A stretch of DNA of 64,000 nt, taken from assembly GCF_030818015.1 (NCBI RefSeq), contig NZ_JAUSZX010000001.1, positions 372,001 to 436,000 of the forward strand. The letters are read 5' to 3'. A program made the translations under genes and the position numbers. Under the pieces are notes generated by a model, which searched no databases, had not been told where the DNA came from, and saw only the letters and a list, made by a program, of their open reading frames with translations. This document shows positions 1-64,000 of the stretch, piece by piece (the stretch's first letter is position 1; every line of letters begins with the position of its first letter). Source of the DNA: Arthrobacter globiformis (GTDB lineage: Bacteria > Actinomycetota > Actinomycetes > Actinomycetales > Micrococcaceae).

Positions 1-2
1 AA

Positions 3-671
3 ACCGTCCCCGGCACGGCCGGCATCCTCGTCCCGACCCCCGGCTACCTCGAGGGCGTGCGCGAGCTGTGCGACGAGTACGGCATCGTGATGATCCTCGA
101 TGAAGTCATGGCCGGCTTCGGACGCACCGGCGACTGGTTCGCCCTCGACGCGTTCAACGTCACCCCGGACCTCATCACCTTCGCGAAGGGCGTGAACTCC
201 GGCTACGTCCCGGTGGGCGGCGTGATTATCTCCGGCGACATCGCGGCCACCTTCGACGAGCGCGTCTTCCCCGGCGGGCTGACCTACTCCGGCCACCCCC
301 TCGCCGCAGCCTCAGTCGTAGCGTCCATCGAGGCCTTCGAGGAAGAGGACATCGTCGGCAACGCCGCGCGGATCGGCCGCGACCACCTGGAACCCGGCCT
401 TCGTGCGCTTGCCGAGCGCCACGGCGTTATCGGCGAGGTCCGCGGCCGCGGCGTCTTCTGGGCGCTGGAACTCGTCCAGGACCCGTCCACCCGGACGCCG
501 GTTTCGGCCGACTACATGGGCCGGCTCAAAGCAGAACTCCTGCGCCTGGGTCTGCTGCCCTTCATCGCCGACAACCGCATCCACGTCGTCCCGCCCGCCG
601 TCGTGACGCCCGGGGAAGTGGCCACGGCCCTGAACATCTACGACCAGGCGCTAACCGCCGTCGTGGGGTGA
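3..671 (+). CDS. Class III (PLP-dependent) aminotransferase, 5' end outside window
   Basis: C-terminal ~222 residues of a fold-type I, class III aminotransferase of the omega-amino acid:pyruvate / 4-aminobutyrate type; the family is usually 420-460 residues, so about half is missing. The open frame runs in from the window edge without a start. Seen: DEVMAGFGRTG, the stretch with the Asp that contacts the PLP ring nitrogen, and FAKGVNSGYVPVGG, which holds the Schiff-base lysine. The C-terminal small domain follows (GRGVFWALELV, then RIHVVPPAVVTPGE). Family membership is secure. The amino donor cannot be told from this part. The next gene is convergent, so the operon context lies upstream of the window. 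Confidence 0.93.
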   Translation, partial: TVPGTAGILVPTPGYLEGVRELCDEYGIVMILDEVMAGFGRTGDWFALDAFNVTPDLITFAKGVNSGYVPVGGVIISGDIAATFDERVFPGGLTYSGHPLAAASVVASIEAFEEEDIVGNAARIGRDHLEPGLRALAERHGVIGEVRGRGVFWALELVQDPSTRTPVSADYMGRLKAELLRLGLLPFIADNRIHVVPPAVVTPGEVATALNIYDQALTAVVG

Positions 672-776
672 AACTATGCCGGCCGGTGCGTGACGATCAG
701 CCCGCTGGCCATCCGCCGGTGGTTGGTCAACCGCTGTCGAAATCCGGGGCTAAGGGCAGGGGCATGCTCCTGGCGC

Positions 777-1271
777 CTAGGCTGTGGCTTCGTCATCCAT
801 GTCGGGGTCGGTCTGGAGGGTGTGGTCCGTCTGGGCGGCTTCGATGAGCTGGGTCATGGCCACGTGGATGTCCTCCGCCTGGGCGCGGGTGAGGCCGAGC
901 TTGGCCAGCATGGTGCCGGGCACGCCCAACGCCTTGTCGCGGAGCGCGGTGCCTTCGGGGGTCAGCCCGACCGCAAGGGAGCGTTCATCCCCGGGAACGC
1001 GGCGGCGGGTGACATATCCCAAGGCTTCGAGCCGCTTGAGAAGAGGGGACAGGGTGGCCGGAACCAGGAGGAGGGCGTCGCTGATTTCCTTGACGGAACG
1101 CGGGCTCTTCTCCCACAGCGCCAGCATCACCAGGTACTGCGGATGGGTCAGGTTCAGCTCCTGCAGCACGGGCCGGTAAGCGCTGATGACGGTGCGCGAG
1201 GCGACAGCCAGAGCGAAGCAGAGCTGCCGCTCGAGCAGGAGGTCTTCGTCGCTCCCTGAAGGGGAAGTCAT
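777..1271 (-). CDS. MarR-family regulator, OhrR-like (peroxide-sensing type)
   Basis: 164-residue winged-helix regulator aligning along its length with OhrR repressors. The N-terminal QLCFALAVASR carries Cys18 at the position of the redox-sensing cysteine of B. subtilis OhrR (Cys15), and AYRPVLQELNLTHPQYLVMLALWE matches the following helices. The wing is RRRVPGDERSL. Oddities: of the two OhrR tyrosines that hydrogen-bond the reactive Cys, the second is kept (SAYRP) but the first is Ala22. The family Asp in YLDSGTL is replaced (LLVPATL). No ohr peroxidase gene is adjacent, whereas ohrR and ohr are normally neighbours. It may sense another oxidant or ligand. ATG start at 1271. Confidence 0.85.
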   Translation of the reverse strand: MTSPSGSDEDLLLERQLCFALAVASRTVISAYRPVLQELNLTHPQYLVMLALWEKSPRSVKEISDALLLVPATLSPLLKRLEALGYVTRRRVPGDERSLAVGLTPEGTALRDKALGVPGTMLAKLGLTRAQAEDIHVAMTQLIEAAQTDHTLQTDPDMDDEATA

Positions 1272-1339
1272 GAGGCCATGATATCGAAGTGGCAGTTGGA
1301 GGCAGCTGACCGGCGCCCGGAACTCCTACGCGATTCCAG

Positions 1340-2053
1340 TTACGGGAACATGGCGAGGAAGAGGAACGCGGCGAACAGAACCAGGTGGATGGCCCCCTGC
1401 AGGCGGGTGGCACGGCCGGGCACCACCGTGAGTGTTCCCACTATGACGCTCAGCAGGAACAGGACTATCTGCGTGCCGCCGAGCCCCAGCGTCAACGGTC
1501 CCTGCAGCCAGATGCTGGCCACCGCAATGGCGGGAATCGTCAGGCCGATGCTGGCAATGGCCGAACCGTAGGCCAGGCCGCGACGACGTGAAGGTCGGCA
1601 GGACCAGCGTCAGCGTAGCCAGCGTGAGAACCACGGCCAGGGCGGCACCGGATCCCTCCGGGTTGAACCGCGGGAAGCCATACCGGGGGGCGCCCACCAG
1701 CAGTGCAATCCCCACGATGCCGTTGACCGTGATCATGACGGCGGCAAAAACGGTGTCCCGTGCCAGCGAGTGGCTTCCTTCGCCGCCGGAAGCGATCAGC
1801 GTGACGATCAGGGCCACCTCGATAACGGTGACCGCGACGGCCAGCACGAGCGACCCTAAGGGCTCGCCGACGCGCTGGGCCACCACTTCGGCATGGTGCA
1901 CCGCCGCCAGAACGGCACCCACCAGAACCACTGCGATGACGGTAGTCAGCACCGGACCGGGGGAGACTCCCCAGGTCACGGCCAGCACGATCAGACCGAC
2001 GACGGGAACGACGGCGGTCCAGGACGATCGGAGCCGGGCCAGGACAGCGCCAT
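1340..2053 (-). pseudogene. chaA: chaA-like Ca2+(Na+)/H+ antiporter, broken by internal deletion
   Basis: Two pieces of one CaCA-family antiporter in different frames. The N-terminal part (about 2035 down to 1600) reads GEPLGSLVLAVAVTVIEVAL, the conserved ChaA helix with its key Glu, and stops making sense after LPTFTSS. The C-terminal part resumes in another frame as AYGSAIASIGLTIPAIAVAS and ends LVLFAAFLFLAMFP. Family proteins are ~360 residues; only ~238 codons remain, so ~125 codons from the middle (second alpha-repeat side) are gone, with a frame change at about 1590-1605. A second possible -1 slip lies near 2036, because the best ATG (2053) is out of frame with the conserved N-terminus. 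Not expected to make a working antiporter. Confidence 0.85.
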
Positions 2054-2091
2054 CTTCTCAGTGCTGGCCCTTCAGAGCTAGCCCTCTGGTG

Positions 2092-2394
2092 CTAGCCTTC
2101 ACACTCCGAGCAGTACTTCTTGCCGTCCTTTTCCCGCGCGAGCTGGCTGCGGTGGTGGACCAGGAAGCAGGACATACAGGTGAACTCATCTTCCTGCACC
2201 GGAACAACCTGGATCAGCAGCTCTTCATGCGACAGGTCGGCACCGGGAAGGTCGATGCCTTCGGCGGTGTCCGCTTCTTCCACATCAAGCAGGGCAGTCT
2301 GGGATCCGCCCTGGCGGGACTGGATGGCCTCCAGGGACTCGTTGGCCGGCTGGTCCTCTTGGGCCACGCGAGGGGCGTCGTAGTCAGTTGCCAT
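2092..2394 (-). CDS. DUF4193 family protein (actinobacterial zinc-ribbon-like)
   Basis: 100-residue protein starting MATDYDAP, the usual DUF4193 N-terminus; an upstream in-frame extension to 2433 is not part of the family. The C-terminus has two CxxC pairs (FTCMSCFLVHHRSQLA and YCSECEG) that should bind one zinc, and the middle is acidic (LPGADLSHEELLIQV). DUF4193 is near-universal in Actinomycetota and of unknown function. It is a single-gene unit, divergent from nothing and 38 bp from the broken chaA. Confidence 0.93.
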   Translation of the reverse strand: MATDYDAPRVAQEDQPANESLEAIQSRQGGSQTALLDVEEADTAEGIDLPGADLSHEELLIQVVPVQEDEFTCMSCFLVHHRSQLAREKDGKKYCSECEG

Positions 2395-2503
2395 GGTTTT
2401 TACTCCTTCGGCTGTGCGCCGGACGGCGCGCATTCGCAGGACTCAACGAGTGGGCGCCGCCAGGTATTCCCGGATACCGGGGACGGGTTAAGGTCCCCAA
2501 AGT

Positions 2504-2713
2504 TTAGAGGATAATTTCGCGGGTCATGCCGAATGGAACCTGGTCGGAGAGCGTGGCGGTGTAGCTCCCGGGCCTGTTGCGGGTGACCATGATCCCGTGT
2601 GTTCCGGTGAGCATGGCCGCCTCCTGAAGGCACTTGACGGCGGCATCCAGCCTCTCGTCGAGGATCTGGCGGTCGTTTACCTGGATGTCGATGGTCTTGG
2701 TGGAGCTGGGCAT
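2504..2713 (-). CDS. Small conserved-looking protein of unknown function (69 aa)
   Basis: Starts MPSSTKTIDIQVNDRQ and ends FGMTREIIL, with an ATG at 2713. The composition is that of a folded protein, with a central helix (ERLDAAVKCLQEAAMLTG) followed by beta-rich sequence (GIMVTRNRPGSYTATLS). No signal peptide or membrane segment. It lies just upstream of and co-directional with DUF4193 (110 bp gap). I do not recognise the family. Codon use looks like that of the neighbours and favours a real gene over a chance ORF. Confidence 0.6.
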   Translation of the reverse strand: MPSSTKTIDIQVNDRQILDERLDAAVKCLQEAAMLTGTHGIMVTRNRPGSYTATLSDQVPFGMTREIIL

Positions 2714-3015
2714 GGGTGTCCTTGGGGTGTTGAAAGTTTTGAGCTGTTCAGAGTTTTTGGGCCGCGCGAGTCGGCGACAGCGGGCATTCCGGGATCTCTG
2801 CGTACGCAGCGTCTACCGGATGCCAATGTGTATGGCCTGTAGGCCGCTGGTGCACCGCCCCCACGGGCTCTGATGTAAGCCTGTCCACGCGTACGGTTCG
2901 CGTGCATCATGTTCGGTGCCTGCATAAAAGTAGAACCGCGAGGCCAACACTTTGTCAACGTTTTGGCCGGAGGGGCTTGGGAGCGGCCGCGGGAGGGCAG
3001 GCGGCGGCAGGAACC
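2714..3015. other. Intergenic region, no gene seen
   Basis: About 300 bp between the end of the IclR gene and the start of the 69-aa protein. It must hold the promoter of the small gene. AT-richer stretches occur near 2736-2760 and 2918-2965. I see no convincing coding frame, hairpin terminator or repeat. Confidence 0.5.
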
Positions 3016-3669
3016 CTAGGCCCCTTCGCGCACCGCTTCCTCGATTCGCCGTGCCGCCTGCACCACGACGGCGCCGTGGTCCTGGCCCGGAGATCCAGTG
3101 ACACGGGCCAGGGGCATGGCGAGGCAGACGGCGGCGATGATTCCCTCTTCGGTCTGTACCGGCGCACTGATGGAGCCGAGGCCGGGCGTACGGGACCCCA
3201 CCGATTCAATCCAGCCCGCCGAAGCCAGCTCGGCCAGCACCTCGTCGTCGGCGGCGAGGAGCCGGCCGCTCGAGCCGGCGGGCAGGGGGAGGCGCGAACC
3301 TGGCGGCAGGGTGGCGCGAAGTTCGTGGCGGCTGTCTGCGCTGATGAGGCAGACACGTTCATTCCCCCGCCGGACCCAGAGTTGCGCCGTCTCGCCGGTG
3401 CGGTCGCGGAGCTCATGGAGCACGGGCAAGGCAACGTTCTCCAGGGCCGAACGGACGAACCGCTGTCCGAGCCGGAAGGTGCCGCCCTCGGTGCGGCGGA
3501 GGAAGCCGTAGTCCACCATCTGCAGGGCCAGACGGTGCGCTGTGGACAGCGACAGGCCGGTCCGCCGGGACAGCTCACTGGCTGACACGGCCGACCGGCC
3601 CACCGCGTCGAGGATCGCGGCGGCACGCTCCAGCGTGCGGTTGCTTCCGTTCTGTTCAGTAGGGGGCAT
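3016..3669 (-). CDS. IclR-family transcriptional regulator
   Basis: 217 residues. N-terminal winged HTH about residues 10-65 (ERAAAILDAVGRSAVSASELSRR, then LSLSTAHRLALQM), followed by the IclR effector domain about 75-215 (GETAQLWVRRGNERVCLISAD; SSGRLLAADD). It is somewhat shorter than the usual ~250 because the HTH-effector linker is tight. It is the last gene of a co-directional run that begins with the CaiB gene at 9196. IclR proteins often control adjacent acid-catabolism operons, so it is probably the local regulator of that cluster. The effector is unknown. Confidence 0.9.
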   Translation of the reverse strand: MPPTEQNGSNRTLERAAAILDAVGRSAVSASELSRRTGLSLSTAHRLALQMVDYGFLRRTEGGTFRLGQRFVRSALENVALPVLHELRDRTGETAQLWVRRGNERVCLISADSRHELRATLPPGSRLPLPAGSSGRLLAADDEVLAELASAGWIESVGSRTPGLGSISAPVQTEEGIIAAVCLAMPLARVTGSPGQDHGAVVVQAARRIEEAVREGA

Positions 3670-3691
3670 GTGGCCAGCTTATGACGCCGCC

Positions 3692-4973
3692 TCAGCCCTT
3701 GGCGGCCAATGACTCCGCCATGAACTCGGCAATCACCTTCTGGGAAATCGCCACGTCCAGAACGAACACGCCGTCATCGTGCGTCGCCAGCCAGTCCTCG
3801 AGCAGCCCCAAGTCGGCAAGCGTGCGCGCCTTGATCCTGTCGGCGCCCAGGGCGCGTCCGACGGCGGCGAAGTCCACTTCGTCGATCAGCATCGCCTGGT
3901 CGTGCAGCCCCTTTGCGGCATACTGGTGCAGCTCCGCGCCGTACGCCGAGTCGTTCAGGACCACCACCACACCCCTGCGGGTGGCCCGCAGGAAGGTCTC
4001 GAAGTCGGACAGCCCCATGAGGCCGCCGCCGTCGCCGCTGACCAGGACGGTGGTGCGTTCCGGGCGGGCGGCCGAAACCCCGGCAGCGGAGCCGAAGCCC
4101 AGCCCGATGGATTGGAAGGCGGTTCCCACCAGGACCATGGCGTGCGGGTCCGGGACGGAGAGGTACATCGGCGCCCAGCCGATGAAGTGCCCGCCGTCCA
4201 TCACCACCGAACGCTCAGCCGGCAGGATCCGGTCCAGGGCAGCGACGACGGCACGAGGGTTGAGACGCCCGTCCGGGCCGAACTCCACCGGGTCCTCCAC
4301 GGGGCTGGACGAGCGGAAATCCGTCCCCGACACCTCGGGGACAGCATCCCGCCAGGTTGGCGATCCTGCGGCGGGCAAGCGCTCCAGCAGGCCCTCGATG
4401 AATGGCAGGATGTCGGCCCGGACGTACTCGGAGCCGGCGTTTTGCCCGCCATCGGGCTCGTTGTCGAGCCGGATGATCCTGGCGTCTGCCGGGAACAGGG
4501 TTCCGTAACGGGTCTGGAAGGCGTTGAGGCTCGCCCCCGCCACCAGGACGAGGTCAGCCTGGCGTGCGACGTCGAGGCGGTGGCTGCGCGTGAAGCCGCC
4601 GGCGATGCCGAGGTCCGACGAATACCAGCGGAATGCGGGCCAGCCGGGCTTCGGCAAGAGTGGTGTAGGCGTTGGTGAAGCCGGCGCCATACGTGGTGGT
4701 GGCGGCCGCGACGCCTCCGGTGGCCCGGTGGTACGCGTCCGCCATGGCGACGGTCGCGGCCTCGTGGCGGGCCGACGTGAAGGGAAAGCCGCAGCGGGTG
4801 AGCCGGCTGATGAGATGGGCGTTGCCGTTGCCCATCAGCCCGAACAGGTGTCCTGCGCGCTCCGCCAGGACGTCAGCGACGGCCGCAGAGACGTGGCCCT
4901 CGTCGGGGAGGGCGGCGCCCTGCCCCGCGAAACCTGAACCGGCGGGACGGGAAGTGGTGGGAGTGGTGGTCAT
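3692..4973 (-). pseudogene. ThDP-dependent decarboxylase/acetolactate synthase-like enzyme, internal deletion with frame change
   Basis: The N-terminal PYR domain is read from ATG 4973 (AERAGHLFGLMGNGNAHLIS, ARHEAATVAMADAY with the cofactor-activating Glu, TTTYGAGFTNA) up to RIPLVFVG. In another frame the middle domain continues with LGIAGGFTRSHRLDVARQ and ADLVLVAGASLN, then the PP domain (VVMDGGHFIGWAP; VLVSGDGGGLMGLSDFET, the GDG metal/ThDP motif) to a stop at 3692. The junction is near 4633. About 427 codons remain against ~550 in the family, so ~130 codons covering the end of the PYR and the start of the middle domain are missing. Possibly once an oxo-acid decarboxylase of the adjoining catabolic operon. 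Now probably inactive, unless the deletion is an assembly error. Confidence 0.85.
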
Positions 4974-5006
4974 GGGCTGTCCTTGCGTTCGTGGGGTGGG
5001 AACTGG

Positions 5007-5543
5007 TCAGGCCGGCAGCGCCGCGGTAGTGGCGTCCCGGTGCCTCAAAGTCAGTGTGGCGTACGTTAAGGCGTTCTGCCGGCAATGCTCAATTTCCTCC
5101 GGCAGAAGCGGGCGGCGCACCTTGGCCGGCACCCCCGCCACGAGCGAGCCGGGCGGCACCTCGGTGCCCTCCGGAACCAGCGCGTTGGCGGCCACCAGGG
5201 AGCCGGCGCCGATGATCGCGCCGTTGAGGACCGTGGCGTTCATGCCGATGAGGGCACCGTCGCCCACCGTGCAGCCATGCAGCACCGCGCCGTGCCCCAC
5301 GCTGACGTGGTTGCCCACGCGTGCCGGGTGGCCGGGATCGGCGTGGACGACGGCGGTGTCCTGGATGTTGCTGCCCTCGCCGATGCTGATGTCCTCCATG
5401 TCCGCACGAATGACGGCGCCATAGAAGATCCCGGTCCCTGCCCCGATGGTGGCGGACCCGACCACGGTGGCGGTCGGCGCCACCCACGCGTCGCCGGTGA
5501 TCCGGGGGGAACGGCCGTCGACGGCCAGGATGTTCAAGCTCAT
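5007..5543 (-). CDS. Gamma-carbonic anhydrase-fold protein (CaiE/PaaY-like)
   Basis: 178 residues from ATG 5543 (MSLNILAVDG); the frame is open further upstream but family similarity begins here. It is a left-handed beta-helix of hexapeptide repeats, with the three zinc histidines in the usual places: His67 (AVVHAD), His84 and His89 (VGHGAVLH). Homologues in CoA pathways (CaiE with carnitine CoA-transferase, PaaY thioesterase) sit beside CaiB-type transferases. Its place in an operon with a CaiB and an HMG-CoA lyase therefore suggests a CoA-thioester housekeeping role rather than CO2 hydration. That is inference. Confidence 0.88.
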   Translation of the reverse strand: MSLNILAVDGRSPRITGDAWVAPTATVVGSATIGAGTGIFYGAVIRADMEDISIGEGSNIQDTAVVHADPGHPARVGNHVSVGHGAVLHGCTVGDGALIGMNATVLNGAIIGAGSLVAANALVPEGTEVPPGSLVAGVPAKVRRPLLPEEIEHCRQNALTYATLTLRHRDATTAALPA

Positions 5544-5615
5544 GTTGGTCCTAGTGGTGAGTTGGAACGGCGGTGCCCGGCAGCAGTTGCCGGGCACCGC
5601 CGTCGTAATTAAGGG

Positions 5616-7013
5616 CTAGGTAAGAAACGGCACGATCAGCGACGTCACGAAGAGCACCAGCGCTCCGCCGAGCCGGTTGGTGAGGGCCGCGAAGGGCATG
5701 AGGTGCATGCGGTTCGCCGCGCTCAGCACCGACACGTCGCCGCTGCCGCCGGTGTCCGCCATGACCAGGCCGGGCGTGATGGATGCCTCGACGAAGTTGA
5801 ACTTCACGAGCCAGCCGAGAACGCCGGAGGTCACCGTGGCGATGATGACGGTGCAGATGGTGAGCAGGATGAACAGGGGATTGCTCAGCGAGGCGAAGAC
5901 CTGGGTCATGTCGATGTAGGTGATGCTGACGCCGACCAGCAGGGCCGGCACCAGGACTGCGCCGATCAGGTCGCCCCAGTCAGCGGTTGAGTCCTCGACG
6001 TCCTGCGGGAGCAGCTTGAAGATCTTCACTGCCGCGGCGGCGATGATGGTCCAGGCATAGGGGTGCAGTCCGGGGATGAAGGCGGCCACGAGGTTGCCGA
6101 ACACGAAGAGGCTGCCGGCGATGAGCAGGCCCTTGCCCAGTGCGATGAACGAGGACGTGTCGCGCTTGGGCGGCAGGGTAAGCTCTCCGCCCCGCCCGGT
6201 AATCCGCAGCAACTGGCCGTGGCCGTTGAAACCAACGAAGAGTTGCTTCTTGCGCTTGCCCAGGCCGTTGTAGATGCCGGCGATGAGGATGCAGACCACG
6301 TTGGCCATCACGACGGCGGACATCAGGTCACCCATGAAGGCGGCGGAGTCGCCGCCGGTGGCCGCTGCGTACATCTTCGACATGGGCAGGGCTCCGACCC
6401 CCAGGCCGCCGGCCATGATGGGCGCGGCGATGAAGAGGATGCCGTCGACGAAGCCGAAGCCCGTGACCGCGCCGATAAGTCCGACCAGGACAAAGGTGGC
6501 GATCAGGCAGCCGATGAGGGGGACGGCGAAACGTGGGCCCGCCTTCAGCAGCAGCGCTCGCGGCATGCCGAGGATGGAACCGGCGATGATGCCGACCACG
6601 AAGAAGTCCAGGAAGCCCTGGCCGTCGACGAAGTTCTTCACCACTGTGACGATGTTCTCCGGCATCCAGCCCAGGAACACGAGGGTGGCGGGGACGAAGG
6701 TGCAGAGGATGGTGGGGAGACCGAAGTCCCTGACCACCGGGAACAGGTTGCCGATCCAGATGAACAGCCCGCCGAGCAGGATGGTGGTGGCGAAGCCCAC
6801 CACCATGGTGTCCGGGAGGTTGCCGGTGACGGCTGCGGTGAGAACCAGGCCTGCAAGGAGCAGGTAGAGCGGCGCCGGAAGGTTGGCGATTTTGAGCCCC
6901 GGCCGGCCGGGATGGTGCGTGCCAGGCCGGGAGCCGGCGTGGCCGGTCTGGCTCGGCGGCTGGTCCGTAGGTTCGTTGGTGAGGTCCGTGGTACGTGAAT
7001 TTGTAGACATCAT
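5616..7013 (-). CDS. 2-hydroxycarboxylate transporter family (CitS/CimH-like) permease
   Basis: About 465 residues, ~11 hydrophobic segments, cytoplasmic membrane. Seen: the two re-entrant-loop Gly motifs of the 2HCT family, GGLGVGALPMSKMYA about the middle and ADTGGSGDVSVLSAANRM near the C-terminus, followed by HLMPFAALTNR. The family takes up citrate, malate or lactate with Na+ or H+. The upstream reading could begin at a TTG (7022), but ATG 7013 follows TTTTGGGGACA, a fair ribosome site. Between the HMG-CoA-lyase-like gene and the gamma-CA gene, it is the likely uptake system for the operon's substrate. Confidence 0.9.
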   Translation of the reverse strand: MMSTNSRTTDLTNEPTDQPPSQTGHAGSRPGTHHPGRPGLKIANLPAPLYLLLAGLVLTAAVTGNLPDTMVVGFATTILLGGLFIWIGNLFPVVRDFGLPTILCTFVPATLVFLGWMPENIVTVVKNFVDGQGFLDFFVVGIIAGSILGMPRALLLKAGPRFAVPLIGCLIATFVLVGLIGAVTGFGFVDGILFIAAPIMAGGLGVGALPMSKMYAAATGGDSAAFMGDLMSAVVMANVVCILIAGIYNGLGKRKKQLFVGFNGHGQLLRITGRGGELTLPPKRDTSSFIALGKGLLIAGSLFVFGNLVAAFIPGLHPYAWTIIAAAAVKIFKLLPQDVEDSTADWGDLIGAVLVPALLVGVSITYIDMTQVFASLSNPLFILLTICTVIIATVTSGVLGWLVKFNFVEASITPGLVMADTGGSGDVSVLSAANRMHLMPFAALTNRLGGALVLFVTSLIVPFLT

Positions 7014-7083
7014 TGTCCCCAAAACGTTGGTGGGAAACCGCCGTCGGCGGCCTGTGGATGGGAAGTTGAAGCGGGTATAGGGG

Positions 7084-7959
7084 TTAGCGTGCTGGGTCGA
7101 GGACCCCGGCTGCCGGTGAGTGCGTCACGACGTCGCGGGCGAGCCGAACCGCCTCGGCGAGGCGGTCCTCGTCGATCCCGGTCTGGTGCCCGGCGTCGTG
7201 CAGGTGCCGGACAAGTTCCTCGGTTGCGATGTTGCCGTGCGCCCCGGGGGCGAACGGGCAGCCGCCGTAACCGCCGAGGGCGGCATCGAAACGGACGACG
7301 CCGGACTCCACCGCTGCGCTCGCGGTGGCCAGCGCCTGGCTGTGCCCGTTGTGCAGGTGGAGGTAATACGTAAGGTCCGGTTCGGCCTCGCGGACGTAGT
7401 GCAGGCTGGACATCACCTGTTCGGTGGGCGTGGTGCCGAGCGTGTCCGCGAGCCCGACGTCGGTGATGCCCATGTCCTTGAAGGCACGCACCACGCGCAG
7501 CAGGTAGCCGGGGTCGACCGCGCCCTCGAACGGACAGGTGAAGGCCGTGGAGATGCCGGCGAAGAACCGGATCTCCGGGAAGCTGGCAACGGCCGCGCCG
7601 AGGCTGGCCAGGGCGTCCTCGATGGTCTGGCCGGCGTTGGCGTTGCTGTGCGCCTGGCTTGCCGAGGTGACCACCTGGATGTCGGTGGCGCAGGCGTCGA
7701 CAGCGCGCTGGATGCCCCGGCCGTTGAGCGCCAGGCTGGTGTAGATGACCCCGGGAACTGCCGGCAGCGACGTGAGGACGTCGGCGGCGTCGGCCATCTG
7801 CGGCACACGCTTCGGGTTCACGAAGGAGGCCACCTCGATGCGCTGCAGTCCGGCGTCGACGAGTGCCTCGGCGATCTCCAGCTTGTGCGCTGTGGATACG
7901 ATGACGGGCTCGTCCTGGAGTCCGTCCCGCAGGAAGACGTCCGTTACTTCCACGCTCAT
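7084..7959 (-). CDS. Hydroxymethylglutaryl-CoA lyase-like enzyme
   Basis: 291-residue TIM-barrel lyase of the HMGL/citramalyl-CoA lyase group, from ATG 7959 (MSVEVTDVFLRDGLQDE; the longer frame upstream overlaps the CaiB gene). Catalytic marks: RDGLQDE with the metal Asp and proton-relay Arg, HLHNGHSQALAT with the metal-binding His pair, and GGYGGCPFAPGAHGN, which carries the signature cysteine. The expected reaction is retro-aldol cleavage of a 3-hydroxy-3-methylacyl-CoA to acetyl-CoA plus a keto acid. It starts 1 bp after the CaiB stop, so the two are translated together. The exact substrate (HMG-CoA, citramalyl-CoA or other) cannot be read from sequence. Confidence 0.9.
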   Translation of the reverse strand: MSVEVTDVFLRDGLQDEPVIVSTAHKLEIAEALVDAGLQRIEVASFVNPKRVPQMADAADVLTSLPAVPGVIYTSLALNGRGIQRAVDACATDIQVVTSASQAHSNANAGQTIEDALASLGAAVASFPEIRFFAGISTAFTCPFEGAVDPGYLLRVVRAFKDMGITDVGLADTLGTTPTEQVMSSLHYVREAEPDLTYYLHLHNGHSQALATASAAVESGVVRFDAALGGYGGCPFAPGAHGNIATEELVRHLHDAGHQTGIDEDRLAEAVRLARDVVTHSPAAGVLDPAR

Positions 7960-7960
7960 C

Positions 7961-9196
7961 TCAGCGCACCTCCTGCAGTCCGAGGCCGGCGATATCGTCG
8001 GCGTCCATTCCGGCAAGGTCCCGCAGGACCTCGGCCGTGTGCTGGCCCAGTTCCGGGCCCACCCAGCGGACGCGGCCCTCGTGGCCCGGGATCTTCGGCA
8101 CCACGCCGGGGAAGCGGATCAGCTCGGGCTCGTCCTCGATGACCACCTCATGGGTCTGGATCATATCCCGGGCCAGGTAGTGGCGGTCGACGGCGATGCT
8201 CGGGGCGTCGTACACAGGACCGGCGGGAACACCGGCGTCGTCCAGCTTGTCGAGGACTTCGGTGAGGGGCATGCTGCCTGTCCAGGCGGAGATGGCACCG
8301 TTGAGTTCCTCCTCGCGGGCACCGCGGGCCTCCGTCGCGAGGAGGGTGCTGTCCTCGGCGAGGTCGTCGCGGCCGATGGCGCGCATGAGCCGGACGAAGA
8401 CTGAGTTTGAGTTGCCGCCGATGACCACCTCGAGGCCGTCGCCGCACAGGTAGGAACCGGTAGGAACGACGCCGGGCAACGCACCGCCGGTGCGCTGCCG
8501 GATCATGCCGTAGGCGTCATAGTCCGGGACCAGGGATTCGAGCAGGCTGAACACCCCTTCGTAAAGGGCGACGTCGACAACCTGGGAGGCACCCGTCTGC
8601 AGTCCGCGGGCCTTCTGCAGCATGAGCATCAGTGCGCCGATGACGCCGTAGAGGCCGGCGACGGTGTCGCCGACACTGGCTGCCGCCCGGCCGGCGGGCC
8701 GGTCGGGTTCGCCGGTGATGTACCGCAGGCCTGCGAAGGATTCAGCCGAGCTGCCGAAGCCGGCCCGGTTCCTGTACGGGCCGGTCTGGCCGTAGCCGGA
8801 GATCCGCACCATCACGAGTTCGGGGTTGAGTTCCTGCAGCACGTCCGGGCCGAGGCCCCACTTCTCGAGCGTGCCGGGACGGAAGTTTTCGATGACCACG
8901 TCGCACTGGGCGGCGATCTTCTTGACCGCCTCGCGTCCCGCCTCGGAGCGGAGGTCCAGCGCCACGGACTTCTTGTTGCGGCCGATGGTGCGGAACAGCA
9001 TGGAGGTGGTGCCGCGGGTCTTGCGCCAGTCGCGCAGTTCGTCACCGCCCTGCGGCTTTTCGATTTTGATGACCTCTGCGCCGAAGTCACCGAAGAGGCG
9101 GGCGGCGAACGGGGCGGCGATGAAGCTGCCCAGCTCGAGCACGCGGATGCCGCGGAGCGGGAGGGCGTTGCCCTCGATGTGTAGTTCGTCAGTCAT
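7961..9196 (-). CDS. CaiB/BaiF-type (family III) CoA-transferase
   Basis: 411 residues from ATG 9196 (MTDELHIEGNALPLRGIRVLELGSF). Typical features: FGAEVIKIEKPQGGDELRDW, ALDLRSEAGREAVKKIAAQCDVVIENFRPG and ASVGDTVAGLYGVIGAL, which carries the catalytic Asp that forms the acyl-anhydride/CoA-ester intermediates. The enzyme should activate a carboxylic acid by CoA transfer. It is first in the operon leading to the HMG-CoA-lyase-like gene, so it probably activates the acid that the lyase then cleaves. The 165 bp upstream to the divergent transglycosylase gene should hold the operon promoter. Confidence 0.93.
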   Translation of the reverse strand: MTDELHIEGNALPLRGIRVLELGSFIAAPFAARLFGDFGAEVIKIEKPQGGDELRDWRKTRGTTSMLFRTIGRNKKSVALDLRSEAGREAVKKIAAQCDVVIENFRPGTLEKWGLGPDVLQELNPELVMVRISGYGQTGPYRNRAGFGSSAESFAGLRYITGEPDRPAGRAAASVGDTVAGLYGVIGALMLMLQKARGLQTGASQVVDVALYEGVFSLLESLVPDYDAYGMIRQRTGGALPGVVPTGSYLCGDGLEVVIGGNSNSVFVRLMRAIGRDDLAEDSTLLATEARGAREEELNGAISAWTGSMPLTEVLDKLDDAGVPAGPVYDAPSIAVDRHYLARDMIQTHEVVIEDEPELIRFPGVVPKIPGHEGRVRWVGPELGQHTAEVLRDLAGMDADDIAGLGLQEVR

Positions 9197-9360
9197 GTCA
9201 GTCCTGCCTGCGCTCTTGGCGCCGAGTTTCCCATTCTGTGGGAAGTGCTTGTCATTAGGCGGAGAAACGATAGCAGGGCAGTGTGAGCTGCGCAACAGGG
9301 TTGTGACGCCTTTGTGGGCCGTTTAGGCATTCGCGGACTGCTGCCGGGTTAGGCTGTTCC

Positions 9361-10152
9361 GTGCTTCGTCTGAAACGCCTTGCGGTTCTTAGCCTTTTCG
9401 CGTTCTGCGCCATTACTGCGTGCGCGTTCTGGCTCCTCGGCGCGACCAATGCGGGCGTGCCCGGCGCGGGGAACGCCGGCGCGGGGGTGCGTGCAGCCCG
9501 GCCGGCCCCGCCGCAGATGGCGGGAAAGTTCGTGCCGTTGGCAAGTGGCAGTGCGCACGCCGTGAACATCACCAGGACCGTCGACCAGGGCTGGTTGGCA
9601 CGCACCGCCGCGCGGACAGGAATCCCCGCGCGGGCCCTACGGGCGTACGTCGCCGCGGCCGGCATGGCGGATGCCGCAGCGCCGGCGTGCCGGATCGGCT
9701 GGAACACGGTGGCCGCCGTCGGGTTTGTCGAATCTGCGCACGGCGCCCTCGGGGGAGGCCGCCTCACGGCTTCGGGGGACGTGAGCGGGCCGATCGTCGG
9801 CCCCGGCCTTAACGGCGACGGCTTCGCTGCCATTGCCGATACCGACGGCGGCGCATTGGACGGCGACGCCGTCTGGGACCGGGCCGTCGGACCCATGCAG
9901 TTCATCCCCTCCACGTGGAAGCTGGCAGGGCGGGATGGCAACGGGGATGGTGTGGCCGACCCGCACAATATTGACGACGCCGCCCTCAGTGCGGCCGGCT
10001 ATCTGTGCGCGGGCGGCCGGGATCTCACCACGTCCCAGGGGTGGAGTGACGCCATCTGGTCCTACAACCAGTCCGAGGCCTACCTGGGCCAAGTGGGCGA
10101 GAAGGCTGTTCAGTATGTGGAGCAGGCCGGTAGCGACTGGCGGACTGACTGA
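9361..10152 (+). CDS. Secreted or anchored lytic transglycosylase-like protein
   Basis: 263 residues from a GTG start at 9361. One N-terminal hydrophobic segment (LAVLSLFAFCAITACAFWLLGA) acts as signal or anchor, then an SLT-like domain. AVGFVESAHGALGG carries the candidate catalytic Glu, followed by GPMQFIPSTWKLAGRDGNGDG, DPHNIDDAALSAAGYLC and WSYNQSEAYLGQV, the standard downstream motifs. It would cleave the glycan strand of peptidoglycan at the cell surface. Monocistronic, divergent from the CaiB operon. Confidence 0.88.
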   Translation: MLRLKRLAVLSLFAFCAITACAFWLLGATNAGVPGAGNAGAGVRAARPAPPQMAGKFVPLASGSAHAVNITRTVDQGWLARTAARTGIPARALRAYVAAAGMADAAAPACRIGWNTVAAVGFVESAHGALGGGRLTASGDVSGPIVGPGLNGDGFAAIADTDGGALDGDAVWDRAVGPMQFIPSTWKLAGRDGNGDGVADPHNIDDAALSAAGYLCAGGRDLTTSQGWSDAIWSYNQSEAYLGQVGEKAVQYVEQAGSDWRTD

Positions 10153-10259
10153 GGATTCCGGTCACGGCGCTGTTCTGCGGCGCGGACTCGGTGAAGGGGC
10201 GGACCGACGCCCCCCGAGCCGACGCCCGTCGAAACCAGGTTCCAGAGGCCGGCGCGTCC

Positions 10260-10844
10260 TTAGTCCGCGAGGATCTGGTAGAGGGCCCGGCGCGTCTCAT
10301 CGATCTTTTCCATTGCGGCGGCGCGCTGTTCGTCGGTTGCCGCGAACCGGAACTGATGAATGACTCCCATGAGCTTTTCAACGCTCTGGTGGAACGCGGG
10401 TCCTGACTCCTCGGCACTGGTGTTCCAGGCCCGGTCGAGTTCTTCGGCGTGGTCAGCCACATACTCGCGCCCCTGGTCGGTGAGGGCGAATTCAGTCCGG
10501 CGGCCGTCGCCTACCGGTGCGATGAGTTCCTCGTCAACGAGTTGCTGGAGCGTCGGGTAGACGGAGCCGGGGCTGGGGCGCCAGGCACCGGAGGATTTCT
10601 CGGCGACTGTTTTGATGATTCCGTAGCCGTTGGACGGAGCTTCCGCCAGGAGCGAGAGGATCGCGGAGCGGACGTCACCCCTGTTGGCCCGGCGTGAACC
10701 GCCGGGGCCAAAGCCCGGGCCGAATCCGCGGCCGGGGCCAAACCTGCCGTGGCCGTGCGGCCCGCGCCGGCTCCTTCCCCGCTCGAAGCGTCCCGCTTCG
10801 GGGCCGAAATCCGAAAATCTGTTGTGGTCGTGAATGCCTTTCAT
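10260..10844 (-). CDS. PadR-family transcriptional regulator
   Basis: 194 residues. The first ~50 form an unusual Gly/Arg/Phe-rich low-complexity tail (RRGPHGHGRFGPGRG and further GFGPGFGPGG). Then comes the PadR winged helix (RSAILSLLAEAPSNGYGIIK, WRPSPGSVYPTLQQLVDEELIAPV) and a C-terminal dimerisation helix. ATG at 10844. The basic disordered tail may help DNA binding. PadR proteins usually repress themselves and a nearby transporter; no partner is adjacent. A candidate operator lies 53 bp upstream. Confidence 0.9.
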   Translation of the reverse strand: MKGIHDHNRFSDFGPEAGRFERGRSRRGPHGHGRFGPGRGFGPGFGPGGSRRANRGDVRSAILSLLAEAPSNGYGIIKTVAEKSSGAWRPSPGSVYPTLQQLVDEELIAPVGDGRRTEFALTDQGREYVADHAEELDRAWNTSAEESGPAFHQSVEKLMGVIHQFRFAATDEQRAAAMEKIDETRRALYQILAD

Positions 10845-10896
10845 GGGGCATCATCCTTCCGTTGAGGTGCTCGCTCCGATCTGAAGCGATACTCAA

Positions 10897-10916
10897 CGAT
10901 ATATCGACACATATCG
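10897..10916. promoter_or_regulatory. Candidate PadR operator
   Basis: Imperfect inverted repeat CGATAT-TCGACACA-TATCG in an AT-rich patch just upstream of the PadR gene. Its arms (CGATAT/ATATCG) sit in the promoter zone. This is expected for an autoregulating PadR protein, but the assignment is inferred from position and symmetry only. Confidence 0.5.
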
Positions 10917-10988
10917 GCCGTCAACAGTTTTGATGCGCATGCAGGCTGGCGATCTGCGTGCGGCGATGGACCGCCTTTAAGCGTCGCC

Positions 10989-11497
10989 TTAGGCTTCGCC
11001 CCGCCGGCTCACCATCTCGTTGATCCAGGTGGGCGCGAAAGGTGACGTGCAGTTCGGCGGGGTCGGGTAGTCCTTCAGTACTTCCAGCCGTTCGCCGATG
11101 TCGATGGCCCGGGCGCGGTGGTCTGAGTGCTCGATGCCGATCTGGGCCAGGGCGTGGTTCATCGCCCACTGCAGGCGGTCCGGGGCGTCCTTCATTTCCG
11201 CCTCGATGGTGTCCAGCAGCCCTGGCAAGTCGAGCACTGCAGGCTTTTTCGCGACCCGCTCCGTGGTCAGGGCCCAGCCGGCGCTCGCGACCACCGGGTC
11301 CGCGTCTTCAGTCCAGGCGACGCGCAGCTGTTCGGCATGCGGGCTCTTCTTCACCACGTAGTTCACCAGCCAGTCATGCACCTTGGGGGCCCGGGCCTGG
11401 CGCAGCATGGCGTCCAGTTCCGGTTCACCGCGCGCATTTTCAGGTCCTCAAGCGCGGCCAGCTCGGCCATCAAACCGTCAGTTGTCGTCTCCGCCAT
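10989..11497 (-). pseudogene. DNA alkylation repair (AlkD/HEAT-like) protein, internal deletion
   Basis: The N-terminus from ATG 11497 (MAETTTDGLMAELAALEDLKMRAVN) is followed at about 11418-11430 by a frame change. The body then continues in another frame as ELDAMLRQARAPKVHDWLVNY and ends with a full C-terminus (LEVLKDYPTPPNCTSPFAP, WINEMVSRRGEA). The resemblance is to actinobacterial HEAT-repeat proteins annotated as DNA alkylation repair. About 60-70 codons appear to be missing at the junction, judged from the remembered family length. The C-terminal piece alone might be translated from an internal start, but it lacks the N-terminal helices. Broken unless the gap is an assembly error. Confidence 0.75.
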
Positions 11498-11663
11498 TAC
11501 TGCTCCTGCTCGCCGGCTGCCGTTCCCTCGCATTGTACGGTGGCGGTACTGAGCTGCACTGGCCCACTGCCTGCAGAGTTCGTTCACTTGCAGGGCGGCT
11601 GCGGTTCGCTTCCGGCCCTTAGCCTGTCCCGGGAAAGCCGGTGGACAGACTCAAGGAGAAGTC

Positions 11664-12366
11664 ATGCGATCAATTAAATGCCGTGCCCTGGCCGGTGTAG
11701 GTGCAGCCCTGGTGGCGGGGTCCCTGCTGGCACCGCCAGCACACGCCGTGAACGACCGGGCCGCTGCAAAGGGCACGTTCAGCTTTGCCGTTATCGGCGA
11801 CGTCCCCTACCGCGATGCGGAATTCCACGCGTTCCCGTCCTACATCCAGGACATCAACGCCCACAGGGAACTTTCCTTCGTGGCGGGCAGGGCTCGGCAA
11901 CCCCGCACCCACCTCCGAGCAGGTGAAAGAGGTCCGGGACCGCACCGCCGCGGACACTAAGGAACTCACCGAGACGTTCCGGAAGGCCCGCGAGAACGAC
12001 GACCGCGCCGTCGTCGTCATGACCCAAGCCGACATGTTCGACCCGACCGTCACGGCCCCCACGCAGGAGAACTACAGCGCCTTCACGCCGCTGGTCCAGA
12101 CCCTGATCCGCGAATCCAACGCCTTCGGAGGCCCGGTGTACCTGATCAACGGCGACAGCCACGTCTACAACCAGGACCACCCGCTGGCGGCCGGCTCCCC
12201 GTGGCTGGACTTCTACGGCCAGGACACGGCCGCGAAGAATCTGACCAGGGTCACCGTTGACGGATGGGACAACACCAAGGACTGGCTCAAAGTCACCACC
12301 ACCAAGGCAGGCGCACCCGGCGTCCTGTCCTTTGAACGGATCCCCTTCACCAACGCCGCGTCCTGA
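11664..12366 (+). pseudogene. Secreted metallophosphatase, internal deletion with frame change
   Basis: RBS AAGGAG, then ATG 11664. A signal peptide (LAGVGAALVAGSLLAPPAHA) is followed by the start of a calcineurin-like phosphoesterase (FSFAVIGDVPYRDAEFHAFP with the first metal Asp), which stops making sense after LSFVA. In the next frame, from about 11892, the end of the same family resumes: GNPAPTSEQVKEV, AVVVMTQADMFDP and VYLINGDSHVYNQDHPL (the metal-binding GDSH motif). The section that normally holds GDIK/GDNE and the second half of the metal site is absent, an estimated ~100 codons. Not functional as written. Confidence 0.85.
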
Positions 12367-12439
12367 GTGTTCCAATGGAGGACGGGCCATGGACTAAGGT
12401 CGAAGCAAAACATCCCGGAAAGGCGGTCCCTGCCGGCCC

Positions 12440-13594
12440 ATGAGTGCGCCCGGATACCTCGCGGCTTCGATACCCCCGCGGATGGCCATGGCCGGCTCCG
12501 CTGTGGCGATCCCCATCCTCGCTGTGCAGCAAATGAACGATGTTGGGATCGGGGGTGCGCTGGTGGCGGTGTCCCTCGGTCCGAGCGTCCTCGCCGCGCC
12601 GCTGGCAGGTGCCGCGCTTGACCGGGCCCGGCGCCCCGCCCTGCTTGTGGCCGCATCCGGAGTGCTTACCGCCTTGGCCTTCGCCGCAACCGCATTCCTC
12701 GGCCAGCTCCCGCTGCCGCTCGTGTTCGCCTGCCTGGCTGTGGCGGGGGCAGCCTCACCCTTCTACATGGGGGGACTTTCCAGCTTCGTCGCCGATGTGA
12801 TCCCCGACGGCCGCCGGGCGTTTGCCTTCGATGCCCTTTCCTACAATGTCTCAGCCGTCGCGGGACCGGCCTTCGTGGCCATCATGGCTGTTGTCCTTCC
12901 CGCCCCGGCCGCGCTCGCGGTGCTGTCCGCCACCGCCGCCGCAGGCGCAGTGAGTGTTGCTGTCATCGGGCTGAAGCCGCACTCAGCGCCAAGGGTTTCG
13001 CCGTGGGAGGCAGTCGCTGCCGGGCTGCACCGGATCTTCAGCCACCGCCCTCTGGCGGTGGTCACCGCTGCCTCCACGCTGACCCAGTTTGGCCAGGGCG
13101 GACTGGCGATCGCCGCCGTCGCCCTCTCGATCGAACGGATCGGCTCACCCAGCGACGGCGCGCTCGTGGTGACCTCCTTCGCAGTCGGCAGCCTGCTGGG
13201 GGCGCTGTGCGAGACGGTCCGTCCCAGCCGGGCACGGCCGCACGCCGTCATGATGGCCGGCTTCCTCGCCACTGGCCTGCTGACAGTCGGCGCCGCGGCG
13301 GACATCGGGACGGCCTGGACCGTCGTCGCCATCGGCCTGTCCGGCGTCTTCACTGCATCCACGGCCGCCGCGATGCTCTTCCTGCGCAACCATCTGAGTC
13401 CGCCCCACCTCAGGTCCCAGATCTTCACCGTCGGCGCGGGCTTTCGCGCCAGCGCCTCAGCCGGCGGCGCAGCCCTGGCCGCCTCCGCCACAGGATTCGG
13501 CGGCGCACTCAGCCTTGTTGTGGTCGGTGCCGTCTGGGTTGTGTCAGCGGCGCTGATGGCCGCCTACCCAAGAGGGGTCCAGGCCGAAGCCTAA
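12440..13594 (+). CDS. MFS transporter
   Basis: 384 residues, ~11-12 hydrophobic segments, inner membrane. The cytoplasmic loop between helices 2 and 3 carries a degenerate motif A (GAALDRARRPALL), and a second Arg-rich loop is at the midpoint. The family (drug/sugar efflux-type major facilitator) is clear from overall pattern; the substrate is not predictable. ATG at 12440; no strong ribosome site. Stands alone between the broken metallophosphatase and the CNNM pair. Confidence 0.85.
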   Translation: MSAPGYLAASIPPRMAMAGSAVAIPILAVQQMNDVGIGGALVAVSLGPSVLAAPLAGAALDRARRPALLVAASGVLTALAFAATAFLGQLPLPLVFACLAVAGAASPFYMGGLSSFVADVIPDGRRAFAFDALSYNVSAVAGPAFVAIMAVVLPAPAALAVLSATAAAGAVSVAVIGLKPHSAPRVSPWEAVAAGLHRIFSHRPLAVVTAASTLTQFGQGGLAIAAVALSIERIGSPSDGALVVTSFAVGSLLGALCETVRPSRARPHAVMMAGFLATGLLTVGAAADIGTAWTVVAIGLSGVFTASTAAAMLFLRNHLSPPHLRSQIFTVGAGFRASASAGGAALAASATGFGGALSLVVVGAVWVVSAALMAAYPRGVQAEA

Positions 13595-13643
13595 GTTGGC
13601 ACCCCAGAACGGCACAGAAACACCCGATATAGTGGAGGGCACT

Positions 13644-13730
13644 ATGGACGACCCTCCTTCACATATGCCCTGGCCCCTCACCCATTCGACCGGCAAGCCG
13701 GTCAGTACGGGAGAGGGGCGCCCCCAATGA
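13644..13730 (+). CDS. Possible 28-codon leader peptide coupled to the CNNM gene
   Basis: ATG 13644 lies 5 bp after GGAGGG, a strong ribosome site. The 28-codon frame (MDDPPSHMPWPLTHSTGKPV...) ends with TGA overlapping the CNNM start as ATGA at 13727. The main gene itself has only a modest ribosome site (GAGAGGGG), so coupled translation is plausible. The peptide is Pro-rich (PWPL), which could pause ribosomes. No homology is known to me; it may be chance. Confidence 0.4.
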   Translation: MDDPPSHMPWPLTHSTGKPVSTGEGRPQ

Positions 13731-15088
13731 ATGAATGGATCATGATCGGGATCGGCCTGATCCTGACAGTCGGCACCGGATTCTTCGTCGCATCCGAGTT
13801 TGCCCTGGTCAATCTTGACCGCAACGACCTGGAAGCGCGCCAGGCCCGGGGCGAGAAACGCCTTGCACCCACCATCAAAGCGCTGAAAATCACCTCGACG
13901 CACCTTTCCGGTGCGCAGCTGGGCATCACCCTCACCACCCTCCTGACCGGTTACACCTTTGAACCTGCCATCAGCAAGCTGCTGAGCGGGCCGCTGACGG
14001 CTGCCGGGTTCCCGGAAGGCCTCGTGCCCGGGGTGGGTGCCGTCGTCGCGATTTTCATCGCCACCATCTTCTCGATGGTGATCGGCGAACTGGTTCCCAA
14101 GAACTTCGCCCTGGCGCTGCCGCTGGCCACCGCCAAGGTGGTGATCCCGTTCCAGACCATGTTCACCACGGTGTTCAAGCCCGTCATCCTCCTGTTCAAC
14201 AACACAGCGAACGCCGTCATCAGGTCCTTCGGCATCGAGCCCAAAGAGGAACTCTCCGGTGCCCGCAGCGCCGAGGAGCTGAGCTCGCTGGTCCGCCGCT
14301 CCGCGCTGGAAGGCGTCCTGGACCTGGACCATGCGGCCCTGCTGCACCGGACACTGCGCTTCTCCGAGCACAGTGCCGCGGATGTTCTGACGCCGCGCGT
14401 GCGGATGACCGCGGTGAACACCGATGACACGGCCGAGCAGATCATCGCGCTGGCCAGTTCCACCGGCTATTCGCGGTTTCCCGTCATCGGCCGCGACCGC
14501 GACGACGTGCTCGGCGTGCTGCACGTCAAGCAGGCGTTCGCCGTAGCCCTCGAGGACCGGGCGGGCGTCCTCGCTGCCGACCTCATGATCGAACCGCTCA
14601 TGGTCCCCGAGTCCATGGGCGTTGACTCCCTCCTGGTGCTGCTCCGCAAGCAGGGCCTCCAGGTGGCCATCGTCTCCGACGAGCACGGCGGAACGGCCGG
14701 CATCGTCACCCTGGAGGATTTGGTTGAGGAGATCGTCGGCGAGCTGGAGGACGAGCACGACCGCGCCCGTGTGGGCGTGGTCCGGATAGGCCGCTCCATC
14801 ACCTTCGACGCTTCGCTGCGGCCGGACGAGCTCCTGGACCGGACCGGCATCGCCGTCCCCGACGGCGAGGACTACGACACCGTGGCCGGTTTCGTCACGG
14901 ACCAGCTGGACCGCATCCCTGAACTCGGCGACGAGGTGGCCATTGACGGCGGCACCCTCCGCGTGGAGCGGGTGGCCGGCACGCACGTCGAGCGCCTCAA
15001 ATTCACGCCCGAGGAATCGGCGGAGCCGCCCAGGAGTGTCCACGACCGGATCATCGACAGCCTGACCCAGGAGCTGACCCATGAGTGA
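13727..15088 (+). CDS. CNNM/CorC-HlyC family membrane protein (Mg2+ transport-type), long form
   Basis: 453 residues: N-terminal DUF21 (CNNM) transmembrane domain ~1-190 (ASEFALVNLDRNDLEARQA, GAQLGITLTTLLTG, GELVPKNFALALP), a CBS pair ~200-335 (VLTPRVRMTAVN; EHGGTAGIVTLEDLVEEIVGE) and a C-terminal CorC_HlyC domain ~345-430. Proteins of this type move Mg2+ or Co2+ across the cytoplasmic membrane. The stop overlaps the start of the next paralogue by 8 bp, so the two are co-translated and probably form a hetero-oligomer. Confidence 0.92.
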   Translation: MNEWIMIGIGLILTVGTGFFVASEFALVNLDRNDLEARQARGEKRLAPTIKALKITSTHLSGAQLGITLTTLLTGYTFEPAISKLLSGPLTAAGFPEGLVPGVGAVVAIFIATIFSMVIGELVPKNFALALPLATAKVVIPFQTMFTTVFKPVILLFNNTANAVIRSFGIEPKEELSGARSAEELSSLVRRSALEGVLDLDHAALLHRTLRFSEHSAADVLTPRVRMTAVNTDDTAEQIIALASSTGYSRFPVIGRDRDDVLGVLHVKQAFAVALEDRAGVLAADLMIEPLMVPESMGVDSLLVLLRKQGLQVAIVSDEHGGTAGIVTLEDLVEEIVGELEDEHDRARVGVVRIGRSITFDASLRPDELLDRTGIAVPDGEDYDTVAGFVTDQLDRIPELGDEVAIDGGTLRVERVAGTHVERLKFTPEESAEPPRSVHDRIIDSLTQELTHE

Positions 15089-16124
15089 GTATCTTCCGGG
15101 CATCATCTGGCTTGCCGTCCTGCTGGTGGTCAACGCCTTCTTCGTCGGCGCCGAGTTTGCCGTCATCTCCGCCCGCCGGTCACAGATCGAGCCCAAGGCG
15201 GAGGCGGACAGCAAGGCCGCGAAAACCACGCTGTGGGCGATGGAACATGCCACGCTCATGCTGGCCACCAGCCAGCTGGGCATCACGGTCTGTTCGCTGG
15301 TGATCCTGAATGTCTCCGAACCGGCGATCCACCACCTGCTGGAGATCCCGCTGGGCCTGACATCCCTCTCCGGGGAAGCCATCGGAATCATTGCCTTCGT
15401 CGCGGCGCTGCTGCTGGTGACCTTCCTGCACGTGGTCCTCGGCGAGATGGTCCCGAAGAACATCTCGTTCTCGGTCCCCACCCGCGCCGCGCTCATCCTG
15501 GCCCCGCCGCTGGTGATGGTGGCGCGCGTGTTCAAACCGGTCATCTGGACGCTGAACGGCATCGCCAACTCCATCCTCCGCCTGTTCCGGGTGGAGCCCA
15601 AGGACGAGGCCACCAGCGCCTACACCCTGGACGAGGTGGCCAACATTGTGGAGCAGTCCACAAGGGAAGGCGTCCTGACCGACAATACCGGTGCCCTCAC
15701 GGCAGCCTTCGAGTTCACGGAAAAGACCGTTGCCGACGTCGAGGTTCCCATCGCCAAGATGGTGCTCCTGCCGGCGTCGTCGACGCCGGCAGACATCCAG
15801 CGGGCGGTCGCCGAGCACGGTTACTCCCGTTACATCCTGACTGACGGCGACGGCGACCCCTCCGGTTACCTTCACCTGAAGGACGTCATGGACCTCACCA
15901 CAGCGGAGAAGTTCAGCCGTCCCGTCCCGGAGAAACGCATCCGCCGGTTGGCCTCGACCTTCCGCGGCAGCGAGCTGGAAGATGCCCTGGCCACCATGCG
16001 CCGCACCGGAGCCCACGTGGCAAGGGTCTTCGACGCGCGGGGGAACACCACCGGCGTGCTGTTCCTCGAGGACATCATCGAGGAGTTGGTGGGCGAAGTG
16101 CAGGACGCCACCAGCAGCTCCTAA
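15081..16124 (+). CDS. CNNM family membrane protein, short form lacking the CorC domain
   Basis: 347 residues with DUF21 ~1-185 (GAEFAVISARRSQIEPKAEA, TSQLGITVCSLVIL, GEMVPKNISFSVP) and a CBS pair ~200-335 (VEVPIAKMVLLPASS; GNTTGVLFLEDIIEELVGE). It ends right after the second CBS domain, whereas its partner upstream has a further C-terminal CorC_HlyC domain. The long/short tandem is common in actinobacteria and suggests a heteromeric transporter. ATG 15081 sits inside the end of the upstream gene. Confidence 0.92.
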   Translation: MSEYLPGIIWLAVLLVVNAFFVGAEFAVISARRSQIEPKAEADSKAAKTTLWAMEHATLMLATSQLGITVCSLVILNVSEPAIHHLLEIPLGLTSLSGEAIGIIAFVAALLLVTFLHVVLGEMVPKNISFSVPTRAALILAPPLVMVARVFKPVIWTLNGIANSILRLFRVEPKDEATSAYTLDEVANIVEQSTREGVLTDNTGALTAAFEFTEKTVADVEVPIAKMVLLPASSTPADIQRAVAEHGYSRYILTDGDGDPSGYLHLKDVMDLTTAEKFSRPVPEKRIRRLASTFRGSELEDALATMRRTGAHVARVFDARGNTTGVLFLEDIIEELVGEVQDATSSS

Positions 16125-16160
16125 ACGACCCTGGAAACCGGCGAACCTCAACACAACGAA

Positions 16161-16198
16161 GTCCGGTGGCTGGCGGCTGGTGCCGCCGGCCACCGGAC
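16161..16198. terminator. Bidirectional terminator hairpin
   Basis: Strong GC inverted repeat with outer arms GTCCGGTGGC and GCCACCGGAC and inner arms GGCGGC/GCCGCC. It lies between the convergent CNNM and Fn3 genes. No clear U-tract, as is common in high-GC actinobacteria. Confidence 0.75.
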
Positions 16199-16219
16199 TC
16201 GGTGGTTAATGCTGGTTGT

Positions 16220-18505
16220 CTACTTGTTGGCCACCGCCTTGGGACCTGCGGTGCCGCCAAGCGTGGATTCAACCCACACGGTGCCCGGGTTCGTGGTGCC
16301 GGCTGCCGCGTTGCGGAGCCGCAGGGTGTAGACGCCGCCCGTTGCCGGTGCCGCAGCCGCGGTGACGGCTGCCTGGCCCAGGACCCGGCCGGTCGGGCCG
16401 CCGACGCGGATGGTCACGGTGCCGCCGACTACGGAGCTGGTGCCGTCGATCCTGAGATCGCCCGTCTTCCACTGGGCGACGCCGATGGTTACCCGGTCCG
16501 TAACCGGCACTACCTTGACTTCATCGGTCCGGACCGTCGTGCCGACCGTTACGGTGAGGCGGAACGTGAGCGCATTGTTGGTCATCGGGGTCCTGAAGAC
16601 CGGGAGGCCGAACGTCGGCTTGAGCGTGTTGGCCCCGGTAAGTGTGACCTTGTCCGGATCGGTTGGCCCGGTCAGGACCTGCTCCCACAGGTAGGTTGCT
16701 CCGGTGGTGGAACCGGTGCCGTCAAGGGTGACCGGGGTGGCCGTGGTGCGACGGACAACGTTCTGGTCGGGGCCGGCCACTGCGACGACGGCGCCCTGTG
16801 CGGTGACGGCGGCAGTCTTGGCCGATTCGGGCCCGGTGCCGTTGACGTTGCTGGCCTTGATCGTGAACTGGTAGGCGGTGTCGCCCGCGAGTCCGCCGTA
16901 GACCAGGGACGTTGCGGTGCCGGCGGCCGTCTTGGGTGCGCCGAATGCCGTGCCGTCAGCGGTGTAGGCCTGGAGGGTGTAGCCGGTGATGGTCAGGCCG
17001 GCGGCGCCCGGGTCCGGTGCGGTCCATGTCAGTGTGGCGGTGCCCTGGCCCACCACGGGTGCCCCTGAGAAAGCGGGAGCGGCGGGAACGGGATCGTTGG
17101 TGACCTTGAAGATGGCTTCACTGATGGTGGAGACGTTGCCGGACGGGTCGAAGGCTGCGAACCTCAGCGTTGTGTTGGTGGCGATGTCCATCGGGCCGAT
17201 GTAGCGGATCACATTGGCCCCAAGTACGCCGCCGGAGAGGACCGGATCGGAACCGTCGGTGGTGTAGTAGATGTCACTGCCCGTTTCATTGGCGGTGAGC
17301 GTGACCCGCTGGGCGACCGGTGAGGTGCCGCCGTTGGGCGTCGCAGATACGGTCGGAGGCGTGCTGTCCGTCATCGGTATGGCGTGGGCGGCAGGGTAGG
17401 TCTCGCCCACGCTGCTGACGCCGACGACGTAGACGTCGTAGTCCTCGGTGGCGGAGAGACCGGTGATGGTGGTGCCGGTGGCTGCCTGGCCGGAGATGCG
17501 CTTGCCGATCTCAACCTGCTCGTTGCCGGTCACGGTCTTGCCGACTGCCACGGCACGGTAGCCGGTGATTGCCGGGGTTCCGGGGATGGCTTCGGCCGGC
17601 GTCCAGTTCAGTTTGAGTCCGCCTGAAACCTTGGCGGCTGTGATCCCGGACGGTGCGGGCGGACCGGACTGCAGCGGCCCGTTGGGGCAGCCGCCCATGC
17701 CGGGGCCGCCGGGCTCGCCGTACTCGGCAATGGTCAGGCCCTGCCGGTTGGCGTCCGCGTCTTCGAACTCCCAGGCCATGGCGCGCTCGCCGAGGCCGGC
17801 GTTTGCGGCGATTTCAGCGTTGGCCGCGTCGTCGAAGTTGTAGGTGGCGGTGAAGGTATCGCCGGTGACCAGCAGGCTCGAGGAGTAGCCGCCCTTGGGG
17901 GCCGGTGTGAGGGGGCCGGGGATGGCGCGGATGTCGCGCCGTGCCACCGTGGTGTCCTTCAGGGCCGGCTCGATGATGCGCTGTTCCAGCTGGGCCGGGT
18001 TGACGCCGGCGCCGATGTGCCCCTTGACGGTGACGGTGCTGCCGCTGAGTTCGGCGTCGCCGGTGACGTAGGTGTCCTGCACCGTCGTTTCTCCGGCGGC
18101 GGCTGCGCCAAACCTCATGGAGACGACGTCGCCGGGACGGATATCGGGGGTGACGTTCAGGCCGGTGCCGGCGCCCCAGCAGACACCGCCGGGGTGGTTT
18201 ACCTCAAAGGCGACGCCGCCGGCGTCGACGGCTGCCTGGGCGGAACCGATGATCTTTCCCGCACGCTTGACTTCGAGGGTGGCGGTTTCGCCGGCGTGTC
18301 CCTCGTATCCCTCGATGGAGACGAAGTCGCGGTCGGGGAAGACGACGATGTTGTCCGGGAAAGTAGGCACAGCCGCGCTGGCGGCCGGAATGGCGAACAT
18401 GGAGGTTGAGCAGATGACCGCGGAGACGGTGGCAAATACTCCGGCTCTGCGGGCGCCGGGAAGGCGAGAATTGTGCGCTCCCGGCTCGCTTTGTGCTGAT
18501 TTCAT
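16220..18505 (-). CDS. Large secreted multidomain protein with fibronectin type III and Ig-like modules
   Basis: 761 residues from ATG 18505 (MKSAQSEPGAHNSRLPGARR), chosen because GAGGT precedes it and a Sec signal (ATVSAVICSTSMFAIPAASA) follows. Modules in order: a unique N-terminal region (~50-300), a Fn3 repeat (~310-400: PSGITAAKVSGGLKLNWTPA), a chitobiase/HEX C-terminal-type domain (~405-480: SDIYYTTDGSDPVLSGG, LRFAAFDPSGNVS), a second Fn3 (~490-580), a PKD/Ig-like module (VAGPDQNVVRRTTATPVTLDG) and a C-terminal beta domain. No LPXTG anchor is seen. Probably a surface or matrix-binding protein; no catalytic domain is recognised. Monocistronic. Confidence 0.85.
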   Translation of the reverse strand: MKSAQSEPGAHNSRLPGARRAGVFATVSAVICSTSMFAIPAASAAVPTFPDNIVVFPDRDFVSIEGYEGHAGETATLEVKRAGKIIGSAQAAVDAGGVAFEVNHPGGVCWGAGTGLNVTPDIRPGDVVSMRFGAAAAGETTVQDTYVTGDAELSGSTVTVKGHIGAGVNPAQLEQRIIEPALKDTTVARRDIRAIPGPLTPAPKGGYSSSLLVTGDTFTATYNFDDAANAEIAANAGLGERAMAWEFEDADANRQGLTIAEYGEPGGPGMGGCPNGPLQSGPPAPSGITAAKVSGGLKLNWTPAEAIPGTPAITGYRAVAVGKTVTGNEQVEIGKRISGQAATGTTITGLSATEDYDVYVVGVSSVGETYPAAHAIPMTDSTPPTVSATPNGGTSPVAQRVTLTANETGSDIYYTTDGSDPVLSGGVLGANVIRYIGPMDIATNTTLRFAAFDPSGNVSTISEAIFKVTNDPVPAAPAFSGAPVVGQGTATLTWTAPDPGAAGLTITGYTLQAYTADGTAFGAPKTAAGTATSLVYGGLAGDTAYQFTIKASNVNGTGPESAKTAAVTAQGAVVAVAGPDQNVVRRTTATPVTLDGTGSTTGATYLWEQVLTGPTDPDKVTLTGANTLKPTFGLPVFRTPMTNNALTFRLTVTVGTTVRTDEVKVVPVTDRVTIGVAQWKTGDLRIDGTSSVVGGTVTIRVGGPTGRVLGQAAVTAAAAPATGGVYTLRLRNAAAGTTNPGTVWVESTLGGTAGPKAVANK

Positions 18506-18863
18506 GATGACCTCATCGATCCGAGGTGCGCGACTATCACGCACAATCACAGAATCAATAAGTCCCCTTGGGGAAACGCTGTGCGTCTTGGCTCGGAAAA
18601 ACGCTCTGCGGCACCAAATTTGGCCGTACCTTTTGGGCCCCCACATAGAGGGGTTCGTGAGGGGAAGGAGGGTGATTTGCCTCTGTCAGGGCGGGCACAC
18701 CCGGCGTTCGGCCGTGAGGGGGACGTGTACCCCCCACTGGGGTTCGGAACCCCCAATTGCCCCCATGCGGGGGGATCAGAACTCCGGGTTTCCCCAAGGG
18801 TGCGGCCGAAAATCGGCGTTTTGTGGCGGGACTGCACTCATCAGAACCGGCGGCAAGGCAGCC
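18506..18863. promoter_or_regulatory. Long leader with clustered C-tract/G-tract dyads
   Basis: No gene seen. The 358 bp upstream of the Fn3 gene carry at least five C-run/G-run dyads (18564-18573, 18638-18653, 18730-18742, 18760-18774, 18792-18800) and a perfect palindrome CCAAATTTGG at 18613-18622. Such dyads can form hairpins or be tandem operator sites. The last part (after ~18800) is the downstream flank of the DUF5997 gene. Confidence 0.45.
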
Positions 18864-19262
18864 TCAGCCCTGGCGGGCCTTCTTTGCAGTCTTCTTGGCG
18901 GCCTCTTCCTTGACCCGCTGGGCTTCTGCGCGGACGGCGGCGTGCGTGGCCCGCTCGGCAACCAGCCACGCAGGGGGAGCCTGCAGCAGCGCGGTGATCT
19001 CCGCCGTCGTCAGCGCCTCTTCAACCCCGCCCCGGGCAAGACCGCTGATGGAGACGTTGAGTTTCTGCGCCACCACCGGGCGGGGGTGTGGGCCGTTGCG
19101 GCGCAGTTCGGCCAGCCACTCCGGCGGGTTGGACTGCAGCTCGGCGAACTCCGCGCGCGTGATGGTTGAATCCTGGAACTCCTGGGGCGTCGCAGGCAGG
19201 TAGATACCAAGTTTCTTGGCAACGGTGGCCGGCTTCATGGACTGGGAGTTAGCAGAGGTCAT
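18864..19262 (-). CDS. DUF5997 family protein
   Basis: 132 residues. The family hallmark MKPATVAKKLGIYLPATPQEFQ is near the start, followed by a HTH-like central part (ARGGVEEALTTAEITALL) and a Lys/Ala-rich C-terminal tail (KKTAKKARQG). Actinobacteria-specific, function unknown. Divergent from the LysR-domain protein at 19357, a neighbourhood I believe is common in these bacteria. Confidence 0.85.
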   Translation of the reverse strand: MTSANSQSMKPATVAKKLGIYLPATPQEFQDSTITRAEFAELQSNPPEWLAELRRNGPHPRPVVAQKLNVSISGLARGGVEEALTTAEITALLQAPPAWLVAERATHAAVRAEAQRVKEEAAKKTAKKARQG

Positions 19263-19356
19263 GCATTAAGGGTATCCGGCTGTACCCGGTCCCCTGACCA
19301 AAGCCCGTGGGCAACGCGCGCCGCGCTGTGCGTGCCGGTGGCAGTACTGTGAAGGT

Positions 19357-20106
19357 GTGCCCGCTGAAGATGAAACCGCCCTGGACCCGGCCGCGCCGGA
19401 GTCCCCGCCGCGCGAGCTGCGCTTCGCCTACATCGCCGGCGTGACGCCCGGGAAGTGGATCCGGCGCTGGGAGGAACGGATGCCGGACGTTCCCCTTCGT
19501 TCGTTCATGTCCGACGGCGGCACGCAGTTGTCGGTGCTGCGCGACGGTTCGGCGGACCTCAGCTTTGTCCGCCTCCCGGTGGAGCGCGAAGGCCTGAACG
19601 TCATCCCGCTGTACGAGGAACAGCCCGTGGTGGTGGCCCCCAAGGGCCACGAAATCACCGTGTTCGAGGACGTGGCACTCGAGGACCTGGCGGAAGAAAC
19701 CTTCCTCGACGCCGATGAACTGGGCGGGCCGGAAATGGCCCTGCAGGTGGTGGCGTCCGGTGCGGGCCTGCTGATACTTCCCATGTCCGTCGCCCGGCAT
19801 TTCAACACTAAGGACACCGTGGCCCGCCGCCTGACCGGGGCGCCCGGAACCCAGATCGCGCTCGCCTGGCCCAGCGACGCCACGGACGAGGTCATCGAGG
19901 AGTTCATCGGCATTGTCCGCGGCCGCACGGCGCAAAGCTCACGGCAGCCCTCCGCCCGGCAGGAGAAAGAGAAGAAGGCACCCAAACCGGACCGCCGTGG
20001 CGGCGGCGCAGGGGCCGGCGGCAAGAAGCCGAAAGTCGCCCAGCGCTACGCACCCAACCCGGACAAGGGGAAGGGCCGCGGCTCGCGGAAGAAGGGCAAG
20101 CGGTAG
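19357..20106 (+). CDS. LysR substrate-binding domain protein without a DNA-binding domain
   Basis: 249 residues from GTG 19357. Residues ~12-190 form a LysR-type effector-binding fold (ELRFAYIAGVTPGKWIRRW, DLSFVRLPVEREGLNVIPLYEE, GAGLLILPMSVARHF). There is no N-terminal HTH; the frame has no room for one before the divergent DUF5997 gene. The C-terminal ~50 residues are a basic Lys/Arg/Gly tail ending GSRKKGKR that could bind nucleic acid. It may act together with DUF5997 (small, HTH-like), which would split a LysR regulator into two proteins. That is inference. Confidence 0.8.
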   Translation: MPAEDETALDPAAPESPPRELRFAYIAGVTPGKWIRRWEERMPDVPLRSFMSDGGTQLSVLRDGSADLSFVRLPVEREGLNVIPLYEEQPVVVAPKGHEITVFEDVALEDLAEETFLDADELGGPEMALQVVASGAGLLILPMSVARHFNTKDTVARRLTGAPGTQIALAWPSDATDEVIEEFIGIVRGRTAQSSRQPSARQEKEKKAPKPDRRGGGAGAGGKKPKVAQRYAPNPDKGKGRGSRKKGKR

Positions 20107-20132
20107 CCTGGCCGGAACCGCGCCAAAGGGAC

Positions 20133-20175
20133 GCAGGAAGCGCCGCCCGCTGCGACAGCGGACGGCGCTTCCTGC
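20133..20175 (+). terminator. Terminator hairpin after the LysR-domain gene
   Basis: Near-perfect inverted repeat with arms GCAGGAAGCGCCG and CGGCGCTTCCTGC and an inner CCGCTG/CAGCGG stem. It begins 27 bp after the stop codon. No long U-tract follows. Confidence 0.8.
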
Positions 20176-20483
20176 TTAAGGTGTTTCAGTTCAGAACACG
20201 CCGCTTGACGGCCATTGGTGGCGTTCCGCCGCCCCCAACCAGTTGTTCAGCAGTTTCCTAGGGGGGCCCGCCTCCGCGGGTGGCCGCAGGAACTGATTTG
20301 AGGGTGGGGCTCCCGCCTAGGACTTCCCGACGGCGGCCATCCCACCTATTCAGGTGGGGCAGGCCCCCGTGGGCGCTGCTTCCCAAGGTTTTCTGGAGTC
20401 ACACGGCGCACCATGACTGTGTTCCATATTTGGCCGGCGCCAACGCCGTCGCCGAGGCCATCACAATCAGCTGGGAGGATGTC
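20176..20483. other. Intergenic region upstream of the multicopper oxidase
   Basis: About 300 bp with several G/C-rich short hairpins, for example CCCACCTATTCAGGTGGG near 20340. The frame of the oxidase is open through part of it but contains no signal peptide or family similarity. I treat it as promoter and leader. No further gene seen. Confidence 0.5.
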
Positions 20484-22208
20484 ATGGCAACAACACGGAG
20501 GGACGTGTTGAAACTGAGCCTGTTGGGCGGCGCAGTGGCCGTCTCCGCTTCAACCGGAGGGCCGGCCATCGCGGGTGTCCCGGGACGCCGGGGCGCGGAC
20601 GACAATGAAACAACGGTCATCACGCCGAGCACGCTTGCCCCGGCGAACATGCCGGTCCCGTTCACCACCGTCTTCCGGCGGCCGCCGGAACTGCTTCCCT
20701 ATGCCACGGGCCGGGACCGCGACGGCACGCCGTTTGCGAAATATGCGCTGAACCAAAAACTGGGCAAGGCCCAGATCGCAAGGGGGCTCAGCACCACCCT
20801 TGCGGGGTACAACGGCGTTTTTCCAGGCCCCACCGTCCGGGTTGAGCAGGGCACCCGGACGGAGCTGAGGATCAGCAACCGCCTGCCAGCGACTGGCCTG
20901 CTCTACCCGAACACCTTCAACACCGTCACCCACCTGCACGGCTCGGCGTCGCTGCCCCAGTACGACGGGTACGCCAACGACCGCACTGCGCCGGGCCGGG
21001 TGAAGACCTACCACTATCCGAACTGGCAAGCGGCGCGGACGCTCTGGTACCACGACCACAACCACATGCTGACGGCACAGGGCGTGTACTCGGGGCTCGC
21101 CTCCATCTACTCCATCACCAACGCGCGTGAGCGGGCGCAGTTGCCGCAGGGCGAGTTCGACGTGCCCATCCTGGTCTCCGACGTGATGCTGAACGCTGAC
21201 GGGTCCCTCGGCTACAACGACAACGGCCACGCAGGGCTGTGGGGCGACATCATCATGGTCAACGGGGTGCCCTGGCCCACCATGAAGGTCAAGCCGCGCA
21301 TTTACCGGTTCCGGTTCCTCGTTGGCTCGATCACCCGCTCCTACCGCTTCGCCCTGTCCAACGGCGACCCGTTCTACGTGGTCGGCACCGACGCCGGGAT
21401 GACCCCGAAGGTGCAGGCGGTGTCCTCCTGGCGGCAGGGGACTGCCGAACGCTACGAGGTGCTGATCGACTTCCGGAAGTACAAGCCGGGCCAGTCCGTG
21501 GAGCTGCGGAACCTGAGCAACAAGAACAACGTGAACTTCGCAAACACCGGCAAGGTCATGAAATTCCAGGTGGTGGCTGATTCCGCAGCCCAGCCCGGTT
21601 CCCACTCAATCTCCTCCATCCCCACCACGCTGGACCCCGGCCCGCACCCCACCAAGGCACTAGGCGGGCTGGACACCATGGCGCTGACCCCGGACATGGC
21701 CGTGGCCAAGAGGATCCTCCGCGTCCAGCGGCAGGGCGGGGAATGGACCATCAACGGTGAAACCTGGGACACAGTGGAAAAATCCAACTTCACGCGGTGC
21801 TTCGCCAACCCGCAGCGTAACCAGGTGGAGCAGTGGACCATCGTCAACGAGTCCGGCGGCTGGTTCCATCCGGTCCACATCCACCTGATCGACGGCAAGA
21901 TCATCGGCCGCAACACCAACGGCGGCAAGCCGTTCGCCTGGGAAGGCGGGCCGAAGGACGTCTTCTATGCGGGCGAGAGCGAATCCGTCACGGTCCTCAT
22001 GCAGTTCGACACCGGCAAGCACCTCGGCGGCCGGTACATGGTGCACTGCCACAACCTCGTGCATGAGGACCACGACATGATGGTCCAGTTCTCCGTGGGC
22101 GACCTGCGGAACAACGATCCCATCAACGCCGACAAGCCCGTCCTGGAAACACGGCCTGAGGGGTACTACGCCTCGAAGTACAAGTTGGCCTACCCGGCGG
22201 GGACGTGA
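20484..22208 (+). CDS. Tat-exported multicopper oxidase (CotA/bilirubin oxidase-like)
   Basis: 574 residues from ATG 20484, placed 7 bp after GGGAGG. Twin-arginine signal TTRRDVLKLSLLGGAVAVSAS. Three cupredoxin domains with all four copper motifs: THLHG, LWYHDHNH, HPVHIHLIDG and HCHNLVHEDHDMM (type 1 ligands His-Cys-His plus a Met candidate). Expected to oxidise phenols, bilirubin-like compounds or metal ions with O2 outside the membrane. The next gene, a lipoprotein, starts 2 bp after its stop, so the two are an operon. Upstream sequence is in frame but not part of the protein. Confidence 0.93.
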   Translation: MATTRRDVLKLSLLGGAVAVSASTGGPAIAGVPGRRGADDNETTVITPSTLAPANMPVPFTTVFRRPPELLPYATGRDRDGTPFAKYALNQKLGKAQIARGLSTTLAGYNGVFPGPTVRVEQGTRTELRISNRLPATGLLYPNTFNTVTHLHGSASLPQYDGYANDRTAPGRVKTYHYPNWQAARTLWYHDHNHMLTAQGVYSGLASIYSITNARERAQLPQGEFDVPILVSDVMLNADGSLGYNDNGHAGLWGDIIMVNGVPWPTMKVKPRIYRFRFLVGSITRSYRFALSNGDPFYVVGTDAGMTPKVQAVSSWRQGTAERYEVLIDFRKYKPGQSVELRNLSNKNNVNFANTGKVMKFQVVADSAAQPGSHSISSIPTTLDPGPHPTKALGGLDTMALTPDMAVAKRILRVQRQGGEWTINGETWDTVEKSNFTRCFANPQRNQVEQWTIVNESGGWFHPVHIHLIDGKIIGRNTNGGKPFAWEGGPKDVFYAGESESVTVLMQFDTGKHLGGRYMVHCHNLVHEDHDMMVQFSVGDLRNNDPINADKPVLETRPEGYYASKYKLAYPAGT

Positions 22209-22209
22209 C

Positions 22210-23043
22210 ATGAAACGGACGCTGCTAATCGCACCGGCTGTGCTGCTGGCCTTCTCCCTGGCTGGCTGCACCGGCGGTGTCCAGGCCAGTCCGGCGGCCA
22301 ACCCGGCTCCCACCCCGCCCGCGAGCAGCCCCGCCGACGCCGCCGACGCCGCGAACCGGGTCCTCGCGCAGGCCGAGGAAGGCCAGGACCTGGGCAACGG
22401 CCGGCCCACCGTCAGCAACGACGGCCTCATGGTCCGGCGCAGGGTGGTGATCGCCGTCCACACCGGGCTGGACGCCGACATCGCCGGCATCCGCAAGCGG
22501 CTGGACGCGGCCGCCGCGGCACGGGGCACCGTCCTGACCGCCATCTCGCCTGATGTGCTTGAACCCGCTGTGCTGCAGCAGATGGTCCCCGAGGTCATCG
22601 TGGCCCTTCCGTCAACTGCCACTCCCGACGACGGACGCACCATCGTGCGTTCAGTCACCGAGGAGAACACCGGCAAACTGGGCGTGAAGAACTTCTACGT
22701 CCTCCCGGTGCTGGTGCATGACCTGCGGTTCAGCGTTGCCACAGCCAACCCAGCCGCAGTATCGGCCGCGATGGACAGGGAGGGCATCATCTCCGACGCG
22801 CTCGGGAACTACAGCACCGTGGCACAGGCCGGGCAGCTCAGTATCAGCTACACCGGCCCCCTGCTCGGCGACGAAACCGTCGAGAGCGTCCGCGAGGGCA
22901 TCAGCAGGCCGGCACACCTTCCCGCCGCCGAGGTGACGGTGGGGCCACGATCCGCGTCCGGAACCGGCGTGGACATGGCCGCCGAACCGCCGTGGGACGC
23001 AGAACAGCTCGAAGGCCAGGCAATACATCCGCACACGGAGTGA
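22210..23043 (+). CDS. Lipoprotein of unknown function, co-transcribed with the multicopper oxidase
   Basis: 277 residues with a lipoprotein signal (LLAFSLAGC lipobox, Cys near residue 20), then a Pro/Ala linker and a mixed alpha/beta domain (LMVRRRVVIAVHTGLDADIAGIR, VIVALPSTATPDDGRTIVRS). Anchored on the outer face of the membrane, where the exported oxidase also acts. I do not recognise the domain. It begins 2 bp after the oxidase stop. A copper delivery or redox partner role is a guess from context only. Confidence 0.75.
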   Translation: MKRTLLIAPAVLLAFSLAGCTGGVQASPAANPAPTPPASSPADAADAANRVLAQAEEGQDLGNGRPTVSNDGLMVRRRVVIAVHTGLDADIAGIRKRLDAAAAARGTVLTAISPDVLEPAVLQQMVPEVIVALPSTATPDDGRTIVRSVTEENTGKLGVKNFYVLPVLVHDLRFSVATANPAAVSAAMDREGIISDALGNYSTVAQAGQLSISYTGPLLGDETVESVREGISRPAHLPAAEVTVGPRSASGTGVDMAAEPPWDAEQLEGQAIHPHTE

Positions 23044-23102
23044 TGCACCACTTCCAAACCAGAAACTGAGCGAAGGAATGATAGGAGAAAGCAGTGAGGA
23101 GC

Positions 23103-23738
23103 ATGTCCAGCCCTACCATCCGGGACGTTGCGCAACGGGCCGGGGTCTCACTGACGACGGTGTCCTACGTGTTGTCCGGCAGGAGCGGAGGCACCACCCG
23201 GATCAGCGCGTCCACGCAGGAACGCGTCATGGCCGCCGCCGGCGATCTTGGCTACGTGCCCAACCAGGCGGCGCGGGGAATGCGCCGTGGCAGGACGGAC
23301 CTGGTGGCCATCGCCATTGAGGACCTGGAATGGCCGGCGGACCGGGCGCTGGCCACCGCCGCCGCAGCGATCCTTCCGCGGCACGGCTACCAGCCGGTCA
23401 TCCTGCTCGGCCAGTCGTGGCGGCAGTTCATGCTGGCCGGCGGTGCCGACGGCGTCATCATGGGCGTCCTCCCCAGCACCGAGGAAGAGGACCGCGCCAT
23501 CGCCGAACTGGCCAGGCGCGGCATCGCGCAGGTGGTCATCTCCGAATCGGTGCATCCCGAACAGGCCGTCGCGCTGCTCGTGGACCGGATGGCCGGGTAC
23601 GCGGCCAGGGCCGCAGAAAACACGGCCTCCTGGAAGTGCCTCAGCGGACATGCCCTGGTCGGCGGCGGCGCGCTCCAGCTGCTGAACGAGGTGCTGTCCG
23701 CCGCCGGCGCGTTTGCCGAGCAGATCCCCGTCTTCTAG
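23103..23738 (+). CDS. Short LacI-family regulator, possibly internally deleted
   Basis: 211 residues from ATG 23103 (GAGGA ahead of it; a GTG at 23094 is also in frame). The LacI HTH is complete (TIRDVAQRAGVSLTTVSYVLSG, STQERVMAAAGDLGYVPNQAAR). The first periplasmic-binding-like subdomain follows to about residue 150 (MLAGGADGVIMGVLPSTEEE). The C-terminus then jumps to EQAVALLVDRMAGYAARAAEN. Normal family length is ~330-340, so ~125 residues including most of the second subdomain are absent, in frame. Either a naturally short form or another deletion. DNA binding is likely kept; sugar sensing is doubtful. Confidence 0.7.
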   Translation: MSSPTIRDVAQRAGVSLTTVSYVLSGRSGGTTRISASTQERVMAAAGDLGYVPNQAARGMRRGRTDLVAIAIEDLEWPADRALATAAAAILPRHGYQPVILLGQSWRQFMLAGGADGVIMGVLPSTEEEDRAIAELARRGIAQVVISESVHPEQAVALLVDRMAGYAARAAENTASWKCLSGHALVGGGALQLLNEVLSAAGAFAEQIPVF

Positions 23739-24097
23739 GACCATCCGATCCGGAACCGGGTGCTTGCAGCCGCGTAACAATCGGACCTGCGGGCTGTGCG
23801 CGTTCGGTGCAAGGCGCGGGCGGGCCCGGCCCGTCATGGTCCGTAGCCAGCCGCAACATCAGCCGCCTCCACGGCCCGTTTCTGTCGCCGTGCGTCATCC
23901 GGTGTCCCCGGAAGACGCCCGCCATTACGCACTGTTTACTTCGAAGTCCCCGCGCGTCCAGGAGTTGCCATCCGCCGCCCCGGCCGGCAGGTTACGCCCC
24001 GTTTCCCCTCGTGACCGTCCCCTTCAGGCGGTGCTCCATCTCTGCTCTCATGGTGGACACCAAACGCCTTGAACGACCTGCTGAAGGGAAGCACGCC
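23739..24097. other. Intergenic region upstream of the ABC/monooxygenase operon
   Basis: About 360 bp. The ATPase frame stays open across much of it, but the codons look non-coding (Pro/Arg/Ser/Cys-rich) and no family similarity starts before 24098. A substrate-binding protein gene would be expected around here for this transporter type and is absent. No hairpin terminator or riboswitch recognised. Confidence 0.5.
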
Positions 24098-25006
24098 ATG
24101 ACCTCCGGAACCGGGCCGATACCGAAAATCAGCCTTCAAAACATCACCAAGAACTTCACGGTGCGGCCCAGCAAGGACAACCCGGAAGGGGCAGTCCTGA
24201 CCGCACTGGACGGCATATCCCTTGACGTCTCCGCAGGCGAATTCATCACCCTCGTAGGCCCCAGCGGCTCCGGCAAGACCACCCTCCTGGACCTCCTGGC
24301 CGGCCTCACCAAGCCGGACACCGGCCAGGTGCTGGTGGACGGCCGGGAAGTGGCAGGTCCGGGCCGGGACCGCGCCGTCGTTTTCCAGCAGTATGCCCTG
24401 TTCCCCTGGCGCACGGCCGCTGCCAACGTGTCCTTCGGACTGGAAGGCGTGGGCAGCGACGGGAAGCGCTACAGCCGCAAGGAGCGGGCTGAGAAGGCAC
24501 GTGAATACCTCGAGCTTGTGGGCCTCGGCGGATTTGAAGACCGTTACCCCCACGAGCTGTCCGGCGGCATGAAGCAGCGCGTGGCCATCGCCCGCAGCCT
24601 GGCCTACGAGCCGGACATCCTGCTGATGGACGAACCCTTTGCCGCCCTGGACGCCCAGACGCGTGAGCAGCTTCAGGCCGAACTGCTCCGGATCTGGGCC
24701 ACCACGGGCAAGACCATCATCTTCATCACCCACGGCATCGACGAGGCCGTGTACCTGGGCCAGCGCGTGGCCGTGCTCAGTTCCCGGCCGGGACGGCTGA
24801 AGGAAATCGTGGACATCGATCTGGGGGACCGCTTCGGTGACGAGGACGTCCGCTCCAACCCCGCCTTCGTGGAACACCGGCACAAGGTGTGGTCGCTGCT
24901 GCATGACGAGGTACGCCGGGCCCAGGAAGCCGGGCACGCAAAGATCCAGCCCGACGGAACGGCACCGGACGAAACCAGGACCATCACCACCGGAAAGGCA
25001 GCCTGA
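24098..25006 (+). CDS. ABC transporter ATPase (nitrate/sulfonate/taurine type)
   Basis: 302 residues from ATG 24098 with GAAGGGA ahead. Walker A GPSGSGKTT (residues 54-62), Q-loop in VFQQYALFPWRT, signature LSGGMKQRVAIARSL, Walker B ILLMDEPFAALD, H-loop IIFITHGIDEAV. The C-terminal SRPGRLKEIVDIDLGDRF is typical of SsuB/TauB/NrtD proteins. Overlaps the permease gene by 1 bp (TGATG). With the downstream flavin monooxygenase it suggests uptake and desulfonation or similar oxidation of an organosulfur or amine compound. Confidence 0.93.
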   Translation: MTSGTGPIPKISLQNITKNFTVRPSKDNPEGAVLTALDGISLDVSAGEFITLVGPSGSGKTTLLDLLAGLTKPDTGQVLVDGREVAGPGRDRAVVFQQYALFPWRTAAANVSFGLEGVGSDGKRYSRKERAEKAREYLELVGLGGFEDRYPHELSGGMKQRVAIARSLAYEPDILLMDEPFAALDAQTREQLQAELLRIWATTGKTIIFITHGIDEAVYLGQRVAVLSSRPGRLKEIVDIDLGDRFGDEDVRSNPAFVEHRHKVWSLLHDEVRRAQEAGHAKIQPDGTAPDETRTITTGKAA

Positions 25007-25929
25007 TGAGCACGCCAACACTGACCAAGGACACCGAAACGGAAACGCAGCCCGGTCCCGCGGCCGCTGCCGGGGAGGCACGGACGGAGCAAAATCCGGC
25101 GTTCCGTCCGGGACCCGGCATGACTCCGGCGGCCAGGGTGCGCCTGTACGCCCAGCAGGGCGGCAAGGCTGTGTGGAGTTCCGGGGCCATCCTCCTGTTC
25201 CTGCTGCTCTGGGAACTGGGACCCACCTACCTCGCCCCGGCATCGACGAGGGTGTTCCTTCCGCCCCTGCACGTGGTGCTCGAGGCACTGGGCACGCTCG
25301 TCGCAAACGGCCAGCTGCAGAACCACCTTGCCGCCAGCCTGAGCCGCTCCGCGAGCGGATTCGGCATCGCCGTCGTCACCGCCGTGGCCCTCGGGCTGCT
25401 CGTGGCCTGGTACGGCGCCCTTGACCGCTTCCTCAACCCGCTGCTGGAAGTCTTCAGGAACACGGCCGCACTTGCCCTGCTCCCGGTTTTCACGCTGCTG
25501 CTGGGCATTGGGGAAACGTCCAAGATCAGCATCGTCGCCTACGCGGCATTCTTCCCGGTGCTGCTGAACACCATCGCCGGCGTCCGCACCGTTGACCCGC
25601 TGCTGATCCGGGCCGCCCGCTCACTGGGGTTGTCCAACTTCCAGCTGTTCCAGAAGGTGATCCTTCCCTCCGCCGTGCCCACCATCTTCACGGGCATCCG
25701 GATGGCCGGCACATCCTCCATCCTCGTCCTGATCGCCGCCGAGATGGTCGGCGCCAAGGCCGGCCTGGGCTACCTGATCGTCAATTCCCAGATGAGCTTC
25801 CTCATCCCGGACATGTATGCGGGCATCCTGACGGTGTCCCTGCTCGGCCTGCTGGTCAACTACCTGCTGGTCGCCGTCGAACGCCACTTCTCCCGCTGGC
25901 GGACCGCCGTCGGATCCCGCGCCGCCTGA
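25006..25929 (+). CDS. ABC transporter permease (SsuC/TauC type)
   Basis: 307 residues. A ~45-residue hydrophilic N-terminus is followed by ~6 membrane segments. The EAA loop reads AARSLGLSNFQLFQKVILPSAVPTIFTG, the ATPase docking site. Translation is coupled to the ATPase gene by a 1-bp overlap. The long acidic/Gly-rich N-terminal tail is not part of the family core. Works with the ATPase at 24098; the cognate binding protein is not in this window. Confidence 0.92.
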   Translation: MSTPTLTKDTETETQPGPAAAAGEARTEQNPAFRPGPGMTPAARVRLYAQQGGKAVWSSGAILLFLLLWELGPTYLAPASTRVFLPPLHVVLEALGTLVANGQLQNHLAASLSRSASGFGIAVVTAVALGLLVAWYGALDRFLNPLLEVFRNTAALALLPVFTLLLGIGETSKISIVAYAAFFPVLLNTIAGVRTVDPLLIRAARSLGLSNFQLFQKVILPSAVPTIFTGIRMAGTSSILVLIAAEMVGAKAGLGYLIVNSQMSFLIPDMYAGILTVSLLGLLVNYLLVAVERHFSRWRTAVGSRAA

Positions 25930-25975
25930 CCCGCTCCCCAGACCCACCCGCCCCCAGACCCGGAAGGACCACATC

Positions 25976-27385
25976 ATGCCTGAAATCATCCCAGCCAAAA
26001 CCAACGACGGCGGCGCACGCCAACTCCACCTGAATGCCTTCCTGATGAGCACCGGACACCACGAGGCGTCCTGGCGTCTTCCCGAAAGCGACAGCTTCGC
26101 CGGAACGCGGGTGGCACACTTCCAGCAGCTCGCCCGCACCGCGGAACGCGGCACCTTCGACTCGATCTTCTTCGCCGACTCGCCCGTGTTGCACGGCGAC
26201 GTGCGCCAGCGCCCCTACGGAACCCTCGAGCCCACGGTCCTGCTCAGCGCCATCGCCGCCGTGACCAAGCGGATCGGCCTGATCGCCACCGCCTCCACCA
26301 CCTACAACGACCCCTACAACCTGGCCCGCAGGTTCGCCTCCCTGGACCACATCAGCGGCGGCCGGGCCGGCTGGAACGTGGTGACGACCGCCGGCGAGGC
26401 GGCCGCGCGGAACTTCTCCCTGGAGGACCAGCCAGCGCACTGGCGCCGTTACGAGCGCGCCGCCGAGTTCCTCGACGCCGCCCGGAAGCTCTGGGACAGC
26501 TGGGAAGACGACGCCGCAGTGGGGGACAAGGCCGCCGGGGTCTGGGCGGACAGCTCCCGCGTCCACAGCATCAACCACACCGGCCGCTACTTCCGGATCC
26601 AGGGTCCGCTGGACGTGCCGCGTTCACCCCAGGGCCACCCCGTCATCGTGCAGGCCGGCTCCTCCGAAGACGGCAAGGACTTCGCCGCCCGCTACGCCGA
26701 GGCGGTGTTCACCGCGCAGCAGACCCTGGCCGAGGCACAGCGCTTCTACGCGGACCTGAAGCGAAAGACGGCCGCCGTGGGCCGCAACCCGGAACACCTC
26801 AAGATCCTGCCCGGCATCGTCCCGGTCATCGGCTCCACCGAGCACGAGGCGCGGCGGCTGGAGAAGCAGCTCGATGAGCTCATCCACCCCGAGCACGCGC
26901 GGAAGCAGCTGGCCGGCGTCCTGCGGGTCTCGCCGGAATCCCTTCCGCTGGATGCGCAGCTGCCCGAGGACCTCCCCTCGGAGGACGCGATTGAGGGGGC
27001 CAAGAGCCGGTACACGCTAGTCGTGGAACTCGCCCGGCGTGAACGGCTCACCGTCCGTCAGCTCATCGGCAGGCTGGGCGGCGGCCGCGGGCACCGCACC
27101 TTCTCCGGAACGCCCGAGCAGGTGGCGGACGCCATCCAGGAGTGGTTCGAGAAGGGCGCGGCCGACGGCTTCAACATCATGCCGCCGGTGCTGCCCTCGG
27201 GCCTGGACGCCTTCGTGGACCATGTCATTCCGATCCTCCGGTCCCGCGGACTGTTCCGCCGGCAGTACACGGGGCGCACGCTGCGTGAGCACTACGGACT
27301 GCCGCGGCCGGAGAGCGGATTTGCCCCTGAGGACCCTGCTGACCAGGCAGTCGCGGCAGGGGCTTCCGTGCCCGCTGCGGTCTAG
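25976..27385 (+). CDS. LLM-class flavin-dependent monooxygenase (NtaA/SnaA/DszA family)
   Basis: 469 residues, luciferase-like TIM barrel that uses reduced FMN supplied by a separate reductase. Motifs: HHEASWRLPESD, LARTAERGTFDSIFFADSP, ASLDHISGGRAGWNVVTT (FMN phosphate region), HPVIVQAGSSEDGKDFAARYAEAVF and TFSGTPEQVADAIQEWFEKGAADGFNIMPP. Family members oxidise nitrilotriacetate, dibenzothiophene sulfone and similar small organics. It follows the ABC permease by 46 bp with GGAAGGA before the ATG, so it is the third gene of the operon. No flavin reductase gene is nearby. Its end overlaps the convergent BASS gene by 4 bp. Confidence 0.93.
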   Translation: MPEIIPAKTNDGGARQLHLNAFLMSTGHHEASWRLPESDSFAGTRVAHFQQLARTAERGTFDSIFFADSPVLHGDVRQRPYGTLEPTVLLSAIAAVTKRIGLIATASTTYNDPYNLARRFASLDHISGGRAGWNVVTTAGEAAARNFSLEDQPAHWRRYERAAEFLDAARKLWDSWEDDAAVGDKAAGVWADSSRVHSINHTGRYFRIQGPLDVPRSPQGHPVIVQAGSSEDGKDFAARYAEAVFTAQQTLAEAQRFYADLKRKTAAVGRNPEHLKILPGIVPVIGSTEHEARRLEKQLDELIHPEHARKQLAGVLRVSPESLPLDAQLPEDLPSEDAIEGAKSRYTLVVELARRERLTVRQLIGRLGGGRGHRTFSGTPEQVADAIQEWFEKGAADGFNIMPPVLPSGLDAFVDHVIPILRSRGLFRRQYTGRTLREHYGLPRPESGFAPEDPADQAVAAGASVPAAV

Positions 27386-28401
27386 GCTTCCTGCTGCTCC
27401 GGCAGGGGCTTCCGGGCCAGCCAAGCAGCGACCATGGCACCGGAGATGTTGTGCCAGAGCGAGAAGACGGCGGACGGCAGGGCCGCCAGCGGAGTGAAGT
27501 GGGCGGTGGCCAGCGTTGCCGCCAGGCCGGAGTTCTGCATGCCGACCTCGAACGCGAGTGCCCTGCGCGCCTTCGCGTCCAAGCGGCCGAGCTTGCCGGC
27601 CAGGTAGCCGAGCCCCAGGCCGAAGCCGTTGTGCAGCACCACGGCCAGAAACACAATGCCGCCGGCAGCCAGGATCTTGCTGGCGCTTCCCGCCACCACT
27701 ACGGCCACGATAAGGGAAATAACGACGGCGGATGCCCAGGGAAGCGCCGCCAGCGCCTTCGCGACGAGCTTCTTGAGGAACAGCCGGGCGAGCAGGCCCG
27801 CGATCACCGGCAGCAGCACGGTCTTGACGATGTCCAGCACCATGCCGCCGGCGTCGATGGTCAGGAAGGAACCGGCCAGGAACAGCACCAGGACGGGTGT
27901 GACCACCGGGGCGATGAGAGTGGATACGCTGGCGACCGCGACGGACAGGGCCACATCGCCCTTGGCCAGGAAGGCCATCACGTTGGAGGCGGTGCCGGAC
28001 GGCGCGCAGCCCACGAGGATCAGGCCCACTGCGAGTGCGGGTTCCAGGTGGAGGAGGGTGGCGATTGCCCAGCCGGCCCCGGGCATGATCACGTAGTGGG
28101 CCACGATGCCCAGCACCACGGCCCACGGCCTGCGCGCAACGGCCGTGAAGTCGGGCGGCGTCAGTGTCAGGCCCATGCAGAACATGATGATTCCCAGCAG
28201 GTACGGGACCGCCGGGCCGAGGGGCTTGAAGGCGCCGGGAAGCAGGAACCCGGCGACGCCGGCTGCGAGCACCAGAAGGGGGAAGACGGTCACCGCGACA
28301 CGCGCAATCCTGGCTTCCGCGGCGAGGGCCGGGTTCAGGGGTGCGGCGTCGGCCTCTGTGGCCGAGGGAGCGGATACGGGGTCTTTTGTTGCCTCAAGCA
28401 T
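27382..28401 (-). CDS. Bile acid:sodium symporter (BASS) family transporter
   Basis: 339 residues, ~9-10 membrane segments after a ~30-residue polar N-terminus. Seen: PALAVGLILVGCAPSGTASNVMAFLAKGDVALSV, the conserved BASS core with the substrate/Na+ site Gly-Thr-Ala-Ser-Asn, and later FEVGMQNSGLAATLATAHF with the matching second-repeat Glu/Gln/Asn. Prokaryotic relatives move keto acids, pantoate and other organic anions. The substrate here is unknown. The stop is convergent with and overlaps the monooxygenase gene. Confidence 0.92.
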   Translation of the reverse strand: MLEATKDPVSAPSATEADAAPLNPALAAEARIARVAVTVFPLLVLAAGVAGFLLPGAFKPLGPAVPYLLGIIMFCMGLTLTPPDFTAVARRPWAVVLGIVAHYVIMPGAGWAIATLLHLEPALAVGLILVGCAPSGTASNVMAFLAKGDVALSVAVASVSTLIAPVVTPVLVLFLAGSFLTIDAGGMVLDIVKTVLLPVIAGLLARLFLKKLVAKALAALPWASAVVISLIVAVVVAGSASKILAAGGIVFLAVVLHNGFGLGLGYLAGKLGRLDAKARRALAFEVGMQNSGLAATLATAHFTPLAALPSAVFSLWHNISGAMVAAWLARKPLPEQQEA

Positions 28402-28557
28402 TCAATAATCCTGGCACCGGAGCGCCGCGGCGGCCAATTCATGACTGATGTCAGACAAATGTGTCGCTAATCGGGAAGATTCTCCGCGGGACGTCGGGAT
28501 CCCGGGCTCTCCCGGTGCGATACTGGATTGCACTGGATCGGGATTCAAGGGGACGGA

Positions 28558-29696
28558 ATGATCCCAGACACGGCAACACTGCGGGTTGCCTTCGCGGCGA
28601 TGGCCCTGACTCTGGCGTTGCTGTTCTACTTTTCCACCTTCCGCAGCACCCGCTCGCCCTACAGCGCCTGGTGGTGCGCCGCGCTGCTCCTGTTCCTCTC
28701 CGGCTCGGCATCCTTCCTCCTGAACGGCACGCCTCAGCAGGTCTGGGCCAATCCGCTGGGCAACTTCCTGCTGGTGTCCGGCGCGGCGGGGGTCTGGGCC
28801 GGGGCGCGTTCCCTCCGGAACCTGAAGTACAGCCTGTGGCTGTCCGTTGCGCTGCCGGTCATCACCGGCGCCGCCGCCGGCGTCGACAGCCCGGGATCCA
28901 ACACGTGGGCCGGCGGTGCCGTCTTCCTGGCGTCCATGGCAGTGCTTATCGGCTTGGCTTCGCACGAGCTGTGGCGGCTTGAACCTGGGTACTCCCGGGT
29001 GAGAATCCCCATGGCCATCGCGGCCGGCGGGGTGGCATTCTATTACTCCTGCCGCCTGGTCGTGTTCCTCATCCAAGGGCCAACGGTCCCGTTTTTGCAA
29101 CGTACTTCGGCTCCGCGGTGACCACCATGGTCACCATGGTGCTGCTGGTGGTGGTTTCCTTCAGCATGGCGGGGCTGAGCACCGAGCAGCAGACCCGGGC
29201 GCTGCGCACGGTGGCCACCCAGGATGGGCTCATGGGACTCCTCAACCGCGGCGCGTTCCTGGAGGCGGCGGCCGAAGAGCTGGAACGAAGCAAGGCCGCC
29301 AACAGCGGGGGCTCGCTGATCCTCGCCGACCTGGACCACTTCAAGTCGGTCAACGACACCTTCGGGCACGCGGCGGGCGACCTTGCACTTCAGGCCTTTG
29401 CCGAGGCGTGCAGCGCATCGGTCCGGTCCACGGACGTTGCCGGGCGCTACGGCGGTGAGGAGTTCATCCTCCTGCTTCCCGGTGCCGGTCCCAAGAGTGC
29501 GGAAATCATCGCGGGTGAAATCAGCAGGAGGCTGTCAGAGCAGCACATCCCGGAGCTGCTGCGGATGCCGACGGTCAGCTACGGCGTTTCCACCTACAAC
29601 GCGAACACCGCTGATCTCGATGAGGTGATCGCGGCCGCCGACGTCGCCCTTTACGAAGCCAAATCGCAGGGGCGGAACCGCACGGTCAGGGGCTGA
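28558..29696 (+). pseudogene. Membrane-bound GGDEF protein (diguanylate cyclase), single-base frameshift
   Basis: ATG 28558 follows AAGGGGACGGA. About 175 residues of membrane segments lead to GPTVPF, where a run of five T (29092-29096) puts the rest in another frame. One more T would restore FATYFGSAVTTMVTMVLL and the GGDEF domain: ADLDHFKSVNDTFGHAAGD (metal Asp, GTP contacts), the allosteric RxxD I-site (RSTD) and YGGEEFILLLP. All catalytic residues are present. The lesion sits in a homopolymer, so a sequencing error is as likely as a real phase-variable or dead gene. The gene ends before a strong terminator. Confidence 0.88.
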
Positions 29697-29879
29697 GCGG
29701 GGTCCGGGTGCTGAGGCGGAGCTGCTGTCCGCTTAAAAGCAGGCACCGGATCCGGAATGCATGGGGGACAATCCGGAGCCGGCGATCCTGACTCGCAGCC
29801 GGAGACTGCGGTCTTTCATCAGGCATACCCAGTGTGTTCCACCATCCTTGTAGAAAGGTGGGTGCACCTTGGGGGGTGG

Positions 29880-29922
29880 CCGTGTTCCGCCGCCCCCAAG
29901 GCAGCGGAACACGGCGGTTTTT
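29880..29922 (+). terminator. Rho-independent terminator
   Basis: Perfect 11-bp stem CCGTGTTCCGC/GCGGAACACGG with a 13-nt loop followed by CGG and five T. It serves the GGDEF gene and, read the other way, the convergent NlpC/P60 gene that ends at 29931. Confidence 0.88.
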
Positions 29923-29930
29923 CAGCTCTG

Positions 29931-30731
29931 CTAGGCCGCGCGCACGAACGTGACGGGGCCGGTGGCAGTGAGCCAGGACAGCGGGTGGGCCATGGTGGCG
30001 TTGATGCCGTTCATGCCGCCGCTGATGACCTTGCCGGCTCCGGCGTAGATGGCCACGTGGCCGGACTGCACCACCATGTCGCCGGGCTGCGGGGTGGAGA
30101 CCACCTTGCCGTGGCTCAGGAACTGCATCGGGGCCAGGTCACCCACGTGGATGCCGGCGGCGCCGAGGGCCTTCTCCACCATGGCGGTGCAGTCCTGCGT
30201 GATGCCGATCTGGGCGTAGGCCGAAGCCAGCATGGCTGCGTTGACGCCTGCCGCAGCCTTGACGGGGGCCTTCGGGGCGGGAGCCGCAGCCTTGACGGTG
30301 ACCTTCGGTGCGGGCGCGGCCGGTGCGGCTGCAGCCTTGGCGGGCGCAGCAACAGGGGCGGCGGCAACCGGGGCGGCAGCAGGTGCCGCGGCCTTCTTCG
30401 CTGCCGGCTTCTCGACGACGGGTGCTGCCACCACGGGAGCCGGGGCCGACTTGACCGCCGGGCGTTCAAACTCGATCTTGACGCTGGAAGCGGCGTTCAG
30501 GGGAGCCTGAACCTGGCTGGCGGCCTCGGGGGCGGCGGCCGGAGCCTTCGCGGGCTGGGCCGGGGCGGCGCCGCCGGCGTTAGCCGCAACGGAGCCCGTG
30601 AATGCCAAGCCGGAGGCGGCGAGGATCACGGCTGCCTGGCGGCCGAGGCCCGAGTGTGCGGAGGCAATGCGGGTGAACGGATTGGAGCGGGCGGCCGCAG
30701 CACGGCGGCCAGAAATAAAGCGGAACGACAT
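29931..30731 (-). CDS. Secreted NlpC/P60-like cell-wall peptidase
   Basis: 266 residues. A basic N-terminus and hydrophobic signal (AAVILAASGLAFTGSVAANA) are followed by a long Ala/Pro/Lys low-complexity linker (~55-165) and then a compact C-terminal domain. That domain has the NlpC-type Cys (QDCTAMVEKALGAAGIH) and His (GDMVVQSGHVAIYAG). The Cys/His spacing fits C40 peptidases, which cut peptidoglycan stem peptides. The linker probably spans the wall. ATG 30731. It is preceded by a c-di-AMP riboswitch, in keeping with control of wall hydrolases by that nucleotide in actinobacteria. Confidence 0.88.
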   Translation of the reverse strand: MSFRFISGRRAAAARSNPFTRIASAHSGLGRQAAVILAASGLAFTGSVAANAGGAAPAQPAKAPAAAPEAASQVQAPLNAASSVKIEFERPAVKSAPAPVVAAPVVEKPAAKKAAAPAAAPVAAAPVAAPAKAAAAPAAPAPKVTVKAAAPAPKAPVKAAAGVNAAMLASAYAQIGITQDCTAMVEKALGAAGIHVGDLAPMQFLSHGKVVSTPQPGDMVVQSGHVAIYAGAGKVISGGMNGINATMAHPLSWLTATGPVTFVRAA

Positions 30732-30735
30732 GAAG

Positions 30736-30920
30736 AAGCCTCTCCCGATGCCTGCGAGGTGAGCTGTCGGATTCGGATGGGAGGCACCCGGCCGCGGTCC
30801 TGAGCGTGGTCAGGAACTGCGCGGCTTCACCCCAAGGCCCGCTTCAAGCAGGCCGAAAAGTGGTTTCCCCGTCTCTGCCGGATTGGGTTTTCGAATGGTT
30901 CCTCGGGCTGCGGCAGAGTT
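30736..30920 (-). promoter_or_regulatory. c-di-AMP (ydaO/yuaA-type) riboswitch
   Basis: Reading the minus strand towards the gene shows the conserved blocks of the class in order: GAGGAACC (about 30895-30903), GGGGAAACCAC (~30860-30870), CTTGGGGTGAAGCC (30823-30836) and the diagnostic GACAGCTCACCTCGCAGGC (30750-30768), which runs into the ribosome-binding region. Blocks are joined by complementary stems. Position right before a secreted wall hydrolase is the typical actinobacterial setting. c-di-AMP binding is expected to lower expression. Outer limits are approximate. Confidence 0.9.
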
Positions 30921-31079
30921 AGGCAATCAGCGCGGGAGTGCCTCGTCGGTGAAAAAGGCACGTTTTCCACCGTACGGGAGGCTTCGTTCAATGTCACATT
31001 AAGGTAACGGGGCCGTGTCGTTCATTCTGCGTTGGCCCGCATCAGGTATGGGCTTACGGTCTAATTGGTGTGGTGAGCC

Positions 31080-32582
31080 TCACTCTGCGGCGTTGAGCTT
31101 GCCGGCCAGCCGCTCCCGCATCTGGATGCTGGCCGAGTTGAGGCCGATCAGTTCCACCTCGCGGCCGTGCCTGCGGTATTTCTGCGTGACGGCGTCCAGC
31201 ACGGCGATGGTGGAGGCATCCCACAGGTGCGAGGCGTGCAGGTCGATCACCACGCCGTCGATGTCCGGCTCGGCGTCGCGGGCGTAGTTGAACTGGGTGT
31301 AGAGGTCGTTGGAAGAGGCGAAGAACAGTTCACCGTCCACGGTGTAGGTGGCCACCGTCCGGCCGTTTAGCTCCATTTCCGTCCGCTCCACGGTGGCGAA
31401 ATGGGCCACCCGGCGGGCGAACATCGCCATCGCTGCCAGCACCCCGACCCCGACGCCGATCGCCAGGTTGTGCGTGACCACCACCGTGCCCACAGTGATC
31501 AGCATGACTGCGGTTTCCGATTTGGGCATTCGCTTAAGCGTTGCCGGTGCAACAGAGTGCCAGTCGAACGTGATGGCCGAGACGAAGATCATCACCGCCA
31601 CCAGCGCCGCCATGGGGATGAGGCCCACGATGTCGCCCAGGGTCACCACCAGTACGAGCAGGAAGACACCCGCGAGGAACGTGGACACCCGGCTCCGGGC
31701 GCCGGAGCCCTTGACGTTGATCATTGTCTGCCCGATCACGGCGCAGCCGCCCATGCCGCCCAGGAAGCCGGTGACGATGTTGGCCACGCCCTGTCCCCAG
31801 GATTCGCGGGTCTTGTTGGAGCGGGTATCGGTGATGTCGTCCACCAGCTTGGCCGTCATCAGGGATTCCAGCAGCCCCACGAGCGCCATGGACAGCGAGA
31901 ACGGTGCGATGGTCTGGAAGGTTTCCCACGTCAGAGGCACATCCGGGATGAACAGTGTGGGCAGGCTTTCCGGCAGCTGGCCCTTGTCCTGGACGGTGGG
32001 GACGTCGATCCCGGCCACCACGGCGAGGACCGTCAGGAGGACGATGGCCACCAACGGTGACGGCACCGCCGTCGTAATGCGGCGGAAGCCGACGACGATC
32101 AGCAGGCCGGCGGCCACCAGCGGGTAGACGGGCCACGGAACCCCGAGCAGTTCCGGCAGTTGGGCCATGAACACGAGGATTGCCAGCGCGTTCACGAAGC
32201 CCACCATCACCGAGCGCGGGATGAAGCGCATGAGCCGGGTGACGCCCAGGATGGCGAGCAGGATCTGGAAGACCCCGGCGAGGATTACCGCGGCGATCAG
32301 GTGGTCCAGTCCGTGGTTGCGCATCAGCGGCGCGATCACCAGGGCGACGGCGCCTGTTGCGGCCGAGATCATGGCGGGCCGGCCGCCCACGAAGGAGATG
32401 GTGACGGCCATGGTGAAGGAGGCGAACAGTCCGATCCGGGGATCCACGCCGGCGATCACAGAGAACGCGATGGCTTCCGGAATGAGGGCGAGGGCCACCA
32501 CCAGTCCGGCGAGGGCCTCGGTCTTGAGGCGCCGCGGGGAGCGGAGCGTGGCCCGGACGGACTGGAGCTGTTCGGGCTTCAT
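31080..32582 (-). CDS. SulP family inorganic anion transporter with STAS domain
   Basis: 500 residues. ~12-14 membrane segments make up residues 20-390 (LAGLVVALALIPEAIAFSVIAGVDPRIGLFAS is the SulP signature region; GGMGGCAVIGQTMINVKGSGARSR follows). The C-terminal cytoplasmic STAS domain is ~400-495 (VDGVVIDLHASHLWDASTIAVLD in slightly modified form). Family members carry sulfate, bicarbonate or other anions, and the class with this motif pattern is often Na+-bicarbonate-type. It starts 6 bp after the RelA/SpoT-domain gene, so the two are one transcript. Confidence 0.92.
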   Translation of the reverse strand: MKPEQLQSVRATLRSPRRLKTEALAGLVVALALIPEAIAFSVIAGVDPRIGLFASFTMAVTISFVGGRPAMISAATGAVALVIAPLMRNHGLDHLIAAVILAGVFQILLAILGVTRLMRFIPRSVMVGFVNALAILVFMAQLPELLGVPWPVYPLVAAGLLIVVGFRRITTAVPSPLVAIVLLTVLAVVAGIDVPTVQDKGQLPESLPTLFIPDVPLTWETFQTIAPFSLSMALVGLLESLMTAKLVDDITDTRSNKTRESWGQGVANIVTGFLGGMGGCAVIGQTMINVKGSGARSRVSTFLAGVFLLVLVVTLGDIVGLIPMAALVAVMIFVSAITFDWHSVAPATLKRMPKSETAVMLITVGTVVVTHNLAIGVGVGVLAAMAMFARRVAHFATVERTEMELNGRTVATYTVDGELFFASSNDLYTQFNYARDAEPDIDGVVIDLHASHLWDASTIAVLDAVTQKYRRHGREVELIGLNSASIQMRERLAGKLNAAE

Positions 32583-32588
32583 GAAACT

Positions 32589-33695
32589 CTATTTCTTGGT
32601 CTGGCGGTAGCGCTCGATCTGCTTCAGCCGCCGCAGGAGGCTGTCGCGCCGCGGGTGGGGAACGGCGTCGGGCGCCTCAGCGGTGAGGTCGATGTGTTTG
32701 GTGCCGTACTGCCACAGCAGGAGGTCATCCAGCAGGCGGTCCGGCCCGGGGGAGTAGCGGTGGTCCAGGGCCCGCCGGACCTCGGTAATCCGGTTGGCGC
32801 TGAGCAGTCCAGCAAGCTGGACGGTCTGCTTGAGTCCGTGGGCCGCCAGGAGTTCGGCCGCCCATCCCCAGTCGTCATCTACCTTACGGTCTACGTGGGG
32901 GAGCAGGGTGCGCCAGACGTCACGGATGCGGTTGGGGGTGAGCTGTGCCGCGCCCTCACCGTCCACGTCCCAGTAGCTGCGGACCTCCTCATAGCGTTCA
33001 TGCAGGTCGGCGAAGGCGGTCTCCACGGTCTCCAGCATGGCTGCGGTGGCGGTGAACTGGCGGTCGAAGTGCGGTGTCCAGGCCCGCGGGTCCTCGGCCT
33101 TGAACCGGATGTCGTGCTCGATCTCGCTCCAGGCATGCGCGAACACGGTGCGGATCTGGCATTCGAAGAAGTAGCTGCCGTTGGGCTGGACTTCGGGGTT
33201 GAAGACCTGCTGGTAGTTCTTCACGACGTCGTTCTGGATGGTGCGCAGGATCAGGTGCCGGCTGGAGTAGCCGTACGTTCCGGACTCGATGGAGCCGATG
33301 TCCTTTTCGCGGTCGCCGCGGCAGTCGAAGAGGTGGCGCTGGCGCTTGATCAGGTTGGCCACCAGTGCGTTCTCCGCCGGCAGCTTGGTGATGACGCGCA
33401 CGCCCACCATGTCGTTGAGGGTGCGGAACGGGTCCGGGAACTTCAGGAGCCTTGGGCCGCCGGGCTCCAGCGGCTCCTCGGTGCGGGAGATCTTCTCGCG
33501 GAAGGAATCCACCGACTTGGTCCGGCCGGTGACGAAGAGCGGCGTGACCTCGGTGTCCTTGAGCATGGTCCGCAGTATCTGCAGGACTTCCCGGGTGACA
33601 AGCTTCAGGGCAGGCCGGACGCGCTCATAGAGCTCCACGTTTTCCTGCACGGAGTCGCGCTGAGTGACGTCCAGGCGATCCCAGTTGCTTGCCAT
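32589..33695 (-). CDS. RelA/SpoT-domain nucleotidyltransferase (possible small alarmone synthetase)
   Basis: 368 residues. Synthetase-like domain ~50-215: TGRTKSVDSFREKI, DPFRTLNDMVGVRVITKL (metal Asp), GTYGYSSRHLILR, FFECQIRTVFAHAWSEIEHDIRFK (catalytic Glu plus the EH motif of RelQ/RelP-type enzymes). There is no HD hydrolase, TGS or ACT domain. The C-terminal ~150 residues are a helical extension not found in RelQ. Likely (p)ppGpp synthesis from GTP/GDP and ATP, though some relatives are toxins that modify tRNA or make (pp)pApp. The co-transcribed anion transporter does not look like an antitoxin. Confidence 0.82.
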   Translation of the reverse strand: MASNWDRLDVTQRDSVQENVELYERVRPALKLVTREVLQILRTMLKDTEVTPLFVTGRTKSVDSFREKISRTEEPLEPGGPRLLKFPDPFRTLNDMVGVRVITKLPAENALVANLIKRQRHLFDCRGDREKDIGSIESGTYGYSSRHLILRTIQNDVVKNYQQVFNPEVQPNGSYFFECQIRTVFAHAWSEIEHDIRFKAEDPRAWTPHFDRQFTATAAMLETVETAFADLHERYEEVRSYWDVDGEGAAQLTPNRIRDVWRTLLPHVDRKVDDDWGWAAELLAAHGLKQTVQLAGLLSANRITEVRRALDHRYSPGPDRLLDDLLLWQYGTKHIDLTAEAPDAVPHPRRDSLLRRLKQIERYRQTKK

Positions 33696-33901
33696 GGTTC
33701 CAAACTATCAAGGCGGTGCGACAGCGGGGCCGGTGACACCCCCCGCCACTGCAGCCCCTTCCGCCCCACGGAAGCGGCGTCCATGTAGGCTCGGAGCATG
33801 GCTGTTGTGCGCCGCTGTGCCCTGCAACCCCGGACCCCGGGCGCGCGGGAGGCGGCAAGGAGGGGCCCGGCGCCCCGTTCGAAGGATCCTAGGAGGATGC
33901 A

Positions 33902-34723
33902 GTGAAGCGGCAGAAGTACCACTACGGTGACCACCCCAGCCAGTGGGGCGAGCTCTTCCTGCCGGAAACACCTGCGTCACGCAACGGCAAGCCGCCATCG
34001 CCGCGCGGCATCGTTGTGGTGATCCACGGGGGCTACTGGCGCTCGCAGTACGGGGCTGAACTGGGCGAACCGCTGGCGAAGGACCTCGCGGCGCACGGCA
34101 TCGTGGCCTGGAACCTGGAGTACCGCCGGGCGGGCAACGGCGGCGGGTGGCCGCGGACGTTCGAGGATGTCCTCGCCGGGATCGACAAGCTCCGTGAGGT
34201 GGCCGGCGAGCACGACCTCGACCTGAACCGTGTGGTGGCGCTGGGGCACTCCGCCGGCGGGCACCTAGCCGTCTGGGCGGCCGGCCGGGACCGGCTTGCA
34301 GCACTCGGCGCGCCCGACGCCGACCGGCAGGTCGCCAGGAACCTCAACGGCGAGGCCGTCCACCTGACCGGCGTCGTCAGTCAGTCCGGGCTGCTCAACC
34401 TCGCGCAGGCGGAGTGGCACGACCTCAGCAACGGTGCCGTCAGCAACTTTCTGGGCGGGTCCGCCGAGAGGTACCCCAAGCGCCACAAGTACGCCGATCC
34501 GATGAGCGCCGTGCCGCTTACCATCCCGGTCTATGCGGTCCACGGGCTCGAGGACGACACCGTGCCGGTGAGCCAGTCCGAGGCCTACGCCACGGCCGCC
34601 CGCGCAGCCGGAGCCCCAGTCCAGGTGGTCAGGGTCCCCGGCGACCACTTCGCGCTGATCGACCCGAAGGCCCCGTCGTACCGAAAGTGCCGCGAGCTGG
34701 TGCAGGAGCTGCTGCTGCTCTAG
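33902..34723 (+). CDS. Alpha/beta hydrolase (kynurenine formamidase/BD-FAE-like)
   Basis: 273 residues from GTG 33902, 5 bp after AGGAGG. HGGYWRSQYG is the HGG(Y/F)W oxyanion motif of KynB/esterase-type enzymes. ALGHSAGGHLAVWAA carries the nucleophile Ser, and VHGLEDDTVPV and GDHFALIDP supply the Asp and His of the triad. Expected to hydrolyse a small ester or amide in the cytoplasm. No kyn genes are nearby, so the substrate is open. Confidence 0.88.
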   Translation: MKRQKYHYGDHPSQWGELFLPETPASRNGKPPSPRGIVVVIHGGYWRSQYGAELGEPLAKDLAAHGIVAWNLEYRRAGNGGGWPRTFEDVLAGIDKLREVAGEHDLDLNRVVALGHSAGGHLAVWAAGRDRLAALGAPDADRQVARNLNGEAVHLTGVVSQSGLLNLAQAEWHDLSNGAVSNFLGGSAERYPKRHKYADPMSAVPLTIPVYAVHGLEDDTVPVSQSEAYATAARAAGAPVQVVRVPGDHFALIDPKAPSYRKCRELVQELLLL

Positions 34724-35047
34724 GCTCTACGGCGTTAGTGCGGGAACTCCCGCGGCGTCTGTTCGTTTGCACTGCTATGGGCTGAGCTTCCCTATGCACT
34801 CCGTCGGTAAGTATGCTTATCATCAAACGCGAATGCCGCAGACGCCACAACGGAGGGACATTGCCTTGTCTGAACTCACTGCCATCGCCATGGGCTGCAC
34901 GCTCACGCGTCGCCAAGGAGATCCCGCCGGTGAATACCACGCCGAAGCGGGCTCCGGTTGCTACCGGCGCCGGCATGGAGGACTCTAGTAAGTGCGGACT
35001 GAGGTACTTTTATATATTACGATCCCGGGTTTCACTAGGAGATACAC
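34724..35047. promoter_or_regulatory. Upstream region of the reductase/desaturase operon
   Basis: About 320 bp. A 40-60-codon frame is open here but has no family likeness and an ordinary non-coding composition. The AT-rich patch TTTTATATATTACG (35009-35022) carries a plausible -10 (TATATT) for the leader/reductase transcript that begins at 35048. No terminator or repeat recognised. Confidence 0.4.
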
Positions 35048-35080
35048 ATGGGTGAACCCATCATGCGGTGGATAGCATGA
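35048..35080 (+). CDS. Ten-codon leader peptide coupled to the reductase gene
   Basis: ATG 35048 follows AGGAGATACAC, the best ribosome site in the neighbourhood. The peptide MGEPIMRWIA ends with TGA that overlaps the reductase ATG (ATGA at 35077-35080). The reductase start itself has only GGTGGA before it. This geometry is typical of translational coupling or attenuation. Function inferred only. Confidence 0.5.
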   Translation: MGEPIMRWIA

Positions 35081-36195
35081 TCCGGCTTCGCAAGCTGGCA
35101 CGCGCCGCGTCTGTCCTGACCACTCCTCTCGCCCCGGAGGATATTCTCGCGCTCTTTGACCCGGTGTTCTCCACTCGGCAACTGCGTGGTGTGGTCACCA
35201 AGGTGGTTCCCGAAACGGCGGATTCAGCCACCATCCATTTCCGGCCCGGCCGCGGCTGGAAGGCCCATAAAGCCGGCCAGTGGGCGCGCATCGGCGTAGA
35301 GCTCGACGGCGTCCGGCACTGGCGCTCCTACTCGCTCAGCGCCCCGGCAGGGGAGGATCCCGCCATTACCGTGAGTGACGTGGGTGCCGTGTCCGGCGTC
35401 CTGGTCCGCAATACCCGGCCCGGGGACGTCCTGTTCCTGGCGCCGCCGCAGGGCGACTTTGTCCTTCCCGAACGTCCCCGGCCGCTTCTGATGCTCACGG
35501 CCGGCAGCGGCATCACCCCTGTGATGTCCATGGTCCGCACGCTCGTGCCGCACCGCCCCGACGCCGATGTGGTGCTGGTCCACTCCGCCCGCAGGCCGGA
35601 GGACAGTATTTTTCGCGAGGAACTTTCCGAGCTCGCGGACCAGTTCCCCAACTTCCGCGTTACGCACTGGTACACGGGGGAGCGCGGCCGGATGGACTTC
35701 GGCTCGGCCGCCGGGCTGGACAGCCTGTGCCCCGACTGGCGCCGCCGCGCTGCCTACGCCTGCGGCCCGGAAGGGTTCCTCGACGACGCCGAAGCCCTGT
35801 GGGCCGCCGAAGCGGCCGCCCATCCCAAGGACCCCAAATCCGCCCGCATAGACGGGGCCACCGGGCCCTTCGCGGCGGACCCCGTCAACCTCATCATCGA
35901 ACGCTTCAACACCAGCCTGCTGGGCGGTGAGGGGCACGACGGCGGTCTGGTCACCTTTGAGGCCTCCGACCGGGAGGTGGAGGCCGACGGCAACACCCCC
36001 CTTCTTGACGTGGGCGAAGACGCCGGCGTCCTCATGCCCAGCGGCTGCCGCATGGGCATCTGCCACAGCTGCCTGCTGCCCCTGCGTGCAGGGCAGGTCC
36101 GGGACCTGCGCACCGGCGAAGTCCACGGTGAACCGGGCCAACTAATCCAGACGTGCGTTTCGGCAGCTGCCGGGCCCGTTAACCTCGACATCTGA
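35077..36195 (+). CDS. Ferredoxin-type FAD/[2Fe-2S] oxidoreductase, electron donor to the desaturase
   Basis: 372 residues from ATG 35077 (GTG 35068 also in frame). FAD-binding domain with HWRSYSLSAP, NAD(P)-binding domain with TAGSGITPVMSMVRTL and AYACGPEGFLDDAE, then a C-terminal plant-type [2Fe-2S] domain with SGCRMGICHSC and the fourth Cys in IQTCVSA. The order matches M. tuberculosis Rv3230c, which passes electrons to the desaturase DesA3 encoded next to it. The desaturase gene here follows after 14 bp, the same pairing. Confidence 0.92.
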   Translation: MIRLRKLARAASVLTTPLAPEDILALFDPVFSTRQLRGVVTKVVPETADSATIHFRPGRGWKAHKAGQWARIGVELDGVRHWRSYSLSAPAGEDPAITVSDVGAVSGVLVRNTRPGDVLFLAPPQGDFVLPERPRPLLMLTAGSGITPVMSMVRTLVPHRPDADVVLVHSARRPEDSIFREELSELADQFPNFRVTHWYTGERGRMDFGSAAGLDSLCPDWRRRAAYACGPEGFLDDAEALWAAEAAAHPKDPKSARIDGATGPFAADPVNLIIERFNTSLLGGEGHDGGLVTFEASDREVEADGNTPLLDVGEDAGVLMPSGCRMGICHSCLLPLRAGQVRDLRTGEVHGEPGQLIQTCVSAAAGPVNLDI

Positions 36196-36209
36196 GGAGC
36201 ATCACAAGC

Positions 36210-37388
36210 ATGACTGCAATATCCGATCGCACAGCCGCGACTACGACGTCCACCGACACGCCTGTCACGAAACCGCGGCCGGGGGCCCTGGCCACCTCCG
36301 GCCGGCCGGCCGTGCGCCCGCCCGCCGCGGCGCACCTTACCGACGAGCAGGTGGCAGAACTCGGCCGGGAACTGGACGCCATCAAGGACGAGATCCTGGC
36401 CAAGCGTGGAGCCTCCGACGCCGCCTACATCCGCCGGGTCATCAAGATCCAGCGCGGGCTGGAGATCTCCGGCAGGGCGGCGCTGCTGATGGGCCGCAAC
36501 AAGGCAGCCTGGGTCACCGGCACCAGCCTGCTCAGCCTTGCCAAGATCCTGGAAAACATGGAGATCGGCCACAACATCCTCCACGGCCAGTGGGACTGGA
36601 TGCGCGATCCGGACATCCACTCCACCACGTGGGAGTGGGACTTCGTGACCCCGGCACGTTCGTGGCAGCACACCCACAATGACCTGCACCACCGCTGGAC
36701 CAACGTGGTGGGCAAGGACAACGACGTCGGATACAACCTGCTGCGCATGGACGAGGATCAGCCCTGGACCCCCCGCGCCCTGGGCAATCCGCTGTACAAC
36801 GCCATCCTCGCCCCCATTTTCGAATGGGGCATCGCGGTCTACGACCTGGAAATCGTCGACTACAAGGAGGGCAAGAAGAGCAAGGAGGCCATGGTCCGGG
36901 ACCTCAAGGCGCTGGGCATCAAGGCGCTCAAGCAGTTCACCAAGGACTACGCCGCCACCCCGGCAGTGGCCATGCTCACCGGATCGGGCAAGCAGGCCCT
37001 CTTCGGAACGCTCACCGCCAATGCCGTCCGCAACGTGTGGGCGCACGCAGTGATCTTCTGCGGCCACTTCCCCGAAGGCACGGATACCTTCACGGAGGAA
37101 ATGGTCGAGGGCGAGACCCGCGGCGACTGGTATGTCCGGCAGATGATTGGCTCCGCCAACATTTCCGGTTCCAAGTTCATGCACATCATGACCGGAAACC
37201 TGTCCCACCAGATCGAGCACCACCTGTTCCCGGACCTGCCGTCCAACAGGTACGGGGAAGTGGCCCCGAAGGTCCAGGAAATCTGCCGGCGCTACGGCCT
37301 GCCGTACACCACCGGGCCGCTGCTGAAACAGGTGGGATCCTCCTGGGCGAAGGTCTTCAAGCTCGCACTGCCGGGAAAGAAGGCCTAG
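36210..37388 (+). CDS. Membrane fatty acyl-CoA desaturase (DesA3/delta-9 type)
   Basis: 392 residues with the three His boxes of di-iron desaturases: GHNILHGQWDW, HTHNDLHHRW and LSHQIEHHLFPDL. Inserts cis double bonds in acyl chains at the membrane using O2 and electrons from the adjacent reductase. The first ~45 residues are a polar Thr/Pro/Ala-rich tail. ATG 36210 lies after GAGGAGC. The pair is probably used to adjust membrane fluidity, for example in the cold. Confidence 0.93.
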   Translation: MTAISDRTAATTTSTDTPVTKPRPGALATSGRPAVRPPAAAHLTDEQVAELGRELDAIKDEILAKRGASDAAYIRRVIKIQRGLEISGRAALLMGRNKAAWVTGTSLLSLAKILENMEIGHNILHGQWDWMRDPDIHSTTWEWDFVTPARSWQHTHNDLHHRWTNVVGKDNDVGYNLLRMDEDQPWTPRALGNPLYNAILAPIFEWGIAVYDLEIVDYKEGKKSKEAMVRDLKALGIKALKQFTKDYAATPAVAMLTGSGKQALFGTLTANAVRNVWAHAVIFCGHFPEGTDTFTEEMVEGETRGDWYVRQMIGSANISGSKFMHIMTGNLSHQIEHHLFPDLPSNRYGEVAPKVQEICRRYGLPYTTGPLLKQVGSSWAKVFKLALPGKKA

Positions 37389-37434
37389 CCAACTGCAGGG
37401 TACCCGAGCGCCGGGCGGCGTTCTCTGGCAGAGT

Positions 37435-38406
37435 ATGACCATGCTCACTGTTATCGGCGAGGGCCTCGTTGACGTGGTCCAGCGCAGCTCCGGAATCGAA
37501 GCCCATGTGGGCGGCAGCCCGCTCAACGTCGCCGTCGGGCTCGCCCGCCTGGGGCACCCGGTGCAGTTCGTCGGCCGGTACGGCCGGGACGCGTACGGGG
37601 AGTCGGTGGCTGCCCACCTGAGGGCGAGTTCCGTCATGCTCCCGCAGGCCCCGGACGGGCTGCCCACCAGCGTGGCCACGGCACTGGTGGACGACGACGG
37701 CGCCGCCACTTACACGTTCGACCTCACCTGGGAGCTCCCGGGGCTAGCGGAACGGCTGCCGTTCATGCTGCAGGGAACCACGCTGCTCCACACCGGCTCC
37801 ATCGCCACCATGCTGGAGCCCGGGGCCGCGGAGGTGCTGGCCGCCGTCGAACATGCCCACCCGGCGTCGACCATCAGTTTTGATCCCAACTGCCGTCCCA
37901 GCATCATCGCGGACGCCGATTACGCCCGCCGGCAGGCGGAAAAGTTCGTGACCCTATCGGACGTCGTCAAGGCCTCCGACGAGGACCTCGCCTGGCTCTA
38001 CCCCGGCGTTGACCCGCTGGAGTCGGCGCGCCGCTGGCTGAAGCTTGGCGGTGCCGAAGGGCCGGCCGTCGTGGTGGTGACGCGCGGCGGGGCCGGGCCC
38101 TGGGGGATCACCGCCGCGGGCGAGGCCGAGTTTGCCGCACCCCGCGTGGAGGTGGCGGACACCGTTGGCGCTGGGGATTCCTTCATGGCGGCGCTGCTTT
38201 CCGGCGTGGTGGACCGCGGTCTGGACGGCGCCCAGAACCGGGCTGACCTGCGCGCGCTCCCCGCAGAGGGGCTCAGAGCGCTCCTGGCCCACGCCTCCCG
38301 CGCCGCGGCAGTGACCGTGTCCCGTGCAGGCGCCAATCCGCCCACCCGGGCGGAGCTCAACCGCGTCGAAGCAGCAGCCGAGGAAGCCGAAGTTCCCACC
38401 ACCTGA
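37435..38406 (+). CDS. PfkB-family carbohydrate kinase (fructokinase-like)
   Basis: 323 residues. GEGLVDVV and GGSPLNVAVGLARLGHPVQFVGRYG are the PfkB N-terminal signature. The C-terminal signature ADTVGAGDSFMAALLSG holds the catalytic Asp and anion hole. DVVKASDEDLAWLYPG is the usual fructokinase-type segment. It would phosphorylate a sugar, plausibly fructose, with ATP. Ten bp before the YbhB gene. If fructose is the substrate it would serve the levan module 15 kb away, but that link is speculative. Confidence 0.88.
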   Translation: MTMLTVIGEGLVDVVQRSSGIEAHVGGSPLNVAVGLARLGHPVQFVGRYGRDAYGESVAAHLRASSVMLPQAPDGLPTSVATALVDDDGAATYTFDLTWELPGLAERLPFMLQGTTLLHTGSIATMLEPGAAEVLAAVEHAHPASTISFDPNCRPSIIADADYARRQAEKFVTLSDVVKASDEDLAWLYPGVDPLESARRWLKLGGAEGPAVVVVTRGGAGPWGITAAGEAEFAAPRVEVADTVGAGDSFMAALLSGVVDRGLDGAQNRADLRALPAEGLRALLAHASRAAAVTVSRAGANPPTRAELNRVEAAAEEAEVPTT

Positions 38407-38415
38407 GGAGCAGCC

Positions 38416-38946
38416 ATGACATCGCCGGGCCCGTTTTCAAACCTGCCGGACGTCCCCACGTTCGGACTCACCAGCCGGTCCTTCGAGGATGGCGGGACCC
38501 TGCCGCCGCCGCAGCGCAGCGGCAGGATGCACGCCGGCGGCGCCGACGTGTCCCCGCAGCTGAGCTGGAGCGGGGCGCCGGACGGGACCAGGAGCTACGT
38601 GGTGACCGTGTTTGATCCGGACGCGCCGGGCGCCGGTGGGTTCTGGCACTGGGCGGTCCTCAACATCCCCGCGGACACCACCTCCCTGGCGGAGGGCGCC
38701 GGGGCCGAGGGCGGCCCGCAGCCCCCGCCCGGCGCCGTGCAGCTGAAGAACGACGCCGGCTTCCGCGGCTACCTGGGGGCGGCCCCGCCGCCGGGGCACG
38801 GCCGGCACCGCTACATCGTCACGGCCTACGCGCTGGATGTCGAGGAGCTGCCTGGCGGGACAGGTGCGAAGCCTGCGGAGCTGGGTGCCGAACTCGCCCG
38901 GCATCTGCTGGGCACGGCCACGCTGACCGGCGTCTACCAGCGCTAG
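38416..38946 (+). CDS. YbhB/YbcL family (PEBP, Raf-kinase-inhibitor-like) protein
   Basis: 176 residues, complete PEBP fold: FGLTSRSFEDGGTLP, GGADVSPQLSWSGAPDGTRSYVVTVFDPDAP (DPDAP anion-site motif) and FWHWAVLNIPADTTSL. No signal peptide. The cellular role of bacterial PEBPs is poorly known. GAGGAGC lies before the ATG. Ends overlapping the convergent isomerase gene by 4 bp. Confidence 0.93.
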   Translation: MTSPGPFSNLPDVPTFGLTSRSFEDGGTLPPPQRSGRMHAGGADVSPQLSWSGAPDGTRSYVVTVFDPDAPGAGGFWHWAVLNIPADTTSLAEGAGAEGGPQPPPGAVQLKNDAGFRGYLGAAPPPGHGRHRYIVTAYALDVEELPGGTGAKPAELGAELARHLLGTATLTGVYQR

Positions 38947-39959
38947 GGGCTGACCAGCGAGGCGGCCAGGGCTGCGTCCGCTTCCTTCAGGACCTTGGCT
39001 GCGACTTCGAGGCCCTCGATGCGGCCGAGCTCGGTGTCTTCGTGTTCGATGTTGACGAGCATGTCGGGGTCGACTTCGTGGAGGGCGCGCAGGAACTCGG
39101 TCCAGTAGGCGGTGTCGTGGCCTTTGCCGAGGGCGACGAAGTCCCAGGCGGCGGGCTTGGGCCATTCGTTGGCCCACTCGTCGCCGCCGAGGTTGGTGCG
39201 GTTCTCCTCGGGGGACAGGCGGCGGAAGCGGTTGTCCAGGACGCCGTAGATGGCGGCTGTTTCCTTGTTGACGCGCACGTCCTTGGCCGCAGCGTGGAAG
39301 ACCAGCGGGCCGAGTTCGCGGACCACGGCCACCGGGTCCATCTGCTGCCAGAACAGGTGGGAGGCGTCGAGTTCGACGCCCACGTGGGTGGCGCCGGTCA
39401 GTTCGACGAGCTTGTACACGTCGGCCGGGTTGAAGACGAGGTTCTGCGGGTGCAGTTCCAGGGCGACCTTGACGTCGAGGTCGGCGGCAAGCCGGTCGGT
39501 TTCCTTCCAGAACTCGGCGGCGACGCCCCACTGGTAGTCCAGGACGTCCAGCGCCGCGGAGTTCCAGGCGTTGACGATCCAGTTCGGCACGGTGGCGCCG
39601 GGTTCCCCGCCGGGCAGGCCGGACATGGTGACCACGCGGTTTTGCCCGAGGCGGTGGGCCAGGCGGATGGAGCGGCGGATGTCCTCGGCGTGCTTGTCCC
39701 CGATCGCGCGGTTGGGATGCAGCGGGTTGCCGTTGCAGTTCAGCCCGGCGATGGAGACACCGGTGCCCTCGAAGATCGCCAGGTAGTCATCGCGGCCGGC
39801 GTCGCTTTCGAGGATGTCATCGAAGGTGGGGATGTGCACGGCGGGCAGGAACCCGCCGGAGTTGATTTCGATGCCCGTGAGGCCCAGGTCGGCGACGACC
39901 TTCAGGGCCTCGGGCAGCGGGCGGTCGTGCAGGATTGCGTTGTAGACGCCGAGCTTCAT
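38943..39959 (-). CDS. Sugar phosphate isomerase/epimerase-like TIM-barrel protein (IolE/IolI-like)
   Basis: 338 residues of the AP-endonuclease-2 (xylose isomerase-like) fold. Motifs: LGLTGIEINSGGF, VALELHPQNLVFNPAD (metal Glu), VGVELDASHLFWQQMDP and LVFHAAAKDVRVN (metal His). Carries out isomerisation, epimerisation or dehydration of a keto-sugar or inosose. ATG 39959 overlaps the stop of the upstream Gfo/Idh gene (ATGA), so the two are co-translated. With the dehydrogenase it forms an oxidise-then-isomerise pair as in inositol or amino-sugar routes. The actual substrate is unknown. Confidence 0.9.
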   Translation of the reverse strand: MKLGVYNAILHDRPLPEALKVVADLGLTGIEINSGGFLPAVHIPTFDDILESDAGRDDYLAIFEGTGVSIAGLNCNGNPLHPNRAIGDKHAEDIRRSIRLAHRLGQNRVVTMSGLPGGEPGATVPNWIVNAWNSAALDVLDYQWGVAAEFWKETDRLAADLDVKVALELHPQNLVFNPADVYKLVELTGATHVGVELDASHLFWQQMDPVAVVRELGPLVFHAAAKDVRVNKETAAIYGVLDNRFRRLSPEENRTNLGGDEWANEWPKPAAWDFVALGKGHDTAYWTEFLRALHEVDPDMLVNIEHEDTELGRIEGLEVAAKVLKEADAALAASLVSP

Positions 39960-41134
39960 AGCGTGATCTTCTTTCCGTTGTTCAGGGCGGATTCAGTGAC
40001 GGCGGCGAGCAGTTCCATGTTCCGGACGCCGTCGTCGAAGGTGGCGCAGCGCGGCAGGGACTCCTCTTCGCTGAGGCCGGCGACTTCTTCGAGGAACGCG
40101 CGTGACTGGTAGGCGAACGCGTCGTTCTGGCCGAAACCGACCTCGGGGGCGTCCATGGCCAGGCCGCCGGCAATGTAGGGGTGGCCCGGGCCGAGGCTGA
40201 CCTGGCGGTAGCCGCTCTCGTGGCCGGAGCCGTCGTTGAGGAACAGCTGGACCTCGCCGGGGCGGCGCTGGTCGAACTTGGCGGAGCCGTTCTCGCAGAA
40301 GACCTCGAAGTTGAGGCTATTGGCGTGCCCGGCTGCAACGCGGGACACTTCGAGGCTGCCGGCGCCGTTTTCGAACTCGGCGGAGAAGGCTGCGTAGTCG
40401 TCGTTCTCCACGGCTTCGAAGGTGTCGCTGACGGCGGCGTGGTCGTGTCCGATGACGGCCGCTAGCGGCAGGGGCCGCTTGTCGATGGCCGTGCTGAGGC
40501 GGCCGCCGCTGATGGACTTGATGTCGCCGCAAAGGAATTCGGAGACATAGGCCAGGTGGCTTCCGACGTCGGCCAGCGCACCGGAGCCGGGACCGCCCTT
40601 GTAGCGCCAGCTCATGGGGGCCTCCGGGCTGAAGCCGTAGTCCGTCCAGTAGCGGCCGCTGAAGTGCAGCACCTTGCCCAGGGTCCCGTTCCGGATGAGC
40701 TCGCGGATGTAGGCGATGCCCGGGGCGCGGCGGAAGGTGAACCCGATGCGGGCGATTGAGGAGGCGTTGCGGGCGGCGTCGGCCATGGCCCGCGCGTCTT
40801 CCAGGGTGTCGCTCAGCGGCTTCTCGCACAGCACGTGCTTGCCGGCGGCGAGGAGGCCCTCCACCACCTCCCGGTGCAGGGAGTTGGCGATGACAACACT
40901 GACGACGTCGATGTCATCGGCTTCGGCGATGGCCTGCCATGAGGTGTCGTTGCGCTCGTAACCGAAGCGCCGTGCGGCGAGGGAACCGAACTCCGGGTTC
41001 ACGTCTCCAATGGAGACCAGCCGGATCGGCGGCAGGACGGGGTTGTAGAGGGCGGATGCGGTGCGGAAGGCGGCGGCGTGAGCCTTGCCGGCCATGCCCG
41101 CCCCGATGACGGCGACGCCGAGATCTTTGGGCAT
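39956..41134 (-). CDS. Gfo/Idh/MocA family oxidoreductase
   Basis: 392 residues. N-terminal Rossmann domain with GAGMAGKAHAAAFR; the catalytic-loop motif is CEKPLSDTLEDARAM. The C-terminal alpha/beta domain has RYKGGPGSGALADVGSHLAYVSEFL, holding the usual catalytic Asp and His. Expected NAD(P)-dependent oxidation of a cyclic sugar or inositol. First gene of a two-gene operon with the isomerase. Divergent from a LacI gene with a clear LacI-type palindrome in between. Confidence 0.92.
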   Translation of the reverse strand: MPKDLGVAVIGAGMAGKAHAAAFRTASALYNPVLPPIRLVSIGDVNPEFGSLAARRFGYERNDTSWQAIAEADDIDVVSVVIANSLHREVVEGLLAAGKHVLCEKPLSDTLEDARAMADAARNASSIARIGFTFRRAPGIAYIRELIRNGTLGKVLHFSGRYWTDYGFSPEAPMSWRYKGGPGSGALADVGSHLAYVSEFLCGDIKSISGGRLSTAIDKRPLPLAAVIGHDHAAVSDTFEAVENDDYAAFSAEFENGAGSLEVSRVAAGHANSLNFEVFCENGSAKFDQRRPGEVQLFLNDGSGHESGYRQVSLGPGHPYIAGGLAMDAPEVGFGQNDAFAYQSRAFLEEVAGLSEEESLPRCATFDDGVRNMELLAAVTESALNNGKKITL

Positions 41135-41194
41135 TGGTTTTCTCCTTTGAAACGGGCTTTGCGGGACTCAGCCGCTGTGACGTGTGACGCAAAA

Positions 41195-41206
41195 TGGAGC
41201 GCTCCA
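41195..41206. promoter_or_regulatory. LacI-type operator palindrome
   Basis: Perfect 12-bp palindrome TGGAGCGCTCCA in the 140-bp gap between the divergent Gfo/Idh and LacI genes. It has the central CG and TGG/CCA arms usual for LacI-family operators and resembles the CelR site (TGGGAGCGCTCCCA). Probably bound by the LacI protein at 41278 to control both directions. Confidence 0.72.
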
Positions 41207-41277
41207 CAAACACGATAGGGGTGGAACTTTGTCCTGTCAATATCCCTAACGGTCGGCTGATGGGTGACAATTGCAGA

Positions 41278-42282
41278 GTGACCCAGGAGACCGGCAAACG
41301 CCCGAACATTTATGACGTTGCCTCCGCGGCCGGGGTATCAAAGTCCCTGGTCTCGTTGGTCCTGCGCGGTGCGCCCGGCGTCTCAGCTGCGCGCCGGGCC
41401 GCCGTCGAGGAAGCCATCGAACGGCTGAACTACCGCCCCAGCCGGGCGGCAGCGACCCTCGCCGGAAACCGGTCCCGGACCATAGGCGTCGTACTGGACG
41501 ACTACCGGAACCTTTGGTTCGTCAGCCTGCTGGGCGGGCTGCACGATGAACTCGCCCCTCTCGGCTTCCGGGTGGCCGTCGCCGACCCGTCCTTCAACGC
41601 CCACCTGGACCGGACGCCGGTGGACGGCCTCATGTCTTTGCGGGTGGACGGCATCGTGATCGCGACCGAGCCCACGGAGGAGATGTTCGCCGCCGTCGAC
41701 GTTCCTGCGGTGGTGGCGGGCAACCGCGACGTCGTTGTCCCGGGGGCGGACATTGTCGCCAATGACGACGAGGCAGGCGGCCGCCTGGCCACTGAGCATT
41801 TGATCGGGCTGGGGCACAGGGACATCGGGCACGTGACCGGTGGGGGCGGCGCCGCCCGTCTGCGGGCGCAGGGGTTTGAGGCCGCGATGCGCGACCATGG
41901 CCTGCAGCCGCACACCGTGCAGGGCCACGGGCTGACGATGGAGCCGGACGGCTACGAGGGCGCCCTGAAGCTGCTTGACCAAAACCCCGCGCTCACGGCG
42001 ATTTTTGCGGCTAATGACGTGATGGCGATGGGCGTGGCGGCCGCGGCACGGGACCGGGGGCGCCGGATACCGGAGGATCTTTCCCTGATCGGCTACGACA
42101 ATTCGCCGCTCGCGTCGGCGAACCTGCTGCGCCTGACCACCGTCGACGGCCGCAACGGCGAGGTGGGTGCAGGGGCTGCGAGGGCCCTGCTGGACCGCAT
42201 GAAGGATCCGGACCTGCCCGTCCAGACGAAGCTCGTGGACCCGGAACTGGTGGTCAGGGGCTCCACGGCGCCCCCCGCCTGA
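41278..42282 (+). CDS. LacI-family transcriptional regulator
   Basis: 334 residues taking GTG 41278; an ATG at 41260 is also possible and both ribosome sites are weak. HTH NIYDVASAAGVSKSLVSLVLRG plus hinge LNYRPSRAAATLAGNRSRTIGVVLDD, then a two-lobed sugar-binding domain with LSLIGYDNSPLASANLLRLTTV. It probably controls the divergent isomerase/dehydrogenase operon through the palindrome at 41195. Effector unknown. Confidence 0.9.
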   Translation: MTQETGKRPNIYDVASAAGVSKSLVSLVLRGAPGVSAARRAAVEEAIERLNYRPSRAAATLAGNRSRTIGVVLDDYRNLWFVSLLGGLHDELAPLGFRVAVADPSFNAHLDRTPVDGLMSLRVDGIVIATEPTEEMFAAVDVPAVVAGNRDVVVPGADIVANDDEAGGRLATEHLIGLGHRDIGHVTGGGGAARLRAQGFEAAMRDHGLQPHTVQGHGLTMEPDGYEGALKLLDQNPALTAIFAANDVMAMGVAAAARDRGRRIPEDLSLIGYDNSPLASANLLRLTTVDGRNGEVGAGAARALLDRMKDPDLPVQTKLVDPELVVRGSTAPPA

Positions 42283-42314
42283 CATGCTCAGGCGAGGGGC
42301 CGTCGTTCTTCAAA

Positions 42315-42626
42315 TCAGAGTGCGCCCTGCGCGCTGGTGCCCGCGGGGATCGCGGCCAGCCGGGTCACCTCCACCGGTTCCTCAAGGAGTCCCTCAAGCG
42401 AGGCGTTCAGGCGCTTGACGGCGTCGCCGTCGCCGTGGGCATCGAGGAGCTCGGCGCTTTCCCACTTTTCGATCATGACGATCTGGCCGTTCGGGGCTTC
42501 GTGGATGGCGTACAGAAGGCAGCCCGGCTCCTCGTGAACCTCCGCGATGGCGGGGTTGAGGGCTGCCACGACGTCGTCGAAGGCACCCTCCTTGGGCGTG
42601 AACATGGCGGTGACAACTACAGTCAT
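42315..42626 (-). CDS. Antibiotic biosynthesis monooxygenase (ABM) domain protein, YgiN-like
   Basis: 103 residues, a single dimeric alpha/beta-barrel ABM domain: VVVTAMFTPKEGAFDDVV, EEPGCLLYAIHEAPNGQIVMIEKWES. Relatives are quinol monooxygenases or handle small reactive products without a cofactor. It follows the LacI gene at 42640 in the same direction by 13 bp, so it may share its transcript. Physiological substrate unknown. Confidence 0.85.
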   Translation of the reverse strand: MTVVVTAMFTPKEGAFDDVVAALNPAIAEVHEEPGCLLYAIHEAPNGQIVMIEKWESAELLDAHGDGDAVKRLNASLEGLLEEPVEVTRLAAIPAGTSAQGAL

Positions 42627-42639
42627 GGTTTCCTTTTCC

Positions 42640-43689
42640 TTACCTGGTTGCGGACTTGCTGGTGACGGAGCGAATCAGAGGCGCGCAACTGCTGCGCGGC
42701 ACGAAATCCGCCTTGACTTCTATGGTCCTGGCGCCGGCGGGGAGCCTGCCCTGCATGCGTCCGAGGACGAGTTCAAGCGAGTGCACCGCGAGCATGCCGA
42801 TGGGCTGCCGGATCACGCTGAGCGGGGGATTCGTCAGTTCGGTCCACGGATTGTCGTCAAAGACGATAACCGAGAGGTCCTCGGGTATGCGCACGCCCAT
42901 CTGCACGAGGCGGCGGACGGAGCTTTGCACCTGGGCCGTGTTGGCGACGATGAGTCCGGTGGGTGGATCCGCGAGTGCCAGAAGGGACCCGACGGCGTCG
43001 CCCCCGCCGTCCCCGCGGAAAGGCACATCCCTGACCAGCATGGGATCGACCGGGATGGAGACGCTTTCGTGGGCGGCCCGGTAGCCGCCGATCCGTGAAC
43101 GCCCGGTGGAGGTGCTTGCCGGGCCCGTTATCAGGGCGATCCGCTCGTGGCCGAGGGCGAGGAGGTGGTCGGTTGCGCGCCGGGCCGAGTCGGAGTTTTC
43201 GATGCTGACGACGTCGACGTCGCCAAGCTCCGCAATGGCGCGGTCAACGAAAACAACGTTGACCCCGAGGTCCCGCAGGCGGTCCCATTTCTCGACGTTT
43301 CCGCCCGTTGGGGTGGCAATAACGCCACCCACCGAGCGGTCAAGAAGCGTGTCCAGGGATTCGGCCTCAAGGTGCGGGTCCTCCTGGGTGGTCATGACCA
43401 CCACCTGCACGCCGTGGCTGCGGGCCTCCCACACCACGCGGTCCGCCAGCTGGGCGAAAAACGGGTTGGCAAGGTCCGTGACCACCAGGCCGACGGTGAG
43501 GGCGTGGCCGGCGCTGAGCTCACGCGCCGCAGCACGGGGGCGGTAACCGAGTTCACTGATGACGTTCAGTACCTGTTCGCGCTTGGCCGGCGCGACGGGG
43601 CCGGAGTCCGGGTTCAGCACCCGCGACACCACGGATACGGAGACCCCCGCCGCTGCCGCCACGTCGCGGATAGTGGGCGCCTTCTTCAA
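42640..43689 (-). CDS. LacI-family regulator of the TRAP/dehydrogenase operon
   Basis: About 349 residues using TTG 43689, chosen because AAGGAGGA lies 3 bp upstream and the LacI HTH (TIRDVAAAAGVSVSVVSRVL) begins at once. The frame upstream to 43791 runs through the operator and is not coding. The sugar-binding domain is complete (LGHERIALITGPASTSTGRSR; LSVIVFDDNPWTELTNPPLSVI). Divergent from the COG4091/TRAP operon with a perfect 16-bp palindrome between, so it very likely represses that operon and itself. Confidence 0.92.
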   Translation of the reverse strand: MKKAPTIRDVAAAAGVSVSVVSRVLNPDSGPVAPAKREQVLNVISELGYRPRAAARELSAGHALTVGLVVTDLANPFFAQLADRVVWEARSHGVQVVVMTTQEDPHLEAESLDTLLDRSVGGVIATPTGGNVEKWDRLRDLGVNVVFVDRAIAELGDVDVVSIENSDSARRATDHLLALGHERIALITGPASTSTGRSRIGGYRAAHESVSIPVDPMLVRDVPFRGDGGGDAVGSLLALADPPTGLIVANTAQVQSSVRRLVQMGVRIPEDLSVIVFDDNPWTELTNPPLSVIRQPIGMLAVHSLELVLGRMQGRLPAGARTIEVKADFVPRSSCAPLIRSVTSKSATR

Positions 43690-43758
43690 TGCTCCTCCTT
43701 GCGGCCGGTGGGGTTCACCGACATCTGTTGACACAGCGTAACACTGACTGGTACAAAA

Positions 43759-43774
43759 GTGGAACCGGTTCCAC
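43759..43774. promoter_or_regulatory. LacI-type operator, perfect 16-bp palindrome
   Basis: GTGGAACCGGTTCCAC, a textbook LacI/GalR-class operator with central CCGG. It sits 70 bp upstream of the LacI start and 122 bp upstream of the dehydrogenase start and can control both. Confidence 0.85.
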
Positions 43775-43778
43775 TCGG

Positions 43779-43814
43779 TAACCCAGATCACAGCTTCTGC
43801 TAACCCAGATCACA
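43779..43814. repeat. 14-bp direct repeat, possible activator site
   Basis: TAACCCAGATCACA occurs identically at 43779-43792 and 43801-43814, start-to-start distance 22 bp (about two helical turns), just downstream of the LacI palindrome. The TCACA ends resemble CRP/GlxR half-sites, but in direct rather than inverted order. Protein unknown. Confidence 0.6.
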
Positions 43815-43895
43815 AACAGTGCGACGAAGAGGTTTGCTCCACCACAAGGTGGACGGCCATCTCTCTTCGGTCAGACATCAATCAGAGAGATCCCC

Positions 43896-45248
43896 ATGAA
43901 CCTTCACAAGCTTCTTAGCGACCGCGAGAACCAGGGCCGCCCGATCCGCGTCGGACTCATCGGTGCCGGCCGGTACGGCACCATGTACCTTGCCCAGGCA
44001 AACAACATCCCGGGCATCCACGTTGTTGCCATCGCTGACATCAATGTGAAGCGGGCAGAAGGTGCCTTCGAGCTGGTCGGATGGCCCCAGCACCAGATCG
44101 CCCCGGACATCGCCACCGCGCTGGAAAACCGCTCCACCACCATCGTGGCAAACGCGGACGAGCTGTTCGACGTCGACATCGACGTCATCGTTGAAGCCAC
44201 CGGCAACCCGATCGTCGGCGTGAAGCACGCGCTCCGCGCCATCGAAACCAAGAAGCACATCATCATGGTCACGGTCGAGGCCGACGCCCTGGCCGGTCCG
44301 GCCCTCGCCAAGCGTGCGGAAGAAGCCGGCGTCGTCTATTCCATGGCGTACGGCGACCAGCCGGCCCTCATCATGGAACTGGTGGACTGGGCCCGGACCA
44401 GCGGCTTTGACGTCGTCTGCGCCGGCAAGGGCGCCAAGTACCTCGAGCACTACCACGAGATGAACCCGGACAACGTCTGGGATAACTGGGAGTTCTCCAA
44501 GGAGCTCACCGACTCCGGCCAACTCAACCCGTACATGCACACCTCCTTCCGTGACGGCACCAAGGCCTCCATCGAAATGGCCGCTGTCGCCAACGGCGCG
44601 GGCCTGACCCCCTCTGACAACGGCCTGAGCTTTACGCCGGGCGACGTGGAGGAAATCGCCACGATCTGCCGCCCTGCCGACGTCGGCGGCGCCCTCGCCC
44701 ACGAAGGAAGCGTTGACGTCATGTCCAGCGTCAACCGCGACGGAAGCTGGATCAGCCACAACACCCAGGAGGGCGTGTTCGTCGTCGTCAAGGCAACCAA
44801 CGGCTACGTCTCCGGCTGCTTCAACGAATACCCCTGGCACCCGGACCCCACCGGCCAGTACGCAGCCTTGTACCGCCCGTACCACTACGTGGGTCTCGAA
44901 CTGAACATGTCCATCGCCAACGCAGCCCTTCGCGGCATCGCGACCGGTTCCCCGGTCGGGTTCTTCGGCGACGTCGTTGCGACGGCGAAGAAGGACCTCA
45001 AGGCTGGCGAATTCCTCGACGGCGAAGGCGGCTTCACGGTGTGGGGCAAGCTCGTCTCGGCCAAGCACTCGGTGGAAATTGGCGCCCTGCCGGTAGCCCT
45101 CGCCCACCACGTCGAGCTGCGTTCCGACATCGCCAAGGGCGCAACTGTGCGGTGGGAAGACGTCATCATGGACGACTCGCTGTCCCAGGCCCTCGAGCTG
45201 CGCCGCGAGACCGAAGCGCTCGTCTCGGAAGCCGCCCTGAGCGCCTGA
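43896..45248 (+). CDS. COG4091-type NAD(P)-dependent dehydrogenase with C-terminal SAF domain
   Basis: 450 residues. Rossmann domain (RVGLIGAGRYGTMYLAQANN) like homoserine dehydrogenase, a middle catalytic part (VEADALAGPALAKRAEEAGVVYSMAYGDQP; GAKYLEHYHEMNPDNVWDNW), and a C-terminal SAF (antifreeze-like) domain ~370-445 (LKAGEFLDGEGGFTVWGKLV; LRSDIAKGATVRWEDV). The family is annotated as predicted homoserine dehydrogenase but occurs in catabolic loci. Here it leads an operon with a TRAP transporter and a GarR-like dehydrogenase under LacI control, so it probably acts on an imported sugar acid or polyol acid. Confidence 0.88.
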   Translation: MNLHKLLSDRENQGRPIRVGLIGAGRYGTMYLAQANNIPGIHVVAIADINVKRAEGAFELVGWPQHQIAPDIATALENRSTTIVANADELFDVDIDVIVEATGNPIVGVKHALRAIETKKHIIMVTVEADALAGPALAKRAEEAGVVYSMAYGDQPALIMELVDWARTSGFDVVCAGKGAKYLEHYHEMNPDNVWDNWEFSKELTDSGQLNPYMHTSFRDGTKASIEMAAVANGAGLTPSDNGLSFTPGDVEEIATICRPADVGGALAHEGSVDVMSSVNRDGSWISHNTQEGVFVVVKATNGYVSGCFNEYPWHPDPTGQYAALYRPYHYVGLELNMSIANAALRGIATGSPVGFFGDVVATAKKDLKAGEFLDGEGGFTVWGKLVSAKHSVEIGALPVALAHHVELRSDIAKGATVRWEDVIMDDSLSQALELRRETEALVSEAALSA

Positions 45249-45274
45249 TTACCCGCATTACCCCCTCCGGGCGA

Positions 45275-45301
45275 GGCGCGGGATCCCTGTCATCCCGCGC
45301 C
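45275..45301 (+). terminator. Intra-operon hairpin, probable attenuator
   Basis: Stem GGCGCGGGAT/ATCCCGCGCC with a 7-nt loop, flanked by CCGG/CCGG that can extend the pairing. It lies between the dehydrogenase and the TRAP binding-protein gene. No U-tract, so more likely an mRNA processing or stability element that raises the binding-protein level than a full stop. Confidence 0.6.
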
Positions 45302-45338
45302 TGCCGGAAAGACTCCTTCCAATGAAGAAAGGCACCAC

Positions 45339-46361
45339 ATGAACACGAAGACCCGCGCCCTCACCGGAGTGCTGGCCACCACCCTCGCCGCCACCCTCCT
45401 CGCCGGATGCGCTTCCGGGGCTCCGGGCGGCGGCGCCCCGGTGGCCAAGATCCAGCTGTCCATCCCGGACCCGCTGACCTCCTCGGTGGGAGTCTCCGCC
45501 CAGCACTTCGCCGACCAGGTGAAGAAGACCTCCAACGGCTCCGTGGTTGTCACGGTGGTACCGAACGGAACGAGCTTCAGCGGGGACCAGAACGCTGCCG
45601 TCACGAGGCTGCAGGGCGGCTCGCTGGACGCGCTGATCCTGTCGACGTCGGTTTACGCGTCCGTGGTGCCCGAGATGAACGCCATAAGCATCCCCTACCT
45701 CTTTGATGACACGAAGGAAGAGGCGGCGTTCCTGGCCGGCAAGCCCGGCGACGTCCTGAAGGAAAAGCTCAAGGAGAAGAACACCGTCGCGCTGTCCTTC
45801 CTTACCAGAACCGGCCGCCAGATCACCAACTCCGAACGGCCCATCGAGCAGCCGTCGGACCTCAAGGGCCTGAAGATCCGCGTTCCCGGGAACCCGCTGT
45901 GGACCGACTTCTTCGGCAAGCTGGGCGCCAGCCCCACCACCATGGCGTTCTCCGAGGTCTTCACCGGCCTGCAGACCGGAACCATCGACGGGCAGGAAAA
46001 CCCGATCGAGGTGCCGTGGACCAACAAGTTCTCCGAGGTCCAGAAGTACGTCTCGCTGACGCACCACATCAATGACGCCTGGGTCCTTGCCCTGTCATCG
46101 AAGAAGTGGGATTCCCTCACCGAGGACCAGAAGAAGGTCCTGACGGACGCCTCGGCCGAGACGGCCACCTTCAAGACCGAGTACGACGCCGAGCAGTCAG
46201 AGAAGCAGCTGGCCGAGCTTACCGCCAAGGGCATGAAGGCCAATGAGCCCACCGCCGCCGGACTCGAGCAGTTCAAGGCCATTTCCAAGAGCCTCTACCC
46301 GGACTTCTCGAAGCTGATCGGCAAGGAATTCTTCGACCAGGCGATTGCCGCAGCCAAGTAA
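45339..46361 (+). CDS. dctP: TRAP transporter substrate-binding lipoprotein (DctP family)
   Basis: 340 residues. Lipobox TLLAGC (Cys ~24), which anchors it outside the membrane as expected in a Gram-positive. DctP fold: FADQVKKTSNGSVVVTVVPNG, LTRTGRQITNSERPIEQPSDLKGLKIRVPGNPL (the conserved Arg that clamps the ligand carboxylate) and GLQTGTIDGQENPIEVPW. Captures a carboxylate substrate and feeds the DctQM permease. GAAAGG before ATG 45339. Confidence 0.93.
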   Translation: MNTKTRALTGVLATTLAATLLAGCASGAPGGGAPVAKIQLSIPDPLTSSVGVSAQHFADQVKKTSNGSVVVTVVPNGTSFSGDQNAAVTRLQGGSLDALILSTSVYASVVPEMNAISIPYLFDDTKEEAAFLAGKPGDVLKEKLKEKNTVALSFLTRTGRQITNSERPIEQPSDLKGLKIRVPGNPLWTDFFGKLGASPTTMAFSEVFTGLQTGTIDGQENPIEVPWTNKFSEVQKYVSLTHHINDAWVLALSSKKWDSLTEDQKKVLTDASAETATFKTEYDAEQSEKQLAELTAKGMKANEPTAAGLEQFKAISKSLYPDFSKLIGKEFFDQAIAAAK

Positions 46362-46369
46362 AACCCTTT

Positions 46370-46403
46370 GAGGGCCGGAGCGCAGTCCGGCGCTCCGGCC
46401 CTC
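46370..46403 (+). terminator. Hairpin between dctP and the fused permease gene
   Basis: 14-bp perfect stem GAGGGCCGGAGCGC/GCGCTCCGGCCCTC with a short loop, 8 bp after the dctP stop. No U-tract. It probably protects the dctP message 3' end and reduces read-through into dctQM, the usual stoichiometry control. Confidence 0.7.
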
Positions 46404-46458
46404 AGCAAGCATCCCCGCACTCCGCATCCCGCTCTCAACGTTGACAGTCTGGAAGAAC

Positions 46459-48378
46459 ATGGAACATACACTCGCCCCCCAGGAACTCGAAGAGGTCCTT
46501 CCGTCTGATGCGGAAGAGATTCTCCACCACGGGCACGTCGCACCGCGCTGGAGCGGGGCCATCTGGCTGGACAAGGCCCTGGAATGGACCGTAGGCGCGG
46601 CGATCCTCGCAGAGCTCGTCGTGATCCTGCTGAACATCACGGTCAGGGTCGTCACGGGTGATTCTGTGCTCTGGACCCAGGAAGTGTCGGAAATCGCGCT
46701 CCTGACCATCGCCTTCATCGGCGGTGCAATCGCCTATCCCAAGGGCGCGCACATGGCCGTCCAGGCCCTGATCATGCGGCTCCCGGCCAACTGGAAGCCC
46801 TACCTGGCGGCCGTCGTCGACTGCCTCGTCTTCGTCATGAGTGCGGGTGCCTTTGCGCTCTTCGTTCCCACCCTCGTCCAGCAGCTCGAGGAAAAAACAC
46901 CGATCCTCCAGCTGCCGGTCTTCTGGGTGTCGCTGCCCTTCTCAATCGGCATGGTGCTCATCGCCTGGTTCGCCGTCCTGAAACTCTGGCGCCAACCGCG
47001 CCGCGCCGTCCTGGTCGGGGCCGGGATCACCGCAGTCCTGGCCGCCGTCGTTGTCCTGTCCCAGCCGCTGTTCTACTACGCCTCACCCAACCTCCTGCTC
47101 GGCGTGGTCCTGGTTGCCCTGTTCGCCCTGCTGTTCCTCGGCCTGCCCATCGCTTTCGTCCTCGCATTGGCTTCCGGCATTTACCTCTATCTCGGCGGCA
47201 TCTCCGAGGTCAGCGCCATCCCGATCGGCATGGCCTCCGGGGCCAAGGGCTTCGTGCTGCTGGCCATCCCGTTCTTCATCCTCGCCGGAACCGTCATGAA
47301 CTCCGCCGGCCTGACCCTGCCACTCGCCAAGCTGGTGGACGCGCTCATCGGCCACCTTCGGGGCGGTCTGCTCCAGGTGGTCGTCGTGACCATGTACATC
47401 TTCTCCGGCATCTCCGGGTCCAAGGTCGCGGACGTCGCGGCCGTAGGCACCACCATGCGCGGCATGCTCGAGGAACGAAAGTACCCGCGCGGCGAGGTGG
47501 TGGCGGTGCTGTCCGCCTCGGCCATCATGGGTGAGACCATCCCGCCGAGCATCGTCCTGCTCATCATGGGCTCCATCACCACGATCTCCACCACCACACT
47601 GTTCCTCGCCGGCTTCGTTCCGGCCGCCTTCCTGGCCCTGGTCGTCATGGCGCTCGTCTTCTTCCGCGCCAGGAAGCAGGGCGGCGTCGCCAGCCCCAAG
47701 GCAACCTGGCGTGCCCGCGGTTCCGCCACGTTCTTCGCCATCCCGACGCTGCTGCTTCCGGTAGGCATGGTGGTGGGCATCCTGAGTGGCTTCGCCACCC
47801 CCACCGAGGTGTCCTCGGTCGCCGTCGCCTATGCCTTCGTCCTTGCCGCCGCCTACCGGCGCGGCAGCAAGCGGCTGCTGGGCGATACGCTGCGGGAAAC
47901 AACGACGACGGCGGGCATGGTTCTGTTCATCATCGCTGCCGCGTCGCCGCTGGCCCAGACTCTTGCCCTCGCCGGTGTCTCCCAGCAGATTCACGACCTC
48001 ATGTCCGGTCTGGGCGACTCACCCATTCTCTTCATGCTGTTCACCGTGGTGCTGCTGATCATCATGGGCCAGCTGCTGGAGGGCCTGCCCGCCGTTCTGA
48101 TCTTCGCGCCGCTGCTTCTGCCCATCGCCACCGAATTCGGCGTCAACCCGGTGCAGTACGCCATGGTCCTGATCATTTCCATGGGCATCGGTTCATTCGC
48201 CCCGCCGGCCGGCGTCGGCTTCTACGTTGCCTGCGCAACCGGACTCGAGACCGTGGAAAAGAGCCTCAAGCATTTCTGGCCGTACCTCATCGCCGTCTTC
48301 ATCGGGCTGCTGGTGCTTGCCGCCGTTCCGTGGTTCAGCACCTTCCTGCCTGCCATGGCCGGACTCATTCCCTTCTAA
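46459..48378 (+). CDS. TRAP transporter permease, fused DctQ-DctM
   Basis: 639 residues from ATG 46459 (the frame is open to a TTG at 46441, but TGGAAG precedes the ATG). Small DctQ subunit ~1-175 with four membrane segments (DSVLWTQEVSEIALLTIAFIGGAIAYPKGAHMA) is joined to the large DctM subunit ~200-639 with ~12 segments (LFLGLPIAFVLALASGIYLYL; GETIPPSIVLLIMGS; GVNPVQYAMVLIISMGIGSFAPPAGVGFY). Na+-driven uptake of the ligand held by DctP. Q-M fusions are common. Confidence 0.94.
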   Translation: MEHTLAPQELEEVLPSDAEEILHHGHVAPRWSGAIWLDKALEWTVGAAILAELVVILLNITVRVVTGDSVLWTQEVSEIALLTIAFIGGAIAYPKGAHMAVQALIMRLPANWKPYLAAVVDCLVFVMSAGAFALFVPTLVQQLEEKTPILQLPVFWVSLPFSIGMVLIAWFAVLKLWRQPRRAVLVGAGITAVLAAVVVLSQPLFYYASPNLLLGVVLVALFALLFLGLPIAFVLALASGIYLYLGGISEVSAIPIGMASGAKGFVLLAIPFFILAGTVMNSAGLTLPLAKLVDALIGHLRGGLLQVVVVTMYIFSGISGSKVADVAAVGTTMRGMLEERKYPRGEVVAVLSASAIMGETIPPSIVLLIMGSITTISTTTLFLAGFVPAAFLALVVMALVFFRARKQGGVASPKATWRARGSATFFAIPTLLLPVGMVVGILSGFATPTEVSSVAVAYAFVLAAAYRRGSKRLLGDTLRETTTTAGMVLFIIAAASPLAQTLALAGVSQQIHDLMSGLGDSPILFMLFTVVLLIIMGQLLEGLPAVLIFAPLLLPIATEFGVNPVQYAMVLIISMGIGSFAPPAGVGFYVACATGLETVEKSLKHFWPYLIAVFIGLLVLAAVPWFSTFLPAMAGLIPF

Positions 48379-48383
48379 CGAAC

Positions 48384-49289
48384 ATGAGCACAGTGACAGA
48401 CACACAGAACGAATTGATGTCCGTTGCCCTGCTGGGCACCGGCCCGATGGGCGCCCCGATCGCCAGGAACATCCTGGCCGCCGGCGTTCCGCTCACGATC
48501 TGGAACCGCACCGCGGAAAAGGCGAGGGCCATCGGCGGGGGACGGGTGGCCGGCACACCGGCGGAGGCTGCGGCCGGCGTCGTCCTGACCGTCCTGCCGG
48601 ACCTGCCGCAAGTCGCCAGCCTGCTGCCCGGCGAGGACGGACTGCTGGCCGGGTGGAAGGCGGCCGGCATCGAGGAACCGGTCCTGGTCATCCACGGAAC
48701 AGTGTCCCCGGTGGCAGTGGCTCGGTTCGCCGGGGACTGCAAGGACCGGCACGGGGTGACGGTGGTGGACGCGCCGCTTAGCGGCGGAACCATCGGAGCC
48801 GAGGAAGGCCGGCTGAGCACCATGGCCGGAGGGCCGCGCGACACCGTGCGGCGCCTCCTGCCGCTCTTCGCGCTCTACAGTTCCACGGTCGTCTGGTTCG
48901 GCGAAGCCGGTGCAGGGTCCACGGCCAAGGCCTGCAACCAGATCGTGGTGTCCGCCACGGTCACGGCCCTGGCCGAGGCGATGGCTGTCGCCACTGCCAC
49001 CGGTCTTGACCCTGAGAAGGTGCAGTCCATTCTGGCGGGCGGGCTGGCGAATTCGGAGGTGCTCCGGCAAAAGGGGCAGCGCTGGATCGACGGGGACTTC
49101 GAAGGCGGCGGCTCCGCGAAAAACCAGCTGAAGGACCTGAACTTCATCGCCGAGATCGCCAAGGACGCCGGGCTGGAGCTGCCGGTCTCCGCCAGCGTCC
49201 GCGGTGCCTTTGAGCTCATGGTGGAGGCAGGCGACGGCGACCTGGACCACACCGGGATCTACCGGACGGTCCTGGGGCGGTCAGGGTAA
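48384..49289 (+). CDS. Beta-hydroxyacid dehydrogenase (3-hydroxyisobutyrate / tartronate-semialdehyde reductase family)
   Basis: 301 residues from ATG 48384, 5 bp after the permease stop. Motifs of the family in order: LLGTGPMGAPIARNILAAG (NAD site), DAPLSGGTIGAEEGRLSTMAGG (substrate loop), GSTAKACNQIV (catalytic Lys) and KNQLKDLNFIAEIAKDAG. Interconverts a beta-hydroxy acid and its semialdehyde with NAD(P). In this operon it would be the second redox step on the TRAP substrate. Four- or three-carbon sugar acids are plausible. Confidence 0.92.
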   Translation: MSTVTDTQNELMSVALLGTGPMGAPIARNILAAGVPLTIWNRTAEKARAIGGGRVAGTPAEAAAGVVLTVLPDLPQVASLLPGEDGLLAGWKAAGIEEPVLVIHGTVSPVAVARFAGDCKDRHGVTVVDAPLSGGTIGAEEGRLSTMAGGPRDTVRRLLPLFALYSSTVVWFGEAGAGSTAKACNQIVVSATVTALAEAMAVATATGLDPEKVQSILAGGLANSEVLRQKGQRWIDGDFEGGGSAKNQLKDLNFIAEIAKDAGLELPVSASVRGAFELMVEAGDGDLDHTGIYRTVLGRSG

Positions 49290-49332
49290 CGGCGGCCGGG
49301 TGTGGTGCGCAGGTACGTGGATCTCACGGGCG

Positions 49333-49800
49333 TCATGCTCTGAGGTGCTCGAGCAGCGCGTCGAGAATCGGCAGCTGGCCTTTGACCAGCTTGGTGCGGG
49401 CTACGGGTTCGCTGATCCACTCGGCGCGGTCAATCTCGGGGAAGTGCTGGACCGACCCGGACCCCTTGGGCCACTCCAGCGGAAACGTGTTGCTCAGGAT
49501 TTTCTCGGGAGCGAAGGCGGATTCGGCCGTGAATGCGGTGATGAGCTTGCCTGAGGGCTGCCGGAACGTGCCGAGCAGCACATAGTCCGCGGAAGGCGCC
49601 GGGACGCCCATTTCCTCCGCGAACTCACGCTGCGCGGCCGCGAGCGGATCCTCCTCCTCAAGGTACTCGCCCTTGGGAATCGACCAGGCGCGCTCGTCCT
49701 TGCGCTCCCAGAAGGGCCCGCCCATGTGGGCGATCCACACTTCCACTTCCGCCCCGCTGTTCTGCCGATACAGCAGAAGGCCTGCACTCCTGACAGCCAT
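49333..49800 (-). CDS. NUDIX hydrolase
   Basis: 155 residues from ATG 49800 with AGGAGGG ahead; a longer frame upstream belongs to the remnant region. The Nudix box reads G-EYLEE-E-DPLAAAQ-REFAEEMGV, matching GX5EX7REUXEEXGU. Substrate region: VRSAGLLLYRQNSGAEVEVWIAHMGGPFW. Relatives with this N-terminus hydrolyse nucleoside diphosphate compounds; specificity is unknown. Monocistronic. Confidence 0.92.
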   Translation of the reverse strand: MAVRSAGLLLYRQNSGAEVEVWIAHMGGPFWERKDERAWSIPKGEYLEEEDPLAAAQREFAEEMGVPAPSADYVLLGTFRQPSGKLITAFTAESAFAPEKILSNTFPLEWPKGSGSVQHFPEIDRAEWISEPVARTKLVKGQLPILDALLEHLRA

Positions 49801-49820
49801 GTTGCCCTCCTGCCCCAAGG

Positions 49821-50014
49821 CTACCCCCGGGATGCCGGCAAAGACCGGCGGGTGCCGCGTCCGGCGAGCAGAATGGCCGCCACGTTCGTGGCGACGATGA
49901 CCGCCATGCCCAGCCACTCGTGGAATACGAGGAACTGTCCCAGCACGATTGTTCCGGTCGGTCGGTCGCGGCGCTTGAACGCGCCCTCGGGGTGCGCGTT
50001 TTCCAGCGGACGAC
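49821..50014 (-). pseudogene. Remnant of an EamA/DMT transporter (C-terminus only)
   Basis: The minus-strand frame ends GTIVLGQFLVFHEWLGMAVIV then ATNVAAILLAGRG and a stop at 49821, fitting the last two helices of EamA-type transporters. Everything before about 49970 is unlike the family, and at 50014/50015 the sequence switches into a copy of an ABC permease gene. Only ~45-60 of ~300 codons survive. Confidence 0.6.
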
Positions 50015-50243
50015 GGTGACGCAGACGGCGGCGAAGGTTGCGGTCCAGTCGACCTTGCCCATGGCGCCGATGTAGTTCTGCAGGCCCAGCGGAATCGTCT
50101 TCAGTTCCTCTGACAGGACGAAGGTATTGGCGAAGATGAAGTCGTTCCAGATAAAGATGCTGTTGACCAGTACGACTGTTACCACGGTGTTCAGTGACAG
50201 CGGGAGCGTGATCAGCCCGAAGATCCGGTACGGCCCTGCTCCG
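50015..50243 (-). repeat. 229-bp copy of an ABC permease gene fragment (copy 1)
   Basis: Same sequence and orientation as 52382-52610 inside the intact permease gene, with two differences noticed (near 50131 and 50179). It encodes an internal/C-terminal piece of that permease (LNTVVTVVLVNSIFIWNDFI) without start or stop of its own. It ends exactly where the LysR remnant begins, so it looks like filler DNA copied into a deletion. Confidence 0.93.
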
Positions 50244-50460
50244 CCCCGTTCAGGGAGTGGACGACTGGCTGACACTGATCTCCACCGGACAGGCGATGGG
50301 GATGTCCTCGGAGGCGACGGCGACGCAGTACCCGAGGCCCGGTGTGGTCTACAAGGTTGTCCGGGACGCCCCGCCCATTTCCGTGTACCTCGCATACTGG
50401 AAAGACGATCCGTCGGTGCTCATCTCCGACTTTGCCCGCCTGGCGCGGCAAGGCTTATGA
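50244..50460 (+). pseudogene. Remnant of a LysR-family regulator (C-terminus only)
   Basis: In frame from the repeat boundary: RPVQGVDDWLTLISTGQAMGM, then SSEATATQYPRPGVVYKVVRD and APPISVYLAYWKDD, to a stop at 50460. This is the end of a LysR effector domain; about 70 of ~300 codons remain. The HTH and first subdomain are gone. A GTG at 50257 could start a short peptide but it would not be a regulator. The orientation relative to the EamA remnant is that of a divergent LysR/EamA pair whose shared 5' halves have been removed. Confidence 0.8.
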
Positions 50461-50614
50461 CGACGGCGACGCCCGCTGACCGGGGGCGGGCTCCACCGAG
50501 CTTCCTTCCGCGGATCGGGCTTGTTCCGCTGATCGAGATTGTCGAGATCAACGCGCCTTGCCCCGTCCCCTGAGCGGGGGGACACTGGAAAAAACTATGC
50601 GAAAGGAGTTTGTC

Positions 50615-50941
50615 GTGCGCAAGAGAACAGCCTGGATTGTTGGAGCCGCCGTTGCTGCGGTAGCTCTGGGAGGTGCATCGGTTGCAGCCGCTTCCGTCAA
50701 CCCCTTCGACGACGACACGACCACGACCGGTGGCACACAGCAGCCGCTGAACCAGGCCGATCGGGACAAAGCAGTCGACGCCGCAATGGCCAAGGTGGGC
50801 TCCGGGCAGGTTACGGAGGTCGAGCGGGGTGACAGCGCTGGTTCGTCCTATGAAGTGGAGATCCGGAAGAGCGACGGGTCCGAGGTGGAAGTCAACATCG
50901 GCGCCAACTTCCAGGTGCTAAGCCAGGGCGCCGACGACTGA
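50615..50941 (+). CDS. Small exported PepSY-like protein
   Basis: 108 residues from GTG 50615, with AAAGGAG 7 bp ahead (an ATG at 50597 is also in frame). Signal or anchor TAWIVGAAVAAVALGGASVAAA, an acidic/Thr linker, then one PepSY-like domain (ADRDKAVDAAMAKVGSGQVTEVE, SSYEVEIRKSDGSEVEVNIGANFQVL). PepSY domains inhibit peptidases or sense the envelope; the role here is unknown. Stands alone downstream of the remnant block. Confidence 0.8.
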   Translation: MRKRTAWIVGAAVAAVALGGASVAAASVNPFDDDTTTTGGTQQPLNQADRDKAVDAAMAKVGSGQVTEVERGDSAGSSYEVEIRKSDGSEVEVNIGANFQVLSQGADD

Positions 50942-51182
50942 CCGGCGCACGCAGAGCCACGTCGGTCAGCTGTTACCGGGGTGGACGAGGCTGTCGGAGT
51001 CTTGTTGATTTGCCGGTGCGTCTGCGAGTCCCGTCGGCGAAACGTCGAAGTCGTGGATGCTTTGGCGTTCGGTAGTGGCGGGGGAGATGCTGCTGGGAGC
51101 ACATCCTCCAGCACGGGGCCGCCGTGAAAACGGCCGCCGGGATCCTGGCCTTCGCCCGGGACTGACCGGCCGGGATGGGAGG

Positions 51183-52262
51183 CTAGGCGGGTGCCTGGGC
51201 CCGCACGGAGGTGCGCTCCACGGTGGGGCAGTTTATTTTTGCGGCTGCGTTGACAGGTGGTTCTTCCAGGCCCAGCAGGATCCGCACGCCGGCGGCCCCT
51301 AGTTCATAGTGGGGGAGCGCCACCGTGGAAAGCGGCGGGCGGAGGTGCGCTGCGATGACTTCCTGGTTGTCGAATCCGACCACCGCCATGTCGTCCGGGA
51401 TGGACAGTCCCTGCTCGCGCAGGCCGTCGTAGAGGCCCATCGCCATCCGGTCGTTGTAGCAGTAGACGGCGGAGACGTCGCGTTTCAGCAGCTCTTGCGT
51501 GGCTGCATATCCGCCTTCCTGGTCGGGGTAGCCTTCCAGGACCAGGTCCGGGTCGAAGGGAACGCCCGCGTCTTCCAAGGCGCGTTTGTAGCCCTGGAGG
51601 CGTCCGTCTTTGGCGGGAGCAGGGATGGTTGCATTGATGAACGCGATCCGGCGGTGGCCGTGCCCCAGCAGGATCTCGGTTGCCGAACGGCCGCCCTGTG
51701 CCTCGTCAGGCACGACGGCCCGGGTGCCGGGCTCCTTCGAGAAGCAGTTGACGAGGACGAAGTCCGCCTCGTGGAGGGACGCCGGCACGTCCGTTTCCCG
51801 GTGGAACCACGTGGAATAGAGGATGCCGCGTACCTTGTACTCAAGCATCATCGTTATGGCGTCCTTCTCGAGTTCCGCGTTGCCTTCGGTGTTGGCAATC
51901 AGGAGAGCATAGCCGTGCTTCCAGGCCTCGTCCTGCGCCCCGTGGATGATCTGGCCGGCGAAAGGTGTGGTGGCGATGGCGTCAGCGACCAGCCCGATGA
52001 ACCGGGAACTGCCGCTGACCAGTGTCTGGGCCAGGGCATTGGGCCGGTAGCCCAGCTTGTTGATCGCGTCGCGGACCCGTTTGCGGGTCTCGGCGGAGAT
52101 GCGGGCGTCCTTTTTCTTATTGACCACCAGGGAGACAGTCGCCGTCGATACGCCGGCCTCCTCGGCTACCTGACGAAGGGTGACGGGGTGGGCGCGTTCG
52201 GGTGTCCTCGGGGACCGCGCACCGGTGACGGGACCGCCCGAACTTTTCTCCCTCGAAATCAT
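51183..52262 (-). CDS. LacI-family regulator of the levan/fructoside module
   Basis: 359 residues from ATG 52262, chosen because GGAGGG lies 3 bp ahead; an ATG at 52304 is also open but has no ribosome site and overlaps the permease end. HTH VTLRQVAEEAGVSTATVSLVV, hinge LGYRPNALAQTLVSGSSRFIGLV, then a full two-lobed ligand domain (MAVVGFDNQEVIAAHLRPPLSTVALPHYELG). Last gene of the GH32-ABC operon, it probably binds the TAAAGCGTTTTA-type sites at 56963-57087 and responds to a fructoside. Confidence 0.9.
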   Translation of the reverse strand: MISREKSSGGPVTGARSPRTPERAHPVTLRQVAEEAGVSTATVSLVVNKKKDARISAETRKRVRDAINKLGYRPNALAQTLVSGSSRFIGLVADAIATTPFAGQIIHGAQDEAWKHGYALLIANTEGNAELEKDAITMMLEYKVRGILYSTWFHRETDVPASLHEADFVLVNCFSKEPGTRAVVPDEAQGGRSATEILLGHGHRRIAFINATIPAPAKDGRLQGYKRALEDAGVPFDPDLVLEGYPDQEGGYAATQELLKRDVSAVYCYNDRMAMGLYDGLREQGLSIPDDMAVVGFDNQEVIAAHLRPPLSTVALPHYELGAAGVRILLGLEEPPVNAAAKINCPTVERTSVRAQAPA

Positions 52263-52300
52263 CTGCCCTCCGTCAGGAGTATATCCGTCTACCGCGGCCG

Positions 52301-53200
52301 TCATCCCTTCGTCGCTCCGCTCTCCAGATCCTGGATCATCGCCTTGTTCAGCACGAGGAAGACCAGCAGCAGCGGGGTGATGGTGACGCAGACGGCGGCG
52401 AAGGTTGCGGTCCAGTCGACCTTGCCCATGGCGCCGATGTAGTTCTGCAGGCCCAGCGGAATCGTCTTCAGTTCCTCTGACAGGACGAAGGTGTTGGCGA
52501 AGATGAAGTCGTTCCAGATAAAGATGCTGTTGACCAGTACGACTGTCACCACGGTGTTCAGTGACAGCGGGAGCGTGATCAGCCCGAAGATCCGGTACGG
52601 CCCTGCTCCGTCCAGTGAGGCCGCCTCATATGTTTCCCGGGGGATGTATTCGAAGAACGAGGAGAACAGGTAGACCGACATTGGCAGGGAGAACCCGGCC
52701 AACGGAATGATCATGGACTGGTAGGTGTCGAGCAGGTTCACCGTGGAGTAGTCGATGAACAAGGGCACCAGCGCGATCTGGACGGGAACGATGATGCCGA
52801 TCATGAACAGCCCGCGGACCAGGCGGCTGAGCCGGAAGCCGAGCACCTGGATTGCGTAGGCGGCCATCATGCCCAGCAGTACGATCAGGATGTTCGCGCC
52901 CATTGTGACGATGAAGCTGTTGAGGATATTCCTGCCAAGGTCGCCGGTTTCGAAAGCCCGGGCGTAGTTCTCCCAGGTGAGTGCCTTGGGCAGGCCGAAG
53001 GGGTCCCCGGCGGCGAAGTCGTCTTCGCTGCGAAGACTGGTCAGGAACAGCCAGGCAAGCGGGTAGACCTGGACGATGACGATGAGTGCAACCAGGACGC
53101 GCGACAGGGTCTTGAAGGCGCTCGGCCGCCGGCGCCGCCGGGAGGCTGCCGGAGGGGGCGCCGGGCGGTGGGTGGCGGCGGGTGCTGTCTGGGTGATCAT
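52301..53200 (-). CDS. Carbohydrate ABC transporter permease (MalG-like)
   Basis: 299 residues from ATG 53200, overlapping the upstream permease stop (ATGA). Six membrane segments and the EAA loop EAASLDGAGPYRIFGLITLPLSLNTVV, which docks the shared MsiK-type ATPase. No ATPase gene is in the operon, normal for CUT1 systems in actinobacteria. Works with the permease at 53197 and the binding protein at 54123. A 229-bp part of this gene is duplicated at 50015. Confidence 0.93.
   Translation of the reverse strand: MITQTAPAATHRPAPPPAASRRRRRPSAFKTLSRVLVALIVIVQVYPLAWLFLTSLRSEDDFAAGDPFGLPKALTWENYARAFETGDLGRNILNSFIVTMGANILIVLLGMMAAYAIQVLGFRLSRLVRGLFMIGIIVPVQIALVPLFIDYSTVNLLDTYQSMIIPLAGFSLPMSVYLFSSFFEYIPRETYEAASLDGAGPYRIFGLITLPLSLNTVVTVVLVNSIFIWNDFIFANTFVLSEELKTIPLGLQNYIGAMGKVDWTATFAAVCVTITPLLLVFLVLNKAMIQDLESGATKG
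52382..52610 (-). repeat. 229-bp direct repeat, source copy inside the permease gene
   Basis: The intact copy of the segment found at 50015-50243. Two mismatches noticed in 229 bp. Flanks diverge at once on the right side and within ~6-10 bp on the left. Confidence 0.93.
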
Positions 53201-54077
53201 GACTCTGCCTTCCGCTTGAGCATGAAGAGGATGAGGCCGACGGCGACGAGGCACTCGATCACGATGAACACGGAGATGGTGCTGGCGTACCCGAAGTCGG
53301 TGCTGGTGAACGCTGTTTTGTACATGTAGGTGGTGAGGAGTTCCGAGGACTGGCCGGGGCCGCCGTTGGTCATGAGGTAAGGGATGTCGAAGCCGCGGAG
53401 CCCGTAGGTGGTGGCCATGATGGTGGTGGTGATCCACACGGGACGGATAAAGGGGAACCGGATCTTGGTGAAAAGCGTCCAGCGGGAGGCGCCATCCAGG
53501 ACGGCGGCTTCTTCCAGCTCCTTCGGGACGGCCATCAGCGCTGCGTAGATGATGAGCATGTACAGTCCGGTGAACCGCCATCCCTCGGGGCGGAGACTGC
53601 TGCGAGGACGGTGTTGACGTCGGACAGCCAGGCGCGTTCCAGGCTGCCAAGGCCGATCCAATGAAGGAGCTGGTTAAGCAGGCCTACGGGGTCGATGGAG
53701 TAAATGCGCACGAAGAGGAAGGCGATCGCGACGGTCGAGATGACAGCCGGCAGAAGGTAGAGCGTCTTGATGAGTTCGCGGCCGCGGCGCAGCGAGGTGA
53801 GCAGGCTCGCCACGAGCAGGGCGCCACCCAGCTGAAGGACCAGGCAGATGGCCAGGTAGCCGAGGGCGTTGATGAATGAGCGCCAGAAGATGTCATCGGT
53901 GGTGAACATCCGAACATAGTTGGCCAGTCCCACGAACTCCATGTCGCCGATGCCGTTCCAGGAGAAGAAGCTGAGGAACAGGGACTGGAGGATCGGGAAC
54001 AGCACGGCTGCGCCGTAGAGCAGCAGGGGCGGGAGCAGGAAGACCAGAACTGAGAGCCGGGATCTGTTGGGCAGCAT
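53197..54077 (-). pseudogene. Carbohydrate ABC transporter permease (MalF-like), apparent -1 frameshift
   Basis: ATG 54077. The first ~155 residues (LVFLLPPLLLYGAAVLFPILQSLFLSFF; YLAICLVLQLGGALLVASLL) end out of frame after LSDVNTVLAAVS. The rest continues in another frame from EGWRFTGLYMLIIYAALMAVP, including the EAA loop EEAAVLDGASRWTLFTKIRFP, to the stop at 53197. The shift is near 53584-53594, next to a run of four G. No residues seem missing beyond about one base, so a sequencing error or a very recent mutation is likely. If real, the importer is dead. Confidence 0.88.
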
Positions 54078-54122
54078 GAGGGGCCTTTCGGGCGGGGGAC
54101 CGGGGTCCCCCGCCGCTAGGGG

Positions 54123-55456
54123 TTACTTGAAGAACTTGGGTGCGTTCTGCGCGACGGTGCTGTCCATCGTGCTGGTGAACTGCTCGGGCGTGATGTCGCC
54201 CTGGACGAGGAGCACGAGCTCCTGCTGGAGCCGGCCGTTAGTGGTCGGATCGAGCTGGGTGTCCCACGGCATGGCCTGCTTGTCCCCGAGGTCGCCGGCC
54301 TTCTCGACGGCCTTCCTGTACAACGGGGTGGCGTTGGCGGGTATGGCGGTCTCGACGTTAGTGGTCGGTGAGAGCGCGCCGGTTGCTGCGTATTGGGCCG
54401 GGTACTTCTCCAGGGCGAACTTGAGGAAGTCACTCACGAGCGGGTCGTAGGTCTTGGCGTTCACCGCCATGCCGATGCCTGACGGGGACACGAATTCGTT
54501 GGCGGCGGTGGCGGATCCCTCCGTGGTGGGCAGGGTGATGAAGTCAATGTCATTCCGCACGGCGGAGCTCAGCTTGTCAGTGGCCAGGCTCGGCAGTTCC
54601 CACGTGCCGATGTTGTACATCGCCGCCTTGCCGGAGGTGAACTGGTTCTGGGCGTCGGAGTACCCCTGGGAGGAGAAGCCGTCCTGGAAGCACTTGGCCT
54701 TGCCAAGGGCGGCCAACCATTCGACGGCCTTCTGGCCTACGGGATCAGAGAACTTGGCCTCGCCCTTCTTCAGCTTCTGGATGAAGTCAGGGCCGGCTTC
54801 CCGGAACGGCTGGTAGGCGACGTAGCGTTCCAGAGGCCACTGGTCCTGGCCGTCAAGAGCGATCGGCGTGATGCCGGCTTTGCGCAGAGCCGTGCACATG
54901 GCGGGGATGTCGTTGAGCGACTTGGGTGCGGAGACTCCTGCCTTCTGCAGCAGTGCCTTGTTGTACCAGATGAACTCCAGTTCGAACTGGAACGGGATCA
55001 TGTAGAGGGATCCATCGTCGAACCGCTGGTAGTCCAGTGCCCCGGGCCGGTAGTTGTCATAGACGTTGAGGGTCTTCAGCAGCTTCTCGCCGTCGAGCAT
55101 CTTGCCCTGCTTGGCCAGTTGCTGGGCGAACGGGGTGGCGTCGGTGTCGAAGAGCTCTGGAAGCTTGTTGGCGGCCGCGAGGGTTTCGAGCTTTTGGATG
55201 TAGGAGGGCCTGTCCGGGGTGGTGATCAGGTTCAGCGAGAAGCCAGGGTGGTCGTTGGCGTAATCGGCGGCCAGCTTCTTCATGATGTTGATGACCGGGC
55301 CGTCAGCCGGCCGGAGAGCAGCCAGGAGATTTCGCGGGGCTTGATTTCGCCGGTGGGGGTCACATTGGAGGGGTTGCTGGCCCCTCCGCTGCCGCAGCCT
55401 GCCACGGCCAGGGCGGTGACAGCGACTACGGCGGCTGTGCGGAGCAGTTTTTTCAT
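54123..55456 (-). pseudogene. ABC sugar-binding lipoprotein, apparent single-base frameshift near the N-terminus
   Basis: ATG 55456 starts a lipoprotein signal (VVAVTALAVAGCGSGGAS, lipobox AVAGC) and ISWLLS, then shifts frame between about 55303 and 55318. The mature protein continues ADGPVINIMKKLAADYANDHP to APKFFK. Domain content is a complete CUT1 binding protein (family 1: LPELFDTDATPFAQQL; FELEFIWYNKALLQKAGV). Without the correct frame the protein would lack a signal and could not be displayed. Second single-base lesion in this operon. Confidence 0.88.
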
Positions 55457-55504
55457 TGCGGCAATCTTCCTTGATTGGAACGGAGGTTGAAGATGGAGAG
55501 GTAT

Positions 55505-56941
55505 TTAGTTGTTTGAGCGCTGACGTATTTCAAGTTCGGAGAGGGTGGCGGATCCTTCGCCGGCGAAGACGCCGATCCGGTTGCCGGGCAGGCCGTACAT
55601 CCGGGTGCTGAGACTGACCTGCCGGTCCACGACGGCGACGCACAGGTCGCCGTCGACGATGACTTCAAGCGTGTGGCTACCGGGGCTGAGGTCGCAGGGG
55701 CGTTCGAGTTCAATGTCGAAGGGGACGTCGCCTGAGACGTGCCACTGGGCGTCGCCGGTGACCTTCCGCGGCCACCGGTCAAAGACCACGCGGCCGCGTT
55801 TCGGTTCCAGCCGCAGGATGTAGGACTGGTCGCCGTCGGCGCTGGAGCGCAGCAGCAGTCCGCACTCGGTGGTGCCGCCCGCAATGTCCAGGACCGCCTT
55901 GGCGTAAAACTGCCGGGGCAGGTCCTCAGCGGAGATGATGGCTGCATACCCGTCCGGGACGTCCAGCCTAGCGGGCAGTTCCTTGTTATCGAGAACCGGA
56001 ACTTTGTCCCAGAAGCTATCCACCAGTTCATCCGGGAAGGAGAAACCCAGCGTGCCGTCCGGGTTCTGGCGCGCTTCGAGCACTGACATGGTTCCCGCCC
56101 ACTGCCAGGGGCCGTCGTCGTGGTTGTCCTCCTTGCTGGCAATCCATCCGAAGAAGAAGCGGCGCCCATCCCGCCCGGCTGTCTTGGAAGCGTAGAAGGC
56201 GCGGCCGTCGATGCTGTCCAGTACGGGCACCGACCAGGGGCCGTCGGGGCTTTTGGACATCCGGTACCGGGTGGTGAATGATTCCGAAAACTCGGAGTAA
56301 ACCATGTACCACCAGTCGCCCCAGGCGAAAACATCCGGGCATTCATGGGTGATGTAGCGCCGGGGGTCCCAGAACGGTTCGGTGTGCTCCCAGCTCATGA
56401 GGTCGGAGGAGACACACTGGGCGATGACGCCGCGGCGGCGCTCCGGGCCTTCCTCGTGCCGTGCCGCCAGCAGCATCCGCCATTGCCCGGCTTCCCCGTC
56501 GCGGAAGACGAATGGGTCCCGCCAGTCCCCGGTCTCGAGCCCGGCGGGGGCGCCGAAGGTCAGCTCCGGGTGCTTGACCCAGGTCTTCATGCCATCGGTG
56601 CTGGTGGCATGCATGACCAGCTGCAGGGGCAGCCCGTCTGCGCCCAGGTTCCCCGGGTTTTGGCCAGTGTAGAACAGGTGGTGGGTCCCGTCGTCGTCAC
56701 GCACAATGCTGCCGGTGTAGGCGTTGAAGTCCAGGTCATCTTCGGCGCCGTGGTGCAGCGACACCCCGTGGTCCTGAAACTGGACCAGGTCCCTGGTGGT
56801 CACCAGATTCCATGAGGTCCCCGGCTTCGGATCCGCCCGGACTTCGTGAAGGTAGAAGAGCCAGAACTCGCCGTCCTGCTCGTAAGGAATAAGATCCCCA
56901 ACCCATCCGTCGGCGGGCTGGAAGAAGACTGAGTGATTCAT
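55505..56941 (-). CDS. Glycoside hydrolase family 32 (cytoplasmic fructosidase-like)
   Basis: 478 residues, no signal peptide. Five-bladed propeller: the nucleophile region FFQPADGWVGDLIPYEQDGEFWLFYLHE, transition-state motif DWRDPFVFRD and acid/base motif THECPDVFAWGDW. C-terminal beta-sandwich ~330-475 (QFYAKAVLDIAGGTTECGLLLR). The WVGD variant of the WMNDPNG motif marks a less-studied GH32 group. It heads the operon with a CUT1 importer and LacI and is divergent from levan fructotransferase. It therefore probably cleaves an imported fructo-oligosaccharide or difructose anhydride in the cytoplasm. Activity on the anhydride is inference. Confidence 0.88.
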   Translation of the reverse strand: MNHSVFFQPADGWVGDLIPYEQDGEFWLFYLHEVRADPKPGTSWNLVTTRDLVQFQDHGVSLHHGAEDDLDFNAYTGSIVRDDDGTHHLFYTGQNPGNLGADGLPLQLVMHATSTDGMKTWVKHPELTFGAPAGLETGDWRDPFVFRDGEAGQWRMLLAARHEEGPERRRGVIAQCVSSDLMSWEHTEPFWDPRRYITHECPDVFAWGDWWYMVYSEFSESFTTRYRMSKSPDGPWSVPVLDSIDGRAFYASKTAGRDGRRFFFGWIASKEDNHDDGPWQWAGTMSVLEARQNPDGTLGFSFPDELVDSFWDKVPVLDNKELPARLDVPDGYAAIISAEDLPRQFYAKAVLDIAGGTTECGLLLRSSADGDQSYILRLEPKRGRVVFDRWPRKVTGDAQWHVSGDVPFDIELERPCDLSPGSHTLEVIVDGDLCVAVVDRQVSLSTRMYGLPGNRIGVFAGEGSATLSELEIRQRSNN

Positions 56942-56962
56942 CGGCGCTGATGTCCATTCTGC

Positions 56963-57087
56963 TAAAGCGTTTTATCACCTAGAAGGTAACCTGCTTCGGC
57001 AAACGTGATCAAGCGTTTTAGCAAAATAAAAGTCTGGCCACACATTTTTGGACGCCACGTTGAGGCCGGTGCTGATTAAACGCTTGA
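56963..57087. promoter_or_regulatory. Three LacI-type operator candidates in the divergent GH32/levan fructotransferase promoter
   Basis: TAAAGCGTTTTA at 56963-56974, TCAAGCGTTTTA at 57009-57020 and TTAAACGCTTGA at 57076-57087 (the last on the opposite strand reads TCAAGCGTTTAA). They share the core AAGCGTTT and flank both promoters. A weaker fourth copy (TCAAACGATTAA) is at 57118-57129. Best matched to the LacI protein at 51183. Confidence 0.78.
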
Positions 57088-57124
57088 CCTCATCGCCGTG
57101 ACTAATCTACGTTCTGCTCAAACG

Positions 57125-57164
57125 ATTAATCACGACGACGAGAGATTAGTCACGACGACGAGGT
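57125..57164 (+). repeat. 20-bp tandem repeat in the levan fructotransferase leader
   Basis: Two adjacent 20-bp units (57125-57144 and 57145-57164), 17 of 20 positions identical, each containing TCACGACGACGAG. The second unit carries the ribosome-binding GAGG 5 bp before the start codon. A duplication that moved or renewed the translation start region. Confidence 0.75.
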
Positions 57165-57168
57165 CACG

Positions 57169-58782
57169 ATGAACCAACGAGGGTTCTACCAACCAGCAAA
57201 TCCCCCAGCGCCCACCACGACCCATGAAATTTCTCGCCGCCATGTCCTGCAAGGCACAGGAGCGGGAGCACTAGGGTTGTTCATGGGTGGCAACGTGACT
57301 GGCACCGCGGCCCAGGCCCAAGGATCACTGCGCGCCGTGTACCACATGACCCCACCGTCCGGCTGGCTATGCGACCCGCAGCGCCCGGTGTACGTCAACG
57401 GCGTCTGCCACCTGTACTACCTGCACTCCGGAGAGAACAACGCCCCGGGCGGATGGGACCATGCAACAACCTCCGATGGTGTGGTCTTCGCCCACCACGG
57501 AGCCGCGCTGCCGCTGCAGACGAATTTTCCCGTTTGGTCGGGGTCGGCAGTGGTCGACACTGCCAACACCGCGGGTTTCGGCGCGGGTGCGATCGTCGCG
57601 CTTGCCACGCAGCCCACAGACGGCATCCGCAAGTACCAGGAGCAGTACCTGTACTGGTCAACCGACGGCGGTTACACCTTTACAGCACTCCCCGATCCGG
57701 TGATCGTCAACACCGACGGCCGGACTGCGATGACACCAGCAGAGATCGAGAATGCGGAATGGTTTCGCGACCCAAAGATCCACTGGGATGCGGCGCGCGG
57801 TGAGTGGGTGTGCGTAATCGGCCGCGCCCGATATGCAGCCTTCTATACCTCGTCCAATTTGCGGAACTGGCTGTTGAAACGCAACTTCGATTACCCGAAC
57901 CACGCGCTTGGCGGGGTCGAGTGCCCCGACCTTTTCCAAATGACGGCCACTGACGGCACGCGGCACTGGGTGCTTGGCGCAAGCATGGACGCGTATACCG
58001 TCGGCCTGCCGATGACCTACGCATACTGGACAGGCGCCTGGGATGGCGAGCAATTTATTGCTGACGACCTAAGCCCCCAGTGGCTCGATTGGGGCTGGGA
58101 CTGGTACGCCGCCATCACCTGGCCGGCGGCCGACGCTCCGGACGAGCGACGGTACGCGGTCGCCTGGATGAACAATTGGAAGTACGCCGCCCGCGATGTT
58201 CCCACGGATGCATCCGACGGGTACAACGGCCAGAACTCGATCGTGCGCGAGCTGCGCCTCGACCGTCAGCCGGGAGGCTGGTACAGCTTACTCAGCACCC
58301 CTATTGGGGCGCTCACAAACCACGTCAGCTCGACAACCGCGCTCCCCGATCGCACCGTGAACGGAAGTGGCGTACTGCCGTGGAACGGCCGCGCCTACGA
58401 GCTTGAACTCGACATCTCGTGGGATGCTGCCACAAACGTAGGGGTATCGGTGGGCCGCTCGGCCGATGGCACCCGCCACACGAACATCGGCAAGTACGGT
58501 GCCGAGCTGTATGTAGACCGGGCACCTTCGGACCAGGGTGGCTTCCCGCTCGTGCCGTACACGCGGGCTGCCGCACCAATCGACTCCGCGGCACGCTCAG
58601 TGCACCTGCGTATTTTCGTAGACACCCAGAGCGTTGAAGTGTTCGTAAATGGCGGGCACACAGTGCTCTCGCAGCAGGTGCACTTCGCAGCGGGTGACAC
58701 TGGGATCTCGCTGTACACCGACGGCGGCGCTTCGAAGTTCTCGGGAATCACCATCCGTGAATTCGCTGCGGTCGGTGGCTAG
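57169..58782 (+). CDS. lftA: Tat-exported levan fructotransferase (difructose dianhydride IV-forming), GH32
   Basis: 537 residues, ATG 57169. Tat signal EISRRHVLQGTGAGALGLFMGG. The mature part is very close, from memory, to Arthrobacter levan fructotransferase: SLRAVYHMTPPSGWLCDPQRPVY (Asp69 nucleophile, CDPQ in place of the usual NDPN), EWFRDPKIHW (Asp201) and GGVECPDLFQM (Glu251 acid/base). The C-terminal sandwich is complete (VDTQSVEVFVNGGHTVLSQQ). It cuts levan from its end and cyclises two fructose units to difructose anhydride IV. Base composition is somewhat lower in GC than the neighbours, hinting at transfer. Divergent from the GH32-ABC operon with shared operators. Confidence 0.9.
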   Translation: MNQRGFYQPANPPAPTTTHEISRRHVLQGTGAGALGLFMGGNVTGTAAQAQGSLRAVYHMTPPSGWLCDPQRPVYVNGVCHLYYLHSGENNAPGGWDHATTSDGVVFAHHGAALPLQTNFPVWSGSAVVDTANTAGFGAGAIVALATQPTDGIRKYQEQYLYWSTDGGYTFTALPDPVIVNTDGRTAMTPAEIENAEWFRDPKIHWDAARGEWVCVIGRARYAAFYTSSNLRNWLLKRNFDYPNHALGGVECPDLFQMTATDGTRHWVLGASMDAYTVGLPMTYAYWTGAWDGEQFIADDLSPQWLDWGWDWYAAITWPAADAPDERRYAVAWMNNWKYAARDVPTDASDGYNGQNSIVRELRLDRQPGGWYSLLSTPIGALTNHVSSTTALPDRTVNGSGVLPWNGRAYELELDISWDAATNVGVSVGRSADGTRHTNIGKYGAELYVDRAPSDQGGFPLVPYTRAAAPIDSAARSVHLRIFVDTQSVEVFVNGGHTVLSQQVHFAAGDTGISLYTDGGASKFSGITIREFAAVGG

Positions 58783-59110
58783 TTTTGCTGACCACTCTTG
58801 GAACTGGTGCTTCCACCTCCGAGACGTGAGTCGCAGCATACGCGCCCCGTAGGCGAGGCGTGTCATCGCAGAGTCATACGAGACTCATACCTGAACCGCT
58901 GGAGCGCCGGAAGACCAACGGTTCGACGGTGCGCGAGGGATGCACCGGTGGTGTCAGGTTGGGGTGTACTTCAAGCTGTTGTTCGGTCAGCTGCAACGGA
59001 CGCCAGTCGCGCAAGCGGCGGGTTTGCAAGACCTGATCAATGAGGCACTAACGGTACTTGTGACGAGGGATCGGGATGTCGTCCATTGACGCTTCCAGCG
59101 CGGTTAGGCG
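58783..59110. other. Intergenic region with one unassigned short frame
   Basis: About 330 bp between the levan fructotransferase and AraC genes, both ending here. A 49-codon plus-strand frame (58940-59089: MHRWCQVGVYFKLLFGQLQR...) has protein-like composition and may be the end of a lost gene, but I do not recognise it. No clear terminator hairpin. Confidence 0.4.
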
Positions 59111-60133
59111 CTAGGGGTTCAGTGACCTCCGCAGTTGTTGCAGTGCCTCATGAACGACGGGCTTGGATCGATGGATCTCCCTCACATTCATCCCGGTAAA
59201 CTCTTTCACTGCACGGCGCATGCTTTGCACATTGGTGAACCCGCACGACGTCGCTATTTCTGAATAGGTGATCCTTTGGGCGCCAGCCTGAAGGAGGAGC
59301 TCGAGGGCTTTGCGCGTTCTCAACGCGCGTATCCGCTCACCCAGGTGGAGTTCTTCATTCTCGAAGAAGTAGAACAGAGAGCGACGGGAGAGGTTGAACC
59401 TTCCAGCGACCATTGCCACATCCAGATTGGGGTTGTCGTAACTGGCTTCAAGGTATTTCTTCACGGCCCGACTTAGGGCCGGTTTCTGCGCCTCATCGTC
59501 GATCGGTGTTTCGAGCAGGGAGCCCACCAGGGTTGCCATCACGGATCGGAGGATGTCTGCTGTTCCCGATGCCTCCCGGTCGATGCCCGGCCGCTTCCAG
59601 CTCATTAGCGCAGGGATCACGAAAGTGCCCACAATTGGGTGCTTTGCGAGGTCAGGCAGACGAAGCAGGGAGCCTAGCGCGGCCTCGCTGATATCCAGGC
59701 TGCTGCGGTCGATGTTGAGCTGCAAGGCATGAAAGCCTTCGGGCGCATCGAAACTTCCGCCCAGCGAGGTATCGATGAACCTGACGGAGCCCGGTGATAC
59801 TGGCTCAGGCACGCCGTTGAGAGAGAGGGTTAGGGCCGGGGCTTTGCGGAAGTAGGCCAGGCGCAGATCCGTGGTGTCGGGATTCGGCGCCCACGAGCCC
59901 AATGCAGGGCCGTTGAACATTTCTATGAGGCTGAAGCCTGACCCGGCGAGATTAATCGCTGAAGGATTGAAGGACACAGGAGTCTGGCGTGCCGACTTTT
60001 CCAACCGCATTGGGGTTTCGACGGCATTACCGTACCAAGCTCGCCAATGTTCGAACCTTTGTTCTGGCTTGAGCCCCTCCGGCACCGCATATCGGCGCAG
60101 GCGGCCGCTGTTCCCGGTAGGGGATTGAGGCAT
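59111..60133 (-). CDS. AraC-family transcriptional regulator
   Basis: 340 residues. The N-terminal ~215 residues resemble the AraC-type ligand/dimer domain of the feruloyl-esterase/NahR-associated kind (FRKAPALTLSLNG; SVRFIDTSLGGSFDAPEG). The C-terminal double HTH is ~235-325 (VAMVAGRFNLSRRSLFYFFENEELHLGERIRALRTRKALELL; ITYSEIATSCGFTNVQSMRRAVKEFTGM). Lower GC than the surrounding genes, and no metabolic gene is adjacent in the same direction, so target and effector are open; it may have come in with the levan gene. Confidence 0.85.
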   Translation of the reverse strand: MPQSPTGNSGRLRRYAVPEGLKPEQRFEHWRAWYGNAVETPMRLEKSARQTPVSFNPSAINLAGSGFSLIEMFNGPALGSWAPNPDTTDLRLAYFRKAPALTLSLNGVPEPVSPGSVRFIDTSLGGSFDAPEGFHALQLNIDRSSLDISEAALGSLLRLPDLAKHPIVGTFVIPALMSWKRPGIDREASGTADILRSVMATLVGSLLETPIDDEAQKPALSRAVKKYLEASYDNPNLDVAMVAGRFNLSRRSLFYFFENEELHLGERIRALRTRKALELLLQAGAQRITYSEIATSCGFTNVQSMRRAVKEFTGMNVREIHRSKPVVHEALQQLRRSLNP

Positions 60134-60443
60134 GCCATCCTCCTTTTCACCAGCTGAACCTTCATGGCGGCCATGGGAGTGGCGACTACGTCTTGAGCAA
60201 GCGGTTGCGGTGGCTCATAAGGATGGCCAGAAAGGACCTCAGCTGTTGGGTCTATTTTACCTGTGTACGTTGTTGATTGGTGCGTCGATGGCTTTGGTGC
60301 CGGCGCCCCACATGACCGGTATGGGCCACCGCCTTGGCCCGGGCGAGTATGCCGTTGGATAGGCAAGGGCTGGGAGAAACGATGCTATTCGCCACTCCAC
60401 ACCCTGGCGTGCCTGTCTTCGACATCTTCGTTGGGATACGTGG
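60134..60443. other. Intergenic region, no gene seen
   Basis: About 310 bp between the AraC start and the ROK stop. A 76-codon plus-strand frame exists opposite but shows no family likeness. It must hold the AraC promoter; GGTCTATTTTACC near 60248 is the most AT-rich stretch. No terminator hairpin recognised for the ROK gene. Confidence 0.5.
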
Positions 60444-61718
60444 TCAAGGAAATGCGGGGTGCAATTGTTCGGCCACGGCGTCACGGAGCGGCCGGGATGT
60501 TTGGGCGATGTGCTCCACGTTCTGCAGATCGTCGCTATTTTGCTGTCCGCCTGGATGCAGCCTGGTCGCGAAATCATTGACTCGTTGAGGGGCGAGGGCA
60601 TATTCGACAGCCAAGATGCTGGCCCCAACCACTCCCGCTTCCGGGCCGGTTTCGGATTGGGTGATATTCAGGTACTGGGTGGCCAACGGCGTTGAGCGTG
60701 CATAAACCGTTTCACGGATTCCGGCGATCAGATGTTCTCCGGATTGGGCAAGCGATCCGCCGACGACAATAAGGGAAGGGTTGATGAGGCTCACGCACAT
60801 GTTGAGCATTTCTCCGATGTCGCGGCCAGCCTGCCGGACGGCTTGAATAGCAGCCAAATCGCCGGAACGAACGAGCGAGACGACGTCGTTTGCGGTGGTT
60901 GCTTCGAGTCCGTTTTCTCGGAGCTGGGCGGCGACGGCCGGAGCGCCTGCGATGGCTTCCAGACAGGAGGTCTTGCCACAGCGGCATTGAATTCCTGCCG
61001 CCTTGGAAACGGCAATATGACCGACGTCTCCTGCGACTCCTGCCGCGCCTCGCTGCAATATTCCTCCACTGATAACGCCCGAGCCGATGCCGGTGGCGAC
61101 TTTAAGGAAGATCATGTTGTCCTCGTTGGGCCAGCGTGTAGCCCGCTCGCCGAGGGCCATGATGTTGACATCGTTGTCGACGAGTACAGGAACGTCAAAG
61201 GTCTGCTGAACGTAAGCGGGGACATCGAATCCGTCCCATCCCGGCATGATCGGAGGGCTGGTCGGCTTTCCGGTGGAGTGTTCCACGGGACCGGGCAGCC
61301 CGATGCCAACAGCGATGATGTCGGTTGCCGGACGCTTCACCGTTTTCAAATGACCCTGCAGCGTCATCGCTAGCCAGTCCAGAACAGCTTCCGGTCCGCA
61401 GGAAATCTCAAGTCGTTCAGTTGTTTCCAGGAGAACCCTTCCCGACAGGTCCGTGAGAGCCACGGTCGCGTGTGTGGCGCCGACGTCGGCGGCAGCGACC
61501 AGCCTTGCACCGGGGTTGAAGGCTAGTCGCGCCGAGGGGCGGCCTCCAGTGGAAGGCGCATCCGACACCGGTGCAACTAGTCCGAGTTCCAGGAGCGCCT
61601 CGAGACGAGAACTGATGGCAGCTCGCCCCAAGCCCGTTATCCCGGCCAGGTCGGCCCTGGTTCGCGGGCGTCCGTCCCGCAGGATGCGCAAAAGTTCGCC
61701 GGCGCCGCCGTTGTTCAT
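60444..61718 (-). CDS. ROK-family transcriptional regulator
   Basis: 424 residues. N-terminal winged HTH ~5-65 (LLRILRDGRPRTRADLAGITGLGRAAISSRLEALLELG), then the ROK sugar-kinase-like domain (AAADVGATHATVALTDLSG; VGIGLPGPVEHSTGKP; VLVDNDVNIMALGE). The zinc motif CRCGKTSCLEA with the His in GDVGHIAVS is present. The C-terminal ~50 residues are an unusual extension. It is divergent from the Gfo/Idh-ABC operon starting at 61969, with two direct repeats between, so it probably represses that operon until a sugar binds. Confidence 0.9.
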   Translation of the reverse strand: MNNGGAGELLRILRDGRPRTRADLAGITGLGRAAISSRLEALLELGLVAPVSDAPSTGGRPSARLAFNPGARLVAAADVGATHATVALTDLSGRVLLETTERLEISCGPEAVLDWLAMTLQGHLKTVKRPATDIIAVGIGLPGPVEHSTGKPTSPPIMPGWDGFDVPAYVQQTFDVPVLVDNDVNIMALGERATRWPNEDNMIFLKVATGIGSGVISGGILQRGAAGVAGDVGHIAVSKAAGIQCRCGKTSCLEAIAGAPAVAAQLRENGLEATTANDVVSLVRSGDLAAIQAVRQAGRDIGEMLNMCVSLINPSLIVVGGSLAQSGEHLIAGIRETVYARSTPLATQYLNITQSETGPEAGVVGASILAVEYALAPQRVNDFATRLHPGGQQNSDDLQNVEHIAQTSRPLRDAVAEQLHPAFP

Positions 61719-61856
61719 TTTTCTCCGTTTCGGGGCTCAAAAGAGGTGAGTGATGAGCGCGAGGTCTTGACACATCACGCTCACAGGACCCCGAGGGGAC
61801 CTTATCTCCACTCAGTGTCAAGGCGCCCACTCGTTCCCGTCCACTCGTCGATGCCC

Positions 61857-61916
61857 ACAGCATCAAAAAGTGCAACTTCCTTGCGCGTTCCGTCGCCAAC
61901 AGCGTCAAAAGGTGCA
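61857..61916. promoter_or_regulatory. Paired direct repeats, candidate ROK operators
   Basis: ACAGCATCAAAAAGTGCA (61857-61874) and ACAGCGTCAAAAGGTGCA (61899-61916) match at 16 of 18 positions and are spaced 42 bp start to start, close to four helical turns. They lie in the gap between the divergent ROK and Gfo/Idh genes, nearer the latter. The same-face spacing suits a regulator bound as a pair of dimers. Confidence 0.65.
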
Positions 61917-61968
61917 GACTTTTGCGGCTGACTGACTAAAGCCACGAGGTGCGTGTCACTGTTTCGGC

Positions 61969-63102
61969 ATGGAAAACGACAGAACCACAACAGCCCCTTC
62001 CCGGTTACGGGCCGGGTTCGTCGGTGCCGGGTTCATGGCTGAGGTGCATAGCAGAGCCGCCCGTGCCGCAGGGGCGGAAATCGCCGGTATCGCGTCCTCG
62101 AGCCCTGCCAGTGCCGCACGCGTCAAAGACCGTCTGGGCGTCGAGCAGGCTTACGCCTCTGTCCAGGACCTCGTCCAGGACGACAGGATCGACGTCATCC
62201 ACGTCTGCACCCCGAACGCCACCCACGTCGCACTGGCCGAGGCAGCGCTGAAAGCAGGCAAGCACGTTGTCTGTGAGAAGCCTCTGGCTACCACCGTGCA
62301 GGATGCCACCCATCTGGTGGAGCTGGCCGCTACGGCCGGGGCGGTCGCGACCGTTCCCTTCGTCTACCGGTTCCACCCGATGGTCCGGGAAGCCCGGGAA
62401 CGCATTGCGTCCGGCCAGACGGGACGGATCTCTACTATCCAGGGGTCCTATCTTCAGGACTGGCTGCTGTCCCGGAACGACGATAACTGGCGGGTGGACG
62501 CCGGTGTCGGTGGCCCTTCGCGGGCGTTCGCCGACATCGGGTCCCACCTGTGCGATCTCCTCGAATTCGTGAGCGGGGAACGGATAACACGGGTCGGTGC
62601 ACTGAGCCGCACTCTCTTCTCAGGCCGGGCAAACCACAAGGACATCCAGACGGAGGACCTCGTTGCGGCTGTATTCGCGACTGGGAACGGCACCGTGGGA
62701 AATCTGCTGGTCAGCCAGGTTGCGCCTGGGCGGAAGAACCGCCTGATGATCGAGATTTCGGGTTCTGAGAGCACGGTCCAGTTCGACCAGGAGGCGCCGG
62801 AGACGTTGTGGCTTGGTAAACGGGCCGGTTCCCAACTGCTTGTCCGCGACCCAGACGCGCTTAGCCCCGAAGCGGCACGGCTCAGTGTCCTACCGGCAGG
62901 GCATCCCCAGGGTTATCAGGATGCGTTCAATGCATTTGTCGCCGATACCTATGCCGCAATCAACGGAGACAACCGCGATGGCCTGCCTACCTTCCGTGAC
63001 GGCCTCAGGTCAGCCGTCCTTACCGAAAGCATCATCGAATCCAGCAAGTGCGGCGAGTGGGTCGACGTCCCAGACGTGAAAGAACTAGAAGGAGTGCAGT
63101 AA
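61969..63102 (+). CDS. Gfo/Idh/MocA family oxidoreductase
   Basis: 377 residues from ATG 61969; the ribosome site is weak. Rossmann motif GAGFMAEVHSRAARAAGAE, VICTP-like HVCTPNATHVALAEAAL, catalytic-loop CEKPLATTVQDATHLVE and C-terminal GGPSRAFADIGSHLCDLLEFVSGE with the conserved Asp and His. NAD(P)-dependent sugar oxidation. First gene of an operon whose third gene is an ABC sugar-binding protein. Its stop overlaps the start of a truncated second copy of the family. Confidence 0.92.
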   Translation: MENDRTTTAPSRLRAGFVGAGFMAEVHSRAARAAGAEIAGIASSSPASAARVKDRLGVEQAYASVQDLVQDDRIDVIHVCTPNATHVALAEAALKAGKHVVCEKPLATTVQDATHLVELAATAGAVATVPFVYRFHPMVREARERIASGQTGRISTIQGSYLQDWLLSRNDDNWRVDAGVGGPSRAFADIGSHLCDLLEFVSGERITRVGALSRTLFSGRANHKDIQTEDLVAAVFATGNGTVGNLLVSQVAPGRKNRLMIEISGSESTVQFDQEAPETLWLGKRAGSQLLVRDPDALSPEAARLSVLPAGHPQGYQDAFNAFVADTYAAINGDNRDGLPTFRDGLRSAVLTESIIESSKCGEWVDVPDVKELEGVQ

Positions 63103-63167
63103 TGAAAATCATCCAGGTAGGCCTCGGCGCATGGGGCGCCCATGGCTTAAGGAAGGCAGTAGGATGA
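63102..63167 (+). pseudogene. 21-codon remnant of a second Gfo/Idh/MocA oxidoreductase
   Basis: The ATG overlaps the stop of the upstream gene by 1 bp (TAATG), with AAGGAG ahead. The frame reads MKIIQVGLGAWGAHG, a typical Gfo/Idh Rossmann start, then turns into non-family sequence and stops at 63167, overlapping the start of the binding-protein gene. Some 330-350 codons appear deleted. The fused end (AAGGAAGGCAGTAGG) supplies the ribosome site of the next gene. Confidence 0.7.
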
Positions 63168-64000
63168 TCCGATCTCTCGATCGCGTCAAGCGGTCACGCA
63201 TCGTAGCGGGCTTGGGAGCCGCGCTCACTGTAACCCTGTTGGCAACCGCATGCACGGGCGGGTCATCAGCACCCAGCGCGGCGGCGGCCAAACCGGCAGA
63301 GCTGCGGATGCTCTACACCACCGATGAAGCCAACAGCGCCGCCGTCGCGTCGCTGGTGCCGCAGTTCAAGGAAAAGTTCGGCATCGATCTGAAGATCGAC
63401 AACCAGCCGTACGACGCGTTGCAGCAGAAGGTCTTCTCCGAGTTCGCTTCCAGCAGCAGCTACTACGACATTGTCGTCGTCGACACTCCGTGGGCGCCGG
63501 CCCTGGTGCAGAACCTCGAACCCCTGAGCCAGTACCTTGAGAACGGGGCCCTGAACCCTGACGGCCCGCAGTCCAACGTGGGCGACTTCATCCCCAAGGT
63601 GTTCTACGACACAGCCGTCTACAACGTTGATTCCCCGATCAAACGCTACCCGGACCCCACGGCAAAGCCCGACGCTTCCGCGATAAAGAATGCAGGATTC
63701 GACGTGTACGGGATGCCGGTCCAGTCGAACGTGGCTGTCATGGCCTACCGCAGCGACCTGTTCAACGACCCGGCCCAGAAGGCGAATTTCAAGGCCAAGT
63801 ACGGTAAGGATCTTACGGTCCCGAAGACCTGGGACGACTATGCCCAGGTGGCGGAGTTCTTTACCCAGCCGGATAAGAAGCTCTACGGCACCACGGTCAT
63901 GGCGGGTGTCGGCGACTGGGCCACCGATGACTTCAAGACCCTGCTCGCATCCCAGGGCGGGGACGGGACCCTGGCGGACCAGAACGGCAAGCCCACGTTC
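63164..64000 (+). CDS. ABC sugar-binding lipoprotein (family 1), 3' end outside window
   Basis: First 279 residues. Basic N-terminus and lipobox TLLATACTGG (Cys ~30) indicate an external lipoprotein. CUT1-type fold: ELRMLYTTDEANSAAVASLVPQFKEKFGIDLKI, SYYDIVVVDTPWAPALV, FDVYGMPVQSNVAVMAYRSDLF and VPKTWDDYAQVAEFF. The missing C-terminal part should be ~150 residues. Probably captures the sugar that the upstream dehydrogenase oxidises; permease genes should follow beyond the window. Likely under the ROK regulator at 60444. Confidence 0.9.
   Translation, partial: MIRSLDRVKRSRIVAGLGAALTVTLLATACTGGSSAPSAAAAKPAELRMLYTTDEANSAAVASLVPQFKEKFGIDLKIDNQPYDALQQKVFSEFASSSSYYDIVVVDTPWAPALVQNLEPLSQYLENGALNPDGPQSNVGDFIPKVFYDTAVYNVDSPIKRYPDPTAKPDASAIKNAGFDVYGMPVQSNVAVMAYRSDLFNDPAQKANFKAKYGKDLTVPKTWDDYAQVAEFFTQPDKKLYGTTVMAGVGDWATDDFKTLLASQGGDGTLADQNGKPTF

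Follow-up and report, generated by a model that had tools for sequence, protein, structure and literature searches.

How did a segment from the interior of an ABC permease gene come to lie between the remnants of a divergent transporter/regulator pair on the chromosome of Arthrobacter globiformis? The window, that is the whole 64-kb stretch of DNA analysed here (G000:C1:372001-436000), lies on a 4.94-Mb contig (C1) of a genome assembled in three contigs and 99.91% complete. It was compared with a genus-wide set of 206 genomes, its own genome counted in. Four relatives carried the intact pair: Arthrobacter sp. ISL-65 (L033, genome G138), L034 (genome G129), Arthrobacter sp. AFG20 (L035, genome G174) and A. 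globiformis NBRC 12137 (L036, genome G156).

In all four, a divergent EamA/LysR pair was flanked by the NUDIX gene and the small gene that also flank the scar. The intact EamA transporter had 307 residues and the LysR frame was open over 296-299 codons; a Pfam search on the pair of one relative returned PF00892 for EamA and PF00126 plus PF03466 for LysR. An EamA-side query was matched in 27 of the 206 genomes, own genome included, and its EamA part was nearly fully matched (88-92%) only in these four relatives, own genome aside. Three other relatives (L037-L039) had the same neighbour genes and no EamA/LysR pair at this site, and the pair is therefore dispensable. The following pieces were found in the window:

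49333..49803, minus strand: intact NUDIX gene, the left synteny anchor (PF00293; aligned in L033-L039)
49821..49957, minus strand: EamA stub, 44 C-terminal residues plus the stop codon from a transporter of 307 residues (comparison with relatives; PF00892 in an intact relative)
49959..50015, plus strand: LysR island of 57 bp, RSVAALERALGVRVFQRTT, codons 47-65 of the 296-codon ORF of L034 (comparison with relatives)
50015..50243, minus strand, orientation as in the source: filler, a copy of the permease segment 52382-52610 (sequence comparison)
50239..50448, plus strand: LysR C-terminal stub, 70 codons (comparison with relatives)
50615..50941, plus strand: small gene with no Pfam match, the right synteny anchor (alignment, Pfam search)

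From left to right, the EamA stub is followed by a loss of 961-962 bp (made up, in L034, of 787 bp from EamA, the 36 bp that separate the two start codons, and 138 bp from LysR), the 57-bp LysR island, the permease copy in place of 465 bp of LysR, and the LysR C-terminus. An interval of 1,483-1,484 bp in the relatives thus measures 281 bp here. This comparison directly shows which parent sequences are present, in what order and orientation they lie, what lengths were lost and which bases form the junctions. The original prediction had taken the two C-terminal stubs for those of a divergent pair and had put the loss at about 1.4 kb. The search for an intact pair in relatives succeeded four times at the same syntenic place and confirmed the stubs, and the two measured losses came close to the estimate. 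The claimed near-copy of 229 bp was recovered as well, in direct orientation. It had been placed exactly between the stubs; its position was correct, but the LysR island had been missed, and this island makes the scar compound.

Relocation of the lost DNA elsewhere in the genome was considered and rejected: when the 1,485-bp interval of A. globiformis NBRC 12137 was searched against the genome (E up to 0.001), only the 57-bp island was matched. A Pfam search of the 70-residue LysR stub alone gave no match, and this stub bears a private 1-bp insertion near its end. Private changes, defined as differences between the window and the four pair-bearing relatives, fell at third codon positions in 4 of 6 cases in the EamA stub, 2 of 2 in the island and 3 of 5 in the LysR stub (9 of 13 in total), a share similar to that in the intact NUDIX gene (7 of 12). 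These small numbers suggest that the EamA/LysR pair was under selection until recently, and a recent deletion with a copy-type filler is the best reading of the scar. To its right, positions 50504-50550 resemble by eye a dispersed repeat of the REP type, with many short matches in other genomes of the genus; this repeat is also present in L037, one of the relatives without the pair.

The donor of the filler was sought in the window and in the genome:

52301..53200, minus strand: source gene, ABC permease (BPD_transp_1; Pfam)
52382..52610, minus strand: source segment of the filler (sequence comparison)

Filler and source segment are identical at 227 of 229 bases and form a direct repeat with an offset of 2367, the source segment lying 2.1 kb from the filler on the same chromosome. 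This was the sole repeat of at least 40 nt reported within the window. An element with inverted ends was also considered and rejected, the sole inverted pair being elsewhere (51915/54663) and none reaching 40 nt in the window. When positions 49801-50560 were searched against the own genome, the region matched itself and, over 238 bp (98%), the source; beyond these there was a single match, of 25 bp (96%), to part of the filler. The 76-residue protein read from the filler matched BPD_transp_1 only below the curated cut-off. The permease gene itself is intact, so that the template was retained; since the source gene is still in place, the event copied the segment and did not move it. The gene is accompanied by a LacI-type regulator, a solute-binding protein and a GH32 hydrolase, in what is a fructan-type sugar cluster.

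The two differences between copy and source were examined in 21 ortholog rows (19 genomes, of which G071 and G001 were each counted twice). At position 50126 the source base was present in 20 of the 21 rows; at 50180 the C of the source was present in 10 and G in 11, and the T of the copy in none. The cluster of A. globiformis NBRC 12137 had the source state at both positions. Both differences are therefore best placed, judging by these base states, on the copy side. The best ortholog reached 93% identity, against 99% for the copy; the copy is thus far closer to the source permease than to any ortholog seen and, given the base states, was derived from this gene or from a near-identical one.

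As the LysR island separates the EamA stub from the filler, the scar has three junctions instead of two, and the product runs from EamA to LysR, permease and LysR again:

49954..49966, plus strand: junction J1, EamA CCGG up to 49957, an unmatched T at 49958 and LysR from 49959; the run reads CCGGTCGGTCGGT
50015, plus strand: junction J2, with 1 bp (G) common to LysR and permease
50239..50243, plus strand: junction J3, with CTCCG common to permease and LysR

The CTCCG of J3 was found in the LysR gene of three of the four relatives, L034 having TTCCG. At J1, the T at 49958 belongs to neither parent, all four relatives having A in EamA and G in LysR at this point. CCGG in EamA and CGG in LysR were each present in three of the four, and J1 can be read in two ways: a single base was added, or EamA CCGG met LysR CGG and one extra TCGG unit was inserted. 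Random joins of the same parents shared at least 5 bp (the length of J3) in 0.8% of cases, at least 4 bp at J1 in 2.7-2.9% and at least 1 bp at J2 in 47%. Microhomology, as judged from these letters, is clear at J3, possible at J1 and uninformative at J2. The sharp right boundary announced by the original prediction was found to be sharp to within the five common bases of J3, and the microhomology of 1-6 bp that it had proposed to look for was present at J3, reduced to a single base at J2 and ambiguous at J1. Its reading as templated filler in a deletion is upheld by the four relatives and by the copy of the nearby permease; its choice of end joining is one of two candidate mechanisms, the other being replicative template switching.

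We place about even confidence in a recent repair or replication error in this lineage, made by microhomology-primed template switching (MMBIR-like). A strand ending in EamA would have resumed 0.96 kb further on in LysR and, after 57 bp there, jumped a further 2.6 kb or so into the permease gene, copied 229 bp of it and returned into LysR at the common CTCCG. We infer that all three junctions came from one event and that the patch stems from microhomology-primed synthesis, no captured fragment having been ligated in. Such synthesis fits because the copy is direct, because its source lies close by and is intact, and because five bases, a length rare among random joins, are common to both parents at one join at least. 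It is also consistent with four relatives having the pair intact at this site, with J1 in its reading as CGG/CCGG plus a slipped TCGG unit, with the bases common among orthologs at 50126 and 50180 being in the source and not in the copy, and with the identity of 99% against 93% for the best ortholog. On the other side, J2 has only the one base expected by chance in nearly half of the joins, J1 may be one added base without homology, which would suit end joining equally, and the two deletions may have arisen separately. For E. coli, template switching with Pol I as the polymerase has been proposed (PMC5542668, available text), and a yeast MMBIR case had 0-6 nt of homology at its joins (PMC9657218, available text). 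However, a survey of junctions of gut transfer events assigned NHEJ and alt-EJ and, in its available text, reported no FoSTeS/MMBIR (PMC11317153).

The presence of end-joining genes also speaks against template switching. The genome encodes Ku (PF02735, C1:728108-728638) and, about 1.2 kb apart, LigD, called from its N-terminal domain PF13298 alone (C1:726676-726912), so that end joining with captured fragments is possible. A double-strand break would have been trimmed, and 57 bp of LysR and 229 bp of permease, from the sister chromosome or from another cell, would have been ligated in by Ku/LigD or by alternative end joining. J1 and J2 require no microhomology. However, J3 has its five common base pairs, the intact and nearby source permease suits copying, and the titles and abstract openings of the literature contained no insert of the 200-bp class made by bacterial NHEJ. 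We consider this explanation unlikely, though a serious competitor.

A history of two or more independent events is improbable in our view. Short-patch double illegitimate recombination (SPDIR) replaces local DNA by a short ectopic segment through two microhomology joins, from a single-stranded donor, and its patches are mostly shorter than this 229-bp copy. The 962-bp deletion would have come first, and an SPDIR patch from short single-stranded permease DNA, the cell's own or taken up, would later have taken the place of 465 bp in the LysR gene, by then dead. The replacement bounded by J2 and J3 is two-edged, as in SPDIR patches, and the DNA-uptake channel family PF03772 is present. However, this family was also found in 10 of 14 control genomes, including E. 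coli, and is therefore weak evidence of competence; the patch is long for SPDIR, and two rare events would be needed 57 bp apart.

The scar also has an accessory block as its neighbour. The sequence that follows the small gene in the relatives was found about 50 kb further on here (C1:473456-479894), which places the source permease within a block of about 50 kb. This block extends over G000:C1:423,097 to 473,446 (right end at about 101,446 in window numbering), has its left edge between about 50,943 and 51,097, 0.7-0.9 kb from the filler, and was absent at this site from L033-L035 and L037-L039. In A. globiformis NBRC 12137, homology reaches 51,097 and no further, the contig terminates shortly beyond this point, and the strain's copy of the sugar cluster is on another contig; since homology breaks off there, insertions may have a hot spot at this site. 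Judged by eye from its ORFs, the block holds metabolic genes of sugar and amino-acid type. Positions 58953-63150 were found in G157 at a distant place (C1:4997441-5001640, 89%); G174 and G156 have them on other contigs, and with this scatter the block looks mosaic. At its left edge, a short plus-strand frame at 51098-51182, ending in ...AVKTAAGILAFARD and a stop, appears by eye to be the tail of another truncated gene. A tRNA-borne island was considered and rejected, as 60 kb searched with ARAGORN yielded no tRNA. If the donor was the source permease, the cell already had the cluster when the filler was made. It is conceivable, if doubtful, that one replicative event with three template switches was set off by, or occurred with, the landing of the block. 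Should this be true, the scar would be a natural bacterial counterpart of eukaryotic templated break-repair insertions, and patches of this kind would go along with the gain of islands in Arthrobacter and would lend themselves to a genome-wide count.

An assembly chimera, the alternative named in the original prediction, would mean that the assembler had joined a permease fragment into the pair. A 36-bp pattern across J2 was found, with up to three mismatches, in only one of the 206 genomes, namely the own genome itself, which would suit a chimera. The scar was also sought in other species, an exact 23-bp pattern having no match in a genome-contig collection that may omit this genome. Against a chimera, the locus is on a single 4.94-Mb contig of a nearly complete genome, the permease copy has two private differences, the adjoining LysR stub has its private insertion, and one of the three junctions lies inside LysR without involvement of the repeat. 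Judged from the assembled sequence, a chimera is very unlikely. A functional hybrid gene or conserved element arisen at the scar is hardly credible: a 245-codon frame (49658-50395, minus strand) does cross the filler in the permease frame, but it joins four unrelated stretches and overlaps the NUDIX gene, and the junction, found in one genome, is no arrangement common to several. No function of the scar is evident. Gene finders may predict a false hybrid protein from the 245-codon frame.

For the organism, the event amounts to no more than losing one transporter/regulator pair, which is missing from three other relatives too, and its interest is mainly for students of bacterial DNA-repair errors. 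To our knowledge, templated patches in natural bacterial chromosomes have seldom been resolved to the base with both parents at hand. In the titles and abstract openings of the literature, no naturally occurring patch of comparable length was mentioned for a bacterial chromosome, although this does not prove absence. The pair being intact in four relatives and the donor lying 2.1 kb away, the case can be the model entry when scars of this sort are counted genome-wide in actinobacteria bearing Ku and LigD. It is a well-resolved repair scar and a fresh example of an already known kind of event.

Among known systems, SPDIR resembles the scar in that an ectopic segment replaces local DNA, here with a left join of 1 bp and a right join of 5 bp; it differs by the second deletion, of 962 bp, beside the patch. 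The likeness to bacterial Ku/LigD and alternative end joining consists in the presence of the core genes and in J1 and J2, which could be blunt or single-base joins, whereas LigD is described as combining end processing, base addition and ligation, and a 229-bp copied insert is absent from the available text of that description (PMC7719229). Eukaryotic filler DNA at break sites, such as numts (PMC2567098), likewise fills a deletion with foreign or ectopic DNA; here, in contrast, the setting is a bacterial chromosome and the source is 2.1 kb away on the same molecule. With MMBIR/FoSTeS the scar shares several junctions, short islands of differing origin and little or no homology at the joins (PMC9657218, available text). 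Unlike in those systems, it is known from its product alone, and both the single event and the polymerase are inferred. If the event was single, its three junctions record at least the two template switches per product that characterise this class, and the intact permease shows copying with the template kept.
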